64,000 nucleotides of DNA from Marinobacterium marinum (GTDB lineage: Bacteria > Pseudomonadota > Gammaproteobacteria > Pseudomonadales > Balneatricaceae). Position 1 is the first letter of the stretch, and the number at the start of each line of letters is the position of its first letter. The notes under the pieces were generated by a model that worked only from the letters and a program-made list of their open reading frames with translations, was not told the origin of the DNA and searched no databases. Position numbers and translations under genes: made by a program. Of this stretch, positions 1-64,000 are shown piece by piece. The stretch is from assembly GCF_013868415.1 (NCBI RefSeq), contig NZ_JACEMT010000041.1:248001-312000 (forward strand), in the 5' to 3' direction.

Positions 1-540
1 GCCAATTCGCCTTTTGACGGCATCACTCATCCCTTGCAAAACGGTGACACCCTCGAACTGCTGGGCGAAACCCTGCTGATACATGAAGTGCCCGCCCACA
101 CACGGGATCACATCAGCTATCTGCAGCCTGGAGCAACGCCCCAGCTGTTCTGCGGCGACACTCTGTTCCTGGCCGGTTGCGGCCGCCTGTTCGAAGGTAC
201 CGCCCGGCAGATGCTGGATGCCATGACCTACTTTGCATCGCTCGACGATAAGACCGAAGTGTTCTGTACCCACGAATACTCGCTTGCCAACCTGATCTTT
301 GCCGCGCAGGTTGAGCCCGCAAACACTGCCATCCGACAGGTCGAGCAACACTGTCAGGCATTGCGACAGGCACACCGGCCTACCTTGCCATCAACCATCG
401 GACAAGAAAAAAATATCAACCCGTTCATGCGTACAGGCAACGCCGATGTGATTCTGGCCGCCGAACAATTCTGCGGTAATCCATTGCCTTCAGAGGTCGA
501 AGTTCTGGCTGCGTTGCGCGAGTGGAAAAACCGGTTCTGA
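1..540 (+). CDS. gloB: Hydroxyacylglutathione hydrolase (glyoxalase II), 3' part
   Basis: The reading frame is open from the first base, so the gene starts before the window. About 179 C-terminal residues are visible. They show the end of the metallo-beta-lactamase fold (a metal-binding Asp in GDTLFLAGCGR and a His in VFCTHEY) followed by the glyoxalase II C-terminal substrate-binding region (NPFMR near the end). The enzyme hydrolyses S-lactoylglutathione to lactate and glutathione in methylglyoxal detoxification, in the cytoplasm. A TTG at 34 lies in frame but is internal, because homology to the family continues upstream of it. The gene lies 64 bases ahead of mltD on the same strand; gloB next to mltD is a common gammaproteobacterial arrangement. 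Confidence 0.93.
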   Translation, partial: ANSPFDGITHPLQNGDTLELLGETLLIHEVPAHTRDHISYLQPGATPQLFCGDTLFLAGCGRLFEGTARQMLDAMTYFASLDDKTEVFCTHEYSLANLIFAAQVEPANTAIRQVEQHCQALRQAHRPTLPSTIGQEKNINPFMRTGNADVILAAEQFCGNPLPSEVEVLAALREWKNRF

Positions 541-604
541 TTGACCCTCCCGCTCGGGGTCCATAGAATCACGTTCTTTAAGGTTATTTCAGGACTGAAA
601 TTCA

Positions 605-2182
605 ATGCGACTTGTGCCCGCCGCAGTGATGGCTGTGACATTGGGAATGTTACTGGCCGGCTGTCAAACCCGTTCCGTCAAACCAGAATCTGCCGCGCCC
701 GCCAAGCCTCTGCCTCAGACCGAAAGCATCACTCGGGCCGACAGCGAAAAGCCCGCAACCGATGCTGACCTCTGGACCCTGACCCGCCAGCACATGCAAC
801 TGCCCCTGGACCTTGAGCACCCTCGCATCCAGACACAAATAAACTGGTACCACCGTCACCCTTCCTCCTTGCAGCGGGTAACCGAGCGTGCCCAGCCCTA
901 TTATCACTACATTCTCAATGAAGTGCTGAAACGGGACATGCCGGCCGAAATCGCATTATTGCCAGTCGTCGAAAGCTCCTACGACCCCTTCGCCTATTCA
1001 CATGGCCGCGCCGCCGGCCCCTGGCAGTTTATCCCAGGCACCGCTCGCCATTTTGGACTCAAATCCAGCTGGTGGTATGACGGGCGACGCGACATTCTGG
1101 CATCAACCGAGGCCGCGCTGACATATTTGCAGCAGCTGAACAAGCGCTTCGACGGCGACTGGCTATTGGCGCTGGCAGCCTATAATTCCGGCGGCGGCAC
1201 TGTCAGCCGCGCCATGCGCCGCAACCGCGAAAAGGGCGAGCCTACCGATTACTGGTCCCTCGACCTGCCCCGCGAGACTCAGGCCTATGTGCCCAAATTG
1301 CTGGCAGTCGCCAAGCTGGTCCGTGATGCCGACACCCTCGGCATGACCCTCACCCCCATCGACAATACGCCACATTTCGAGGTTGTAGAAACCGGCGGTC
1401 AGATCGATCTGGCACAGGTTGCCAGCATGGCCGAGATGGAGCTCAAGGCCCTGTATCAGCTCAACCCTGGCTTCAACCGCTGGGCAACCGACCCGGAAGG
1501 GCCGCACCAACTGCTGATCCCCGTCGGAAAGGCCGAGCAACTGCGTAACCAGCTGGCTCAACTACCGCCGCAGCAACGCGTCAGCTGGCACCAGTATCAG
1601 GTCCAGTCCGGTGATACACTGAGCACTATTGCCCAACGCTTCAATAGCTCCGTTGCCGTTCTTCGTCAGGGCAACAACCTGAAAGGCAACCGGATTCGTG
1701 CCGGTCAAAACCTGGTCGTCCCGAAACCGGCTCTGGATGCAACCGACTACGCACTCAGCAAAACCCAGCGCAAACATGCCCGCATGCAGCACCTCGAACA
1801 AAGCAATAGCCGCAAGCAGTATCATCAGGTCAACCCGGGCGACAGCTTCTGGGGCATCGCGCGCCACTACGGTATTGGCGTACGCGAATTGGCCCGCTGG
1901 AACCAAATGGCTCCCGGCGACACTTTGAAGCCCGGTCAGCGCCTGCTGGTGCTGAACGCCAGCAACAACCAAGCAACCCCCACCCTGCCGGTCATGCCAA
2001 CACGAGACATGACCCGTAAAGTCGGCTACCGTATCCGCAAGGGAGATTCACTGTATCGCATTGCCAGCCGGTTTGGCGTTAGCGTCTCAGACATTCTCAG
2101 CTGGAACAAGATCAGTGCCGATACTTTGCTCCAGCCTGGCCAACCCCTGACGCTATACGTCAATATTGCAGACGCGAGCTAG
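605..2182 (+). CDS. mltD: Membrane-bound lytic murein transglycosylase D with three LysM repeats
   Basis: 525 residues. The N-terminus is a lipoprotein signal with lipobox LAGC (Cys20). An SLT transglycosylase domain follows at about residues 95-250, with the catalytic Glu at about 123 in PVVESSYDP and the family signature GRAAGPWQFIPGTA. Three LysM peptidoglycan-binding repeats follow, beginning YQVQSGDTLS, HQVNPGDSFW and YRIRKGDSLY. The protein is expected in the periplasm, anchored to the outer membrane, where it cleaves glycan strands to 1,6-anhydro-muropeptides. The ATG at 605 is preceded by a CAGGA ribosome site and gives an intact signal peptide. Three LysM repeats is one or two more than the shortest family members carry. 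Confidence 0.95.
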   Translation: MRLVPAAVMAVTLGMLLAGCQTRSVKPESAAPAKPLPQTESITRADSEKPATDADLWTLTRQHMQLPLDLEHPRIQTQINWYHRHPSSLQRVTERAQPYYHYILNEVLKRDMPAEIALLPVVESSYDPFAYSHGRAAGPWQFIPGTARHFGLKSSWWYDGRRDILASTEAALTYLQQLNKRFDGDWLLALAAYNSGGGTVSRAMRRNREKGEPTDYWSLDLPRETQAYVPKLLAVAKLVRDADTLGMTLTPIDNTPHFEVVETGGQIDLAQVASMAEMELKALYQLNPGFNRWATDPEGPHQLLIPVGKAEQLRNQLAQLPPQQRVSWHQYQVQSGDTLSTIAQRFNSSVAVLRQGNNLKGNRIRAGQNLVVPKPALDATDYALSKTQRKHARMQHLEQSNSRKQYHQVNPGDSFWGIARHYGIGVRELARWNQMAPGDTLKPGQRLLVLNASNNQATPTLPVMPTRDMTRKVGYRIRKGDSLYRIASRFGVSVSDILSWNKISADTLLQPGQPLTLYVNIADAS

Positions 2183-2185
2183 GCC

Positions 2186-2437
2186 ATGGACGCCCTGAGT
2201 ATTTTCATTATTATTGTGTCTGTTGTACTGGCAATCGTGTTCAAATGGGTGCTGTTTCGCAAGATTCAGCGCTGGATGGACCAGGATCTGATCAAGCAAC
2301 TGGCCGATGGTGATCCGGTACGCATGTCGGCGCTACACCAGCAGGATCAGCAACTGAAACAACAGGGCATCAAACGACCAAAGCGGCATGAACGCCTGCA
2401 AGAATATGCCCGCAACAGCGAACCCAAAGCGGATTAA
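2186..2437 (+). CDS. Small single-pass membrane protein of unknown function
   Basis: 83 residues that I do not recognise as a named family. Residues 3-25 form a hydrophobic segment (LSIFIIIVSVVLAIVFKWVLF). The rest is a charged, probably cytoplasmic tail rich in Gln, Lys and Arg, ending in RNSEPKAD. The start is 3 bases after the mltD stop, so the gene is probably translated from the mltD message. Base composition is like that of its neighbours, which argues for a real resident gene. It could be an accessory protein for envelope work, but only the position suggests this. Confidence 0.7.
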   Translation: MDALSIFIIIVSVVLAIVFKWVLFRKIQRWMDQDLIKQLADGDPVRMSALHQQDQQLKQQGIKRPKRHERLQEYARNSEPKAD

Positions 2438-2494
2438 ACTGTCACAGGCTATTGAATTCATTATAAGAATCACGCATGACCTTGGGAGAATACT

Positions 2495-4297
2495 GTGTCC
2501 GACTCAGTCAATATCCACCGCTGCCTCCTTGCGGTTAGTGCTTTCCTTATCCTTACTCTATTCCCCCTGCCCGGCCTGACTGCCGAGTCCGTGCACGGCA
2601 TTGCCATGCACGGCGAACTCAAGTACCCGGCAGACTTCCAGCATTTCGACTATGTAAACCCACAAGCCCCCAAGGGTGGGCGCCTGCGCGAATCCGCCAT
2701 CGGTACTTTCGACAGCCTGAACCCCTTCATCATCAAGGGTACCGTCGCCGAGGGCAGTGGGCTGATCTACGACACCCTGCTCAGCCGGGCACTCGACGAA
2801 CCCTTCTCGCTGTACGGATTACTGGCCGAGCAGTTGCGCGTTGCCGAGGACCGCAGCTGGATCGAGTTCGATCTGCGCCCTGAGGCCCGCTTCAGCGATG
2901 GCCAGCCGGTAACCGCCCAAGACGTCGTGTTCACGTTCAACCTTCTGATGGAAAAGGGTAGTCCCTTCTTCAAAAGCTACTATGCCGACATACGTGATAT
3001 TAGCGCTCCGTCCCGGCATACCGTTCGCTTTTCCTTCAGCGGCGGCCTGAACCAGGAGTTGCCACTGATTGTTGGTGAGGTGCCGATCTTACCCGCCCAT
3101 TACTGGCAAGAGCGCGACTTCTCGATCCCGTCACTGGAAGTTCCCGTTGGTTCGGGCCCCTACCGTATTGGCCGAATTGATCCGGGACGCACCATTGTTT
3201 ACGAGCGACGCGAGGACTACTGGGGAACGAACCTGCCCGTAAACCGTGGCCGCTTCAACTTCGACCAGCGCCAGTATGACTACTACCGGGACAGTACGGT
3301 TGCGCTGGAGGCCTTCAAGGCCGGCGAATATGATTTCCGCCAGGAAAACGCGTCCAAGATATGGGCGACCGGCTATACCGGAGCCCCGTTCAACGACGGC
3401 CGTATCCGGAAGGAAGAGATCGAACACCGCAACCCCCAGGGGGTGCAAGGATTCGTCATGAACAGCCGTCGCCCCGAATTCAGCGACCCTCGTGTACGTG
3501 AGGCCCTGACCTACGCCTTCGACTTTGAATGGACCAACCACAACCTGTTCTACGACGCTTATACCCGCAGCAACAGCTATTTTTCCAACTCGGATATGGC
3601 GGCGAGCGCTCTGCCGACCTCCGCAGAACTCGAGTTGCTGGAACCGGTACGCGACCAGGTCCCGCCCGAAGTTTTCACCAATGTCTACAAAGCCCCCAGT
3701 ACGGATGGCAGCGGACGCAATCGCACCCAGATGCGTACCGCCCTCAAGCTGCTGCAGGAGGCCGGCTGGGAGCTGAAAGGCGGCAAGCTGGTCAACGCTG
3801 ACGGCAAGCCTTTTCACTTCGAAATCATGCTGATCCAAAAAGAGTTCGAGCGCGTCGTCTCGCCCTTTGTGCGCAACCTGGAACGTCTGGGCATTAGCGC
3901 CGACATACGCATGGTCGATGTATCTCAGTACATCAACCGCCTGCGTCAGTTTGATTTTGACATGGTCGTGTATCGCTTTGCCCAGTCCAGCTCCCCCGGC
4001 AACGAGCAACGCGATTACTGGCATTCGGATTCCGCCATGAAACCGGGCAGCCGCAACCTGATCGGCGTACGGGATCCGGCCATCGACTTCCTGGTCGATC
4101 AGCTGATTGCCGCACCTGATCGGGAACAGCTGATCCTGCGAACCCGTGCTCTGGACCGGGTTTTGCAGTGGAATCACTTTGTCATTCCACACTACCACAT
4201 CAGTACCTGGCGCATTGCCTACTGGAACAAATTTGCCCACCCGGCGAACAGCCCGACCTATAGCCTGGGCCTGGATACCTGGTGGACCAAGCCCTGA
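2495..4297 (+). CDS. yejA: Periplasmic oligopeptide-binding protein of the YejABEF ABC importer
   Basis: 600 residues. There is a signal peptide (hydrophobic run [17 protein letters not shown], probable cleavage after LTA), then a family 5 extracellular solute-binding domain. Recognisable segments are [27 protein letters not shown] at the start of the mature chain and the Ser/Gly-rich FDSLNPF motif. It binds peptides in the periplasm and delivers them to YejB/YejE. The start is GTG at 2495, five bases after a GGGAGA ribosome site, and it gives a proper signal peptide. It overlaps yejB by one base (TGATGA), showing translational coupling. In enteric bacteria this system takes up microcin C and antimicrobial peptides; that role here is inferred from the family only. 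Confidence 0.93.
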
Positions 4298-5385
4298 TGA
4301 CCGCCTATATTGTCCGCCGGTTGCTGCTGATTATTCCGACCCTGCTCGGTATTCTGGTGTTGAATTTCGCGCTGGTACAGTTTGCACCCGGCGGGCCGGT
4401 GGAACAAACATTGGCACAGCTACAAGGATTGGGCGGTAGCGCAGGCAACCGCATGGGCAGCGGGGCTCAATCCGACATCTCGGCCGGCAGCAACACATCA
4501 TCGGGCTACCATGGAGCCCAGGGTCTGGACCCGGCTCTGGTCAGCGAAATCGAGCAACTGTATGGCTTCGACAAGCCTCCTCTTGAACGCTTTTACCAGA
4601 TGATGATCAACTACCTGCAGTTCGACTTCGGCAAAAGCTTTTACAGTGACAAGCGCGTGACCGATCTGATTCTGGAAAAAATGCCCGTTTCAGTTTCTCT
4701 GGGGCTCTGGACCACCCTGCTGACGTATCTGATCTCCGTTCCCCTCGGGATCCGCAAGGCCGTTCGAGATGGATCTCCCTTCGATGTCTGGACCAGCAGT
4801 GCCATCGCACTGGGCTATGCCATCCCCAATTTCCTGTTCGCCATCCTGTTGATCGTCCTCTTTGCCGGCGGGACCTATCTGGAATGGTTCCCACTGCGTG
4901 GGCTCACTTCGCAAAACTTCCACGAGCTGACCTGGTGGCAACAGATCGGAGACTATTTCTGGCACATTACCCTGCCTGTCCTCGCATCCGTCATTGCCAG
5001 CTTTGCCACTCTGACCATGCTGACCAAAAATTCCTTTCTGGACGAAATCAACAAACAGTATGTCCTGACGGCAAGATCCAAGGGGCTCAGCCAGCATGCC
5101 GTACTCTACCGCCACGTATTCCGCAACGCCATGCTACTGATCATTGCCGGCATGCCCGCGGCACTGATCGGTATATTCTTTACCGGTTCGATGCTGATTG
5201 AGGTTATTTTCTCTCTGGACGGGCTGGGATTACTGGGCTACGAAGCAGTCATCAACCGTGACTATCCCGTCATTTTCGGCACCTTATATATCTTTACCCT
5301 GGTTGGGCTGCTGATGAAACTGATCAGCGACATCACCTACATGCTGGTGGACCCTCGCATTGATTTTTCCAGCCGGGAGGTTTGA
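4297..5385 (+). CDS. yejB: Oligopeptide ABC importer, inner membrane permease YejB
   Basis: 362 residues. I chose the ATG at 4297, which overlaps the yejA stop codon (ATGA). It gives the normal family N-terminus [18 protein letters not shown]; an in-frame ATG at 4282 would add five residues. The protein has the typical DppB/OppB layout: one N-terminal membrane helix, a periplasmic segment (about residues 35-125, here with a Gly/Ser-rich stretch around 45-75), then five membrane helices. The EAA loop that contacts the ATPase is seen as [22 protein letters not shown]. It forms the transmembrane pore together with YejE. Confidence 0.93.
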
Positions 5386-5388
5386 GGC

Positions 5389-6411
5389 ATGAAGCTGACA
5401 CCTATTCAGCAGCGCCGCCTGCATATCTTCAAGCGCAATCGACGCGGCTACTGGTCTCTGTGGGTCTTCCTGTTGCTATTCGGCCTCAGCCTTCTGGCCG
5501 AGTTTATTGCCAACGATCGTCCCATTGCCATCAGCCATCAGGAACAGCTCTACTGGCCCGTATTCAACGACTACACTGAAGCCGATCTGGGAGGCGATTT
5601 TGCCCTGCCTGTCGATTATCGCGACCCCTATATTCAGGAGATGATTGAATCCGCCGGTGGCTGGATGCTCTGGCCACTTATTCGTTTCAGCTACGGTACT
5701 ATCAACTACAACCTTGACCAGCCGGCACCCTCTCCGCCCAGCAGTAGCAACTGGCTCGGCACCGACGACCAGGGCCGGGATGTACTGGCCCGTGTTATTT
5801 ACGGATTTCGCATTTCCGTTCTGTTTGCCCTGACCCTCACCCTCGCCAGTTCGGTCATCGGTGTCTGCGCCGGTGCCGTTCAGGGATACTATGGCGGCCG
5901 CATCGATCTGTTATTCCAGCGCTTTATCGAGATCTGGTCGGGACTGCCGGTTCTGTTCCTGCTGATCATTCTGGCCAGTCTGGTACAGCCCAACTTCTGG
6001 TGGCTTCTGGGCATCATGCTGCTGTTTTCCTGGATGAACCTGGTCGATGTCGTCAGAGCCGAATTCCTGCGCGGACGCAGCCTCGAATATGTTCGTGCAG
6101 CCAAAGCACTCGGCCTGAGCGACATACGCATTATGTACCGCCACGTGCTGCCTAATGCGATGATTGCCACCCTGACCTTCATGCCCTTTGTATTCAACGG
6201 AGCCATTGTTACCTTAACGGCTCTGGATTTTCTCGGCTTCGGCCTGCCGCCAGGCTCACCATCCTTGGGTGAGCTCGTCGCTCAAGGCAAGGACAACCTG
6301 CACGCGCCCTGGTTGGGCATTACTGCGTTCTGCTCACTGGCGACCATGCTGACCCTGCTGATTTTTATCGGCGAAGCGGTTCGCGATGCCTTCGACCCCA
6401 GGAAAGTCTGA
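5389..6411 (+). CDS. yejE: Oligopeptide ABC importer, inner membrane permease YejE
   Basis: 340 residues, starting 3 bases after yejB with a GGGAGG ribosome site just before it. The N-terminus has one membrane helix (LWVFLLLFGLSLLAEFIA). A long periplasmic insert with the motif DYRDPYIQEMI, typical of YejE, follows, and then the permease core. The EAA motif is YVRAAKALGLSDIRIMYRHVLPNA. It pairs with YejB in the membrane, and the ATPase YejF is encoded immediately downstream. Confidence 0.93.
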   Translation: MKLTPIQQRRLHIFKRNRRGYWSLWVFLLLFGLSLLAEFIANDRPIAISHQEQLYWPVFNDYTEADLGGDFALPVDYRDPYIQEMIESAGGWMLWPLIRFSYGTINYNLDQPAPSPPSSSNWLGTDDQGRDVLARVIYGFRISVLFALTLTLASSVIGVCAGAVQGYYGGRIDLLFQRFIEIWSGLPVLFLLIILASLVQPNFWWLLGIMLLFSWMNLVDVVRAEFLRGRSLEYVRAAKALGLSDIRIMYRHVLPNAMIATLTFMPFVFNGAIVTLTALDFLGFGLPPGSPSLGELVAQGKDNLHAPWLGITAFCSLATMLTLLIFIGEAVRDAFDPRKV

Positions 6412-6412
6412 C

Positions 6413-8008
6413 ATGGCCTCAACTCTCATTTCAGTCCGGCAGCTCTCGATCCAATTCAACACAGATACAGCCCCCGCTGTCAGTAATGTCAGTTTTGATA
6501 TTGAGGCCGGCAAGACTCTGGCACTGGTCGGAGAGTCCGGCTCGGGCAAGTCGATTACGGCTCTGTCTCTGATGCGTCTTCTGCCCGAAACACAGGTTCA
6601 ATACCCCGATGGCAGTATCAGCTACCACGGTGAAAACCTGCTCAGCGCCAGTGAGTCACGCATGCAGCAACTGAGAGGCAGCCGCGTCGGCATAATTTTT
6701 CAAGAGCCGATGACCTCTCTCAACCCACTGCATACACTTGAAAAGCAGATCAGTGAAACTCTTCGTATACACAAGGGGTTTAGCCTGGCAGCTTGCCGTC
6801 CTCGAGTAATTGAGCTGTTAAACCTGGTGGGCATCGATAAACCTGAACAGCGCCTGGGGCATTATCCTCATCAACTGTCAGGAGGACAGCGACAGCGTGT
6901 CATGATCGCCATGGCACTGGCCAACGAACCCGAGTTATTGATTGCAGACGAGCCAACCACGGCTCTGGACGTGACGATTCAACAGCAAATCCTGGATCTT
7001 CTGCAGTCGCTACAGCACAAGCTCAACATGGCCATCTTGCTCATTTCACACGACCTCAATGTCGTTCGACGCGTAGCTGACCGTATCTGTGTCATGCACA
7101 AGGGTGAATTACTGGAAAATCGTCCCTGTGCCGAGCTGTTCGCAGCGCCGCAACATGAGTATACCCGGCAGCTGCTTGCCGCCGAGCCGGAAGGACGCCC
7201 ACACCCCATCAACACCCGGGCAGGCGAACTTCTGCGCACCCACGGACTGAAAGTCCATTTTTCATCACCACAAGGGCTTTTCAGGCGCAGACAGAGCGCA
7301 CCGGCCACTGTCGCCGGCATAGACCTGCATCTGCGTAGCGGAGAAACACTGGGTATTGTAGGAGAATCCGGGTCCGGCAAAACCACTTTGGCTCTGGCGA
7401 TCCTGCGGCTTATTCGCAGCCAGGGCGATATTGTATTCAAGGGGCTGCCGATATCATCCTGGAAGCAAAAACGGATCACTCCGCTCCGAAAACAGATGCA
7501 AATAGTGTTTCAGGACCCTTACGGCAGCCTTAGCCCTCGTATGAGCCTATTCGAAATCATCGCAGAAGGCCTGGCCATTCAGGGGTGCAGATGTGCCCAG
7601 GAACAGATATCTCGTGTCTCTCAAGCCCTTCAGGATGTCGGACTGGACCCTGCCGTACAGCACCGCTACCCTCATGAATTTTCTGGCGGGCAACGACAAA
7701 GAATCGCGATTGCTCGAGCGCTGGCACTCAAACCCGAACTGATTATTCTCGATGAGCCTACATCCGCTCTGGATCGGACTGTCCAAAAGCAGATTATTGA
7801 GTTGCTGAGAGATCTACAGCAACGTTACAACCTCAGCTATCTGTTCATCAGTCATGATCTGGCTGTCGTCCGCGCCATGAGCCATCGTGTCATGGTCATA
7901 CAACAGGGTAAGGTTGTCGAGTCCGGCGCAACTGAAACTCTGTTCTCCAAACCTCAACGGAGTTATACCCGCCGACTGTTGGCCGCCGCCGCCTTGAAAG
8001 CCGACTAA
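6413..8008 (+). CDS. yejF: Oligopeptide ABC importer, double ATPase subunit YejF
   Basis: 531 residues with the start at 6413, one base after the yejE stop and following an AGGAAAG site. A longer start at 6386 would run inside yejE and is less likely. Two ABC ATPase domains are fused in one chain. Each has a Walker A (GESGSGKSIT near residue 43 and GESGSGKTTL near 320), an ABC signature (LSGGQRQRVMIA and FSGGQRQRIAIA) and a Walker B (LLIADEPTTALD and LIILDEPTSALD). Both halves look competent. It energises peptide uptake through YejB/YejE. This is the last gene of the operon; I see no convincing terminator after it. Confidence 0.93.
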   Translation: MASTLISVRQLSIQFNTDTAPAVSNVSFDIEAGKTLALVGESGSGKSITALSLMRLLPETQVQYPDGSISYHGENLLSASESRMQQLRGSRVGIIFQEPMTSLNPLHTLEKQISETLRIHKGFSLAACRPRVIELLNLVGIDKPEQRLGHYPHQLSGGQRQRVMIAMALANEPELLIADEPTTALDVTIQQQILDLLQSLQHKLNMAILLISHDLNVVRRVADRICVMHKGELLENRPCAELFAAPQHEYTRQLLAAEPEGRPHPINTRAGELLRTHGLKVHFSSPQGLFRRRQSAPATVAGIDLHLRSGETLGIVGESGSGKTTLALAILRLIRSQGDIVFKGLPISSWKQKRITPLRKQMQIVFQDPYGSLSPRMSLFEIIAEGLAIQGCRCAQEQISRVSQALQDVGLDPAVQHRYPHEFSGGQRQRIAIARALALKPELIILDEPTSALDRTVQKQIIELLRDLQQRYNLSYLFISHDLAVVRAMSHRVMVIQQGKVVESGATETLFSKPQRSYTRRLLAAAALKAD

Positions 8009-8145
8009 CAGGAGAAGCTGGTTGCAATCCTCATTCAAACGCTGAGAGGATGAAAAACTCGCTGATTCTTTGCAAAGAATAATACCATTTTCGAAAGGAC
8101 ACTCATCAAAAGACTTTCAGAAGAGCATAAAAAACTCATTTATAA

Positions 8146-8187
8146 ATAAAAAGGCTCAGGCGAGCTTTTAAGACTTCCCCCGAGCCT
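8146..8187 (-). terminator. Intrinsic terminator of the AT-rich orphan gene
   Basis: On the minus strand a 9-bp stem AGGCTCGGG / CCTGAGCCT (one G-T pair) is followed at once by a T-rich run. It starts 8 bases after the stop of the gene at 8195-9115. Confidence 0.8.
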
Positions 8188-8194
8188 GAATCAT

Positions 8195-9115
8195 TCATTG
8201 GAAATGGATACCTGTAATATCATATTCGCCAACATATCGATACCCATAGATATCGACAAAGGTAAATTCCATTTCTATTTTTTCACGTTTACCTGTATGA
8301 CCCAATAATTCTATAATATAATACGTCTGCGGATCTTTAACATACGCAGGACTCTCGCGCGTCTCAATCACCTTGAATTCACTTGGGTTACCAATAGTAT
8401 CAAAATACTTGTAAAGTGTGCCTAATCCTCTAGAGTATATACCTTTTTCTCTATCAGAAGAGCCCGGCATTTGCTGTCCCAGCAGCCAGTCATTGCTCTT
8501 TTCATTTATAGACTTAATAAACCGTTTTATAATATCTTCATGGGAAGGAAGCTCCGGCATTTTTATTTCATTCAGAGCAGCATTCAACCTTTCACTGGCT
8601 GATTCAGTTCGTTGTATATAGCCTTTAAAATCACCTGAAATTTCCATATAATCCAGATAGTCAGAAAGCCCCTTATCAAACACCTGCTTGAAAGGAAAAT
8701 AGTCTTCTGAGAGGATATTTTTCAGATTCACGTAAAAACCATATGCATACTCTTGATCAAGATGATCAATATCGGTCGTATTCAAAAACTGACCAAACAA
8801 AAGCGCATCCAAGCCAACGATATTATCGACATCTTTGAAAAATATAACTTGTTTCGACCATTTTTTACCCGATTTTTCAATCTTCAGAAGATAACGATAA
8901 AAAGGAATATCACTGTCATTTTCTACCTCTACCTTATCAGTATTGAAATCATAAACTTTCGAATCTGTATGAATATCGGTAATAGTTATATCATAACCTT
9001 TTGACAAATCTGAAAACGCTACAGATTTTTCAATAGATATTGCCTGGGAAGCATAAGCCATATTAGAAATATTTATAATAAAAGCTATTATCAAAAACTT
9101 TAAAAATGATTTCAT
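8195..9115 (-). CDS. Secreted protein of unknown function in an AT-rich island
   Basis: 306 residues that I do not recognise. The N-terminus is a signal peptide (MKSFLKFLIIAFIINISNMAYA, cleavage probably before SQA), so the product should be exported to the periplasm or beyond; there is no lipobox Cys. The mature chain is acidic and rich in Asp, Glu, Tyr and Ile, with no cysteine and no obvious catalytic motif. A strong AAGGAG ribosome site lies four bases before the ATG, and a good terminator follows the stop, so it looks like an intact single-gene unit. Codon and base use are far more AT-rich than in the genes on either side, which points to horizontal acquisition. Confidence 0.8.
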   Translation of the reverse strand: MKSFLKFLIIAFIINISNMAYASQAISIEKSVAFSDLSKGYDITITDIHTDSKVYDFNTDKVEVENDSDIPFYRYLLKIEKSGKKWSKQVIFFKDVDNIVGLDALLFGQFLNTTDIDHLDQEYAYGFYVNLKNILSEDYFPFKQVFDKGLSDYLDYMEISGDFKGYIQRTESASERLNAALNEIKMPELPSHEDIIKRFIKSINEKSNDWLLGQQMPGSSDREKGIYSRGLGTLYKYFDTIGNPSEFKVIETRESPAYVKDPQTYYIIELLGHTGKREKIEMEFTFVDIYGYRYVGEYDITGIHFQ

Positions 9116-9582
9116 AAAACTCCTTTTCGATATATAAGATGATTAACTTACAGCCAGCCCAATATTAAAACACATATTGATTTCAACAGCCATTGATAAT
9201 GGAAGTTATAATAAAAATATCATCAATCAAACCCATAAAAAATCACCTTAACCGACATGAAATCATATACTTAATTTTCTCTTGATAAGCAGGACAAAAT
9301 GAAATAAAAATCATAAAAATGCAGAGTTTAAATAATAATAGTGCTTTATATTAAAAATGGAATAGATTAAAAACAGCTGATATAAAACAATAAGAAAAAA
9401 TTCCGATATAATCAGTTTTATGCCTTTGCTGAACTTACGAAATAAAATGATCGCCGCATCCAACCTTATTATTTCAACTGCTCTATCACGAGCTCATCTG
9501 TATTCTTCACATAGCAATAGATTGCAGGACAACTGTTTGACCTGAGCCTGCAACATTTGATTCACACAGACAATAACAGCAC
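9116..9582. other. AT-rich non-coding stretch
   Basis: About 470 bases of very AT-rich DNA upstream of the orphan gene. It must hold that gene's promoter, but several AT-rich boxes compete and I cannot choose one. I see no reading frame with a convincing ribosome site; the longest, starting at 9420, would be 42 codons. No repeats or RNA gene are visible. Confidence 0.6.
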
Positions 9583-9624
9583 AAAAAAAATCCGGCTCCC
9601 ACTATAAGCAGGCTCCGGATTTTT
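9583..9624 (-). terminator. Intrinsic terminator, probably of ppiD
   Basis: A 10-bp inverted repeat aaaaatccgg / ccggattttt encloses a 19-base loop. It carries A and T runs on both sides, so it can work in either direction. It lies about 50 bases after the ppiD stop. Confidence 0.75.
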
Positions 9625-9674
9625 CATGAAGAAGCCCAGATACATGGAGCACTGGGCCAGGGTAAATACAGTGT

Positions 9675-11558
9675 TTAATTACGCTCAACTTCTGCTGCGG
9701 CATTCAAATCCTGAACACGTGCACGGAAAGCCGTTTCCGCCTGACGCATGTCCAATGATTTTTGCAATTGCTGCGTCAACTGCTCATCAACCTGCTCGGG
9801 ATCATGCACGGCACGTACACGCAATACGGCATAATCGCCGCCATTCAGCTCTACTGCTTCCAGAATGCTCTTGTTCTCCTCCGGTCGGGCCAGCTCGAAG
9901 GCCGCACGATTGAGTTCCAGCGGCATACTGCCCGCATCGCGGGTAACGGCTTCTGCAGAGCTCCAAACCAGGCTAGAGTCCAGGTCCGTCAAGGCTTCAC
10001 CGGCAGACAAGTTTTCCACCAATGCTTCGGCACGCTCTTTCAAGCCTTCAACAGCCTGCTCCTGCTTGAGTTCAGCAACCAGAATAGACTTGACCTCGTC
10101 CAGGCTCTGCTGACGTGCGGGAATCTTCTCATGTACTCGTATGACAACCGCATGCTCGCGGCTCAGCTCGATTGGTGCACTGTTCAACTGTTCGTTCAGC
10201 AGGTCATTGCTGAATGCCGCACGCAGCACTTTGGGGTTACTGGTCAATGCCGTATCGCCGCCAGTCTGAGCAAAAGGTGCGGTTTGCTTAATCTCCAGCT
10301 CCAGCTCTTCAGCCGGCACCTGCAGATCAGCCGCCGAGAAACTCAGATCAGCCAAACGATCCAGAGCTTCCACATAACCTGCCTCGGCTTCGGCAGCTGC
10401 CAGCTCAGCCTTCAAGACCGGCAGGCGCTCTTCAAACGTAGGCGCTGCTGTCTCACGTACCTCGGTCAGTTGAATCAAGTGGTAACCAAACTCAGTGCGT
10501 ACCGGCTCGGACAGCTCGCCGGCCTGCATGGCAAACAGCGTATCTTCGAATGGACCGGCAAAGATACCACGACCATTAAATCCAAGTTCGCCTCCATTAC
10601 CCGCCGACCCCACGTCTGCGGAGTACTCGGCAGCCGCATCGGCAAAGCTTAGTTCACCCGCCTGAATACGCTCCCGAACGGATTCGGCAAGAGCCTGTAT
10701 ATCAGCCTCGGAACCTTCGCCAAACTCAAACAGGATATGCGCTGCCTGACGTTCTTCCGCTGCTTGGAAACGTGCCAGTTCCTGTTCATAGGCACTGCGC
10801 ACATCGCTTTCGCTGACAGCATCCGGGTTCACGAAGTCAGCCTGATTCAATTCAATGTAAGACAATACGACCTGTTCGGTGGTCATAAAACGCTGCGGGT
10901 TCTCATCGTAACGCGCCTGCAGCTGGTCCTGCCCGACTTCAACCTGTGCCAGCTCGTCCTCAAGACTGAACCGGACCCAATCCACATCACGGGTCTGTGC
11001 CGCCAGTTTTGCCAACCGCTCAGCCTGAACCGGGGTCGCAAAGGCCGACAGGGAATAGGCGTTACGTTCTTGCGCCATTAGCAGCGCCTTTCGCAACTGG
11101 TCACGGTACATCAGCGGAGTCAAACCGACACTGCGCAGGGTTGCTTCAAACTGGTTGCGATCAAAGCGACCATCCGCTCCTTGAAAACCGGGATCGGCCA
11201 CCAAAAGCTGATCAATGATCTGGTCCGACACATACAGCCCTTGACCTTCAGCAGACTGCAGCAGAATCTCCCGGTTGATCAGGTTGTCGAGTACAGAGCG
11301 GCGCAAACCGACTTCGTCAATAGCTGCCGGGTCTGCGTCTTCACCCATCTGGGACAGAATCTGCCGGCGCTGCAGCTCGGTTTCACGCTGCAGTTCAATG
11401 TTGCTGATCTCTTTTCCATTCACTTCGGCCGGTGCTTTTTCACTGTTGGCCAGGCCGATCAGTGATTCAACACCAAAGAGAGCAAAGGTGACGATGATCA
11501 GACCGACGATCACCTTGGCAATGATTCCCTGTGAATTTTCCCGGATGGTTTGAAGCAT
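9675..11558 (-). CDS. ppiD: Periplasmic folding chaperone / peptidyl-prolyl isomerase PpiD
   Basis: 627 residues. A short cytoplasmic N-terminus (MLQTIRENSQGIIAKV) precedes a single membrane anchor (IVGLIIVTFALFGVESLIGL). A SurA-like N-terminal chaperone region and one parvulin domain at about residues 265-360 follow, the latter with AAHILFEFGEGSEAD and FGYHLIQLTEVRE. PpiD sits at the Sec translocon and helps outer membrane proteins fold. Length matches the family (about 620). The gene follows hupB and lon in the same direction, the common lon-hupB-ppiD order, here with tRNA-Asp and a terminator between hupB and ppiD. Confidence 0.93.
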   Translation of the reverse strand: MLQTIRENSQGIIAKVIVGLIIVTFALFGVESLIGLANSEKAPAEVNGKEISNIELQRETELQRRQILSQMGEDADPAAIDEVGLRRSVLDNLINREILLQSAEGQGLYVSDQIIDQLLVADPGFQGADGRFDRNQFEATLRSVGLTPLMYRDQLRKALLMAQERNAYSLSAFATPVQAERLAKLAAQTRDVDWVRFSLEDELAQVEVGQDQLQARYDENPQRFMTTEQVVLSYIELNQADFVNPDAVSESDVRSAYEQELARFQAAEERQAAHILFEFGEGSEADIQALAESVRERIQAGELSFADAAAEYSADVGSAGNGGELGFNGRGIFAGPFEDTLFAMQAGELSEPVRTEFGYHLIQLTEVRETAAPTFEERLPVLKAELAAAEAEAGYVEALDRLADLSFSAADLQVPAEELELEIKQTAPFAQTGGDTALTSNPKVLRAAFSNDLLNEQLNSAPIELSREHAVVIRVHEKIPARQQSLDEVKSILVAELKQEQAVEGLKERAEALVENLSAGEALTDLDSSLVWSSAEAVTRDAGSMPLELNRAAFELARPEENKSILEAVELNGGDYAVLRVRAVHDPEQVDEQLTQQLQKSLDMRQAETAFRARVQDLNAAAEVERN

Positions 11559-11582
11559 GGTTGGCGTACACTCTGATTGTAT

Positions 11583-11614
11583 AAAAAAAGCGCATTCGGC
11601 CGAATGCGCTTTTT
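11583..11614 (-). terminator. Strong palindromic terminator between tRNA-Asp and ppiD
   Basis: A perfect 11-bp stem AGCGCATTCGG / CCGAATGCGCT is flanked by an A run and a T run, so it can stop transcription in either direction. It closes the hupB/tRNA-Asp unit about 25 bases before the ppiD start codon. Confidence 0.85.
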
Positions 11615-11659
11615 CTGATCACTTTAAATATCCGATATAGAATCGGAGATGATCGGAAT

Positions 11660-11676
11660 TGGCGGAACGGACGGGA
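11660..11676 (-). repeat. Partial direct repeat of the tRNA-Asp 3' end
   Basis: The 17 bases tggcggaacggacggga here are identical to 11740-11756, the last 17 bases of tRNA-Asp including CCA. The match stops abruptly, and the rest of a tRNA is absent. A duplicated tRNA 3' end in the same orientation is what an integrative element leaves as an attachment site. It could also be the remnant of a tandem tRNA copy. Confidence 0.7.
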
Positions 11677-11739
11677 TAAAAAGCCCGTTGAATCCTGGAG
11701 AGTCTGTCCACTGATGCTCGGGTGTACAGCTCTCTAAAG

Positions 11740-11816
11740 TGGCGGAACGGACGGGACTCGAACCCGCGACCCCCTGCGTGACAGGCAGGTATTCTAACCA
11801 ACTGAACTACCGCTCC
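11740..11816 (-). tRNA. tRNA-Asp (anticodon GTC)
   Basis: 77 bases including encoded CCA. On the minus strand it begins GGAGCGGTAGTTCAG and has the anticodon loop CTGTCAC and the T-arm GGGTTCGAGTCCC. Acceptor ends GGAGCGG and CCGTTCC pair with one G-T. It is 26 bases after hupB with no terminator between, so it is probably transcribed with hupB and cut out by RNase P and 3' processing. Confidence 0.97.
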
Positions 11817-11842
11817 GCTGAATTCAGGACGTCAAGTCCTGC

Positions 11843-12118
11843 TTACTTGTTGACCGCGTCTTTCAGCGCCTTACCCGGCTTGAAAGTCGGCAGGGTCGCT
11901 GCTGCGATGTCGATCGGGTTACCTGTCTGCGGGTTACGACCGGTACGTGCGGCGCGTTCTTTGGTCGCAAAAGTGCCGAAACCAACCAGAGCAACAGACT
12001 CGCCACGCTGCAGCGCTTCGGTGACGGCTTCCAGTGTCGCATCCAGTGCACGGCCAGCAGCCGCTTTAGGAATGTCAGCGGATGCCGCAATAGCGTCAAT
12101 CAGTTCAGATTTATTCAC
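11843..12118 (-). CDS. hupB: DNA-binding protein HU-beta
   Basis: 91 residues. I chose the GTG at 12118: it follows an AAGGGG site and gives the exact family N-terminus [11 protein letters not shown]. The HU/IHF fold is complete, with [21 protein letters not shown] forming the DNA-clasping arm and the C-terminal [10 protein letters not shown]. It is a nucleoid protein that bends and compacts DNA. It has its own strong promoter at 12186-12215, downstream of lon. The downstream tRNA-Asp lies in the same probable transcript. Confidence 0.95.
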
Positions 12119-12185
12119 AATGTTCCCCTTGTAGAATCGTTGTCGTGTTCTATCCGTTGTCGTTGCCCAGCGCATAGTCTGCAAC

Positions 12186-12215
12186 TTTATACCAACTGCC
12201 AGAAACCGGTGTCAA
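12186..12215 (-). promoter_or_regulatory. Sigma-70 type promoter of hupB
   Basis: On the minus strand a perfect -35 box TTGACA (12210-12215) and a -10 box TATAAA (12186-12191) are separated by 18 bases. They lie about 70 bases before the hupB start codon. Confidence 0.75.
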
Positions 12216-12248
12216 CTGGCTGCAGCCCTTTTCTGCTGGGGCTTTGCG

Positions 12249-14675
12249 TTAATGCGTGCTGAGCTGACTTGAGCCGTTGCGCGTATTGTTCGTTTCAGTG
12301 GAGGCCTTATCCTCCTCCGCCTCTGGCAGCGGTTCCGGCTGACGTGCCAGCGCGATCTCCAATACCTCATCAATCCACTTCACGGGACGAATATCCAGAT
12401 CAGCCTTGATATTGTCGGGAATTTCCTTGAGATCGCGGGTATTTTCCTCAGGAATAATCACCGTACGGATGCCGCCACGGTGCGCCGCCAGCAGCTTTTC
12501 CTTCAACCCACCAATCGCCAGTACCTGTCCACGCAAGGTGATTTCGCCCGTCATCGCCACTTCTGAGCGTACCGGTATCCCGGTCAGGGCCGAGACAACC
12601 GCTGTGCACATGCCGATACCGGCACTCGGTCCATCCTTCGGTGTCGCACCCTCAGGCACGTGAATATGAATATCACGCTTCTCATGGAAATCGGGCACGA
12701 TGCCCAGCGAACGGGCGCGGTTCCGTACAACCGTCATGGCTGCCTGGATCGATTCTTTCATCACATCGCCCAGGGAACCGGTGTGTATCTGGCGCCCCTT
12801 GCCCGGCACAACCGCTGATTCGATGGTCAGAATATCCCCGCCCACCGAGGTCCAGGCCAATCCGGTCACTTGGCCTACCTGATCCTGCTCTTCAGCCATG
12901 CCGAACTTGAACTTTTTCACGCCACTGTAGTGCTCCAGCTCTTCAGCCGTTACCCGCACCACACCGTTCTTTTCATTCAATGCCAACTCGCGCACAACTT
13001 TGCGAGCTATTTTTGCAATCTCGCGCTCCAGACCACGTACCCCGGCTTCGCGAGTGTAGTAGCGTACCAGATCAACCACGGCATCATCGGTAATCTCCAA
13101 CTCCGCCGGCTTGATACCGTTATTCTTGAGCTGCTTGGTAATCAAATACTTGCGCGCAATATTAAGCTTTTCGTCCTCAGTGTAACCCGGGATACGAATG
13201 ATCTCCATGCGATCAAGCAGCGGACCCGGAATGTTCATGGAGTTGGAGGTGCACACAAACATGACATCAGACAGGTCATAGTCCACTTCAAGATAGTGGT
13301 CATTGAAGCTGCTGTTCTGTTCCGGGTCCAGCACTTCGAGCAGCGCCGATGCCGGGTCTCCACGGTTATCCATACCCATCTTGTCAATTTCATCAAGCAG
13401 GAACAGCGGATTCTTGACACCTATGCGCGACATTTTCTGGATCAATTTACCCGGCATGGAGCCGATATAGGTACGACGGTGACCGCGAATTTCGGCTTCA
13501 TCGCGCACCCCGCCCAACGCCATCCGAACATATTTGCGGTTGGTCGCACGTGCAATCGAGCGTCCCAGAGAAGTCTTGCCGACACCTGGAGGGCCGACCA
13601 GGCACAGAATCGGTCCTTTAAGCTTCTTGACCCTTTTCTGCACCGCCAGATATTCAAGGATACGGTCCTTGACCTCTTCCAGACCATAATGGTCTTCGTT
13701 GAGAATCTTTTCCGCATGTTTCATATCCATCCGGACACGGGAACGCTTGGTCCAGGGAATCTGCAGCATCCAGTCGATGTAGCTGCGCACAACCGTGGCT
13801 TCCGCACTCATGGGCGACATCATCTTGAGCTTGTTGTATTCGCCCAGTGTCTTGTCCAGCGCTTCCTGAGGCATACCGGTCGCTTCGATACGGTTTTTCA
13901 GCTCTTCCATATCGGATGCGCCGGTTTCATCCATATCGCCCAGCTCTTTCTGAATGGCTTTCATCTGCTCATTCAGATAGTACTCACGCTGACTTTTTTC
14001 CATCTGCTTTTTGACGCGACCACGAATCCGCTTCTCAACCTCGACCAGGTCAATTTCGGCCTCCATCAGCGACATCAAGCGCTCCAGGCGCTGGCGCGCA
14101 CCCAGAATTTCCAGAATATTCTGCTTTTCATCCACTTTAAGGGACATATGTGCAGCGATGGTATCGGCCAAACGCCCTATTTCATCGATATTCTGCAGTG
14201 ACCCCAGCACCTCGGACGGGATCTTCTTATTTACCTGAGCAAAACGCTCAAACTGATCCAGTGCTGTTTTTTTGTACACTTCGGCCTCAGCCACGCCAAC
14301 CGTTTCAATCGGCAGCACATGGACTTCGGCGCAGAAGCAGGCCTCTTCTTCACGCAGTGACAAGATCCGGGCGCGATAATCCCCTTCGACCAGTACCTTG
14401 ACCGTACCATCGGGCAGCTTCAGCATCTGCAGGACATTGGCCACACAACCAACAGCAAAAAGATCATCTGCAGCGGGCTCATCTTCGGATGCGCTTTTCT
14501 GTGCAACCAGCAAGATCTGCTTGTCACTTTCCATCGCCAACTCCAGCGCATGGATGGACTTTTCGCGGCCGACAAACAGCGGAATCACCATATTGGGATA
14601 AACCACCACATCGCGCAGCGGCAGAACCGGAAGCTCGACGGTCACGGCGTCATCTTTTGCTTCATATTGATCCAT
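12249..14675 (-). CDS. lon: ATP-dependent protease La (Lon)
   Basis: 808 residues. The N-terminal substrate domain begins at [20 protein letters not shown]. The AAA+ module follows with Walker [10 protein letters not shown] (about residue 355) and Walker B FLLDEIDK. The protease domain carries the catalytic Ser684 in [10 protein letters not shown] and a downstream Lys in [13 protein letters not shown]. It degrades misfolded and regulatory proteins in the cytoplasm. The tail after residue about 780 is an acidic and Asn/Ser-rich extension with no known role. A heat-shock-like promoter lies upstream at 14743-14770. Confidence 0.96.
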
Positions 14676-14742
14676 GATGGAGTGCCTCTCTACAGGGCGC
14701 CATACGAAATGACGCGGCTTGGGTAATATCAGATTAGTCTTT

Positions 14743-14770
14743 CAATGGGGGTGGTTCCAGCAATTACAAC
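14743..14770 (-). promoter_or_regulatory. Possible sigma-32 (heat-shock) promoter of lon
   Basis: On the minus strand the box CCCCATTG (14743-14750) matches the sigma-32 -10 consensus CCCCATNT in all but the last base. The -35-like GTTGTAA (14764-14770) lies 13 bases upstream and resembles CTTGAAA in five of seven positions. Lon is a heat-shock protein in other gammaproteobacteria, which makes the site plausible. Confidence 0.45.
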
Positions 14771-14860
14771 TGCTTGAAACACTTTTTCACTGGATAAACG
14801 TACCGAGAGGGAATGCAGGAGGCCGAAACCTCCCACATCGAGTCATTGCGGGACAATCAG

Positions 14861-15454
14861 TTACTGGAAATAAGCGTTTTCACGAACACTGTGATCCGTG
14901 ACATCGCGGACACCGACCAGACCGGGAACACGCTCGATCAGGGTCTTTTCAACACCATCTTTCAAGGTCATATCCACGGCGCTGCACCCCTGGCAGCCAC
15001 CGCCAAAGCGCAATACAGCAATGGTGCCGGCTTCTTCTTCAAGCAGTTCGACCAGTTTTACCTCGCCGCCATGAGAGGCCAGGCCCGGATTGATGTCCGA
15101 ATACAGAATATAATTGATCTGCTCATCCATCGGGCTGTCCGGTGACACCTTGGGCACTTTTGCATTGGGTGCCTTGATGGTCAGCTGACCACCCATGCGG
15201 TCTTCGGCAAAATCAATATAGGCTTCTTCCAGATAGGGCAGACTGTTACGCTCCATATAAAAGCGCAGCAGCTCAAAGTCCATGACTTCATCGTCCGAGT
15301 TGACTTCATCGGGACGGCAGTACGCCAAACAGGTTTCCGCATAGGCCGTGCCGGGCTGCGTCACGAACAGGCGCACGGCGATACCTTCTACATTCTGTTT
15401 TTCAAGCAGCTCTGCCAAATAGCGCTCAGCTGATTTTGTAACCGTAATTGTCAT
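14861..15454 (-). CDS. nfuA: Fe-S cluster carrier protein NfuA
   Basis: 197 residues from the ATG at 15454, which has AAGG seven bases upstream; a TTG at 15460 is less likely. The N-terminal half is a degenerate A-type (IscA-like) domain, and the C-terminal half is the Nfu domain with the cluster-binding motif GGGCQGCS. It delivers 4Fe-4S clusters to target enzymes. NadA, RlmD and EtfDH in this window all need such clusters. Length is the same as E. coli NfuA (about 190). Confidence 0.94.
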
Positions 15455-15537
15455 AACCAAACCTTATGAAAATCCTGTCTGTCTGATGGGTTCAGGATAC
15501 ACCCAAAACAAACCTGAGTAAATTGATCGGTTATTAA

Positions 15538-16530
15538 TCAATATGCACTTTTGTCACGCGCCTGCCAAAGCGCTCTGGCACGCTCTACCCACACCTGAGG
15601 CAACTCCACCTCCCCCTTGGCTAACAGTCGAAGCACACCGGCCAATGTACTGATTACGGCTGCCTCGCCATAGTCATGACGGATTTCACCACGCCACACC
15701 TTCAGCAAATCGGCAGGATCAAGCACCTCATCTCGCAGCAAGCGCTGCGGATACAACCTGGGCCAAAACTCTTCCGACAACGCCCCGTCGCACACCCAAT
15801 GCAGCTCAGACTCGGAGTCCGGCTTCATCTCCGCCTCTCCACCATCACCGCGAACAGTCAGACTGTACCGAGTACCCAACAATTGAGCTGTACGTTGATG
15901 CATAGGGGCATAGGGCGGGTGAAAAACCCCATCTACACAACAGGCAGCTGCCAGCGGATTCAACAGGCGGCATAGCGTGTGCACCGGCGACCTCAACCCC
16001 AGCACTGGCCGTAGTGCAATCAATTCCCCCAAACGCGGGACCAGCCGATCAATTGACATGTAAGCAATATTACGCCGCTCCAGCGATTCGGCAACATCCT
16101 GCCAGCTGTCGTCGGCTCCAAACCCAAACAATGGCAGCATGTCCTCGGTATACAAACGCCCCGGCGTGTGCCCCTTGGCACCATGCATGAAAATTTTGAC
16201 GCCCTGCCCTGCCAGCGTTAATGCAGACAGCAGGAACCAGGGCAGACGCCGCTTTTTGCCGGCGTAGCTGGACCAATCCAGATCCACCCTCAGGCCTGCC
16301 GGAGGAGTCAGCCTGGATCTGACGGCATGCGCGAATCCCATCAACTCCTCAGGTGCTTCCTCCTTCATCCGTATCAGCATCAGAAAAGCCCCCAGCTGCT
16401 CCGGCATGACCTGCTGATCCAGGATCATTCCCATCGCCGCTTCCGCCTCTTCGGCCGTTAATGATCGACTGCCCTTTTTACCCTTACCCAAAATGCGTAC
16501 GAAGGGTGCGAAAGAGTGTTCCTGATGCAT
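15538..16530 (-). CDS. ybiB: TrpD2-like DNA-binding protein (YbiB family)
   Basis: 330 residues from the ATG at 16530, which has AGAGGA just before it; a longer start at 16566 is possible. The protein has the fold of anthranilate phosphoribosyltransferase (N-terminal LTAEEAEAAMGMILDQQV, glycine-rich core HGAKGHTPGRLYTEDML). It lacks the usual TrpD phosphoribosyl pyrophosphate motif GTGGD, as YbiB/TrpD2 proteins do. YbiB binds nucleic acid and is linked to the DNA-damage response in E. coli, so a tryptophan role should not be assumed. It is divergent from rlmD. Confidence 0.8.
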   Translation of the reverse strand: MHQEHSFAPFVRILGKGKKGSRSLTAEEAEAAMGMILDQQVMPEQLGAFLMLIRMKEEAPEELMGFAHAVRSRLTPPAGLRVDLDWSSYAGKKRRLPWFLLSALTLAGQGVKIFMHGAKGHTPGRLYTEDMLPLFGFGADDSWQDVAESLERRNIAYMSIDRLVPRLGELIALRPVLGLRSPVHTLCRLLNPLAAACCVDGVFHPPYAPMHQRTAQLLGTRYSLTVRGDGGEAEMKPDSESELHWVCDGALSEEFWPRLYPQRLLRDEVLDPADLLKVWRGEIRHDYGEAAVISTLAGVLRLLAKGEVELPQVWVERARALWQARDKSAY

Positions 16531-16618
16531 CGCTATTCCTCTTGTCAAACGGAGCGATTGATTCACGAGTCAGGCAGTGCTTTGCTACAATGGCCGCTAA
16601 CCCTGCGGAAAGTATGAC

Positions 16619-17968
16619 ATGAGCCGTCAAAGAATTCAGTTTGGTGCACCACGCCGTGCACGTAAAAATCCCCCCTTACCCCAAGAACCGCTCACCCTGA
16701 CGGTAGAACGCCTGAGCCATGAGGGGCGAGGTATTGCCAAGGCGGATGGTAAAACCACCTTTATCGCCGGCGCCTTGCCAGGCGAAACGGTGCAGGCACG
16801 CATAAGTGCTCAGCACAAACGCTATAACGACGCCGAACTGATCAAGGTGATAACCGAGAGCCCCCACCGAGCCACACCGCCCTGCCCTCATTACTCTCAG
16901 TGTGGCGGCTGTGATCTTCAGCATCTGTCCGTGGAGCAACAGCGCATCCACAAACAGCAGCAGGTGCTGGATCAGCTGACACGCTTTGCCGACGTGGTGC
17001 CGGAGCAGGTGGAAACACCACTGACCGGTACCGACACCGGCTATCGACGTTCAGCACGCATCGGTATCAACCAGCGTCGTGATGGCGAAGTTCTGATCGG
17101 CTTCCGCCGCCGCGGCAGCCACAAACTGTTGAACATCGACAGCTGCCCTGTCCTGATACCACGCTTGCAGCCCGTCTTTTCCCAGCTACGCGAAGCGCTG
17201 TCCGGACAGGGTGATATTCGTACTCTGACTCACGTGGATCTCAGCTGTGGAGATGCGGACGGTTTCATCCGGTTTCGCTGTACACGCAAGCCCAGCGAGG
17301 CCTTGCTGACCGCTCTTCAACATCTCAGTCAGCAGCTGTCTCTCAAACTGATTATCGGACTGAATGATCGTGACATTCACCTTGATGCGGGATTGGCGCA
17401 GTACTCACTCCCCGCACAGCGGCTCGCATTGAGTTTTCATGCAACTGATTTCATACAGGTCAATGCCGATATCAACAAAGCCATGGTCGATCAGGCGTTG
17501 GCCTGGTTGAATCCGCAACCCGGCCAGCGTGTTTTGGACCTGTTTTGTGGCCTGGGAAATTTCACCCTGCCCCTGGCGCAGAAAGCTGCTCAGGTTGTCG
17601 GCATTGAAGGATCTGCCGAAATGGTTGAACGTGCCCGCTTGAACGCCACCGCCGCCGGCGTGGAAAATGCGCATTTCTACCGCGCCGACCTCAGCGAAAG
17701 CTTCCGTCACGCCGCCTGGTTCCGGGAAGGCTTTGATCTTATTCTGCTGGACCCGCCACGTACCGGTGCCCGTGAAGCCGTGCAGCAGCTTACCGATTAC
17801 GGCGCCTCGAAGGTGCTTTACATCTCCTGTAATCCGTCGGCGCTGGTCGCCGATATACCACTACTGGTAGCCGCCGGTTACCGAGTAACTCGCTTCGGTA
17901 TCATGGACATGTTCCCCCATACCGCCCATGTGGAATCCATGCTATTGCTTGAGCGCTGCCATGCCTGA
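16619..17968 (+). CDS. rlmD: 23S rRNA (uracil-1939-C5)-methyltransferase
   Basis: 449 residues. There is a TRAM RNA-binding domain at about residues 22-80. Four cysteines for a 4Fe-4S cluster lie near residues 90-165: CPHYSQCGGC plus the Cys of NIDSCPVLI. The SAM-dependent methyltransferase domain has VLDLFCGLGNFTLPL, and the catalytic Cys404 is in YISCNPS. It methylates U1939 of 23S rRNA. The length agrees with RlmD rather than the shorter RlmC. The stop overlaps the next pseudouridine synthase gene by eight bases, so two RNA modification genes are coupled. Confidence 0.94.
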   Translation: MSRQRIQFGAPRRARKNPPLPQEPLTLTVERLSHEGRGIAKADGKTTFIAGALPGETVQARISAQHKRYNDAELIKVITESPHRATPPCPHYSQCGGCDLQHLSVEQQRIHKQQQVLDQLTRFADVVPEQVETPLTGTDTGYRRSARIGINQRRDGEVLIGFRRRGSHKLLNIDSCPVLIPRLQPVFSQLREALSGQGDIRTLTHVDLSCGDADGFIRFRCTRKPSEALLTALQHLSQQLSLKLIIGLNDRDIHLDAGLAQYSLPAQRLALSFHATDFIQVNADINKAMVDQALAWLNPQPGQRVLDLFCGLGNFTLPLAQKAAQVVGIEGSAEMVERARLNATAAGVENAHFYRADLSESFRHAAWFREGFDLILLDPPRTGAREAVQQLTDYGASKVLYISCNPSALVADIPLLVAAGYRVTRFGIMDMFPHTAHVESMLLLERCHA

Positions 17969-18581
17969 GTACGTCTTCAGCGACACACACATCGTCGTCG
18001 TCAGCAAACCGGCCGGACTGCTCAGCGTCCCCGGTCGAGGCGAAGACAAGCAAGACTGCCTCTGGCGTCGCGTACAGCAGCACTTTCCGACTGCCCGTAT
18101 TGTTCACCGCCTTGACCAGGCCACCTCAGGGCTCCTGATTCTGGCACTTGATGCGACATCCCATCGCAATCTGAGCCAACAGTTTCAACAGAGGATTCCT
18201 CGCAAACGCTACCAGGCTATCATCAGCGGCTCTCCCGAGCAGGAGAGCGGTCGGGTCGAACTGGCATTACGTTGCGACTGGGACAACCGTCCCCTGCAGA
18301 TGGTGGACCCGGTACAGGGCAAGCCGGCACTAACGGAATGGGAATGTCTGGAGCGGGAAGCAGATCGCAGTCGCGTTCTCCTGTACCCGATAACGGGCCG
18401 TTCGCACCAACTGCGCGTTCACATGCAGGCCATGGGCCATCCCATCATCGGAGACCGGTTTTATGCGCCCGAGCCTCAGCGTAGCGCCAGCAGCCGTCTG
18501 TTGCTACATGCCGAACACCTTGCGCTGAAACACCCCGACAACGGCACCTGGCTGGAATTCGAGACCCCCTGCCCCTTTTAA
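17961..18581 (+). CDS. rluA: RluA-type pseudouridine synthase
   Basis: 206 residues from the ATG at 17961, inside the end of rlmD. The catalytic segment is RIVHRLDQATSGL, with the Asp that attacks the uridine. The C-terminal motif GRSHQLRVHMQAMGHPIIGD is typical of the RluA group. The short length, no S4 domain and the compact form match RluA, which isomerises U746 of 23S rRNA and U32 of several tRNAs. A related RluA-family enzyme with another target cannot be excluded. Confidence 0.87.
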   Translation: MPEYVFSDTHIVVVSKPAGLLSVPGRGEDKQDCLWRRVQQHFPTARIVHRLDQATSGLLILALDATSHRNLSQQFQQRIPRKRYQAIISGSPEQESGRVELALRCDWDNRPLQMVDPVQGKPALTEWECLEREADRSRVLLYPITGRSHQLRVHMQAMGHPIIGDRFYAPEPQRSASSRLLLHAEHLALKHPDNGTWLEFETPCPF

Positions 18582-18596
18582 TCGCCTGTGCACAAT

Positions 18597-18622
18597 AGAA
18601 AACGGGAGCCAAGGCTCCCGTA
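18597..18622. terminator. Bidirectional terminator between rluA and bamC
   Basis: An 8-bp stem CGGGAGCC / GGCTCCCG with a two-base AA loop lies between convergent genes. On the minus strand it is followed by TTTTCTA, so it mainly serves bamC; the T run on the plus side is weaker. Confidence 0.75.
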
Positions 18623-18642
18623 AATGTTTTCCGCTTATCGAA

Positions 18643-20049
18643 TCAGTACGATTCAGGCAGCTGATCCTTGACTGTCCACAGAATCTCCTCTGCCACTATG
18701 GCAGGTGCTTCCAGACCGTCTTCATTCATGACACTCAGGAATACTCCCGAGCGCGTACGGTTCATTTTCAACTGATAACGGCCAGTATGCTCGTAATAGC
18801 CGGTTTCGGCATTAAAGTCACCGTTACTGTCTTCACTGCCGAAGACATACACCACCTTGCCGGCAAACCAGATTTTATAGCCCTTCCGGTTGGCAGGGTT
18901 GTCCGGGTCAGAAAGCTCCGTACTCAACTCACCTTCTTCATCCTGACGCTCATTGGACGGTACAGCGCCAATCGCACTGTAGCGTACCCCGCCTTCCTCG
19001 GCTTCATCCCCCCCCAATGCGGCACTGATCATGCTGGTGTCCAACTTGATGTCACCACGATCAGAGTGCAGCCATTCGAAGAAGCCCATTTTCTCGGTTT
19101 CTTCAAAGGGTGTCGTCGTCGTGTAAGTCAAATAGAAAATGCCGGCAGCCTGATCACGTGTACCCACATCGACATCCGCAGCATCAAGCGCTGCATCCAC
19201 CTGAGCCCAGGCTGAATCGATGGAGGTGCTGATCTTGAGTACCGGGTTGCCGCGGGAATCACGACCCAACAATGGGCGGTCGGCGGTTTTCTGCTGCAGA
19301 GCCACCAGCGTGTTGGCAGTTTGCGGCGAGCCTGCTTTGCTCAAGTAGCGCAGCAGCTCAAACATCATGTCAGACTTGTAACTCACGTCCTGTGCCTGCC
19401 GGTCCCAGTCGATACCAGCCACTTCGGCCTCTTCCGGGTACTGAACATGCTTGAGACGAACAGCCGTACGGCCATAATCTTCCGGATCCGGCCTCAGAGT
19501 CATACGCAGCTTGTTGCGGGTCGGCCCCTCAACATCCTGCAATGTCAGCCGCTTGACCCACAGGTCAACAAAACTGTAGTCGCGACCATCCAATACGATC
19601 CAGTCTGTTTCCATTACCCCCTGGCGAGGATCAAAACGCACGATATCGATGTCGTTGAAAGCCCAGAAATCCTGTGCCTTCAACCAGACATCGGCGATAG
19701 GCTCATCAACCAGAATGACCTTTTCACCCTCGATGCGTCGAAAGTTCACGCTGTCTGTGCCTGAGTCGGCGTAGAAAAACTCCGGCCGCGGCACTTCGAA
19801 ACTCCCATCACTCTGGGTCGCTGTCGCCCCGACATGCGGCACAACAAGCTGCTCCTGCATTTCCTTGGCTCGCAGGTGCGGGGGCAGCTGCAAACGTCCG
19901 CTCTTCCTGGCCAGCTCATAGTCCTGACTGCGGTCACGAATAACGCCGCTTTCGCCATAAATCGGGTTTTTGTCGACCATGCTGCAACCCGTCAGCGCAA
20001 CGGAGATCGCCAGCGCCAGCGGAAGATAGGTGGTCCGAAGTGTAGTCAT
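18643..20049 (-). CDS. bamC: Outer membrane assembly lipoprotein BamC (NlpB), long form
   Basis: 468 residues from the ATG at 20049, preceded by AGGACTAGG. The lipoprotein signal ends in lipobox LTGC (Cys22). The mature N-terminus YGESGVIRDRSQDYELA matches the unstructured BamC segment that lies on BamD. Two helix-grip domains follow, separated by an insert rich in Glu, Asp and Gly (about residues 345-390). E. coli BamC is 344 residues, so this one is clearly longer. It is part of the BAM complex that inserts beta-barrels such as the porin encoded here. It lies 11 bases after dapA, the classical dapA-bamC operon. Confidence 0.9.
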   Translation of the reverse strand: MTTLRTTYLPLALAISVALTGCSMVDKNPIYGESGVIRDRSQDYELARKSGRLQLPPHLRAKEMQEQLVVPHVGATATQSDGSFEVPRPEFFYADSGTDSVNFRRIEGEKVILVDEPIADVWLKAQDFWAFNDIDIVRFDPRQGVMETDWIVLDGRDYSFVDLWVKRLTLQDVEGPTRNKLRMTLRPDPEDYGRTAVRLKHVQYPEEAEVAGIDWDRQAQDVSYKSDMMFELLRYLSKAGSPQTANTLVALQQKTADRPLLGRDSRGNPVLKISTSIDSAWAQVDAALDAADVDVGTRDQAAGIFYLTYTTTTPFEETEKMGFFEWLHSDRGDIKLDTSMISAALGGDEAEEGGVRYSAIGAVPSNERQDEEGELSTELSDPDNPANRKGYKIWFAGKVVYVFGSEDSNGDFNAETGYYEHTGRYQLKMNRTRSGVFLSVMNEDGLEAPAIVAEEILWTVKDQLPESY

Positions 20050-20060
20050 GCCTAGTCCTG

Positions 20061-20936
20061 TTAGATGATGCCAGCTTCGTGCAGAGAGTCGCGTACCAGT
20101 GTCTGATACTGCTCGGACAATACCGTCAGCGGCAAACGAATACCCTGACCGATCAAGTTCATTTCGGCCATCGCCCACTTCACCGGAATCGGATTGGCTT
20201 CAACAAACAGATTGGTATGCAGCGGCATCAGCTTCTGCTGCAGGGCACGCGCCGCTTCCGTTTCTCCGGCCAGACCCAGACGGCACAGTTCGGCCATTTC
20301 AGCCGGGGCCACATTGGCGGTCACAGAAATATTACCCTGGCCGCCTTTCAGGATCAGTTCAATGGCTGTCGCATCATCGCCTGAATAGATGGCGAAATCC
20401 GTTGGCACCTTGGCGATCAGTTCAGCCGCACGCTCCAGATCGCCTGTCGCTTCCTTGATACCGACGATATTATCGATCTGCGCCAAACGGCAGACAGTTT
20501 CCGGCAGGATATCGCAACATGTACGACCCGGTACGTTATACAGAATTTGTGGAATGGAAACTGCTTCAGCAATCGCCTTGAAGTGCTGGTACAGGCCTTC
20601 CTGGGTCGGCTTGTTATAGTACGGGGTTACCAGCAGACAAGCGTCGGCACCGGCCTTGGCAGCACGTTCGGTGAGGTCGATAGCTTCCCGGGTCGAGTTG
20701 GCACCAGTACCCGCAATGACCGGAATACGGCCATTAACACGCTTGATGATGGCCTTGATGACTTCCAGGTGCTCATCATAGTCCAGCGTGGGAGACTCGC
20801 CTGTTGTGCCCACGGCAACAATTGAGTCGGTGCCCTTCTCGATATGGAGATCCACAACTTTATCCAGGGCAGCCCAATCAATCTCGCCATTGTCTGTCAT
20901 CGGGGTCACGAGCGCTACAATACTGCCGCGAATCAT
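20061..20936 (-). CDS. dapA: 4-hydroxy-tetrahydrodipicolinate synthase
   Basis: 291 residues from the ATG at 20936, with a GGAG site seven bases upstream; longer in-frame starts exist but lack such a site. The protein is a TIM barrel with [10 protein letters not shown], the catalytic Tyr in [19 protein letters not shown] and the Schiff-base Lys in [12 protein letters not shown]. It condenses pyruvate with aspartate semialdehyde, the first step of lysine and meso-diaminopimelate synthesis. The length is within one residue of E. coli DapA. It is followed by bamC. Confidence 0.96.
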
Positions 20937-21109
20937 CTTTGTCTCCATCTGTCTGAGAACTCTCAACATGTGCATCATGCTACCGAGACCGGATCACGGC
21001 CTCAACCAGCAGGCACTTTTTTGATATCGTAAAAGCCGCATTCTAAACGAATTATGTGCACTGCGCGTAGTGGTGCAAAGCACTTTTTAGGAACCAAGGA
21101 CATTTCAAC

Positions 21110-21577
21110 ATGACTGCACCCGCTATCGGCGAGCCGATTGCCGACTTCACGGCACCTGCGACCAGCGACTCCGAAGTCTCTCTGAGCGCTCTCAAAGGCA
21201 AACATGTCGTCATCTATTTTTACCCCAAGGACAGCACACCGGGCTGCACAACCGAAGGGCAGGATTTCCGTGACCTGTACGATGAGTTCCAGGCACTGGA
21301 TACCGAAATCTTCGGCGTTTCACGGGACGGTTTGCGTAGTCACGAAAACTTCAAGAGTAAGCAGTCCTTCCCCTTCGAGCTGATCAGTGACAAGGAAGAA
21401 GCGCTGTGCCAACTGTTTGATGTTATCAAACTGAAAAAAATGTACGGACGCGAATACATGGGACTGGAGCGCAGCACCTTCCTGATCGATAAGTCGGGCA
21501 CCCTGCGCCAAGAGTGGCGCAAGGTGAAGGTCAAAGGTCACGCAGCAGAGGTTCTGGAAGCCGTCAAGGCGCTCTGA
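21110..21577 (+). CDS. bcp: Thiol peroxidase, Bcp/PrxQ type
   Basis: 155 residues with a thioredoxin-like fold. The peroxidatic Cys46 is in PKDSTPGCTTEGQDFRD. The second cysteine that many Bcp proteins have five residues later is replaced (GQ at that place), so it is of the one-Cys type or uses another cysteine such as the one near residue 100 (EEALCQLF). It reduces hydrogen peroxide and organic hydroperoxides in the cytoplasm. It is divergent from dapA and convergent with perM. Confidence 0.92.
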   Translation: MTAPAIGEPIADFTAPATSDSEVSLSALKGKHVVIYFYPKDSTPGCTTEGQDFRDLYDEFQALDTEIFGVSRDGLRSHENFKSKQSFPFELISDKEEALCQLFDVIKLKKMYGREYMGLERSTFLIDKSGTLRQEWRKVKVKGHAAEVLEAVKAL

Positions 21578-21599
21578 ACCGATGCCAGGCCACCCCCGC

Positions 21600-22673
21600 T
21601 CAGTCGGAGGTGGCCACCCCCTCCTCCGCCGCCCTGGGCCAGGCACTGACAATGGCCTTCACCAACGTCGCCAGCGGAATGGCGAAGAATACACCCCAGA
21701 ACCCCCAGAAACTGCCAAATACCAACACTGCAACAATGATTGACACCGGGTGCAAATTAACCGCCTCGGAAAACAGCAGCGGCACCAGCACGTTGCCATC
21801 CAGGGCCTGAATAACACCATAGGCGATCATCACATACATGAAATCGCTGCTCCAACCCCATTGAAACAGTGCAATCAACATGACCGGCAACGTTGCCACG
21901 GTGGCACCAATATAGGGGATGACGACTGACAACCCAACCATGATCGCCAGCAGAGCCGCATAGTTAATCCCGAAAAAAATAAAGGTCACGTAACTGACCG
22001 CCCCCACGATCAGGATCTCGATGGCCTTGCCGCGTACATAGTTGGCAATCTGCTCATCCATCTCATGCCAGACCCGCGTCATCATTTGACGTTTTTCCGG
22101 CAGAAAAGCGGTCCATCCGCTCACGAGACTACGTCCATCCTTGAGAAAAAAGAACACCAGAATCGGCACCAGCACGACATAAATCAGCAGGGTGACGATG
22201 CCAGTGATCGAGTTCAGCGAAAACGTCAACACCCACTGACCCAGCCGACTCAATTCAGTCGCGGCAGCCGCAAACAGATCCTTGACCTGTGTTTCGGATA
22301 CCAGATCCGGGTAGCGCTGCGGCAACACCAGCAACTGCGCCTGCACCTCTGTCACCATACGCGGCGCTTCAGCAAACAGATTGACCAACTGCTGCCATAC
22401 GATTGGCAAGACAAACAACAGCAGCGCCGCCACAAACCCGACAAAAACCAGGAAGACTGCAATTACGGAGACAAGATGGCCGACACCACGCCGCTGAAGC
22501 CAATCAACGGCTCCCTGCATCAAAAATGCCAGAATCACACTGGCAATAACCGGCGCCAGAGGCTGACCCAGCATCCAGATAACCACCATGGCCCCGGCCA
22601 GCAGCAGAAACAGGAGCAATGCCTCTTCATCCGAGAAGTAACGATCGATCCATTTACTGAAAATTTTACGCAT
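21600..22673 (-). CDS. perM: AI-2E family transporter / PerM-like permease
   Basis: 357 residues with about seven to eight membrane helices and a periplasmic region around residues 100-140. The family traits are FLLLAGAMVVIWMLGQPLAPVIAS at the start and the core GLSVVIPYIGATVATLPVM with the Asp-containing VIQALDGNVLVPLLFSE. Some members export autoinducer-2 and others act in sodium/proton exchange; the substrate here is unknown. Its position near bepA resembles E. coli perM-bepA. It is nine bases after the tusA-like gene. Confidence 0.85.
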   Translation of the reverse strand: MRKIFSKWIDRYFSDEEALLLFLLLAGAMVVIWMLGQPLAPVIASVILAFLMQGAVDWLQRRGVGHLVSVIAVFLVFVGFVAALLLFVLPIVWQQLVNLFAEAPRMVTEVQAQLLVLPQRYPDLVSETQVKDLFAAAATELSRLGQWVLTFSLNSITGIVTLLIYVVLVPILVFFFLKDGRSLVSGWTAFLPEKRQMMTRVWHEMDEQIANYVRGKAIEILIVGAVSYVTFIFFGINYAALLAIMVGLSVVIPYIGATVATLPVMLIALFQWGWSSDFMYVMIAYGVIQALDGNVLVPLLFSEAVNLHPVSIIVAVLVFGSFWGFWGVFFAIPLATLVKAIVSAWPRAAEEGVATSD

Positions 22674-22681
22674 AGCTCACC

Positions 22682-22927
22682 TCAAGCGCTGTTACCGCGC
22701 CGAATCCAATACATGTAATGCTGATCATCACTGAACGTATGCAACAACTCATGGTCGGACACGTTAGTATAAGCAGGAAAGTCCCGTACCGAGCCTGCAT
22801 CCGTTGCAATGACTTTCAGCACCTGCCCCGGCGACAACTGATGCAACGCCAGTTTGGCCTTGAGTAATGGCATGGGACAGGCAAGTCCGCTGGCATCCAG
22901 CTCCTGATCATGTTCTGGAGGTCTCAT
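22682..22927 (-). CDS. TusA/SirA-like sulfur carrier protein
   Basis: 81 residues from the ATG at 22927, with AGGAG nine bases upstream. The family motif is DASGLACPMPLLKAK, with the sulfur-carrying Cys followed by Pro-Met-Pro. Proteins of this size accept persulfide sulfur for tRNA thiolation or other sulfur transfer. I do not assign it as TusA itself, because Pseudomonas-type genomes carry several paralogs and this one sits with perM rather than with other tus genes. It probably shares a message with perM. Confidence 0.85.
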   Translation of the reverse strand: MRPPEHDQELDASGLACPMPLLKAKLALHQLSPGQVLKVIATDAGSVRDFPAYTNVSDHELLHTFSDDQHYMYWIRRGNSA

Positions 22928-23019
22928 CTGCACGACTCCTGCGATACACTGGCCAGATATTTGAATGGTAGGCACTATATCATTAAACCCATGCCAGAAT
23001 AATTCGGAAGGCACCCGCA

Positions 23020-24465
23020 ATGCTCAAACGCATCACCATCGGCAGCGTACTGATTTCGTTACTGACAGCCCCATTTCCAGGACGCGCCGAAGAGCCCTTC
23101 AACCTGCCCCTTCTCAACGACGGCACATCCTCCGTCGTCAGCCTGGAAGACGAATATCGTCTCGGTCGCAACTGGGCGCGCATTTTGCGTGGCCAAGCCC
23201 CCATTCTAGATGATCCGATCACCTACCAGTATCTTGAGGACCTGCTGTGGCGCTTATTGCCCCACAGTCAGGTGCAAGATCGGCGACTCGAACTGTTTCT
23301 GCTGGCCAACCCCAGCTTCAACGCCTTTGCCGTGCCCGGCGGCGTGATCGGTGTCCACGGCGGTTTGATCATGGCTGCCGAAAGCGAAGGTGAACTGGCT
23401 TCGGTGATTGCGCATGAATTGGCACACCTCAGCCAGCGCCACTATGCCCAGCGCCTGGAAGAAGAGCGCCGCAACCGCCCCCTGATGCTGGCTGGCATGT
23501 TGGCCGGCATTCTGGTCTCTGCAGCCGACACACGCGGCGGCATGGCCGTCATCTCTTCGACCATGGGAGCCTCCGCCCACAACCAACTCGCTTTCAGCCG
23601 CCGCAATGAACAGGAAGCAGACCGCGTCGGGATGCAAACACTGGCTTCAGCCCGCTTTGACCCACACACCATGCCGCAGATGTTTGGCCGTCTGCAACGC
23701 AACTATCAGTTCTACGGCCAACGCCCCCCCGAGTTCCTGCTTACACATCCGGTGACCGAATCACGTATTGCCGATTCACTGAACCGTGCCAGCCAGCTTC
23801 CCCCTGTCACGACACCACCGCCCAGCATTGAATTTTCTCTGATCAAGGCTCGCATGGATGTACACTTTGCCGCCTCTCCCGGCAGCGCTCTGGAACACTT
23901 TCAGAACGCTTTCGACCGCACACCCAATGCCTACAGTCGCTATGGTCTGATGCTGGCCGCCATAGCCAGTCGCGACTCTACGCTTGCCCTGCGCACTTAC
24001 GAACAGATGCCACTGACACTGCGTCAGCACCCCTATGTCGAATTCAGTCGTATCGACGGTTTGCTCAATGCCGAGCAGCCCGCCGAGGCCCTGACACTGG
24101 CACGCACCCTTTTGGCGCTCTATCCCGACAGTCGCCCCGCACGCACACTACATGCACGCGCACTGCGCAGTAACGGCCAGCTAAAACCGGCCTTGCGAGA
24201 GTACAAATCACTGGCCCGCGATTTCCCTACCGACGCCGAGCTCTGGTTTCAGATTGCCGAAACGGAAGGTCTGGCAGGCAATACCTTGGGTGTTCATGAG
24301 GCACGTATCGAGTATTTCATGCTGACTGCCCAATTGGATCTGGCACTTAAGCAGATCACCTATGCACGTCGTGGAACAGGGCTGACCGCTTCCGACACAG
24401 CCCGTCTGGACCAGCGTGAGCAGGAGGCTCTCGCGCTGCGAAAGGAAATGAAAGAACAATTCTGA
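23020..24465 (+). CDS. bepA: Periplasmic M48 metalloprotease/chaperone BepA-like, with TPR repeats
   Basis: 481 residues. The signal peptide (ITIGSVLISLLTAPFPGRA) is followed by an M48 peptidase domain with zinc motif HELAHLSQRH at about residues 131-140 and the third ligand in RRNEQEADRVG. The C-terminal half carries TPR-like helical repeats (about 280-470). BepA checks outer membrane proteins, above all LptD, during assembly by BAM and removes stalled ones. It is divergent from the tusA-like gene and perM. Length agrees with E. coli BepA (487). Confidence 0.93.
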   Translation: MLKRITIGSVLISLLTAPFPGRAEEPFNLPLLNDGTSSVVSLEDEYRLGRNWARILRGQAPILDDPITYQYLEDLLWRLLPHSQVQDRRLELFLLANPSFNAFAVPGGVIGVHGGLIMAAESEGELASVIAHELAHLSQRHYAQRLEEERRNRPLMLAGMLAGILVSAADTRGGMAVISSTMGASAHNQLAFSRRNEQEADRVGMQTLASARFDPHTMPQMFGRLQRNYQFYGQRPPEFLLTHPVTESRIADSLNRASQLPPVTTPPPSIEFSLIKARMDVHFAASPGSALEHFQNAFDRTPNAYSRYGLMLAAIASRDSTLALRTYEQMPLTLRQHPYVEFSRIDGLLNAEQPAEALTLARTLLALYPDSRPARTLHARALRSNGQLKPALREYKSLARDFPTDAELWFQIAETEGLAGNTLGVHEARIEYFMLTAQLDLALKQITYARRGTGLTASDTARLDQREQEALALRKEMKEQF

Positions 24466-24561
24466 CTCTCGCAGGCGAGACACGAGAAACAACGGCCCGA
24501 ACAGCCGACTGGTTGAAGCGGCGTCATGCCGCGAGTCTGGAAATGGTGACGAATGTCAAAC

Positions 24562-24591
24562 GCCCACCGGTAGCTCAGGATACCGGCGGGC
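24562..24591 (-). terminator. Hairpin between bepA and nadA, probable terminator of nadA
   Basis: On the minus strand GCCCGCCGGTA pairs with TACCGGTGGGC over 11 bp with one G-T pair and an eight-base loop, 24 bases after the nadA stop. Only a short T run (GTTTGACATT) follows, so function as an intrinsic terminator is uncertain. Confidence 0.45.
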
Positions 24592-24614
24592 ACAAGACTG
24601 TGCAGCCTCGTTGC

Positions 24615-25658
24615 TCAACTGGCCGAGAAGTCCAGCATTCGCTGCAGTGGTCGACGTGCGCGCACCATCAGGTCCTCATCCACCAGAATCTCATCGGTGC
24701 CATTTTCCAGTGCAGACAGGATATTATCCAGCCCATTCATGGCCATCCACGGACAATGGGCGCAGCTGCGACAGGCCGCACCGGAACCACCGGTCGGCGC
24801 TTCCAGAAAGCGTTTGCCTGGAGCAGCCTGCTGCATCTTGTAAAAGATCCCGCGATCGGTCGCCACAATCAGTGTTTCATTGGGCAACTCCTGAGCCGAC
24901 TTGATCAACTGACTGGTTGAACCGACAGCATCGGCAATTTCCACCACCGCATCCGGCGATTCAGGATGAACCAGCACAGCTGCATCCGGATAAACCTGTT
25001 TGAGATCCAGAATACCCTTCGCCTTGAACTCTTCGTGCACGATGCAACTGCCATCCCACAGAAGCATATCGACGCCGGTTTCCTTACGGATATATTCACC
25101 CAAGTGCTTGTCCGGCGCCCAAATAATCTTCTTGCCCTGATCCGCCAAGTGTTCGGCAACCTGCAGCGCAATACTGGATGTCACAACCCAGTCCGCACGC
25201 GCCTTGACCGCTGCTGAAGTATTGGCATACACCACCACCTCATGGTCAGGATGCTGGTCGCAGAATGCAGCAAATTCGTCAGCGGGACAGCCAATATCCA
25301 GTGAGCAGGTTGCTTCAAGCGTCGGCATCAGAATCCGCTTTTCGGGATTCAGAATCTTGGCCGTTTCACCCATAAAGCGAACACCAGCCACAATCAGCGT
25401 AGATGCCGAATGACGAGAGCCGAAACGCGCCATTTCAAGCGAATCAGCGACACAACCACCGGTTTCGTCCGCCAACTGCTGAATCAGGTCATCAGTATAA
25501 TAATGCGCAACAAGACAAGCATCCTTCTCGATTAAGAGACGACGAATCTTGTCCTTGTACGCTTCGATTTCAGCCGATCCCATCTGCTGCGGCAGGTGCT
25601 CATGCGCAAAGTGCTCCTGTACCAGGATGCGATCATCAATATCTTGCTTACTCAACAT
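24615..25658 (-). CDS. nadA: Quinolinate synthase A
   Basis: 347 residues from the ATG at 25658; the ribosome site is weak, and an ATG at 25673 is an alternative. The three cysteines that hold the 4Fe-4S cluster are in [26 protein letters not shown] and [12 protein letters not shown]. Other family segments are [15 protein letters not shown] and [14 protein letters not shown]. It condenses iminoaspartate with dihydroxyacetone phosphate to quinolinate in NAD synthesis. It lies downstream of queC and two tRNA-Lys genes. Confidence 0.95.
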
Positions 25659-25818
25659 AGTTCTGGTTCTTATCATCCAGCGGGTTGATGCCATTGAGGG
25701 CAAAAATAACGGGGCGAGGATTATACCATAGTTGGGCCGGGGTTAACCCTCTGATTCAGCTCATCGCTTGAATCAAGAGCATTTGCCTTACATTGACTGT
25801 AACAGAAAAAGGATAAAA

Positions 25819-25894
25819 TGGTGGGTCGTATAGGACTCGAACCTATGACCAATTGGTTAAAAGCCAACTGCTCTACCAACTGAGCTAACGACCC
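25819..25894 (-). tRNA. tRNA-Lys (anticodon TTT), second copy
   Basis: 76 bases with encoded CCA. On the minus strand it starts GGGTCGTTAGCTCAG, with anticodon loop CTTTTAA and T-arm GGTTCGAGTCC. It is identical over its whole length to the copy at 25935-26010. Confidence 0.97.
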
Positions 25895-25934
25895 ACAAAG
25901 AAACCAGACAGACAGCCTGATTTTTGAAGGGTAA

Positions 25935-26010
25935 TGGTGGGTCGTATAGGACTCGAACCTATGACCAATTGGTTAAAAGCCAACTGCTCTACCAACTGAG
26001 CTAACGACCC
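25935..26010 (-). tRNA. tRNA-Lys (anticodon TTT), first copy
   Basis: 76 bases with encoded CCA, identical to the copy 40 bases downstream. It is the promoter-proximal member of a two-tRNA unit, with a good promoter at 26023-26050. Confidence 0.97.
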
Positions 26011-26022
26011 GATGGGCTGCGC

Positions 26023-26050
26023 ATTTTACGCCATCTCTGGAGAATGACAA
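26023..26050 (-). promoter_or_regulatory. Promoter of the tRNA-Lys pair
   Basis: On the minus strand TTGTCA (26045-26050) and TAAAAT (26023-26028) are 16 bases apart and lie 12 bases before the first tRNA. A GC-rich stretch (GCGCAGCCC) follows the -10 box, as is common in stable RNA promoters under stringent control. Confidence 0.65.
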
Positions 26051-26068
26051 CCCCTTTTCTTACATTTT

Positions 26069-26749
26069 TTACATATAACGCGTACTGTCGGCCACACCGG
26101 CGTCGACAAAGCCTTTGGCGCGCAGTCGACAGCTGTCACAGCGACCACAGGCCCGCCCCTCATCATCGGCCTGATAGCAGGAAACCGTGAACGCATAATC
26201 TATACCCAGCCGAGTGCCTTCACGGATGATATCGGCTTTGGTCAAATCCATCAGCGGCGCTTCAATATGAATGGGGTCACCACACACGCCACGACGCGTC
26301 GCCAGATTCGCCATCGTTTCAAAAGCGGCAACGAATTCCGGTCTGCAATCGGGATAACCCGAGTAATCTACGGCATTGACACCGATAAAAATAGCATCAG
26401 CCTCCAGCACCTCGGCCCAGCCCAGCGCAAGCGACAGAAACACCGTATTCCGCGCTGGTACGTAGGTAACCGGTACACCTTCAGTTTCGCCTTCAGGAAC
26501 TTCGATACTGGTATCGGTCAACGCTGAGCCGCCAAAGTCTTCCAGATGCAAGCGCAGCACCCGATGATCAGCAACACCCAACTGCTCAGCAATATTTCTG
26601 GCTGCATTCAACTCGGTCACAGAGCGCTGCCCATAGTCAAAACTGAGCACATGACACTCATACCCACGATCCTGAGCCATGGCCAACGCCGTAGCAGAGT
26701 CCAGCCCCCCCGAGAGCAGCACAACCGCTCGCTTTACATCTTGTTTCAT
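26069..26749 (-). CDS. queC: 7-cyano-7-deazaguanine synthase
   Basis: 226 residues from the ATG at 26749, preceded by TTGGGA. The PP-loop ATPase motif is [15 protein letters not shown]. The zinc-binding cysteines near the C-terminus are in [17 protein letters not shown]. It converts 7-carboxy-7-deazaguanine to preQ0 in queuosine biosynthesis. It begins 15 bases after cpoB, so it is probably the last gene of the Tol-Pal message. queE, often a neighbour, is not in this position here. Confidence 0.95.
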
Positions 26750-26764
26750 TAGTCCCAATCTTTG

Positions 26765-27583
26765 TTACGGCTTCAGATAACCACGTGCAAGATCTGCCGC
26801 AGGTGCCTGCGGATATTCCTGCACCACTCGTTGCATAAGCTGACGCGCCTTGGCTGTATTGCCACTCCGGCCCGCCAGCACGCCCAATTTGTACAGTGCG
26901 TCCGCTGCCTTGCCATGCTGACCAAAACGGTCAACCACCCGGTTGAACGCGGCCTCCGACTCAGCCGTCTTCTGCTGGGCCATGTAGACCTCACCCAACC
27001 AGTACCAGGCATTGGGCTGAAAAACGCTTTCCGGGTAGCGGTCGACAAAGGCCTTGAACTCGCCTTCGGCCGCCGCAAAATCACGTGATCGAACCTTGGC
27101 AAACGCTGCGTTATAGGCCTGCTCTTCCTGTGCCCCACTGGCATTTTCAGGCGGCACAACAGGAGCCGCCGCTCGCTCGCCGGAAACCGATACTTCGTCA
27201 GATGCGGCCAAGCGACCACTGCCGGTCTCAACAGACGCAGCCGCCCCCGCGTCTTCCGTCAACGACATGCCGGCACCTTCCGGCAGATGCTGAAACAGCA
27301 AACCGATCCGCTTGTCCATATCCCGGTAGCGGTCACGCTGCTGACTTTCCAAGCGGTCCAGACGATACTGCTGCTGCTCGATGGTTCCGCGCAGACTGCG
27401 CACTTCATCCTGCAGCTGTTGCAGCATGAAGAACATCTCATTCTGAGCAGACAGGCGAGGCTGAGCACCAGCCCCACCGCCCGTTCCGGCCTCTGAAATT
27501 TCGACCACAGTAACCGGCGCCGCCTGCACATTCAATACAGACAGCGCCAGCGCCGCAATCAATAGCTGGCGAGAACCTTTCAT
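26765..27583 (-). CDS. cpoB: Tol-Pal system protein CpoB (YbgF)
   Basis: 272 residues. The signal peptide ends near VQAAPV. A coiled-coil trimerisation segment at about residues 50-95 is rich in Gln and Arg (LRGTIEQQQYRLDRLESQQ). A flexible linker follows, then three TPR repeats from about 155 to the end, with AFNRVVDRFGQHGKAADALYKLG. It links outer membrane constriction by Tol-Pal to peptidoglycan synthesis by PBP1B during division. It is four bases after pal and 15 bases before queC. Confidence 0.93.
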   Translation of the reverse strand: MKGSRQLLIAALALSVLNVQAAPVTVVEISEAGTGGGAGAQPRLSAQNEMFFMLQQLQDEVRSLRGTIEQQQYRLDRLESQQRDRYRDMDKRIGLLFQHLPEGAGMSLTEDAGAAASVETGSGRLAASDEVSVSGERAAAPVVPPENASGAQEEQAYNAAFAKVRSRDFAAAEGEFKAFVDRYPESVFQPNAWYWLGEVYMAQQKTAESEAAFNRVVDRFGQHGKAADALYKLGVLAGRSGNTAKARQLMQRVVQEYPQAPAADLARGYLKP

Positions 27584-27586
27584 TGC

Positions 27587-28129
27587 TTACTTACTCAGGT
27601 ACTTAAGCTCAACGCGACGGTTCTTGGACCATGATGCCGCATCGTGCCCCAGCACCGCCGGCTTTTCTTCACCGTAGCTGACCGTTTCAACCTGGTTCGC
27701 AGATACACCATTCACGACCAGCAGACGCTCAACGGCCTGGGCACGACGCTCACCCAGTGCGATGTTGTATTCGCGGGTACCGCGCTCATCCGCATGACCT
27801 TCCAGGCGAACGGAGGCCGAGGGGTTTTGTGCCAGATAGCGTGCATGCGCTTCCAGATCGGCAAAACCGTCCTGACGCACAACAGACTGGTCAAAATCGA
27901 AGTAAAACACGGTACGCAACTGCTTCAGGTCTTCAGCCGTCACAACGGCACCACCGCTCAGACTGCCACCAGACGTGCCATAACTATTGGCGCCGCCAGC
28001 CTGTTCACCCGCCCCAGCACCTGCACCCATGCCTTCGGCATCAGTTGTTGTGCTAGTAGTGCTACAGCCCGCTGCCCAGATCATGGCCGCAGAAACAATC
28101 ACGGATTTGGTCAGGTTGCCTACCTGCAT
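27587..28129 (-). CDS. pal: Peptidoglycan-associated lipoprotein Pal
   Basis: 180 residues. The lipobox is AAGC (Cys22), followed by a Gly/Ala/Ser-rich linker and an OmpA-like peptidoglycan-binding domain from about residue 68. The latter has FYFDFDQSVVRQDGF and the binding segment LEGHADERGTREYNIALGERRA, with the Asp and Arg that hold diaminopimelate. It anchors the outer membrane to the cell wall and binds TolB. Confidence 0.96.
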   Translation of the reverse strand: MQVGNLTKSVIVSAAMIWAAGCSTTSTTTDAEGMGAGAGAGEQAGGANSYGTSGGSLSGGAVVTAEDLKQLRTVFYFDFDQSVVRQDGFADLEAHARYLAQNPSASVRLEGHADERGTREYNIALGERRAQAVERLLVVNGVSANQVETVSYGEEKPAVLGHDAASWSKNRRVELKYLSK

Positions 28130-28186
28130 GTTGTATCCCCTGTATTAAGTATTGGTATCATTTATTGGATTATAATAGTCAGACAA

Positions 28187-28216
28187 GGGAGTTTAGCACT
28201 TCTACACTAAACTCCC
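28187..28216 (-). terminator. Hairpin in the tolB-pal gap
   Basis: On the minus strand GGGAGTTTAG pairs perfectly with CTAAACTCCC over 10 bp, nine bases after the tolB stop. The tail TTGTCT is only partly T-rich. A perfect TATAAT follows at the place expected for a pal promoter. It may act as an attenuator that sets Pal apart from TolB, or protect the upstream message end. Confidence 0.5.
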
Positions 28217-28225
28217 GTTACTGCC

Positions 28226-29524
28226 TTAACGCAGATAGGGTGACCACGCAGGCTCACGTACATCACCGCTAACGGCGGGCATTCGGAATTGCACACGCCC
28301 GTCCAGCGACACCGCCGCCAGTACACCGCGTGTCCCTTCCTGAGTTGCATAGATCACCACGCTGCCGTTCGGCGCGATACTGGGTGATTCCACCATCCCA
28401 GAACGCGTCAACACATCCAGTCGACCCGTTTTCAAATCCTGCACTGCCACGTCAAAGCCATTGCCGCCCCCGCCACTGCGGTGCACCATAGCCAGGAAAC
28501 GACCGTCCTGAGTCAGACGCCCACTGGAGTTGTAGTTGCCTTCAAATGTCAGACGCTCCAGCTTTCGGTTCGCCAATTCCAGGCGATAGATCTGCGGCTG
28601 CCCACCTCGGTCAGAGGTAAAAATCAGCGACTGACCATCCGGCGCCCAGCTCGGCTCGGTATCGATGCCATAGTGCCGGGTCACTCGCTGCAGCTGACGA
28701 CTCTGCAAATCGAGAATATAAATTTCGGGGTTGCCGTCGCGAGACAGCACCAACGCCAACTGACTGCCATCCGGCGACCAGGCGGGCGCGCCGTTCAGGC
28801 CAGGAAACGATTGGATACGCTCACGACGCCCTGTAGCCAAGTACTGCACATAGATCGCAGGCTTGCCGGTTTCAAACGACACATAGGCCAGCTTGGAGCC
28901 GTCCATGGACCACACTGGTGACATAATTGGCTCAGATGATTCCAGAATCGTCCGGGCACGAGCACCGTCCCAATCAGCCAACTGCAAACGGAAACGCTGC
29001 TTGCCCGGCGCCAACTGCTCGGCAGTTACATAGACGATGCGGGTAGAAAACGCCCCCTGCAGCCCTGTCAAACGCTCAAACAGGCGATCTGCAATAAAAT
29101 GGGCCCCATCACGCAGATTGTCGCGAGTAATCGTCACCTGCTCACTCAGCAGAGACTGTTCGCGCAAGACGTCATAAAGTTCGAAACGAACGCTGATATC
29201 GTTCGCCCCCACCGAAACGGCACGACCGATGACAACGTAGTCCATTTTGGCAATTCGCCAGTCACGGTAATACAGTTCAGACTGCTGAACCGGAAAACCC
29301 AGCATGTTTTCACGCGCCATCGGCTGGAAAAAACCGCTGCGCTGCAAGTCCTGCTGCACGATGGCGGCCACGTCTTCCGACAGAGCACTACCTGTCTCAT
29401 TGCCAAAAGGCACCACTGCGATGGCAGTTGGCGCTTCAACGCCCTGCGTCACCTCAACAACAAGCTCCGCTCTTGCCATCATCGACAGCAGCATCACCAA
29501 CAATCCTGCGGCTACGCGCCTCAT
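28226..29524 (-). CDS. tolB: Tol-Pal system periplasmic protein TolB
   Basis: 432 residues from the ATG at 29524, two bases after the tolA stop, with AGGTGGTG before it. The signal peptide ends at ARA. The N-terminal domain (about 25-160) contacts TolA. Six beta-propeller blades follow, with repeated PxWSPDGS-type motifs ([45 protein letters not shown]). The propeller binds Pal. Length matches E. coli TolB (430). Confidence 0.96.
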
Positions 29525-29526
29525 AA

Positions 29527-30435
29527 TCACCACCTGAGCCCCTCCGGCCTGAATTTAACTGATAACTTGCGTAAACGGCGTTCGAACAATATGGGGTCAA
29601 TATCAGCCACCCTCGGAAAGCGCTGAACCCGGTACACTGCCTGAATCGCCGAGTTATCGAAAGCGGCATTCCCGCTGCTGGTATGGATATAAGCCTGATC
29701 CACCTCACCATTGGGCAACAGATGTATCGTCACGACAGCTTCCATGCCATTGCGTGCCGTACTGGGGATTCGCCATCCGTTCTGCAGCATCGCCTGAATG
29801 TAGGACTGAATATCGCCTATCACGGCCTGTGAGGCCTGTCTGGCAGCCGCTTCCCGCGCTTTCTGCTCACGAGCCAAGGCCTGCTTCAATTCAGCTTCAG
29901 CCTGTGCCTGTTTCCGCTCACGCTCTTTTGCCGCTTTTGCGGCAGCTTCCGCCTTGCGCTTAACCTCTGCTTCCTGACGCCGCGCCTGCTCTTCCGCTTT
30001 GCGCTTGCGCTCGACGGCTTCCGCCTTACGCTTCGCCTCCAGCTCGGCCTGACGCTTTTGTTCGGCAGCACGCTGCGCTGCCTGCTCTTTCTGACGTTTC
30101 TTTTCCGCTTCCTGCCGCGCCTTGCGCTTCGTCTCAGCCTCGGCCTGCTGTTTAGCCAGTTCCTGGCGGCGCTGTTCGGCTGCCACCCGCTCCTGCCGCT
30201 TGCGCTCGGCCTGCTGCGCCTGCTCGGCTTCACGAGCCCGCTCTTCAGCAATATGCGCCTGCTCCGCCTCACGCCGCGCCAAGGCGGTCAGATCAATCAT
30301 CTGCGCCTCGATATGCCGGGGCACCTTGCGCTGGGGCTCATCATGCCCCATCCAATGGGTACTCAGCAGAGCCAAGACAGCGGCATGCACCCCCAGTGCC
30401 AGCACAAACGGAACAATATAACTTCTGATCTCCAC
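29527..30435 (-). CDS. tolA: Tol-Pal system energy-transducing protein TolA
   Basis: 302 residues from a GTG at 30435. One membrane helix ([20 protein letters not shown]) is followed by a long Ala/Lys/Glu/Arg-rich helical domain (about 50-205) that spans the periplasm. The C-terminal TonB-like domain has [26 protein letters not shown]. It transmits force from TolQR to TolB/Pal at the outer membrane. The helical domain is shorter than in E. coli TolA (421 residues in total). Confidence 0.94.
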
Positions 30436-30443
30436 TGGCGATC

Positions 30444-30860
30444 CTATTCCGTTACCAGGCCAACACTCTTGGCCCCAACCTGCTGCAGCAGCACCATCAA
30501 CTGCACAACCTGATCATAATTGGCCGATTTATCGCCACGTACCAACAACAATTTTTCAGGAGCCGATGCGAGAATTTTGCCGACACGCTCGGCAACTTCA
30601 TTACGCGTAATTGCTGTTTTCTCGTCACCGCCCACATTGATGTAGTACAACCCCTCGGCATCCACCGTCAAAATGACCGGTTCTTCATTCTGATCCTCTA
30701 CCGGCTCGGCAGCCGCCTGGGGTAGTTCAACACTCACACCCTGAGTCAGCATCGGGGCCGTCACCATGAAGATCACCAGCAACACCAGCGTCACATCAAT
30801 ATAGGGGACAACGTTGATCTCTGAATTCAGCTTGCGTCTTTTACGCTCTTTACGAATCAT
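30444..30860 (-). CDS. tolR: Tol-Pal system protein TolR
   Basis: 138 residues. There is one membrane helix with the proton-carrying Asp in INVVPYIDVTLVLLVIFMV, then a periplasmic domain that contacts peptidoglycan. It works with TolQ as the proton-driven motor of the Tol system. It lies between tolQ and tolA with eight-base gaps on both sides. Confidence 0.96.
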   Translation of the reverse strand: MIRKERKRRKLNSEINVVPYIDVTLVLLVIFMVTAPMLTQGVSVELPQAAAEPVEDQNEEPVILTVDAEGLYYINVGGDEKTAITRNEVAERVGKILASAPEKLLLVRGDKSANYDQVVQLMVLLQQVGAKSVGLVTE

Positions 30861-30868
30861 GCTTGGCC

Positions 30869-31552
30869 TCAGGCAGCCCGGTGAACGCGGCGATAGAGGA
30901 TACTGGAGAACTCGTCGGCAAAAGTATCATAGGCGTTCAAAAGACCTTCGGACTGAGCCGAAAAACGGTTGAATGCAATCACTGCCGGAATGGCTGCAAA
31001 CAAGCCAATCGCCGTTGCCACCAGTGCTTCCGAAATACCCGGCGCAACGGATGCCAGAGTGGCCTGATGCACATTCGCCAGCCCGCGAAAGGCGTTCATG
31101 ATACCCCACACAGTGCCAAACAGGCCGACGTAGGGACTGGTTGACCCCACTGTCGCCAGAAATGGCAAATGACGTTCCAGGCGCTCTTCTTCACGAGCCA
31201 TGGCAACACGCATTGCACGCTGTACGCCATTCATGACCATTTCAGGATCATTCCCGGCCTTTTGAGTCAGGCGCGTATATTCCTGGAGGCCGGCCCGAAA
31301 AATATTCTCAGCACCACTCCCCGCGTTGGGTGTCAGGTTTACCTCGCGAAACAGCTCACCCAGATCAACCCCCGACCAGAATCGATCCTCGAACTGGCGC
31401 AGCGAGCGACGCGCCTTGCGCATCACCTGGTTACGTTGAAAAATCATGACCCATGACAGAAACGAAGCCAGCAGCAGTAGCAGCATTACCAATTGAACAA
31501 CAAGACTCGCGTTCAACACGAGACTCCAAATTGACAGCTTGTCTTCCATCAT
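30869..31552 (-). CDS. tolQ: Tol-Pal system proton channel protein TolQ
   Basis: 227 residues with three membrane helices, the first near [19 protein letters not shown]. The MotA/ExbB-type domain has [25 protein letters not shown] and [15 protein letters not shown]. It overlaps the ybgC stop by four bases (ATGA), so the two are translationally coupled. It is the stator part of the Tol motor. Confidence 0.96.
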
Positions 31553-31980
31553 TTCTCCTCAGGGATAAGCTGTTGAACGAAATTCGACATCAGTCGCTCC
31601 AGCATTTGGGCTGGCCAGCGTTGCGGCCTGAGCCGCTCTGCGGACACACAGGCAACATCTACTTTAGCCTGACAAAGCAGAACAGAATCTGAAGCACGGA
31701 TAATTTTTTGCTGAAAGGTAACGCGCACGCCAGATGCTCGTTCGACGATCACGCTAACCAGAAGTTCATCATCAAGTCGGGCCGGTTTAAAGTAGCGCCC
31801 CTCTACTCCCGTAACAACAAACAGCACATCATCTTGAGCCAGCTGTTGTTGGGAGTAGCCACATTGACGCAACAGCTCGGTGCGCGCCCGCTCCATAAAC
31901 TTGAGATAATTGACGTAATACACGATACCGCCCAAGTCGGTATCTTCAATATAAACACGTATTGGCCACTGAAATGGCAT
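31549..31980 (-). CDS. ybgC: Acyl-CoA thioester hydrolase YbgC
   Basis: 143 residues with a hotdog fold. The catalytic segment is [26 protein letters not shown], with the active Asp. It hydrolyses short-chain acyl-CoA or acyl-ACP thioesters and is the first gene of the tol operon in many proteobacteria. The start at 31980 gives the normal family N-terminus FQWPIRVY. Confidence 0.95.
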
Positions 31981-32054
31981 GCCAACAACCCAAATCCGGT
32001 TTAAGGTTTAAAATCGGCACAAACAATAACAGCAGCCCGTGTCAAAACAAAGCC

Positions 32055-32411
32055 TCAACCCTGGCAGATCAGACATGTCTCCACCAGAGGGTCGGCTCGC
32101 AGGCGGTTCAATTCGATGGCTTCACCACAGTGAGAGCAACGCCCGAATCGACCCCGGTTGATTCTTTCCAGTGCACGATTACAGCCCGCAATCGCATCCA
32201 GGTGGTGGCGCATATGCTCCAGGTTCAGCCGGCGCGCCACTTCAAGCGCAGTCTGCTTGCCACTTTGTCCCGGCACCTGACGCTTGAGCAGATGCCGCAC
32301 ATGCTCAATTTCGTTCAACTCATCCGTGAGCTCTTCATGCAGCGATTCCAGCAGCTCATGCAGCGTTCCCGCCATGTTTTCCAACTCATCGCGACTCAGT
32401 ACTGCTGCCAT
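32055..32411 (-). CDS. DksA/TraR-type zinc-finger protein
   Basis: 118 residues. The N-terminal two-thirds is a helical hairpin, probably a coiled coil (LHELLESLHEELTDELNEIEHVRHLL). The C-terminus is a four-cysteine zinc finger CSHCGEAIELNRL..VETCLIC. The tip of the coiled coil does not show the DksA DxxDxA acidic motif clearly, so it is a paralog rather than DksA itself, and effects on RNA polymerase cannot be assumed. It sits between ruvB and ybgC, two genes that are often direct neighbours in relatives. Confidence 0.85.
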   Translation of the reverse strand: MAAVLSRDELENMAGTLHELLESLHEELTDELNEIEHVRHLLKRQVPGQSGKQTALEVARRLNLEHMRHHLDAIAGCNRALERINRGRFGRCSHCGEAIELNRLRADPLVETCLICQG

Positions 32412-32524
32412 TTCAAAGGCCTCCGTTTAGTGGACCTCATCATGGTACTGCGCGCGCACTGGTTAAAAGTTGATCCTTATCACCTCTGCCTTCAACCTCC
32501 CGACAAGGTAAGCAACCCTTGATA

Positions 32525-33532
32525 TCAGTCAGCCCTTTCGAGGCCAAAATGCACATAGGCATGGTCTGTCACAATTCGGCCACGTGGCGTACGCATAATA
32601 AAGCCCTGCTGGATCAGATAGGGCTCCAATACGTCTTCAATCGTATCTCGCTCTTCGCTGATTGCTGCCGCAAGACTATCGACCCCCACCGGCCCGCCCC
32701 CAAACTTCTCGATCATCGCCAATAGCAGGCGACGATCCATATGGTCCAGCCCGCGTTCATCCACATTGAGCATATTCAAAGCCAGATCCGCGATCGCCTT
32801 GGTAATGCAACCATCACCCTTGACCTCGGCAAAATCACGAGCGCGCCTTAACAGTCTGTTGGCGATACGCGGTGTCCCGCGCGCACGGCGTGCAATCTCA
32901 CGCGCCCCCTCTTCATCGACGTCAGTGCCGGACAGCAACCCCGAACGCATCACGATACCCGTCAGATCACCAATCGAGTAGTACTCCAGCCGCTGAACAA
33001 TACCGAAACGGTCGCGCAGAGGCGATGTCAGCAACCCCGCACGGGTCGTTGCGCCCACCAAGGTAAATGGCGGCAAGTCCAGCTTGATAGAGCGCGCAGC
33101 AGGCCCCTCACCTATCATGATATCGAGCTGATAATCCTCCATGGCCGGATATAGCACCTCTTCAACATTCGGGCTCAGGCGATGAATTTCATCAATAAAC
33201 AAAACATCTCCCGCTTCCAGGTTCGTCAGCAAGGCCGCCAGGTCTCCTGCCTTTTCCAGCACCGGCCCGGATGTGGTCTTGATCTGAGACCCCATTTCGT
33301 GAGCAATTATGTTTGCCAGCGTGGTTTTCCCCAAACCCGGCGGCCCGAAAATCAACGTATGATCAAGCGCCTCTTCACGGGCTCGCGCCGCGTGAATGAA
33401 GATCTCCATCTGCTCTCGCACGGCTGGCTGACCTTCATAGTCGGCCAGTAATCGGGGCCGAATCGCACGATCATTTACCTCTTCGACCGGCGTCGCCAAG
33501 GGAGTAATGAAACGGTCCGCTTCTATCTTCAT
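32525..33532 (-). CDS. ruvB: Holliday junction branch migration ATPase RuvB
   Basis: 335 residues. The AAA+ ATPase has Walker [12 protein letters not shown] and Walker [11 protein letters not shown], the segment [18 protein letters not shown] (sensor and arginine finger region), and a C-terminal winged helix ending [17 protein letters not shown]. It drives branch migration together with RuvA. It is 10 bases after ruvA. Confidence 0.97.
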
Positions 33533-33542
33533 GCCGCACTCC

Positions 33543-34172
33543 TCAACCGGTCACCATGGCTTTCAGCGCTTGACGAATCAGGTCTTCAGTCCCGCTTCCC
33601 TCACCAAGCACCTGTATCGCCTGCTCGATCGCCCGTGTCGCCTGCTGCGGCTTGTAACCCAAAGCAATCAAGGCACTTTCCGCTTCGGCGCGACAATCCA
33701 CCACCACAGCCTCTACTGCGGGCATATTCCCCGAACTCAACTCCAGCTCTGTCAGAGTCGGCAACTGCAATTGACTCAAGCGATCCTTCATTTCCACTAT
33801 CAGGCGCTCCGCAGTTTTCTTGCCCACACCAGGGACCTTCACCAGAGCAGTGGTATCCTCGTTATGTACGGTACGAATAAACGCCTCCGCGCTGATGCCC
33901 GACAGAATCGACAAGGCAAGCTTGGGCCCCACACCATTCGCCTTGATCAACGCACGAAACAATAATTTTTCCTGATAATCGGCAAAGCCGTATAACAACT
34001 GGGCATCTTCACGCACGACAAAGTGGGTATGAAGCCCCACCTCAGCCCCCAGCTCCGGCAATTTGTAGAAGGTATTCATCGAGGCTTCAACCTCATACCC
34101 TACGCCATTGACCTCCAGCAGCAACCAGGGCGGCTGTTTTTCCAGAATTCGACCTCTGAGATGTCCAATCAC
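33543..34172 (-). CDS. ruvA: Holliday junction DNA-binding protein RuvA
   Basis: 209 residues from a GTG at 34172 ([14 protein letters not shown]). The N-terminal OB fold is followed by helix-hairpin-helix motifs ([17 protein letters not shown] and [21 protein letters not shown]) and a C-terminal three-helix domain that binds RuvB. It forms the tetramer that holds the four-way junction. Confidence 0.96.
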
Positions 34173-34194
34173 GAATCAACTGTCTCCATAAAAA

Positions 34195-34713
34195 TCATAA
34201 ACGCCAGCGACCACTGCTGCGACTTCGACTGCGTACCGGCGGCACCTGGCCCGCATTGGTGTGAGCATGACAGAGCGCAATCGCCAGCGCATCAGCCGCA
34301 TCCGCTTGTGGCAGTCCGGGCAGCTTGAGCAGGTGTGCTACCATATGCTGTACCTGCGCCTTGTCTGCACCGCCATTACCGACTACCGACTGCTTGACCC
34401 GTCGCGCCGCATATTCTGCCACCGGCAGTAACTGGTTGGCGCCAGCCACAATGGCTACGCCTCGCGCCTGACCCAACTTGAGCGCCGAATCGGCATTTTT
34501 CGACATGAACACCTGCTCGATTGCCATTTCCCGTGGCTGATAGCGCTCGATGATCTCCGTCACACCGGCAAAAACCTGCTGCAATCGTTCCGCCAGCACA
34601 TCGCCACTGATACGAATACAGCCACTGGCCACATACTCGATACGCGTTCCGACCACATTAATGACGCCATAACCGGTAATACGCGAACCGGGATCAATAC
34701 CCAAGATCAGCAT
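34195..34713 (-). CDS. ruvC: Crossover junction endodeoxyribonuclease RuvC
   Basis: 172 residues with an RNase H-like fold. The acidic active-site residues are visible in [25 protein letters not shown] and [16 protein letters not shown]. It resolves Holliday junctions. It is the first gene of the ruvCAB unit, downstream of yebC but separated from it by the terminator at 34796-34823. Confidence 0.97.
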
Positions 34714-34795
34714 AGGCTCATCTCAATACTCCGAAAACACAGAGGGCCAAACATCAATGCTGTACATTTATACACTAAAACGCCACATTTTGCCC

Positions 34796-34823
34796 AAAAA
34801 AAACCGGGGTTTCCCCCGGTTTC
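34796..34823 (-). terminator. Intrinsic terminator of yebC
   Basis: On the minus strand AAACCGGGG pairs with CCCCGGTTT across a short AAA-type loop, followed by eight T residues. It lies about 20 bases after the yebC stop and separates aspS-yebC from ruvCAB. Confidence 0.9.
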
Positions 34824-34844
34824 TTGCACCTGACAGTGTCGATG

Positions 34845-35582
34845 TTATTCCATTGCCTCTTCAGGAATATCGGCATTATGGAACACGTTCTGGGTATCAT
34901 CGAGATCCTCAAGCGCATCAATCAACCTCAGCGCCTTGGAACCGGTCTCAACATCCAGCTCAACACTGGTGGACGGAATCATGCCAACTTCCGCAAAAAC
35001 GGGCTCAAGCCCGGCATCCACCAGTGACTGTTTCACATCCATGAATTCCTGCCAGGGCGCAAACACATCGATGGAGCCATCATCGTTTGTCACCACATCG
35101 TCGGCACCGGCCTCCAGGGCCGCCTCCATGATGGCGTCTTCATCGGCGTCTTCACCAAACGTGATCTGCCCCTTTTTTTCAAACAGATACGCGACCGAGC
35201 CGTTAGTCCCCAGGTTGCCGCCCGCCTTATTGAAGGCCGCACGCACCTGAGACACGGTACGGTTGACGTTATCCGTCATCACCTCAACCAGAATTGCCAC
35301 TCCGTTGGGACCGTAGCCCTCATAGGTCAGCTCATCATAGTTGTCACCATCAGCACCGCCGGCACCACGGGCAATAGCCTTCTCGATGGTGTCCTTTTTC
35401 ATATTGGCACCCAGCGCCTTATCGACAGCTGCGCGCAGACGTGGATTGTCTTCCGGGTTGCCACCACCTTCCTTGGCTGCAACTGTCAGCTCACGAATCA
35501 GCTTGGTGAATATCTTGCCTCGCTTGGCGTCCTGCGCTGCCTTACGATGCTTGATGTTAGCCCACTTGGAATGACCTGCCAT
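34845..35582 (-). CDS. yebC: YebC/PmpR family protein
   Basis: 245 residues from the ATG at 35582; a longer frame to 35615 lacks the family N-terminus [20 protein letters not shown]. Three-domain YebC architecture with [30 protein letters not shown]. Members bind DNA as quorum-sensing repressors (PmpR) or act on ribosomes stalled at proline runs. It lies downstream of aspS. Confidence 0.95.
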
Positions 35583-35646
35583 TAAAACATCCTCGATTGA
35601 TTGCAGGGCCTGCAAAGCCCTGTGATCCTAATGCGTGTCGTGCAAT

Positions 35647-35674
35647 GAAAAGGGGCGACTCAACTGGTCGCCCC
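35647..35674 (-). terminator. Intrinsic terminator of aspS
   Basis: On the minus strand an 8-bp perfect stem GGGGCGAC / GTCGCCCC with a seven-base loop is followed by TTTTCATT, 10 bases after the aspS stop. Confidence 0.85.
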
Positions 35675-35684
35675 GGGTGCGCAA

Positions 35685-37448
35685 TCAGGGGGTTTTACGC
35701 AGCTTGATATTCAGCTCGCGCAACTGAGTCGCACTGACTTCTCCCGGCGCATCGGTCAGCAGACAGGCCGCACTCTGAGTTTTCGGGAAGGCAATGACTT
35801 CACGAATAGAGGAAGAGCCGGTCATCAACATGATCAGGCGGTCCAGACCAAACGCCAGACCACCATGCGGCGGAGCACCGAATTTCAGCGCATTGAGCAG
35901 GAAGCCGAATTTTTCTTCCGCTTCCTCGTCGCTGATACCCAGCACCTTAAACACAGTACGCTGCATATCCTGGTCATGAATACGCACGGAACCGCCACCC
36001 AGCTCGGTACCGTTCAGCACCATATCGTAGGCGCGAGACAGCTTGCCCTCCGGCTGCTCCAGCAGCTCCGCCGGCGTGCAGCTGGGTGCAGTGAACGGGT
36101 GGTGCAGTGCAGTCAGACCACCATCGCTGGTTTCTTCGAACATCGGGAAGTCGACCACCCACAAAGGTGCCCATTCGCGTTCGATCAGGTTCATGTCTTC
36201 ACCGACTTTGATACGCAACGCACCCAAAGCTTCGTTGACGACAGTTTCCTTATCGGCGCCAAAGAAGACAATATCGCCATTCTGGACTTCCAGGCGCTCC
36301 ATTACCTTCATGGCGACATCTTCGCCCAGGAACTTGACGATCGGAGACTGCAGACCTTCGGCACCTTTTTCCAGTTCGTTGACCTTAATCCAGGCCAGCC
36401 CCTTGGCACCGTAAATACCGACGAATTTGGTGTATTCGTCGATGATCTTGCGGGTCAGCTCAGCGCCACCCGGCACCTTCAAGGCAGCGACACGGCCCTT
36501 CGGATCCTTGGCGGGACCTGCAAACACCTTGAATTCGATCTCCTGCAACAGGTCTGCCACATCAACCAGTTCCAGCGGGATACGCAGATCAGGCTTGTCC
36601 GAGCCGAAACGCTGCATGGCCTCGGAATACGGCATGCGCGGGAAATCCCCCAGATCCACATCCAGCAGCTCTACAAACAGCTTACGGATCATGTCTTCTG
36701 TCATTCCCATGATACCCTCTTCGTCCATGAACGAAGTTTCGATATCAATCTGGGTAAACTCCGGCTGACGGTCGGCACGCAGGTCTTCGTCACGGAAACA
36801 CTTGGCAATCTGGTAGTAGCGGTCGAAACCGGACACCATCAGCAGCTGTTTGAACAACTGCGGGGACTGCGGCAGTGCAAAAAAGCTGCCTTCATGAGTA
36901 CGACTCGGCACCAGGTAGTCACGTGCGCCTTCCGGGGTTGCCCGGGTCAGAATCGGCGTTTCAATATCAAGGAAGCCGTTCTCTTCCAGATAATTGCGGA
37001 TATTGTGGGTAATCTGGGAACGGAAACGCAGCTTGCGCTGAATTTCAGGACGGCGCAGGTCGATGAAACGATTGCGCAGACGGACATCTTCCCCCACCTG
37101 CTGATGCTCATCCAGCTGGAATGGAGGTGTTTCAGCCTTGTTCAGAATGACCAGGTCTTTGCCCAGCACCTCGATTTCACCGGTACCCATCTCACTATTG
37201 ATGGTTCCTTCCGGACGCGCACGTACGGTGCCACGCACTTCAACCACATACTCACTGCGCACACTGTCAGCCAAATTGAAGCTTTCTTCACGATCCGGGT
37301 CGAAAACAACCTGGGCAATCCCTTCACGGTCACGAAGGTCAAGGAAGATAACGCCACCGTGATCTCGACGGCGGTGAACCCAACCGCTCAGGGTGATGTC
37401 TTCTCCAATATGGTCTGCTCTTAGGTCGCCGCAATAATGGCTGCGCAT
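35685..37448 (-). CDS. aspS: Aspartyl-tRNA synthetase
   Basis: 587 residues. The N-terminal OB fold ([16 protein letters not shown], anticodon binding) is followed by the class II core with motif 2 ([20 protein letters not shown]) and motif 3 ([15 protein letters not shown]), and the bacterial GAD insert domain. It charges tRNA-Asp; a tRNA-Asp gene lies 24 kb away in this window. Length matches E. coli AspS (590). Confidence 0.97.
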
Positions 37449-37545
37449 AGTGTCCTGTTCCTGTATCCGAATGCAACATGGAAATCAAAGGCGGGAATTA
37501 TAACCGATTTGGCCGGACCTGACAGGCCCGGCAACAGGGTTTGAT

Positions 37546-38001
37546 TCAGCGAGGGATATCATGGGGTTCGAAAGCCAGCTCTCCGTCGAGCAGGCGTTCC
37601 AATTTGTTACGCACGGTTACCAATGCTTCCGGCGTATAGGGAACCGCCGGATGGCGCCCCCAGACGGGACCCGGCCAGGCCGGATCCGATTCCTGACGCA
37701 CAATGACATGCACATGCAGCTGAGGCACCATATTGCCCAATGTCGCCACATTCATTTTGCGCGCCTGAAAAAGATCGACCAGCGTTTCCGACAATTCGCT
37801 GATTTCATGCATCAGCTGATTCTGTTCACTGGCAGGCAGATGGTAGAGTTCCGTCACATCAGCCCGGCGCGGCACCAGTATCAGCCACGGGTATTGGCTA
37901 TCATTCATCAGCAACAGACGGCACAGAGGAAAATCACCCAGTACGATGGTATCTGTTACCAGACGGGAGGCCAGTTCAAACTCCAGCTCAAGCTCGTCCA
38001 T
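37546..38001 (-). CDS. HIT family nucleotide-binding hydrolase
   Basis: 151 residues from the ATG at 38001, with AAGGAG seven bases upstream. The histidine triad is seen as PQLHVHVIVR. The C-terminal part PAWPGPVWGRHPAVPY is typical of a Pseudomonas-type HIT subgroup. It probably hydrolyses nucleoside phosphoramidates or dinucleotides. It lies upstream of aspS in the same direction, separated by about 100 bases. Confidence 0.88.
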   Translation of the reverse strand: MDELELEFELASRLVTDTIVLGDFPLCRLLLMNDSQYPWLILVPRRADVTELYHLPASEQNQLMHEISELSETLVDLFQARKMNVATLGNMVPQLHVHVIVRQESDPAWPGPVWGRHPAVPYTPEALVTVRNKLERLLDGELAFEPHDIPR

Positions 38002-38064
38002 CACGCCGCTCCTTTCAAAACAGGCTTTTTAATCCAAGTGTTACCGGAATTAGTATAGGTCAGC

Positions 38065-39186
38065 ATGTATAAAGTCAATCTTCACTCCAGCATCAGTGAA
38101 ATCGATGCCACACGCTGGGATCAGCTCTGTGACCCGGGATACCCTTTCCTGCGCCATGCTTTCCTGCAGGCACTGGAGGCCTCGGGCTCCGTCGGGCCCG
38201 AAACCGGCTGGCAGCCTCTGCACCTCGAGGTCACGGACAGCCAAACCAGCGTACTGGTCATGCCGCTTTACCTCAAGCGGCACTCCTGGGGCGAGTATGT
38301 CTTTGACCAAAGCTGGGCTGATGCCTACGAACGCAACGGATTGGTCTACTACCCCAAGCTCCTCAACGCCATTCCCTTCACCCCGGCAACGGGCCCTCGC
38401 TACGGCTCAACCTTGAGCGCCATGGAAACACAACAACTCATTCCCGAACTGCTGGAGCAGGTCATGCGGCAGGTACAGGCATCCTCCTGGCACTGCCTGT
38501 TCCCGCCCTCACCCATTTCTGCATCGGCGTCAACACACGCACGACTTGGCTGCCAATATCACTGGTTCAACCGCGGATATGCCGACTTTGATGATTTCCT
38601 GAGCCGTTTTACGTCACGCAAACGCAAATCCATACTCAGGGAAAGGCGCAAGGTGCAGGAGCAAGGCATTGTTTTGAACTCACTGACCGGTTCGGCAATA
38701 CTCCCCAAACACATAGAGCAGTTTTACCGTTTCTATCAGGCCACTTACCACAAGCGTGGACGCCGGGGGTATCTGACCCTTGAGACCTTTCATCAACTGC
38801 TTGATCAGATGGCAGAGCAAATGCTGCTGGTGCTGGCCGAAGACGAACATACACCCGTTGCTGCCGCGCTCTATTTTATCGGCAGCAATACTCTGTACGG
38901 CCGCTACTGGGGGTGCCTGGAACACTATGACAGCCTGCATTTCGAAGCCTGTTATTACCAGGGCATCGAATTTTGCATCAAACAGGGACTGGAACGCTTT
39001 GACCCCGGCGCTCAGGGAGAGCACAAAATCCAGAGAGGCTTTGAGCCGGTCAGAACCTGGTCACTGCACCACATGATACACCCGGGCTTCCACCAGGCCG
39101 TTGGCGATTTTGTTGCAGAGGAGCACGAACTGATGGAGCGAAGAATTGAGGAATTGACTACCTGGCTGCCGTTCAAACACGCTTGA
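38065..39186 (+). CDS. GNAT-fold protein of the peptidogalycan biosynthesis/recognition family
   Basis: 373 residues. The protein resembles the COG3146/DUF482 group with two GNAT-like halves. Typical segments are FLRHAFLQALEASGS near the start and PFTPATGPR, the pair YHKRGRRGYLTLETF and ALYFIGSNTLYGRYWGC, and the C-terminal KIQRGFEPV. The family is often called a peptidoglycan-recognising or aminoacyl-transferring protein; the real substrate is not known. It is divergent from the HIT gene and convergent with the antiporter gene. Confidence 0.82.
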   Translation: MYKVNLHSSISEIDATRWDQLCDPGYPFLRHAFLQALEASGSVGPETGWQPLHLEVTDSQTSVLVMPLYLKRHSWGEYVFDQSWADAYERNGLVYYPKLLNAIPFTPATGPRYGSTLSAMETQQLIPELLEQVMRQVQASSWHCLFPPSPISASASTHARLGCQYHWFNRGYADFDDFLSRFTSRKRKSILRERRKVQEQGIVLNSLTGSAILPKHIEQFYRFYQATYHKRGRRGYLTLETFHQLLDQMAEQMLLVLAEDEHTPVAAALYFIGSNTLYGRYWGCLEHYDSLHFEACYYQGIEFCIKQGLERFDPGAQGEHKIQRGFEPVRTWSLHHMIHPGFHQAVGDFVAEEHELMERRIEELTTWLPFKHA

Positions 39187-39207
39187 TATCTACCCAACCG
39201 GGCACTC

Positions 39208-39236
39208 GGCAGCGCCCGAACATCCCGAGCGCTGCC
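39208..39236. terminator. Hairpin between convergent genes
   Basis: GGCAGCGC pairs with GCGCTGCC (8 bp, 13-base loop) between the GNAT-like gene and the antiporter gene. No T run follows on either strand, so a role as terminator is possible only with help from Rho. Confidence 0.4.
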
Positions 39237-39247
39237 AGGCACGACCA

Positions 39248-40564
39248 TTAGAGCATCATCGCAGCCGCCCAACCGGCCACCAGTAATGGCAGGTTGTAGT
39301 GCAGAAAGGTCGGTACAACCGTGTCCCAGATATGGTGGTGCTGGCCATCCACGTTCAGGCCCGCTGTCGGCCCTAAAGTGGAATCGGAGGCGGGTGAACC
39401 TGCGTCACCCAGCGCACCGGCAGTCCCCACCAAAGCAACAATCGCCAGCGGACTGAAGCCCAGTGACAAGGCCAGCGGCACATAGATTGCGGCAATAATC
39501 GGAATGGTCGAAAATGAAGAACCGATCCCCAGCGTCACCAGCAAACCCACCAACAGCATTAGCAGCGCTGCCAGTGCCTTGTTATCACCGATGATGGCAG
39601 CCGTACTGCTGACCAGCGTGTTGATTTCACCCGTCTGACGCATGACTTCGGCAAAGCCGGCCGCCGTAATCATGATAAAGCCGATCATCGCCATCATTTT
39701 CATGCCGTCGATCAGGACGCCATCGGCCTGCTTCCAGCGAATGATTCCGGTCAGGGTACAGATCATGTATCCAGACAGCGCTCCCAAAATCATGGATCCG
39801 GTCCACAACTGCACACCAAAGGCCGCCAGAATCGCAACACCCACAGCTATCAAGCGAGCTGCGCTGTAGTTCACCTCAACCCGCTCAGCCGCCTGCAGTC
39901 GCTCCATATCGTAACGGCGTGGCTTGCGATAGTTGAACAGTGCCAACAGCAGGCCTGCCAGCATCCCTGCTGCTGGAATCCACATCGCCGACATCACATT
40001 AATCCCGTCAATCGACAGGCCGTTGTCTTCAACATTTTTCAGCAGAATATTGTCCAGGAAAATCCCGCCAAACCCCACTGGCAGAAACATGTAAGGCGTC
40101 ACCAGACCAAACGTCAGGACACAGGCGATCAATCGCCTATCCAATTGCATCTTGCTCATAACCACCAACAATGGCGGTACCAGCAGGGGGATAAAGGCGA
40201 TATGAATGGGGATCAGGTTCTGCGATGAAATCGCGATCAGCACCAGAACCAAAATCAACGCATACTTTACCAACCGTGCCGACTGCCCCTCTCCGGTACC
40301 CAACTTGCGCTGCACAAAATCAGCCATGGCATGAGGCAGCCCCGATTGCGCGATGGCGACTGCAAAGCCCCCCAGCATGGCATAGCTCAATGCCACTTCG
40401 GCACCACCACCGATGCCGCCCGTGAACGCATCCATAGTCTGTTCAAGCCCCATTCCCGCCAGCAGGCCCGCGCTCAACGCACCAATAACCAGCGCTACAA
40501 CAACAGGCGTGCGCAGCAGACTCAAGGTCAGCATCACCACCACCGCTGCAAGTACAGCATTCAT
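39248..40564 (-). CDS. Na+/H+ antiporter family membrane protein
   Basis: 438 residues with about 11 to 12 membrane helices. Start at the ATG 40564; an in-frame GTG at 40567 is equally close to the GGGAG site. Family features are [54 protein letters not shown] and [24 protein letters not shown]. It belongs to the NhaC/ion transporter superfamily group that includes Haemophilus and Bacillus antiporters. Sodium export is the probable role in a marine bacterium; the transported substrate is not proven, and histidine or another amino acid is possible. Confidence 0.82.
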
Positions 40565-40657
40565 CACGTTTTCTCCCGGTTTTTATCAGGGGTTGGTAAA
40601 GGGATTGGTAAAAAAACGCGCACTCTGCAGCAGGCCCGCGCCGTTGTCAAACCCACC

Positions 40658-41275
40658 CTAACGCCGTTCAAGCCGGAACATCTCGCCCAGACGAGCATAT
40701 TCCGAGCCTCCCAGACGCGCCAGCGGCTCCACTCTGTCAGCCGCAATACGCACTCGCCCCTTGCTGTCCGTATAACAGACATTGTCATCAACCCAGAACT
40801 TTTCCACCTCAACCAGCAACAGGTGCTGCGGACGATTACCCACTTCTATATGCTGATACAGTCGGCAATACAGCGCGATCGGAACAGTCTTCAGCCGCTT
40901 CATGTCCGTGCCTTCAAAATCAACCAGTTCACAACCGGCCTGTTCCACCTCCGACTCACCAAATGCCATTTCTTGTGCGGTATCCGAAATCGCCTGTGCC
41001 TGCCTATCCGTCCCCAAATGAACGACACAATGCCGACGCTCGAGCAGATTGACGCAACTGTCCTTCAAGCTGCCATCCGTCTTGTTGCCCATGGACAGCA
41101 TCAGCACAGGAGGATCACTGCAGACCGCATTAAAAAACGAAAAGGGTGCCAAATTGAAATGACTGCACGCACGGTCATTAGGACTCAATACCCAGGCAAT
41201 CGGGCGTGGTATGATGATCTGGGTCAAGGTGTGATAGACATCGGCTGTCGCCATATCACGTGCCGAAAGAATCAT
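40658..41275 (-). CDS. Flavin reductase-like, FMN-binding split-barrel protein
   Basis: 205 residues from the ATG at 41275, preceded by GGAGCAGCA. The pattern IIPRPIAWVLSPND..NLAPFSFFNAVCSDPPVLMLSMG is typical of the flavin reductase domain that binds FMN. Such proteins reduce flavin for a partner monooxygenase or act as stand-alone reductases. No oxygenase partner is encoded nearby, so the role is open. Confidence 0.87.
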   Translation of the reverse strand: MILSARDMATADVYHTLTQIIIPRPIAWVLSPNDRACSHFNLAPFSFFNAVCSDPPVLMLSMGNKTDGSLKDSCVNLLERRHCVVHLGTDRQAQAISDTAQEMAFGESEVEQAGCELVDFEGTDMKRLKTVPIALYCRLYQHIEVGNRPQHLLLVEVEKFWVDDNVCYTDSKGRVRIAADRVEPLARLGGSEYARLGEMFRLERR

Positions 41276-41509
41276 TGCTGCTCCGCACTCATTGTAATCG
41301 AGTCCGCAGGATACCACTCTTGCCCCCCTGCCCGCCCGTTTTCATGCGCACATGCAGCATGAACCCCTCTGCCACAACCGCCATGCGGCCATGAAAAATA
41401 CACATTTGCAACACTCGTAATCCGCAGCAATCGTCCTACACTGAAAACCCGACACTAACAATCGTGCTTTTACTTCAGACTGACCCCTGAGCCGAGGAGG
41501 ATAAGCGAG

Positions 41510-41785
41510 ATGTTGACCTACGAAGAATGTCTGGAAATGAGCGACCTGACCCCTGACGAGATCTCCGCCATCGCTGAACACGAACACCTGAACCCAATGA
41601 TTGCGGTTGCTCTTGGCCACTATCTGATCACCCATGATGGTGAGCAGAAGATTCAACGCTTTATTCTGGATGACCTTGAACGCGCCAAACGCTGCGGCGA
41701 TCGACACAAGCAGGCGCTACTGACGGGCGCCTTACGGCATTTTATCGCCAACCATCCTCAGCAAAACGGTCAACGCGGCTACTGA
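41510..41785 (+). CDS. Small conserved-looking protein of unknown function
   Basis: 91 residues that I cannot name. It is probably all helical and cytoplasmic: LTYEECLEMSDLTPDEISAIAEHEHLNP, then a helix with LGHYLITHDGEQKIQRFILDDLERA. There are seven His residues but no classic metal motif. The ribosome site is excellent (GAGGAGGA, about 9 bases before the ATG), composition matches the neighbours, and two hairpins follow the stop. It looks like a real resident gene. Confidence 0.75.
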   Translation: MLTYEECLEMSDLTPDEISAIAEHEHLNPMIAVALGHYLITHDGEQKIQRFILDDLERAKRCGDRHKQALLTGALRHFIANHPQQNGQRGY

Positions 41786-41788
41786 GTA

Positions 41789-41840
41789 CAGGCCGAGCAT
41801 AGGCTCGGCCTGGTTAATGCGGGCCACGGCCGTGGCCCGC
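41789..41840. terminator. Two tandem hairpins between convergent genes
   Basis: CAGGCCGAGC / GCTCGGCCTG (10 bp, four-base loop, 41789-41812) is followed by GCGGGCCAC / GTGGCCCGC (9 bp, GGCC loop, 41819-41840). They stand between the 91-residue gene and etfA and can act in both directions, although T runs are short. Confidence 0.65.
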
Positions 41841-41844
41841 ATGT

Positions 41845-42774
41845 TTACAGTGCGTCATCCAGCTCTGGCAAGGCGGTAAACAGGTCCGCCACCAAACCAT
41901 AATCCGCCACCTGAAAAATGGGAGCCTCTTCATCCTTATTGATCGCCACGATCACCTTGGAGTCTTTCATCCCAGCCAAATGCTGAATCGCCCCCGAAAT
42001 ACCGACGGCAATATACAGCTCCGGCGCCACGATTTTGCCAGTCTGCCCCACCTGCATATCATTGGGAGCAAAACCCGCATCCACCGCCGCACGAGACGCG
42101 CCTACCGCCGCTCCCAGCTTGTCAGCCACCTTCTCCAGCAAATGGAAATGCTCGCTGTCAGCCATCCCCCGTCCGCCGGATACGACGACACGTGCTGCTG
42201 TCAATTCGGGACGATCTGACTTGGCCACTTCTTCACCGACAAAACGGCTCAATCCCATATCTTCAACCTGAGACAGCGTCTCAACAGCAGCACTGCCACC
42301 TTCGGCACTCACGGCATCAAAAGCGGTACCGCGTACCGTGACTACCTTCACCGCATCCAGAGACTGAACAGTCGCGATTGCGTTACCCGCGTAGATCGGA
42401 CGTGCAAACGTATCGGCCGACTCGACCCGAATGATATCGGACACCTGACCAACATCAAGCAGCGCCGCCACACGCGGCATGAAGTTCTTACCGTTAGCCG
42501 TCGCCGGGGCCAGTATATGGGTATACCCCTCAGCCAGAGAAACAATCAGTGCCGCCATATTTTCGGCAATTTCATGATCGTACGCCGCATTGTCCGCCAA
42601 CAACACTTTGGCAACACCTGCAGCCCCTGCAGCAGCCTGAGCCGCAGATTCACATCCACTGCCTGCCACCAGCAAGGTGATATCACCCCCTATTTTCGCA
42701 GCGGCAGCCAAGGTACTCAGGGTCGACGGTTTCAGCGCCTGAGTGTCATGTTCAGCAATAACCAGAATACTCAT
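41845..42774 (-). CDS. etfA: Electron transfer flavoprotein, alpha subunit
   Basis: 309 residues. The C-terminal FAD domain has [38 protein letters not shown] and the loop [27 protein letters not shown]. It passes electrons from acyl-CoA and other dehydrogenases to EtfDH. Its start overlaps the etfB stop by one base (TGATG), and the two subunits form a heterodimer. Confidence 0.97.
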
Positions 42775-43523
42775 CAGATCACCTTCGCCTCGTTCTTCAA
42801 TTTTTCGACCAATTCAGCCACATCAGCCACCTTGATGCCGGCTGTACGCTCAGCCGGGGCTTCAACTTTCAGCAACCGTGTGTGTGTCTTGACCTCTACA
42901 TCCAAATCTTCCGGCGTCATGGTTTCCAAAGGCTTGCGCTTGGCTTTCATGATATTCGGCAATGAGGCATAGCGCGGCTCATTCAAACGCAAATCGACCG
43001 TCACGACGGCCGGCGTATTCAGCGCAACCGTCTGCAGCCCACCATCGACCTCACGCGTCACCTGAACCTGGTTGCCGTCGATCTTAACCTCGGATGCAAA
43101 GGTGCCCTGCCCCAGCCCAGCCAGTGCCGCCAGCATCTGCCCAGTCTGGTTATTGTCAGAGTCAATGGCCTGTTTGCCCATCAACACCAGATCCGGCTGT
43201 TCTTTTTCAACCACTCGGGCCAGCAACTTGGCAACCGACAGAGATTCCAGCGACTCATCACTTTGAACCAGAATGGCTCGATCCGCGCCCAGCGCCAGCG
43301 CCGTACGCAGCTGCTCCTGGGCAGCCTGAGGCCCCAGCGATACCACAACCACTTCGCTCGCCTGACCCGATTCCTTCAGCCGAACCGCCTCTTCAACCGC
43401 AATCTCACAAAAGGGGTTGATCGCCATTTTGACATTATTCAGATCAACATCGGTGTTATCGGACTTCACCCGCACCTTCACGTTGTAATCGATGACACGC
43501 TTTACCGTTACCAAGACCTTCAT
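42774..43523 (-). CDS. etfB: Electron transfer flavoprotein, beta subunit
   Basis: 249 residues from the ATG at 43523, which has AAAGGG seven bases upstream; longer frames to 43568 lack a site. It starts [19 protein letters not shown], and the AMP-binding core has [23 protein letters not shown]. It partners with EtfA and is divergent from etfDH, the quinone-side enzyme of the same pathway. Confidence 0.97.
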
Positions 43524-43549
43524 TGTCATACCCTTTGATTGTGTTATGA

Positions 43550-43563
43550 ATCGCTGCAGCGAT
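43550..43563. promoter_or_regulatory. Perfect 14-bp palindrome before etfB
   Basis: ATCGCTGCAGCGAT is a complete inverted repeat 27 bases ahead of the etfB start codon in the divergent etfB-etfDH region. This is a likely place for a repressor operator, but I know of no regulator with this site. Confidence 0.35.
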
Positions 43564-43630
43564 CTCACCTCTTATGGGTGTTGTTTCGCATCTTAACCAC
43601 AGTTTTGAAATAAGCAATATCCCTTACACG

Positions 43631-43682
43631 AAAACCCTTTCCCTCGTACTTGCAGGCTATACGCTTTACAAATAAGGGTTTT
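43631..43682. repeat. Long-spaced inverted repeat in the etfB-etfDH gap
   Basis: AAAACCCTT (43631-43639) and AAGGGTTTT (43674-43682) are exact reverse complements 34 bases apart. The right arm also forms AATAAG-N8-CTTATT. The position between divergent genes of one pathway suggests regulation of both, possibly by looping or as a paired operator. Confidence 0.4.
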
Positions 43683-43771
43683 TACTTATTATGTCTGCAT
43701 ACAATAATGTCATACGCTGTGGCACACAATAACTAGAAAAAGCAACCATCCACACCGATGGAGGAATTATC

Positions 43772-45421
43772 GTGAATCGCGAATCGATGGAATTTGATGT
43801 TGTAATCGTCGGCGCTGGCCCTGCCGGACTTTCCGCCGCCTGCCGTCTGATGCAACAGGCCCAGGCCGCCGAACAGGAACTGACGGTCTGCGTGGTGGAA
43901 AAAGGTTCTGAAGTCGGTGCCCACATTCTGTCGGGCGCCGTAATGGAAACACGCGCCCTGGACGAGCTTTTCCCCGACTGGAAGGAACGCAACGCCCCTC
44001 TCAACACCAAAGTCACCGAAGACCAGGTGTTCATGCTGAAAAACGAGACCAGCGCGGTTAAGCTCCCCAATGCCTTTGTTCCCAAAAGCATGCATAACGA
44101 CGGCAATTACATCGTCAGCCTGGGCAATCTCACCCGCTGGCTGGGCGAACAGGCCGAGCAACTGGGCGTTGAAGTTTTCCCTGGCTTTGCCGCTGCCGAA
44201 GTCCTGTATCACGAAGATAACAGCGTCAAAGGAATCGCGACCGGTGATATGGGCGTGACCGCTGCCGGAGAGCAGGGTCCCAACTACATGCCCGGCATGG
44301 AACTGCATGCCAAGTACACTATTTTTTCCGAAGGATGCCGCGGCCACCTTGGCAAGCAGTTGATTGAAAAATTCGCCTTGGACAAGAATGCTGACCCCCA
44401 GCATTACGGGATCGGTATCAAAGAACTCTGGGACATAGACCCGGCCAAGCACCAACCCGGCCTGGTCGTACACGGTTCCGGCTGGCCACTGACCAGCGGC
44501 GCCAGTGGCGGTTTCTTCCTTTACCACACCGAAGACAACCAGGTAGTAGTGGGCCTGATTATCGACCTGAACTACTCCAACCCCTGGCTGAGTCCCTTCG
44601 ATGAATTCCAGCGCATGAAACACCACCCCGAGATCAAACAGTATCTGGAAGGTGGCAAGCGCGTATCCTATGGCGCCCGCGCCATCACCAAAGGCGGCTT
44701 CAACACCCTGCCGAAAATGACCATGCCCGGCGCTCTGCTACTGGGCTGTGATGCAGGCACCTTGAATTTTTCCAAGATCAAGGGCATTCACACCGCCATG
44801 AAATCCGGCCTGCTGGCCGCTGAAGCCATTTCCGAGACACTGCTGAACGGGGACGAGGGCGGCCGGGATCTGGCCGGCTACACTGAGGCATACAAGACCT
44901 CCTGGCTGTATGACGAGCTTTACCGTGCCCGTAACTTCGGCCCGGCCATGCACAAGTTCGGTCCTTATCTGGGCGGCGCATTCAACTATGTCGACCAAAA
45001 CTGGTTCGGCGGCAAGATTCCAGTCACATTGCACGACCTGCACAAGGATCACGAACAACTCAAACCGGCTGATGCATGTCCGGAGATCCAGTACCCGAAA
45101 CCGGACGGTGTTTTATCCTTCGACAAACTGTCCTCAGTATTCCTCTCCAATACCAACCATGAAGAGGATCAGCCCTGCCATCTGCAACTGAAGGATGCCG
45201 GCATCCCCATCAACCAAAACCTGCCCCGCTATGCCGAACCGGCACAACGCTACTGCCCGGCAGGCGTGTATGAAATCGTCGAAGGCGATAACGGTCCTCA
45301 ATTCCAAATCAACTCTCAAAACTGCGTGCACTGCAAAACCTGCGACATCAAGGACCCGGCACAGAACATCACCTGGGTCGTGCCGGAAGGCGCAGGTGGC
45401 CCCAACTATCCCAACATGTAA
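43772..45421 (+). CDS. etfDH: Electron transfer flavoprotein-ubiquinone oxidoreductase
   Basis: 549 residues from a GTG at 43772, seven bases after GGAGG. The N-terminal FAD fingerprint is VVIVGAGPAGLSAACRL. The quinone and membrane-facing region lies in the middle. Near the C-terminus are the 4Fe-4S cysteines (YCPAGVYE..QNCVHCKTCDIKDP) and the family end GPNYPNM. It oxidises reduced EtfAB and passes electrons to ubiquinone at the inner membrane. The protein is intact. Its stop codon TAA is the last exon sequence before a group II intron and forms part of that intron's target site. Confidence 0.96.
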   Translation: MNRESMEFDVVIVGAGPAGLSAACRLMQQAQAAEQELTVCVVEKGSEVGAHILSGAVMETRALDELFPDWKERNAPLNTKVTEDQVFMLKNETSAVKLPNAFVPKSMHNDGNYIVSLGNLTRWLGEQAEQLGVEVFPGFAAAEVLYHEDNSVKGIATGDMGVTAAGEQGPNYMPGMELHAKYTIFSEGCRGHLGKQLIEKFALDKNADPQHYGIGIKELWDIDPAKHQPGLVVHGSGWPLTSGASGGFFLYHTEDNQVVVGLIIDLNYSNPWLSPFDEFQRMKHHPEIKQYLEGGKRVSYGARAITKGGFNTLPKMTMPGALLLGCDAGTLNFSKIKGIHTAMKSGLLAAEAISETLLNGDEGGRDLAGYTEAYKTSWLYDELYRARNFGPAMHKFGPYLGGAFNYVDQNWFGGKIPVTLHDLHKDHEQLKPADACPEIQYPKPDGVLSFDKLSSVFLSNTNHEEDQPCHLQLKDAGIPINQNLPRYAEPAQRYCPAGVYEIVEGDNGPQFQINSQNCVHCKTCDIKDPAQNITWVVPEGAGGPNYPNM

Positions 45422-46594
45422 GTGCGACGAGAAGTCGCGTTTGCTGGCGTAAGTGCCTGTTTATAATAGGTATTTACGTAACGTGGTGTCAAGCGTCAGT
45501 CAGCTGGATGCCACTCGGTCGAGCCTTGAATCGACCACTTATCTCAACACTGCCCACCTCGGGCACTCATATTGGAGGGCTGCAAATACGCCCTCCACAG
45601 GTCACAACTCTGCGCGATTGGCGGCCTTGGCCGTTGCGTAGGGCACCTGTGCCGCGCCCCTGATCAGGGCACGGTTGGGTGTCGGCGGCTTTCTCAACCG
45701 CTGATTTGACCTGCACCTCGTCCAATGAAGACCTTTCCTGACCCTCTCCACCCTGTGGAACTGACACAACGTCGTCGTGGCTGACACTGATCAGTCACTA
45801 CACTTTAGTCATGTCTGGCCAACCTGTTCAGGGTTGGCTGGGTGGGTAATGGAACAGCGGTCCGAACAGACCACAGGTGATTGAGGTGTTGGGATCAAAC
45901 GCCAAAGCGTTCAGAGGAATTGTCTCACCGACTGACCGGTAGCGAGACCCGCAGTGTGCCCTGCGGTAGCCTAGGGATAGTGCAGGACGGGTAACTGTTT
46001 TGTGCGAAGCTTCCTGACAATGTACCCCCTCCTCGGAGGTGGCGTGGCCCGCGAGGGTGCGTCAGAGGCTGCGAGTGACGATGCGGCTTAGGGGCTAGGC
46101 TGGGCAATAGGATGAACGTATGTGAACCGTTGATAAACGTCGTTATGGGGACGGAGCCAAAGTCACTGACAGGCTTCAACCAAAAGGTATCTGGTTGGTT
46201 CTGGTGTTTTACATTCACCAGACGGCACCCTTCAACCAGCGGCGAAAAGACGGCATCTACGTTGCTCGTGTTTCTTTGAATGAACTCGGTAAGCCCGTAT
46301 CCCTGCCCCCTGGGCAGGTCCATCGTAAGGTGGGCTGTTGGGGGTGCGGGTAGAGGAGGATGGAGAAAGCGAAGGCCGTGGTTAATCCCACGGATAGCAG
46401 CACGAAACATGGCTGCCAGCGAAAGCTGTGCCCACTTCCATCTGGTCTCGCGTGGCGAGACAACTGGGCAACCCTCGAAACGGGTCGCACGTTGAGGCTA
46501 GGCTGATCGTGTACCCAACAACTCAATTCCTGACGGGAACAGACCTCCCGTCAGGGCTGGTCCGTCTCCTGTTCAGGCTGTAAAGGAGATTAGC
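45422..46594 (+). ncRNA. Group II intron RNA, domains I-III, unusually long
   Basis: 1173 bases of ribozyme RNA before the maturase gene; most bacterial introns have about 500-650 here. The second part (from about 45995) has features common in such introns: GATGAACGTATGTGAACCG, the EBS1 hairpin at 46201-46221 and GAACTCGGTAAGCCCG at 46283-46298. The first part is also dense in stems: GCGAC/GTCGC (45424-45438), an 11-bp stem with G-T pairs (45448-45478), GGAGGGC/GCCCTCC (45574-45596) and GCCAACC/GGTTGGC (45818-45838). EBS2 lies at its end. No reading frame of note is present. Confidence 0.75.
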
Positions 46595-48298
46595 ATGACC
46601 AGCAATCCGACTTCGGCGGATTCTGCACTCTCCGGCAGACCTGAAGGCTGGCACCAGATCGACTGGCGTCATGTCGAATGGACTGTCCGAGGGATACAGA
46701 TTCGGATCGCCAAAGCAGCTCGTGAACGGAAGTGGCGCCAGGTCAAGGCCCTGCAACGCTTCCTGACGCGTTCGTTTTGTGGCCGAGCCTTGGCCGTGAA
46801 GCGAGTGACTGAAAACAAGGGCCGCAGAACTCCCGGCGTTGATCGGGAGCTATGGGGCACGCCCAAGGCCAAATGGCGGGCGATAGGTCGACTAAAACGA
46901 CGGGGGTACAAGGCTTTGCCACTGCGCCGAGTCCGTATTCCCAAGGCAAATGGCAAGGAGCGCCTGCTGGGTATTCCAACCATGCGGGACAGAGCCATGC
47001 AGGCATTGTACCTGCTCGCCTTACAACCTGTGGCGGAAACCACGGCGGATCCGAACTCCTATGGATTCAGGCCGCAGCGGTCAACCGCCGATGCCATCAC
47101 GCAGTGTCATCAGATGCTGTGTAAACGCGGCTGTCCCGAATGGATTCTTGAAGCGGACATACAGGGGTGTTTTGACCATATCGACCACCAATGGCTGGTT
47201 GACCACGTCCCAATGGACAAAAAGGTACTGCGCAGCTGGCTAAAAGCCGGCGTTGTCGACATGGGCCGAGTGTGGAAAACGGATGAAGGCACACCGCAAG
47301 GTGGCATTATTTCCCCCACACTTGCCAACATGGCTCTGGATGGTCTGGAGGCATTACTGGCTGAGCACTTCGGTGCAAAAGGCAGCAAACGGCGGCGCAA
47401 GACCAAAGTGGGACTTGTACGCTACGCGGATGACTTCATTGTCACCGGCATCTCGAAAGAGCTGTTGGAACAGGAAGTTAAACCGCTGATCGAGGTGTTT
47501 CTGGCCACTCGTGGTCTGAAGCTGTCACCCGAGAAAACGTGCGTGACTCACGTCAACCACGGCTTTGATTTTCTGGGATGGACCGTGCGCAAGTTCGGCA
47601 CCAAGGTTTTGATCAAACCTTCCAGAAAGAATACCAAGGCGTTTTTGGACAAGTGCCGCGGTATCATCAAGGCCAGCAACGGAGTGGCCCAGGAATACCT
47701 GATCTGGCAGCTGAATCCGGTCATTCGTGGCTGGGTGAACTACCACAAGCATCAGGTGGCCAGTGATGCATTTGCTTCGGTGGATGCAGCACTCTGGAAA
47801 TCACTCTGGAAATGGGCACGACGGCGCCACAACAACCGTCGACGCCGCTGGATTGCCAGACGCTACTGGCATACCGTCGGTAATCGGCAGTGGACGTTTG
47901 CCGTCCCTACGGCAGGTGTGGAGGCGGGTGAGAAAGCCGTATCACTCACCTATGCCAGCGACACACGGATAAAGCGCCATATCAAGGTCAAAGCGGAAGC
48001 CAATCCCTTTGATCCGGCATGGGAGGTGTACTTTGAGGAATTGAGCCGAAAACGCATGGAGGACTCGCTTCGCCATCGACGACGGATCAACACACTCTAT
48101 GCGCGCCAGAAAGGGAAATGCCTGCAATGCATGAACCTGATCACCCATGAGACCGGCTGGCATGTGCATCACCTGATCCCTCGGGTACAAGGTGGGCCTG
48201 ACACGCTGGAAAATCTGGTGTTATTACATCCGAACTGCCACCGCCAAGTGCATCACTTGGCAACATCAGTCACGTTGCTGGTTCCATTGGGAGCTTAG
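46595..48298 (+). CDS. ltrA: Group II intron reverse transcriptase/maturase with HNH endonuclease
   Basis: 567 residues, with start ATG after AAAGGAG. The reverse transcriptase domain (about residues 60-330) has GIPTMRDRAMQALY, SYGFRPQRST, GCFDHIDH, GTPQGGIISPTLAN and the catalytic YADD at 277-280. The maturase (X) domain follows with WQLNPVIRGWVNYHKH. The C-terminal HNH endonuclease has CLQC (509-512), WHVHHLIPRVQGG and LVLLHPNCHRQVH. All active-site motifs are intact. The protein aids splicing of its own intron and drives retrohoming to sites like the etfDH 3' end. Confidence 0.95.
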   Translation: MTSNPTSADSALSGRPEGWHQIDWRHVEWTVRGIQIRIAKAARERKWRQVKALQRFLTRSFCGRALAVKRVTENKGRRTPGVDRELWGTPKAKWRAIGRLKRRGYKALPLRRVRIPKANGKERLLGIPTMRDRAMQALYLLALQPVAETTADPNSYGFRPQRSTADAITQCHQMLCKRGCPEWILEADIQGCFDHIDHQWLVDHVPMDKKVLRSWLKAGVVDMGRVWKTDEGTPQGGIISPTLANMALDGLEALLAEHFGAKGSKRRRKTKVGLVRYADDFIVTGISKELLEQEVKPLIEVFLATRGLKLSPEKTCVTHVNHGFDFLGWTVRKFGTKVLIKPSRKNTKAFLDKCRGIIKASNGVAQEYLIWQLNPVIRGWVNYHKHQVASDAFASVDAALWKSLWKWARRRHNNRRRRWIARRYWHTVGNRQWTFAVPTAGVEAGEKAVSLTYASDTRIKRHIKVKAEANPFDPAWEVYFEELSRKRMEDSLRHRRRINTLYARQKGKCLQCMNLITHETGWHVHHLIPRVQGGPDTLENLVLLHPNCHRQVHHLATSVTLLVPLGA

Positions 48299-48307
48299 AC
48301 GAGGCTT

Positions 48308-48341
48308 GAGCCGTATGCGGGGAAACTCGCACGTACGGTTC
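48308..48341 (+). ncRNA. Group II intron domain V (catalytic core)
   Basis: 34 bases in the canonical domain V form: GAGCCGTATG on the 5' side, a GGGGAAACTC-type tip, and CACGTACGGTTC on the 3' side. Domain VI follows at once (48342-48382) with a GCAA tetraloop and the bulged A at 48376, seven bases from the intron end. Confidence 0.9.
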
Positions 48342-48398
48342 TTAGGGGGCTGGGGCGCAGCAATGCGCCTTGGCTACCCGACTGCTAGGACAAGACCA

Positions 48399-48423
48399 CG
48401 GAAGACCGCCCTGCGGTCTTCCG
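48399..48423 (+). terminator. Hairpin after the intron, probable original etfDH terminator
   Basis: CGGAAGACCGC pairs perfectly with GCGGTCTTCCG (11 bp, three-base loop). In the spliced message it would lie 17 bases after the etfDH stop. There is no T run, so termination strength is uncertain. Confidence 0.5.
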
Positions 48424-48585
48424 CACCCTCTGCCAAACACCCAATTTCACCCCGTCATTTCGCGACCATTGTGCCCACCTCCCTGTGTTATAGTAGCCAT
48501 CAACAGGCACGCCTGACGACTCCGTGCTCGCAGCGCAGTCAAGAATGCGAAACAACCCAGCGGAAACAGTATTTAACGGGCAAAA

Positions 48586-49620
48586 ATGAACGAAATCCCA
48601 GCAGCCGTAGCAGCAGTCAACACACCCTCCGATGCCGTCAACACACATGATGCGGTGAACCGCCGCTTCAGCGTCGCCCCCATGATGGATTGGACCACCA
48701 GTGACTGCAGAGTCTTTCATCGCCTGATGTCGCGGCACACATTACTCTATACCGAAATGGTCACTACTGGCGCACTGGTCCACGGTGATGCCGCACGCCA
48801 CCTGCAATACCATCACAGTGAGCACCCCGTTGCCCTTCAACTGGGCGGCAGCGATCCCAAGGCACTGGCACAATGCGCGCATATGGCTCAGGAATGGGGC
48901 TACGACGAAGTCAACCTGAATGTCGGCTGTCCCAGCGATCGGGTCCAAAACAACATGATCGGCGCCTGCCTCATGGCGCACCCCAAGCTGGTCGCCGAAT
49001 GCCTGGCCGAAATGCAGGCGGCAGTGCGTATCCCCGTCACCATCAAGCACCGCCTGGGCATTGATGACATGGACAGCTTCGAGCACCTCCACCAGTTCGT
49101 TGATACCGTCAAGGAAAGCGGCTGCACAAGCTTTACCATTCATGCCCGCAAGGCCATTCTGGACGGCCTGAGCCCCAAGGAAAACCGCGATATTCCTCCC
49201 TTGATCTATGACCATGTCTATCGCATCAAAACACTTTATCCCGAGCTTGAAGTCATCATAAACGGCGGCATCAAAACGCTTGATGAGTGCGACACACACC
49301 TGCAACATGTGGATGGTGTAATGATCGGCCGCGAAGCCTACCAGAACCCCTGGCCATTGCTCAGCCAAGTCGATTCCCGGTATTTTGGCGACCATCATGA
49401 GATCCCCGATCGCATGGACGTTGCCCTGGCTTTCATCCCCTATCTTGAGCAGCGCCTTGCAGAAGGCGCTCCCCTCTACGCCGTGACCAAACACTTACTG
49501 GGGCTGTTTCACGGACAACGCGGGGGTAAACAGTTCCGGCGCTACCTCAGCGAAAACGGCCACCAGCGCGGAGCGGCAAGCGACACCTTCAAGGCCGCGC
49601 TTGAGTGCCTCACCCGCTGA
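48586..49620 (+). CDS. dusA: tRNA-dihydrouridine(20/20a) synthase
   Basis: 344 residues. It is an FMN-dependent TIM barrel with FSVAPMMDWT, VALQLGGSDP, the catalytic Cys in NVGCPSDRVQNN (DusA has NVGCPSDRVQ), FTIHARKAILDGLSPKENR and NGGIKTLDECD. It reduces U20 and U20a of the tRNA D-loop. About 25 residues before RRFSVAP are extra and Ala/Val-rich with a repeated VNTxDAVN pattern, so a later start is possible. The ribosome site before 48586 is weak. Confidence 0.95.
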   Translation: MNEIPAAVAAVNTPSDAVNTHDAVNRRFSVAPMMDWTTSDCRVFHRLMSRHTLLYTEMVTTGALVHGDAARHLQYHHSEHPVALQLGGSDPKALAQCAHMAQEWGYDEVNLNVGCPSDRVQNNMIGACLMAHPKLVAECLAEMQAAVRIPVTIKHRLGIDDMDSFEHLHQFVDTVKESGCTSFTIHARKAILDGLSPKENRDIPPLIYDHVYRIKTLYPELEVIINGGIKTLDECDTHLQHVDGVMIGREAYQNPWPLLSQVDSRYFGDHHEIPDRMDVALAFIPYLEQRLAEGAPLYAVTKHLLGLFHGQRGGKQFRRYLSENGHQRGAASDTFKAALECLTR

Positions 49621-49655
49621 CGAACATTTAGGAAAATGGATACAGGACACCACCG

Positions 49656-50603
49656 ATGGACCAGCTACAACAACTCAAACAGATGACCACGGTTGTCGCC
49701 GATACTGGCGACATTGACGCCATCCGCCAGTTTCAACCGGTCGATGCCACCACCAACCCCTCCCTACTGCTGAAAGCGGCCCAAGACCCCAAATATGGGC
49801 AGTTACTGCAGGAGTCACGCGACTGGGCCGACCAGATCAGCCAGGACGCTCAACTCCGACTCATCCACATGAGCGATCGTTTCAGCGTGCTGGTTGGACG
49901 AGAAATAACTCGGCTAATTCCGGGCCGTATTTCGACCGAAGTTGATGCTCGACTGTCATTTGACACCCAAGCCACCGCTGCCAAGGCACGACAGCTGATC
50001 GAGCAGTACGAAGCTCTGGGAATCAGCCGCGACCGCGTACTGATAAAAATAGCCTCTACCTGGGAAGGAATTGAAGCAGGCCGCCAACTTGAGCGCGACG
50101 GCATCAACTGCAATCTGACACTACTGTTCAGTTTCGCTCAGGCCCAAGCCTGCGCCGATGCGGGTATTTACCTGATTTCACCTTTTGTCGGCCGCATTCT
50201 GGACTGGCACCGCAAGCAGCAGCCGAACACCGATTTCAGCTCCGACAAGGACCCCGGTGTACAGTCAGTAAGCCGTATTTACCACTACTACAAAACACAC
50301 GGCTACAATACCGTCGTGATGGGCGCAAGTTTCCGCAACATCGGTGAAATCCAGGCACTGGCAGGCTGTGACCGCCTGACCATCAGCCCTGCCCTGATGC
50401 AGCAGCTTGCCGAAGACCCGACGCGACTTGAGCAAAGACTCAACCCGGAAACCGGCAGCCCAGACCCAAAACAGAGCCTGGACGAAAACCAGTTCCGCTG
50501 GGCCATGAATGAAGACGCAATGGCGCAGGAAAAGTTGGCCGAGGGTATTCGCAACTTCGCAGCCGACCAGATAAAACTGGAACAGCTACTGAGCCAAATC
50601 TGA
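49656..50603 (+). CDS. tal: Transaldolase
   Basis: 315 residues of the TalB class. The N-terminus is [37 protein letters not shown]. The Schiff-base Lys is in [12 protein letters not shown], and the C-terminus has [22 protein letters not shown]. It exchanges a dihydroxyacetone unit between sedoheptulose 7-phosphate and glyceraldehyde 3-phosphate in the pentose phosphate pathway. It lies just downstream of dusA and convergent with the STAS gene. Confidence 0.96.
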
Positions 50604-50636
50604 CTTCAGAGCCATACCCGCCACTCCGGGAGCTGC

Positions 50637-51122
50637 TCAGCGGCAGCTTTCCAGAGTGGCCACCAGATCCTTGAACGCCTCTCGGTTGCTTTCATTCAGG
50701 CCAATGAGAACCCGATGAGCATCCAGAATACGTAAGCGCACCTCTTCTTCCGACTCCTGCACCAGCGGAACCTGCTTAAGATCACACCGATTGGCCGGCA
50801 GCTCCTGCAGCAACACAAACACCCGGTCAAACCCCATACTCAATAGAATACGAGTGATATCTTCCTGAGTGGAAACCAAAGTCGGCTGTGGCATGCCCTT
50901 TTCGGTTGCCTTGATCGCCAATTTGGCAATCAATCCCAAGGAAGTGCTATCAATGTTTTCAGTTTCGGTCAGATCAACCAGGGTGTCAGTCACATCCTCA
51001 CGCTGCAATACAGCCTCAAGATGTCGCTCAATAGTGGAGCACAAGGTAAGACGCACATCGCCGACAAACTTCAGGACATAGTGCCCGTCACAGCACGCGT
51101 AATAAATCGCGCCATCACTCAT
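50637..51122 (-). CDS. STAS-domain anti-anti-sigma factor-like protein
   Basis: 161 residues. The N-terminal STAS domain (about 1-105) has the Ser that would be phosphorylated in TENIDSTSLGLIAKLAIKA. An extra C-terminal part of about 50 residues resembles that of Pseudomonas HsbA-type proteins. Its start overlaps the stop of the PP2C gene by four bases, so the phosphatase and its likely substrate are co-translated. No anti-sigma kinase is encoded in the window. A role in a partner-switching pathway is inferred from family and neighbour. Confidence 0.88.
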   Translation of the reverse strand: MSDGAIYYACCDGHYVLKFVGDVRLTLCSTIERHLEAVLQREDVTDTLVDLTETENIDSTSLGLIAKLAIKATEKGMPQPTLVSTQEDITRILLSMGFDRVFVLLQELPANRCDLKQVPLVQESEEEVRLRILDAHRVLIGLNESNREAFKDLVATLESCR

Positions 51123-52288
51123 AAAGACTCTCTACGTACAGTCATGATCGCAACATCATCGGGATGCACCCGTTCGACAGGCATCATACTCTGCAAAAAC
51201 GCTGCTGGCGACCCCATATTATCGCGGCACAACCGCAACAGCGCCTGCTCCTTATCTGCCAGAGACTCGCCCGCCAGCACTTCGAGAATACCATCGGAAA
51301 ACAGTGTCAGGGCAAAGCTGGCATCCAAAGCCAACTCGCACTCATCAAACACGGGATCCTCGAACAGACCCAGCGGCATGCCCCGCCCTTCAAGGAAGGC
51401 CACGCTCCCTCCCTGCTGCAGCACAGGCATCGGATGATGGCCTCCTACTGCATAGCTTAGCGTATTATTACGATGATCGATCAGGCCCACAAACATCGTT
51501 AAATGCTTGCCCAGCGAAGTCAGCAGCAACTCCTTGTTAATGCGGCGCAAGGTATCGGACGGCGACAGAATATCAAAGCTGGAATGACGCTTGTAATTGC
51601 GCAGCAAACGGTGGGTCATATTTTTCAGCAGCACTGTCACCAGCGCCGAAGAGGTGCCGTGCCCAGACACATCCGCCAGGTAGAACAGACTCAAATCATT
51701 ATTGACGGCAACCGCATCAACAAAGTCCCCGCTCAGCAGCAGGGAGGGTTTAAGGCAATAGTCAAACTCAATGCCGTTGATAGATTGATGTGCTGGCGGC
51801 AATAGATTCTGCTGCACCTGCTGTGCCGCATGCTGATCGTCACGCAATTCATCCAGACTGCGCTCCAAACTGTCTCTAAGCCCGTGCACTTCCTCTATAA
51901 ACTGTGCGCGGCGCAATTGACGCTCCACCGAACGTGCAAACAGCTCTGGATGCAGACTTAACTCATCGGCCACATACACGTCATCAGCACCATTGCGCAA
52001 CGCGGCAACCAACTGCTCAGCTGTTCCCTCCTTGATCAGCGCCAGCAGCGGCTTGGGACTGATTCTCTGCGCCAACTGGTCCATCAACAGACTGCTGCCA
52101 ATCGTCGCCAAATCAAAAATAATCAGGGAAACATCGAAGTGTTCGAGCTGACGATCAACCTCTTCGGCATCAGCGCACACAACCAGGCTGAGGCGCTGAT
52201 GATCGCACAACTTGCAGAGCTCGAAGATTCGGTTAACCGTATGGGCACAGGACGAGAGCAGCAACACTCTCTGCGTATTAACTTCCAT
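51119..52288 (-). CDS. Response regulator-like protein with PP2C (SpoIIE) phosphatase domain
   Basis: 389 residues. The N-terminal receiver-like domain (1-125) keeps an Asp at 59 (IIFDLATIG). It lacks the acidic pair after the first strand (VLLLSSCA), and the usual Lys before the last helix is an Ala (VYVADEL). A coiled-coil linker spans about 130-165. The SpoIIE/RsbU-type phosphatase has SGDFVDAV, LADVSGHGTSSALV, YAVGGHHPMPVL and DDVAIMTVRR, so its metal sites are intact. It should dephosphorylate the STAS protein encoded next. The order tal-STAS-PP2C-mlaA is also found in Pseudomonas. Confidence 0.9.
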   Translation of the reverse strand: MEVNTQRVLLLSSCAHTVNRIFELCKLCDHQRLSLVVCADAEEVDRQLEHFDVSLIIFDLATIGSSLLMDQLAQRISPKPLLALIKEGTAEQLVAALRNGADDVYVADELSLHPELFARSVERQLRRAQFIEEVHGLRDSLERSLDELRDDQHAAQQVQQNLLPPAHQSINGIEFDYCLKPSLLLSGDFVDAVAVNNDLSLFYLADVSGHGTSSALVTVLLKNMTHRLLRNYKRHSSFDILSPSDTLRRINKELLLTSLGKHLTMFVGLIDHRNNTLSYAVGGHHPMPVLQQGGSVAFLEGRGMPLGLFEDPVFDECELALDASFALTLFSDGILEVLAGESLADKEQALLRLCRDNMGSPAAFLQSMMPVERVHPDDVAIMTVRRESL

Positions 52289-52362
52289 TGATCAGCCACT
52301 CACTCGACACTGATTCAGGAGTCTTCAACAGTATCCCCAAGCCAGCAGCGATGCAAGCCACG

Positions 52363-53067
52363 TCAAAAATCGCTATCGTACTGTACGCTCACAGCGCCAT
52401 CGTTGATCAGGTACTCTCGACGCTGCAGGTAGGCATCACGAATAAAACCGTATCGATCCCCACTGATGATCTGCTCAGCCTTAAGCAGGCGACTGCGCGC
52501 ATCCAGCAAGTCCAGACCATACAAGGTGTTACGCGTCGGCACATGATCCACATACACCACAGGTGCCGTTACCCAGTCAACGGACAACGCAGCACCATCA
52601 CGCACGGTGCTTGGCCCCCAGAAGGGCACAACCAGATACGGACCCGAACTGACTCCCCAATACCCCAGTGTCTGGCCAAAATCTTCAGAATGCTTTTCGA
52701 TCCCCATTGGGGTCGCTACATCGATAAAACCGGCCAGACCAAACGTCGAGTTGAACGTCAGACGCGCCAGCCCCTTGCCTGCCGCTTCGAACTTGAGCTG
52801 TAGCACACTGTTGAATACGTTGCTGACATCACGCAGGTTTTCAAAGAAATTACTGACCCCGGTCTCGGCAATATCAGGCGTTACATACCGATAGCCCTGT
52901 GCCAAAGGCTTCATCGCATAGCGATCAACCGTTTCATTAAAGTTGAAAATGGACCGGTTAAGCCCCTCCCAAGGGTCTTGTTCGGTTTCCGCCCAAACCG
53001 GTGCGGCTACCAGAGCCATACCCAAACCGGTTGCAGCCAAACCGGAGCGCAGTGTAAAAGAGAGCAT
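52363..53067 (-). CDS. mlaA: Outer membrane lipid asymmetry protein MlaA (VacJ), without lipobox
   Basis: 234 residues from the ATG at 53067, after AAGGAT. The MlaA core is complete: DPWEGLNRSIFNFNE, NFFENLRDVSNVFNSVLQLK, FNSTFGLAGFIDVATPMGI and FGQTLGYWGVSSGPYLVVPFWGPSTVRD. MlaA removes phospholipid from the outer leaflet of the outer membrane and passes it to MlaC. The N-terminus is a signal peptide that ends VAAPVWA with no Cys after it, so the protein is probably not lipidated, unlike E. coli MlaA. Confidence 0.92.
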   Translation of the reverse strand: MLSFTLRSGLAATGLGMALVAAPVWAETEQDPWEGLNRSIFNFNETVDRYAMKPLAQGYRYVTPDIAETGVSNFFENLRDVSNVFNSVLQLKFEAAGKGLARLTFNSTFGLAGFIDVATPMGIEKHSEDFGQTLGYWGVSSGPYLVVPFWGPSTVRDGAALSVDWVTAPVVYVDHVPTRNTLYGLDLLDARSRLLKAEQIISGDRYGFIRDAYLQRREYLINDGAVSVQYDSDF

Positions 53068-53176
53068 CACGTATCCTTAACAAGCCGACTCATTATAATC
53101 AGGCTATTTTAACGGGGGCCTTCCGCTGAGGAAAGCGCTGACAGCAGCAAGATCATACCGAATACCGCAACAATGC

Positions 53177-53202
53177 AAAAAGGCTCCCGAAGGAGCCTTT
53201 TT
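53177..53202. terminator. Intrinsic terminator of the porin gene
   Basis: AAAAAGGCTCC pairs with GGAGCCTTTTT around a four-base loop. It is symmetric and bears A and T runs on both sides. It lies 25 bases after the porin stop. Confidence 0.9.
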
Positions 53203-53227
53203 AAACACTATCCAATATCAAGCGATA

Positions 53228-54217
53228 TTAGAAGTCCAGGCGGTAGCCCAGAACCAGAGTGTCTTTAGCAACAGTTTTGGCTTCGCCTTTAACCATGCTG
53301 TAGATGCTGGAAGCGATTGCCTGACCTTCAGTATCGAAGTCAGTGTAGCCTACGTATACGCGACCACGCTTGCCCAGTTTCTGTTCAACTTCAACACCCC
53401 ACTGGTCGCCGTCCAGGTCAGCTGCACCAGTAGTTTCGATTTCAGCGTTGCCGTAGCGCGCTTTGAAAGAAGTTGCGCCCATGGTGTAAACACCAGCGAT
53501 TTCCCAGTTGGAGAAATCAGTGTTCTGAGCATCGATAGAACCGTCTACGTACTTACCAGCAACGGTGAACGCATCGATCTGGTAAGAAGCGGCAACACCC
53601 AGGATTTCCCAGTTGTCAGAATCGTTGGCAGCACCGTAGGAGATACCAGCGTCCAGACCGTTTGCAGCATAGTTAACGCCGATGTTGTACGCGTCCAGAT
53701 CTTCTTCAGCCGGGTTATTGTCGCTGCCGCCATCCATTACGATACCAGCAACAGCCTGCAGGCCGTTCATGTTCGGAGTAGCGTATGCAACAGTGTTGGA
53801 CTCACGCTTGTGCGCGATGTTACCGAACTGGAAAGCTTCGCCGAAATCGTTACCAGCAGAGTTGAAGATGCCAGTTTTGGATTCGATCATGGTGTAGAAC
53901 GGGTGGTACTGACGACCGATCAGCGCGGTACCCCAGTTACCAGTAGCGCCCAGGTATGCCAGACGGCCAGAGCCCCAAGCACCGCTTTCAGTGCTGACAG
54001 CCTGTTCGAAAACGAACAGACCTTTGGTGCTTTCCAGACCCAGGTCTACATCACCTTTGATACCGATACGTGAAGATTCGTCTTCAACGTTCAGTTTCTG
54101 ATCATCAGCGCTTTTGATACCGGCACGGAGAGAACCGTACAGAGTAGCGTCAGCCTGAGCGACGATCGGAGCAGTCATGGCACCAGCAACAGCCAGAGCA
54201 ATCAGTGACTTTTTCAT
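53228..54217 (-). CDS. Gram-negative porin
   Basis: 329 residues from the ATG at 54217 (AAGGGG eight bases upstream). The signal peptide is KKSLIALAVAGAMTAPIVAQA. The mature protein begins DATLYGSLRAGI and shows alternating beta-strand character. The segment GLESTKGLFVFEQAVS..GRLAYLGATGNWGTALIGRQYHPFY is typical of the trimeric general porin family. It ends YRLDF, with the terminal Phe used as the BAM sorting signal. No cysteine is present. It is probably a major outer membrane protein, as the codon use is strongly biased and it has its own promoter and terminator. Confidence 0.93.
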   Translation of the reverse strand: MKKSLIALAVAGAMTAPIVAQADATLYGSLRAGIKSADDQKLNVEDESSRIGIKGDVDLGLESTKGLFVFEQAVSTESGAWGSGRLAYLGATGNWGTALIGRQYHPFYTMIESKTGIFNSAGNDFGEAFQFGNIAHKRESNTVAYATPNMNGLQAVAGIVMDGGSDNNPAEEDLDAYNIGVNYAANGLDAGISYGAANDSDNWEILGVAASYQIDAFTVAGKYVDGSIDAQNTDFSNWEIAGVYTMGATSFKARYGNAEIETTGAADLDGDQWGVEVEQKLGKRGRVYVGYTDFDTEGQAIASSIYSMVKGEAKTVAKDTLVLGYRLDF

Positions 54218-54294
54218 CAACATTTCCCCTTCATTCAACATACTAGTAGTGAATTCTAGTTTTTCTTAAGCACACGAAGCGCTCCCAGAAAAAT

Positions 54295-54322
54295 ACTATA
54301 AATCCAGATTATTGCAAACCAA
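54295..54322 (-). promoter_or_regulatory. Possible porin promoter
   Basis: On the minus strand TATAGT (54295-54300) is 16 bases after a poor -35 match TTGGTT (54317-54322), about 80 bases ahead of the porin start. The rest of the roughly 350-base gap between hrpA and the porin gene holds the hrpA hairpin and no gene that I can see. Confidence 0.4.
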
Positions 54323-54533
54323 TGAACGCAAAAACCTTTCCATTTTTTGCGCTATTTCGCCTGCGATGTTGCTTGGCAATTGCTTTCCATAGCGAGGAAA
54401 TAGACTCGCCGCCGTCGAGCAACTACCTAAATTTGCCGCATTACACCACAGCACCGCCGGTGGTGCAAGCGCAACACCCCATATTATGCAGGCTTGCGCC
54501 ATTGTTTGATGCTTATCAAAAACACCCAGTTCC

Positions 54534-54553
54534 CGACACTCTCCAGAGTGTCG
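54534..54553 (-). terminator. Hairpin after hrpA
   Basis: CGACACTC pairs with GAGTGTCG (8 bp, four-base loop) 12 bases after the hrpA stop. On the minus strand a TTTTT run follows 12 bases later, so it is a weak or Rho-assisted terminator. Confidence 0.5.
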
Positions 54554-54565
54554 CACTATAGCGAT

Positions 54566-57500
54566 TTATAATACCTGAAGCGCTTGTTTGAGGCGCTTTT
54601 CCGATACACTTTCACGGGTCCCCAGTTGCTGGGCAAACAGCGATACCCTGTACTCTTCCAGCAACCAGCGAAAACGCACCAGGTCATGAGGACGCTCATT
54701 GCGCGCCCGGCACTCCTGCTCTTTTTTCAGATATTGCTGCCGCAGGGCGGTCAACTGCTCTGACCACAGTGTCTGCTGACGCAAATCCCTCTGATATTTA
54801 TCCAGTCGCATTTCGATCGCCTGCAGATAACGCGGATATTCCGATAGCCAGTCAGACTCGGTTTCCACCAGATAATGTCGCTGCATTAACTCAGCCAACT
54901 GCTGTTTGATATCATTAAGCACCGTGACCGCCTGCAAATTAATACGCCCGTTTAACTGTTTATTAATTCGATGAATGGACTGATGGCACGCGTAAACAAA
55001 CTGCCCCAGGACTTCAACTTCCTGTGCAATATTCATCCGCATCCGCTCACACAGCGAATTAAACGCCTCCGCAGTACGCGGCAGACTGGCGACCGCCAAT
55101 CCGGCAGCTTTCCGTGCCGCTACTAACAACACATCATCTTCCAGCTCTCTGCGGTCAAACAGCTTGCCACTCAACATCAGACTTTCCGTCAAGCGCGGTA
55201 TATCACGGCGCAAATATTTAAGCTGCTGAGCCGGCAAAGACAACAGCAGCAAGCGAGCAACACCCTTCAGACTTTCATAACACGCCAGATCGGCCGAGGG
55301 CAGCACCTTTAACTCGACACTGGTCTGCATATCCATCAGCGCCGGCCAAGCCTCGACCTCTATACCTCCCGCCTGACGCAAAGACACCGAGGCAGGCAAA
55401 TCGCCAAAACTCCATGACGTCAGCCCCGATTGTCCCCAATGCTCGGATGGGCCCGACTGCAACGCAGCTTCCGCACACTCCCCATAGCGTTCATTCAACG
55501 CCGCCCAGTCACGCCCCTCACCGACTACCTTGTTGCGATCGTCACGCAGCCGCAAATTGAAACGCAGATGTTCCTCCAGCCGCACGTCCGCCAACTGCTC
55601 CGGCTCCACACGGGTACCGGTCATCCGTAGAAGTTGCAGTGACAGGGCCTCGTGGAGATCTCCTTCCGCGAACACGACTGCGTTGCAAAACGCCTCGGCA
55701 TAGTTGGGGACAGGCACGAAATGTTTGCGCATTTGCTTGGGCAACCCCTTCAAAATAGCGACAACCTTTTCTTCCAACATCCCCGGCACCAGCCACTCCA
55801 GGCGCTGCACCGGTGCAACACGCAGCAGCGCCAGTGGCAATTCCAGCGTGACGCCATCGTCTTCGGCGCCCGGGGCAAAGTGATAGGTCAACGGCAGATC
55901 AATACCGTCTAAAGGCAGGACATCAGGAAAACGCACCCCGGACACATGGCCGGTATCCCGCTGCAGAATATCCTCCTCACGCATGAACAGCGCTTCCGGA
56001 TTCTGCTGTTCAACCTGCTTGCGCCAGTGCTCAAATCCCTTGCCATTGACAACTTGCGTACCACTCAACACCTCAAAGCGCTCGGCATAGAACCGATATA
56101 ACTGCTCTTCGTCCACCAACAAATCACGCCGGCGCGATTTATCTTCCAGGGCCACGACTCCCTCAAGCAACCGGCGATTATGGGCAAAAAATGGCGCCTG
56201 CGTTCGATACTCGCCTTCAACCAACGCACTGCGAATGAAAATTTCATGGGAAATCACAGGATCGATACTGCCGTAGTTGACCCGGCGCCGCGGTACGATG
56301 ATGACACCAAACAGACTGACTTGCTCCTGCGCCACCACTTGAGCACGTTTCTTTTCCCAATGCGGCTCCATCCAGCTGCGCTTAACCAGGTGCATCGCCA
56401 ACGGTTCGATCCATTCCGGCTCGATACGCGCCACCTGATGGGCAAACAGCTGACTGGTTTCCAGCAGCTCAGCTGCCATCACCCACTTGGGTGCCTTTTT
56501 AAACACACCTGATGCAGGAAAAATCTTGAAACGCCGGTTACGTGCGCCCAGGTACTCTCCCTTTTCCTGCTTAAAGCCTATATGGCTTAGCAAGCCGGCC
56601 AGCAGGGAGCGATGAATGACCGGATACTCGGCGGGCTCCGTATTTTCCCTCAACCCAAGCTCACGCACACTGAGTAACAGTTGCCGATGGACATCCCGCC
56701 ATTCGCGCAGCCGCATGAATGACAAAAACTGTTTTTGACACCAGCGCCGCAGTTGGCTTTGGCTCAACTGCTCGCGCTGCTCGTGCCACAACTGCCATAA
56801 ATTCAACAGCGTCATGAAATCCGATTCTTCGTCGGCATATTCCTTATGCTTCTGGTCTGCTGCCTGGCGCTTGTCATGAGGACGCTCGCGCGGATCCTGC
56901 ACACTCAACGCACTGGCAATCACCAGTATTTCTTTCAGCGCCCCCTGTTTGGCCGCTTCAATCACCATCCGTGCAATGCGCGGATCGACCGGCAAGCGCG
57001 CCAGCTGCCGCCCGACCGCTGTCATGCCACGACGGCCATCCACGGCACCCAACTCTTCCAACAGCTTGTAGCCATCATTAACCAGACGTGTATCCGGTGG
57101 ATCTACAAAAGGGAAATCCCGAATATCGCCTAGCTTCAATTGCAGCATTTGCAGAATGACGGCTGCCAGATTGGTACGCCGTATTTCCGCATCCGTGAAC
57201 TCCGGCCGCGCCAGGAAATCGTCTTCGGAGTACAGCCGTATACAAACCCCGGGAGCTACACGCCCACAGCGTCCCGCTCGCTGGTTGGCACTGGCCTGCG
57301 ATACGGCCTCCACGGGTAATCGCTGCACCTTTGAGCGATAACTGTAGCGCGAGATACGGGCCTGTCCGGGATCAATGACATATCGAATACCGGGCACGGT
57401 CAGTGAGGTTTCCGCCACATTGGTCGACAGCACGATACGACGCCCGGCCTGACGGCTTTCATGGAATACCCGGTTTTGTTCCGTCAGCGACAGACGGGCA

Positions 57501-58477
57501 TAGAGAGGAATAATTTCGGTATCGCGTAACTGCGCCCTGCGCAACGTCTCTGCGGTTTCGCGAATCTCGCGCTCGCCCGGAAGGAAAACCAGAATATCGC
57601 CAGGACCGGCACCCCTTTTCTCCCGATCAATAGCCACCAGTTCATCCACCGCTGCAAGAATACCCTGCTGCAGGTCAACCGCCTTCTCGTCCTCGCCCTC
57701 CATCTCGTGCAACGGCCGGTACAGCATTTCCACCGGATAAGTGCGCCCGGACACCTCAATGATAGGGGCATCGTCAAAATGCTGAGAAAAACGCTCCAGA
57801 TCAATAGTCGCCGATGTAATAATGACCTTCAGATCCGGCCGGCGCGGCAAAATGCGCTTGATATATCCCAGCAGGAAATCGATATTGAGGCTGCGTTCAT
57901 GAGCCTCATCAATAATCAGCACTTCGTATTGTTCGAGAAAACGGTCCTGCTGTGTTTCAGCCAGCAGGATGCCATCGGTCATCAGTTTGACCTGTGTTGT
58001 ATCCGACACCTGGTCATGAAAACGAACCTGGTAGCCGACCCGTTCCCCCAGCGGGGTTTTCAGCTCTTCGGCAATGCGCGCTGCCACAGTACGTGCCGCC
58101 AGCCTGCGCGGCTGGGTATGCCCTATCATGCCAAAACACCCCAACCCCAGCTCCAGGCACAGCTTGGGCAGCTGGGTAGTCTTACCGGAGCCGGTCTCAC
58201 CGGCCACCACAACCACCTGGTGTTCAGCGATCGCCTTCAGCAACTCTTCACGACGTTCGGCCACCGGCAAATCGGGATAGTCCGGAACCGTCGTCAAGTG
58301 CTGCAGCTTTTCTACCCGCGCACACGAATCCTGGATGCGCTGTGACAAACGTACCAACCTTTCAGCATCAGGCGGTGACTGGCACTTGATGCGATCCAGC
58401 TCACGACGCAGATGAAAGCGCTCGGCGATACGACATTGATTCAGCTGTTGTTGGAGTGTCTTGATAGCGTTGGACAA
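54566..58477 (-). CDS. hrpA: ATP-dependent RNA helicase HrpA
   Basis: 1303 residues. The DEAH-box core has GETGSGKTTQLPK (about residue 92), IIDEAHERSLNID, ITSATIDLERF, LSTNVAETSLTVPG and QRAGRCGR. Helicase-associated and OB-fold domains follow, then the large C-terminal DUF3418 region found only in HrpA. It resolves stalled and collided ribosomes in E. coli. The start at 58477 is a TTG with only a distant AGGG, but the family similarity (LQQQLNQCRIAERFHLRRELDRI) begins right after it. Length agrees with the family (1300). Confidence 0.95.
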   Translation of the reverse strand: MSNAIKTLQQQLNQCRIAERFHLRRELDRIKCQSPPDAERLVRLSQRIQDSCARVEKLQHLTTVPDYPDLPVAERREELLKAIAEHQVVVVAGETGSGKTTQLPKLCLELGLGCFGMIGHTQPRRLAARTVAARIAEELKTPLGERVGYQVRFHDQVSDTTQVKLMTDGILLAETQQDRFLEQYEVLIIDEAHERSLNIDFLLGYIKRILPRRPDLKVIITSATIDLERFSQHFDDAPIIEVSGRTYPVEMLYRPLHEMEGEDEKAVDLQQGILAAVDELVAIDREKRGAGPGDILVFLPGEREIRETAETLRRAQLRDTEIIPLYARLSLTEQNRVFHESRQAGRRIVLSTNVAETSLTVPGIRYVIDPGQARISRYSYRSKVQRLPVEAVSQASANQRAGRCGRVAPGVCIRLYSEDDFLARPEFTDAEIRRTNLAAVILQMLQLKLGDIRDFPFVDPPDTRLVNDGYKLLEELGAVDGRRGMTAVGRQLARLPVDPRIARMVIEAAKQGALKEILVIASALSVQDPRERPHDKRQAADQKHKEYADEESDFMTLLNLWQLWHEQREQLSQSQLRRWCQKQFLSFMRLREWRDVHRQLLLSVRELGLRENTEPAEYPVIHRSLLAGLLSHIGFKQEKGEYLGARNRRFKIFPASGVFKKAPKWVMAAELLETSQLFAHQVARIEPEWIEPLAMHLVKRSWMEPHWEKKRAQVVAQEQVSLFGVIIVPRRRVNYGSIDPVISHEIFIRSALVEGEYRTQAPFFAHNRRLLEGVVALEDKSRRRDLLVDEEQLYRFYAERFEVLSGTQVVNGKGFEHWRKQVEQQNPEALFMREEDILQRDTGHVSGVRFPDVLPLDGIDLPLTYHFAPGAEDDGVTLELPLALLRVAPVQRLEWLVPGMLEEKVVAILKGLPKQMRKHFVPVPNYAEAFCNAVVFAEGDLHEALSLQLLRMTGTRVEPEQLADVRLEEHLRFNLRLRDDRNKVVGEGRDWAALNERYGECAEAALQSGPSEHWGQSGLTSWSFGDLPASVSLRQAGGIEVEAWPALMDMQTSVELKVLPSADLACYESLKGVARLLLLSLPAQQLKYLRRDIPRLTESLMLSGKLFDRRELEDDVLLVAARKAAGLAVASLPRTAEAFNSLCERMRMNIAQEVEVLGQFVYACHQSIHRINKQLNGRINLQAVTVLNDIKQQLAELMQRHYLVETESDWLSEYPRYLQAIEMRLDKYQRDLRQQTLWSEQLTALRQQYLKKEQECRARNERPHDLVRFRWLLEEYRVSLFAQQLGTRESVSEKRLKQALQVL

Positions 58478-58544
58478 AACGACTGCGACCCTGTGGCAGG
58501 TGAATGAAACAGCCGCGTATTATCGCTTAACCCCTGACCGATTA

Positions 58545-60197
58545 CTAATGAACAGCACGTCCGCGCAACGCCAACTCTCTCAGCTGACGACGACAGACCT
58601 TGCCGATGGGGGTACGCGGCAACGCACGACAGAATTCCACCGTTCTTGGCACCTTATAGGCTGTCAAGCGCTCGCGACAATAGTCCCGCACCTGGCGGAT
58701 GGACAAGCTTGAATTCGCTGGCACCACATACAACCTGATCTGCTCATTGCCGTCACTGTCCGGCAGCCCCACCACGGCACACTCCAAAACATCAGGATGG
58801 CTGGCGATAATGCTTTCCAGCTCACTGGGGTATACCTTGAAACCGGACACATTAATGATCTCTTTGCGCCGATCAATAATTTTCAGATATCCATCCACAT
58901 CCAACTGACCAATATCCCCGGTATCCAGCCACCCTTGCTGAAGTACCTCCTCGGTTTCCTTGCGCTGATGCCAGTACCCCTCCATCAATTGAGGGCCACG
59001 CACCCAAATATTGCCACTTTCGCCTGTAGGCAAGGGCTGGCGGTCCACATCCAGAATTCGCACCTCCGTACCCGCCAGAGGCTTACCCACCGTCCCGACA
59101 CGAACCTGGCCCGGACGGTTCACACTGACCACTGGTGAACATTCCGTCAGGCCGTAGCCTTCACAGATCTCTCCACCGGTAACATCACGCCACAACCTGG
59201 CAACCGAATACGTCAGCGCCATGCCCCCGGAAATGGTCAATTTCAATGATGAAAAATCCAGCCGTTGGAATTCAGGCTGTTGGCACAGATGAGTCAGCAG
59301 AGGATTGATGCCGGCCAGCACGGTAGGTTCAAGACGATCCCAGCACCGAATCAAAGCCCTGGTACGGCGCGGATCAGGTATCAGCTCGACATGGGCCCCC
59401 ACACTGAACATCAACAGCGTCAAGGTGAAGGAATAGATATGATAAAGAGGAAGAGGCTGTAACAAGCGCTCACGTCCCGGCTCCGTGTACAGCTGCAATA
59501 CTACTCCCAGCTGCGCCAGATTACTCAACAGCGCTTTCTCACTCAGCATGGCACCTTTGGCCGGTCCGGTCGTACCGCCGGTATATTGCAGCAGTGCCGG
59601 CCCGGTATTGGACACTACGGGTCGCCACACCCGCCCGGCCCCGATTTGCAGAACATCCGGTAACGACACCTGAATGATGTCAGACCCGACTCGGCCGCCA
59701 CGTAGACCACGACCGGCCTTCAGCCGTTTCAGCCTGACCAGCAGATTCAACCACTGCCGCCGAGCAACAGAGTGCAGATCACCCAATTCGGTCGTAATCA
59801 GATAGTTCACTTGAGATGTCGGTGCCACCGACAACTGCTCCGGCGCAACCGGTGCCAACGTCACCCAGGCTCGCGCCCCCGAATCACGCAACAGTCCGGC
59901 CGTCTCTTCCGACGACAACATGGGATTGGCATTAACCACCACCAAGCCGGCCCTGCGCGCACCAAACAGCACAACCATATACTGCATGACGTTCGGCAGC
60001 TGCAGCAGAATACGATCGCCGGGTAGAAGATCCGTTTCATGCTGGACCCAGGCCGCAAAGCGCCGTGCGCGGCGGTCCAGCTCGGCAAAACCTATCACGC
60101 CGCCCATATGCCCGAAAGCAGGCCGTTCGCCAAAACGCTGCGCCAACTGAAGCAAAAGATCAGATAAACTGGCAACGTCCGGACCAACCGCCTTCAT
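58545..60197 (-). CDS. AMP-dependent acyl-CoA synthetase/ligase, FadD-like
   Basis: 550 residues of the ANL superfamily. The ATP motif is LLQYTGGTTGPAKGAML (FadD-type), with EGYGLTECSP, GWLDTGDIGQLDVDGYLKIIDRRKEIINVSGFKVYPSELE and the catalytic Lys in RTPIGKVCRR. It should activate a carboxylic acid, probably a medium or long-chain fatty acid, with ATP and CoA. It begins three bases after the yafJ-like gene and is the last gene of a tight run. The substrate is not certain: the N-terminal third is divergent from FadD. Confidence 0.87.
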   Translation of the reverse strand: MKAVGPDVASLSDLLLQLAQRFGERPAFGHMGGVIGFAELDRRARRFAAWVQHETDLLPGDRILLQLPNVMQYMVVLFGARRAGLVVVNANPMLSSEETAGLLRDSGARAWVTLAPVAPEQLSVAPTSQVNYLITTELGDLHSVARRQWLNLLVRLKRLKAGRGLRGGRVGSDIIQVSLPDVLQIGAGRVWRPVVSNTGPALLQYTGGTTGPAKGAMLSEKALLSNLAQLGVVLQLYTEPGRERLLQPLPLYHIYSFTLTLLMFSVGAHVELIPDPRRTRALIRCWDRLEPTVLAGINPLLTHLCQQPEFQRLDFSSLKLTISGGMALTYSVARLWRDVTGGEICEGYGLTECSPVVSVNRPGQVRVGTVGKPLAGTEVRILDVDRQPLPTGESGNIWVRGPQLMEGYWHQRKETEEVLQQGWLDTGDIGQLDVDGYLKIIDRRKEIINVSGFKVYPSELESIIASHPDVLECAVVGLPDSDGNEQIRLYVVPANSSLSIRQVRDYCRERLTAYKVPRTVEFCRALPRTPIGKVCRRQLRELALRGRAVH

Positions 60198-60200
60198 GCT

Positions 60201-60983
60201 CTACTCCTTCAGCTGCGCCTCAACTTCCCCATCCACAAACACAACCAGCTCACCGGGCTCAAGCTTCTGCCACTGCTCGTTATCGGTCAAGGGGTCTGTC
60301 GCAATTACCGTTACCACATCATTCGGGGTTGTTTCAGCGCCAAAATCCACACTGACCTCGCAATCCTTCAGGCTCGCCTCGCCAAAAGGTGCTCGTCGCG
60401 TAATCCAGGCCAGGCGCGTGGTGCAATAGCAGAACAGGTGAACGGATTCACTGAGCAGCATATTAAACACCCCCAGCGCACGCAGTCGTTCGCAACAGGC
60501 ATGAATAAAGTGCAGCAATTCGCCTCTGTCAGCGGGGCATTCGGGATAACGCTGCCGAATCTGATCCAACAGCCAGCAAAAGGCATATTCGCTGTCGGTG
60601 GTACCTACCGGGTGGTAAAACGTCAATGGCCAGTCAAAGACCGACTTGTCCAGCTGTCCATTGTGCGCAAAGGTCCAGGTATGACCCCATAATTCACGAC
60701 TGAAAGGGTGAGTATTTTCCAGACACACCGTGCCCACATTCGCCTGGCGAATATGACTGATGACCACTCGACTCTTGATCGAGTAATCCGCCACCAGGCG
60801 GGCGATGCGCGAGTCGGCGCTGGGCTCGGGGTCATGAAAGCTGCGCAGCCCCTTGCCCTCGTAAAAAGCGATACCCCAGCCATCCCTATGTGGCCCGGTG
60901 CGACCGCCACGCTGCATCAGTCCGGTAAAACTGAAGCAGATATCCGTCGGCACATTGGCACTCATCCCCAGTAATTCACACAT
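60201..60983 (-). CDS. yafJ: Class II glutamine amidotransferase, YafJ-like
   Basis: 260 residues. The N-terminal nucleophile Cys2 (MCELLGMSANVPTD), GGRTGPHRDGWGIAFYEGKG, HIRQANVG and the FAHNGQL motif form a complete Ntn amidotransferase site. There is no synthase domain, so the ammonia acceptor or partner is unknown. It lies three bases after the bactofilin gene and three bases before the ligase gene. Confidence 0.9.
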   Translation of the reverse strand: MCELLGMSANVPTDICFSFTGLMQRGGRTGPHRDGWGIAFYEGKGLRSFHDPEPSADSRIARLVADYSIKSRVVISHIRQANVGTVCLENTHPFSRELWGHTWTFAHNGQLDKSVFDWPLTFYHPVGTTDSEYAFCWLLDQIRQRYPECPADRGELLHFIHACCERLRALGVFNMLLSESVHLFCYCTTRLAWITRRAPFGEASLKDCEVSVDFGAETTPNDVVTVIATDPLTDNEQWQKLEPGELVVFVDGEVEAQLKE

Positions 60984-60986
60984 GCT

Positions 60987-61463
60987 TCAATCCTCCTTGC
61001 GGCCCAGGGTAATGCGATCCGGAAGGGTATCAATGAGCGTATGCTCCAGATCTTCGATCAAACCCTCACCTTGTACCGGCACTTCCGGCCGGTACTCCAA
61101 CCTTGGAGGCGACTGCTGCATGCGGCGCTCCCCCAGAAAACAACCCTGCGGATCGATACTCAACTTGTCACTGCAAACCTGCCCCCTGACCTGCCCGCCT
61201 CGCTCGATATGCAGCGATGCACAGACAAGATCACCTTCCAGCAGCCCACTGACATTGACATGCTGCGCAACAAGGCTGCCACGCACCACCCCATGCCGCC
61301 CGATCGAAACGTCATCGACCGCTTCCAGGTGTCCTTCCACGACACCATCCACATGTACCTTGCCGCTCACACGCATGTCCCCCGTCAGCTGATTGCCGCG
61401 GGCAATAATGGTTACTGCGTTCCGGCCTGATTTAGCGGATACATCGCGCTTAAGGATTCCCAC
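60987..61463 (-). CDS. Bactofilin (polymer-forming cytoskeletal protein)
   Basis: 158 residues from a GTG at 61463, which has a strong GAGGAGGTG site; the start lies 52 bases inside the end of the M23 peptidase gene. The central bactofilin beta-helix spans about residues 15-115, with repeating GxVHVDGVVEGxL-like turns (GKVHVDGVVEGHL, GLLEGDLVCASLHIERGGQVRGQV). The tail to 158 is extended and charged. Bactofilins polymerise without nucleotide and position cell wall enzymes; the adjacent peptidase is the obvious partner. Confidence 0.93.
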   Translation of the reverse strand: MGILKRDVSAKSGRNAVTIIARGNQLTGDMRVSGKVHVDGVVEGHLEAVDDVSIGRHGVVRGSLVAQHVNVSGLLEGDLVCASLHIERGGQVRGQVCSDKLSIDPQGCFLGERRMQQSPPRLEYRPEVPVQGEGLIEDLEHTLIDTLPDRITLGRKED

Positions 61464-62344
61464 GGCACCTCCTCAACTTCGGTAAACAGGGCATTAAAAT
61501 TATCCAGCCCCCACTGCAGGAAAGGCTCGGGGTTCAGGGGTTGATACATGAAGCGCACCTCGTAATGCAGATGCGCCCCCGTTGAGCGCCCGCTGTTGCC
61601 ACTCAATGCCACCTGCTGCCCCTTGTGCACGAAGGTGCCGCTCTCGACCTGCACTTCCTGCAAGTGCGCATAATAGGTTTTAAAGCCGAAATTATGCTGC
61701 AAAACCACCAGGTTGCCAAAACCACTGCCCTTGCGATACCCGGCGTACTCGACAACACCGTCAGCCGTGGCATAGACAGGCGTACCCTTGTCCGCCTTGA
61801 AATCCATGCCATTGTGCATTTTGCGAGTTTTCAGTACCGGGTGTCGTCGCATGCCATAACTGTCATTGATCCTCTCGGCTGACACTGGCACACCATTGGG
61901 GATACTGTGCAACAGGAACAGACGTTGCCGCGCAGCCATGCGCGTCATCTCCAGCCGCTGCTCCATGCTGACCCCTTTGGGCGCCTGCACCAGCCCCAGG
62001 CGCGTTTCCAATGAGCTGAGCGTTGCACCGATCTCCTGATTTTCCTCTGCCAGACGTGCCCGCTCTGCACTCAAATCTGAGAGCGAACTGCCCAGCTCAT
62101 CCAGTTCGGATATATACAACTGCTGCGTTCCCAACAGCAGCTGATACTGTTCGCTCAGATCCTGATGATCACGCTCCAGGTCATTTAAATCATCATGCGT
62201 TTTCACCAGCAACCAGTTGGAAACAAAAAAACTGAGCCCCGACAGCAAGACAAACGTCAACAGCAGGTAGGCCAGTAACTGATGCAGAAAAATTTGCCGT
62301 GACCCGTGGCGGGTCGTCAGCGTCAGAATCAACTTGCGTCGCAA
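61412..62344 (-). CDS. M23 (LytM) family peptidoglycan endopeptidase, membrane-anchored
   Basis: 310 residues if the TTG at 62344 is used (AGGG eight bases upstream; product begins MRRKLILTLTTRHGSRQIF); a TTG at 62365 would add seven residues. One membrane helix (LLAYLLLTFVLLSGLSFFVS) is followed by a periplasmic coiled coil (about 55-115). The LytM zinc site follows, with HNGMDFKADKGTPVYA and GAHLHYEVRF. It should cut peptide cross-links in the wall. Gene coupling with bactofilin is like the CcmA/Csd pairs that shape curved cells. Confidence 0.9.
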   Translation of the reverse strand: MRRKLILTLTTRHGSRQIFLHQLLAYLLLTFVLLSGLSFFVSNWLLVKTHDDLNDLERDHQDLSEQYQLLLGTQQLYISELDELGSSLSDLSAERARLAEENQEIGATLSSLETRLGLVQAPKGVSMEQRLEMTRMAARQRLFLLHSIPNGVPVSAERINDSYGMRRHPVLKTRKMHNGMDFKADKGTPVYATADGVVEYAGYRKGSGFGNLVVLQHNFGFKTYYAHLQEVQVESGTFVHKGQQVALSGNSGRSTGAHLHYEVRFMYQPLNPEPFLQWGLDNFNALFTEVEEVPWESLSAMYPLNQAGTQ

Positions 62345-62510
62345 AAGAGATACCCTGCAAATCAAAAGGAGCCACTATAAGCGATTAGCACGCACACCTC
62401 CATGTACAAATCACTCGGGATATGCGTGTTAAGCTGACAAGTTTGACGGCACCCTGTCGATTTTACGTTAGACTGATCACTGGATTTCAGCAACCCAGCG
62501 GAGTAGATGG

Positions 62511-64000
62511 ATGTTACCGCTCAGTATTTATTTCTCGGACGAATACCGACTCCTGTCCCGCCAGCAGCTGGCCAAAAGCCTCGGCCAGTCCTTTGCACTC
62601 CCCGGTCAGTCACTGACCGACAGTTGGCAAGCTCTCAAGCCCTATTTGCCGCCATTACAGGGACATCACGAGACCGAGCCGGACGAACTTGCGCTGATTG
62701 ACCTTGCACAAACACAACCCTTGACGGCCGAAGCCGCAAACCAGTGTTTCAACCGCTACCTGAAGCACCTGGAGCAGCCCGGCCCGTCCATCCTACTGAT
62801 CAACCCCGCCGACTTGCATCCCCGTTACGAAGCTCTGAAGCGAAAGCTTATTCGCGAAGGGGTCTGCAATCGCCTGCACGCCCTGGCCCTGTCGGCACGG
62901 GAAAACCGCCATCACCTGATCCTGCGCGTTCCCGGCGAAGAGACCCTGGAACTCACACTGGAAATACTGGCAGCCTGTCTGGCCCGGCCCGATCTGGACA
63001 ACTGGGGCCACCTGGGCATCTGCCTCCATACCAGCAGCAAGCGTATACTGCCGACCCTCGGCTGGCTGGAGCATCTTGGCCGCTCCTTGAATACCCGCAT
63101 TCCGATCAAACTCATCAGCGGAATGCCCGAACCGGAAGAAATTCTGAACGCACAGCAGGCTGGCTATATACGCTACCCGGTACTAACCGACCCCGAGCAA
63201 TGCCGTATCAGCCATGAGCTTTGCCAGTATTTCCTCCAGAGCCCCAACAACCAGAGTTTACACGCTTCGCTGTTGTCTCATCACCCGACACCCGAACGCT
63301 TTGAACCGCCACCGGCCCCCTCGGATATTTTTCTGCCCATCCGCAGTAACGTTGTTGGCACACCGGCAGGACAGACTCTGACTGATACTGCCCTGACCGA
63401 CGCACTGGCACAACGCAGCCGGCAGGCCTTTGATGCCAAACCCCTGATCAACGGGGCCAGCCTGTCTAATGAGACGACCCGAGAACGCCTGAACCCGGCG
63501 CAGGTTGAGCAGACACTGGGGCAACTGCACCCCGCCACGGAAGAGCAGGTTCGTCAGGCCATTGAAGCCGCACAGGATAATCAGCAGTCCTGGAACCTGG
63601 CCGGCATCAAGCAGCGTACCGGTATTATCCAAGCCTGGGCCGAACGCCTGCAACAGGAACAGCATGCCCTGATTGCGACCTCAATCCATGAAACCGGGCT
63701 CAGCGTCCGTGATGCGCAGGCCGACCTGCGCACCGCCATCAACCTGTGTTATTACTACTGCAATCAGGCTCACACCAAGCTTACTCCCCGCACGCTGCAT
63801 GGCTATCAGAACGAAGACAACCGGTTGGAACTGCACGGACGCGGCATCTACCTATGCCTGACCGATCACAACGAACCCTTCGCCACAGCTATCGGCCAAC
63901 TGGCGGCACTACTGGTCAGTGGCAACACTGTCCTGTTGCACCCCGATTCGAGCTGTGTCGCCAGCCTCAGCCAGGCGTTCGGGCTGCTTCTGGAAGCCGG
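62511..64000 (+). CDS. PutA-like protein, degenerate proline dehydrogenase plus P5C dehydrogenase start (runs off the window)
   Basis: The frame is open from the ATG at 62511 (GGAG seven bases upstream) to the last base, 496 codons without a stop. Residues about 80-250 resemble the PutA proline dehydrogenase barrel: NPADLHPRYEALKRK, ETLELTLEILAACLARPDL and YIRYPVLTD. From about 310 the aldehyde dehydrogenase domain begins: PLINGASL..RLNPA and EEQVRQAIEAAQDNQQSW. Several residues essential for proline oxidation are not kept. The N-terminus is also short: in PutA the second domain starts near residue 520-620. This is a divergent paralog rather than the housekeeping putA. The catalytic Cys of the second domain is beyond the window. 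Confidence 0.8.
   Translation, partial: MLPLSIYFSDEYRLLSRQQLAKSLGQSFALPGQSLTDSWQALKPYLPPLQGHHETEPDELALIDLAQTQPLTAEAANQCFNRYLKHLEQPGPSILLINPADLHPRYEALKRKLIREGVCNRLHALALSARENRHHLILRVPGEETLELTLEILAACLARPDLDNWGHLGICLHTSSKRILPTLGWLEHLGRSLNTRIPIKLISGMPEPEEILNAQQAGYIRYPVLTDPEQCRISHELCQYFLQSPNNQSLHASLLSHHPTPERFEPPPAPSDIFLPIRSNVVGTPAGQTLTDTALTDALAQRSRQAFDAKPLINGASLSNETTRERLNPAQVEQTLGQLHPATEEQVRQAIEAAQDNQQSWNLAGIKQRTGIIQAWAERLQQEQHALIATSIHETGLSVRDAQADLRTAINLCYYYCNQAHTKLTPRTLHGYQNEDNRLELHGRGIYLCLTDHNEPFATAIGQLAALLVSGNTVLLHPDSSCVASLSQAFGLLLEA

Follow-up and report, generated by a model that had tools for sequence, protein, structure and literature searches.

A complete group II intron immediately after the etfDH stop codon of Marinobacterium marinum, with a covariation-backed code for its target

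We identified a complete group II intron of 2961 nt immediately 3' of the etfDH stop codon in a 64,000-nt window of the Marinobacterium marinum genome (the whole stretch of DNA analysed, to which coordinates without another label refer). We put the probability at roughly 85% that this intron is intact and probably mobile, recognises its exons in the IIB manner and homes to the conserved etfDH end, a reading drawn from sequence comparison. Its domains and protein, its covarying EBS1, EBS2 and EBS3, the occupation of the same site in six genomes, 27 empty etfDH ends and two relics support this reading, while its single copy in the genome and the lack of a direct sign of recent movement count against mobility. 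The analysis gives a complete bacterial group II intron a target code backed by covariation, and it corrects the code first read from the letters.

Anatomy of the intron and its host gene

The host gene, which encodes ETF-ubiquinone oxidoreductase (EtfDH), is an open reading frame at 43772-45421 on the plus strand, as are all intron features below, with the Pfam domains Fer4_ETF_QO and ETFQO_UQ-bd and a C-terminus of ...GGPNYPNM followed by TAA; it is the single copy found in its genome (one match at E 1e-100). The intron occupies 45422-48382 and matches the Rfam families RF02012 and RF00029. Its ends, GTGCGAC at 45422 and CCCGAC, whose final GAC closes the intron at 48382, are common to its relatives and provide both the 5' GUGYG start and the 3' AY end. 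The domain I core matches group-II-D1D4-7 (RF02012) at 45948-46094 with 97.9 bits and domain V lies at 48308-48341 within an RF00029 match at 48306-48382 with 68 bits, each above the gathering score, and domain VI runs from 48342 to the 3' end at 48382 (CTACCCGAC), with A as its penultimate base. An intron-encoded protein of 567 amino acids at 46595-48298 contains the Pfam domains RVT_N, RVT_1, GIIM maturase and HNH, with YADD at residue 277, and passes the TIGR04416 cut-off for group II reverse transcriptase (RT)/maturases; it is the sole such match in its own genome, indicating one intron copy. YADD, HNH and domain V had been named in the first-pass annotation, together with the start of GTGCGAC at 45422, and Pfam, Rfam and the sequence confirmed them. 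The maturase gene showed dN of 0.17-0.19 and dS of 1.8-2.2 in three pairs, and dN of 0.29 with saturated dS in a fourth pair, with G003, indicating that the intron protein is under purifying selection. We consider the etfDH-stop intron complete and probably active.

A large variable 5' insertion (45497-45965, boundaries approximate), the hallmark of the lineage of Michel et al. 2007, displaces the core motif GTAGCC, whose offset from the intron start is 544 here compared to 73-78 in the related introns L020, L033, L035 and L077. This offset is 316-710 in ten other etfDH or groEL introns with one clear position and 174-228 in three tRNA-Gly introns and L036; in the remaining introns the motif was not found or was ambiguous.

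In the 3' flank, a perfect 11-bp inverted repeat without a T-run was read from the sequence at 48399-48423 and is a possible 3' end of the etfDH transcript. The terminator scan did not list this repeat; promoter and terminator scanning gave 1 and 5 sites, respectively, compared to shuffle means of 1.4 and 3.5. Elsewhere in the window, two tRNA genes whose sequences are identical in the Rfam alignments lie on the minus strand at 25822-25894 and 25938-26010.

Pairing between the intron and its exons

We assessed exon recognition by aligning the core of 31 related introns and scanning 30 of them (L040, unaligned, was omitted) for intron columns complementary to the 5' exon, with no preset sites and with exons permuted between target groups 60 times. 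The alignment was restricted to the core; a whole-5'-end alignment fails inside the 5' insertion. The top-ranked signal was EBS1, TTACAT at 46209-46214 (Z 8.6, compared to a 95th percentile of permutation maxima of 3.1), which lies in a hairpin at 46201-46221 with the nine-base loop TTTTACATT closed by CTGGTG/CACCAG. EBS1 pairs with IBS1, ATGTAA at 45416-45421, which ends in the etfDH stop codon, and all six positions were paired in one aligned register in 26 of 30 introns, with L020, L033, L039 and L077 as the exceptions. The second signal (Z 7.3, same percentile 3.1) joined EBS2, TGGGG at 46146-46150, to exon positions -13 to -9, here the corrected IBS2 TCCCA at 45409-45413, through four Watson-Crick pairs and one G-U pair. 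At least four of these five pairs form in 28 of 30 introns (exceptions G003 and L041), and the match is imperfect in the etfDH relatives G219, G003 and G226, with 4, 3 and 4 of 5 pairs. A candidate EBS2 picked by eye in the terminal loop just upstream (GTGAAC...ATAAA) was rejected: it seemed to fit most groEL introns but not L003 or L011, and the scan placed EBS2 elsewhere.

The first-pass annotation had proposed a continuous 14-base recognition sequence paired at all 14 positions, matching ATCCCAAC (45408-45415) to GTTGGGAT (45888-45895) and ATGTAA to TTACAT. All four strings and the loop stand where it had placed them, and its six-base pairing holds far beyond chance; its eight-base EBS2 and the continuity were not supported, with the covarying EBS2 lying elsewhere and two unpaired bases separating the corrected IBS2 from IBS1. 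A role for GTTGGGAT as EBS2 in this copy alone, giving a continuous 14-base code, is very improbable. Its eight Watson-Crick pairs adjoin IBS1, a perfect 8-mer directly beside IBS1 arose in just 1.7% of 2000 dinucleotide shuffles, and this intron alone among the 31 examined has a perfect 8-mer in that zone; however, the chance is 3.9% if the IBS2 end is allowed at -7 to -10, and at intron nt 553 the same intron matches an overlapping part of the exon with another perfect 8-mer. The segment also sits inside the variable 5' insertion, and a complement of the own exon is absent there in all three complete etfDH-site relatives (L002, L003 and L085), even in L002, whose 14 exon bases are identical. 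In contrast, it is the segment at 46146-46150 that covaries with the exon across introns at different targets.

On the 3' side, the per-intron pairing table matched IBS3, the first exon base T48383, with EBS3, an A at 46247 within a run of four A that leaves its register uncertain. The best EBS3 column formed Watson-Crick pairs with exon position +1 in 22 of 26 introns, or 24 of 26 including G-U, compared to 18 of 26 for the runner-up column, and T46208, the base before EBS1, cannot pair with T48383. These data suggest exon recognition of IIB type, in which the 3' exon is read by EBS3-IBS3 and not by the base beside EBS1.

Occupied and empty etfDH ends

An intron or relic after the etfDH stop was found in six genomes. 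Complete introns follow TAA in M. marinum (G000), G219 (L002) and G003 (L003) and TAG in G226 (L085), and relics follow intact TGA stops in G278 (L081) and G163 (L114). The G278 relic retains the first 176 bases at 88.6% identity together with two inner pieces, the G163 relic aligns at 74.5% with roughly the first 215 bases of the intron in G226, and domain V was not found in the stretch fetched for either relic. At L085 2177-10011 in G226, the 5' portion of the etfDH intron contains IS66 transposase genes (Pfam), and the intron's 3' end is followed directly by another, incomplete copy of its start, beside the same gene set reversed.

Empty etfDH sites, which the first-pass annotation had suggested looking for in related genomes, do occur. 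Thirty etfDH loci were sampled for their ends, 5 of them without a readable end; no intron start was present at 23 of the 25 readable ends or at four more, a total of 27. The empty site of G037, from the same genus, reads TAA-ATGCTACTG compared to TAA|TGCTAGGAC here, and these flanks (TAA-ATGCTA versus TAA|TGCTA) are compatible with insertion after TAA and one base of drift. Among 390 genomes of the order, 18 matched a stop-codon pattern, at 19 places in all, while its reversed control gave one match in each of 2 genomes; in a set of 321 genomes from the class, including 4 from the order, the pattern matched only the window's own site and the control matched one.

Protein identity among the four complete etfDH-site introns (65-75%) is near that of their EtfDH hosts (64-71%), so that long vertical residence with losses explains the etfDH copies about as well as repeated homing does. 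An intron that can splice and no longer moves, inherited vertically with many losses, would also fit the single copy and the two degenerate relics, but we consider this unlikely, given that full RT and HNH domains persist under purifying selection and that presence is patchy within the genus, where G037, G198 and G238 of the five genomes sampled (the window's own included) have no etfDH intron. We favour the intact and probably mobile intron.

Related introns at groEL stop codons and in tRNA-Gly genes

In a protein tree, the etfDH introns (support 94/94), a set of groEL introns (100/100) and a set of tRNA-Gly introns (100/98) each form one clade among the labelled rows, and together with L036, L076 and L079 they make up a single group (20 rows; 92/83 with the midpoint root) that includes no named Azotobacter sequence. 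For L036, the joined and translated flanks gave no nameable open frame across the insertion site. A related intron protein also covers 1059-2747 of CP075775.1, a 2837-bp sequence listed as a Pseudomonas aeruginosa plasmid.

The groEL introns are inserted one base earlier than the etfDH introns, inside the stop codon, at sites reading ATGATGTA|GTGCGAC or ATGATGTG|ATGCGAC; the host gene was identified as a Cpn60 chaperonin in L086 and by C-terminal sequence or GroEL search in the others. All 16 insertions read as a stop codon when unspliced, with the first intron base completing it: TA is followed by G1 in 11, TG by A1 in four (G278, G379, G816 and G085), TA by A1 in one (G389) and TG by G1 in none, and G1 is thereby found in 11 of 12 TA|A insertions. 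This count includes partial copies (G085, G389 and G266 have no domain V in the stretch fetched, and G195 and G774 were seen in part) as well as G273, and its Fisher p of 0.0027 is descriptive, the rows being related. In G273 (L090 around 3108), what precedes the groEL-type intron is just the final 18 bases of groEL and not an intact gene, and the intron's 3' exon base is G, not A. Where no intron start is present, groEL in relatives ends in TAA or TGA, indicating that the intron is not the cause of TGA. The groEL of M. marinum itself (L135, reverse complement) ends ATGATGTG-ATGCGACG and then diverges, and this 8-base segment is possibly the scar left when an A-type groEL intron was lost.

The first and penultimate intron bases, whose interaction has been described (in the accessible text of PMC4238363 and PMC3669008), shift together where the groEL stop is TGA, at least twice on the tree. 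Among 25 introns with parsed ends (27 tried), 22 had G and A, three had A and G, and none were mixed; the count excludes G370 and L038, whose ends were unparsed, and introns with other 3' ends (such as L039, L040 and L076). The three A/G introns (L086, L088 on the reverse complement, and L111) have EBS1 CACATC compared to TACATC in the G/A groEL introns at TAA stops, and the core-DNA tree requires two changes to the A/G state, forced by well-supported branches (G278 with G331; G379 and G816 with G273). The protein match in G278 covers residues 3-337 only and the G379 protein has an in-frame stop, features that would count against active splicing of the A/G introns. The groEL and etfDH introns are a natural experiment, relatives placed one base apart at stop codons.

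Placement at stop codons might instead be a by-product, with any conserved motif sufficing and EtfDH and GroEL happening to have well-conserved ATG-stop ends. We doubt this explanation, although GGP[NS]YPNM was present in 25 of 25 EtfDH ends read, the intron-bearing groEL genes shown encode a GGMM C-terminus, and related introns occupy other sites. A by-product would not be expected to complete the stop with the first intron base in 16 of 16 groEL cases, nor to use A1 at four of four TG|A sites and G1 at none, while the two etfDH TGA sites, where the stop lies wholly upstream, keep G1 as expected of a control; both of these are relics. We infer from this pattern that the introns may be under selection for preservation of the stop.

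The third clade has four members, in G037 (from the window's genus), G624 (two) and G697, and interrupts tRNA-Gly after CCAAGC. When joined, the flanks give a tRNA-Gly fold in each of the four cases. Immediately 5' of its protein gene, every one of these introns contains an entire tRNA-Gly whose anticodon is identical to that of the interrupted gene (ccc, tcc, ccc and ccc). In L021 (reverse complement), for example, the tRNA lies at 1376-1449 inside the intron at 616-3201, and the same arrangement is seen in L037, L044 and L038. CCAACC replaces the target CCAAGC in three of the four inner copies, with L038 keeping CCAAGC, a change by which the intron should not recognise its own cargo. Because these introns form one clade, the cargo tRNA may have a single origin. 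In G624, the interrupted tcc copy is flanked by a tRNA-Tyr roughly 0.6 kb upstream and, immediately downstream, a tRNA-Thr; a search of that genome at E 1e-5 matched no other intact copy of it. A separate, uninterrupted tcc gene is present in both G037 and G697.

Class C group II introns follow terminator motifs, whereas the etfDH intron follows a stop codon and precedes a downstream hairpin. The accessible text of PMC4424553 notes that class C introns, too, use sites outside coding sequence. LtrA and GsI-IIC are RT/maturase relatives of the etfDH intron protein, and its best matching solved protein is that of PDB 6ME0, a group II RNA-protein structure (E 1.4e-185, residues 16-554). 6ME0 is the Thermosynechococcus intron, of type IIB, which is not known to have a large 5' insertion; its target differs from that of the etfDH-stop intron. 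Ferat et al. reportedly described in 2003 an intron at the groEL termination codon of Azotobacter, and the groEL clade found here occupies the same site. The groEL-stop intron and its 5'-insertion subset are already published: in its accessible text, PMC4465626, citing Michel et al. 2007, places the A. vinelandii groEL intron in a monophyletic subset sharing a large 5' insertion and reports that in A. chroococcum the copy does not coincide precisely with the groEL termination codon. The etfDH intron shares the large 5' insertion with this Azotobacter intron, whose site is at or near the groEL termination codon (PMC4465626), but its host is etfDH, its insertion falls one base later, after a complete stop, and the etfDH introns are a separate clade. 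In the accessible text of the open-access PMC literature we recognised no description of an intron at the etfDH stop, of a first-base change linked to TGA or of a spare tRNA carried by an intron; any of these may already be published, and Ferat 2003 or Michel 2007 may mention etfDH.

By established group II biology, the intron-encoded protein would assist splicing of the RNA, the lariat-protein complex would reverse-splice into an empty etfDH end, HNH would nick the opposite strand and the RT would copy the intron, which would belong to a large-5'-insertion lineage settling in conserved sites of essential genes. As the intron starts only once the stop codon is complete, spliced and unspliced transcripts should both yield correct EtfDH, and a dead intron copy should therefore cost little. 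Judging from sequence, we give even odds to the broader proposal that the whole lineage is adapted to essential sites by built-in fail-safes: etfDH introns would sit after the stop, groEL introns would have a first base chosen to complete the stop, changing with the penultimate base and EBS1 at TGA hosts, and tRNA-Gly introns would bring a complete spare tRNA-Gly, with target bases altered in three of four. An intron with its own spare tRNA would, if this is true, be a striking example of how a selfish element can insure its host, and the fail-safes would account for the persistence of mobile introns in essential genes of bacteria, whose interruption should otherwise be lethal.
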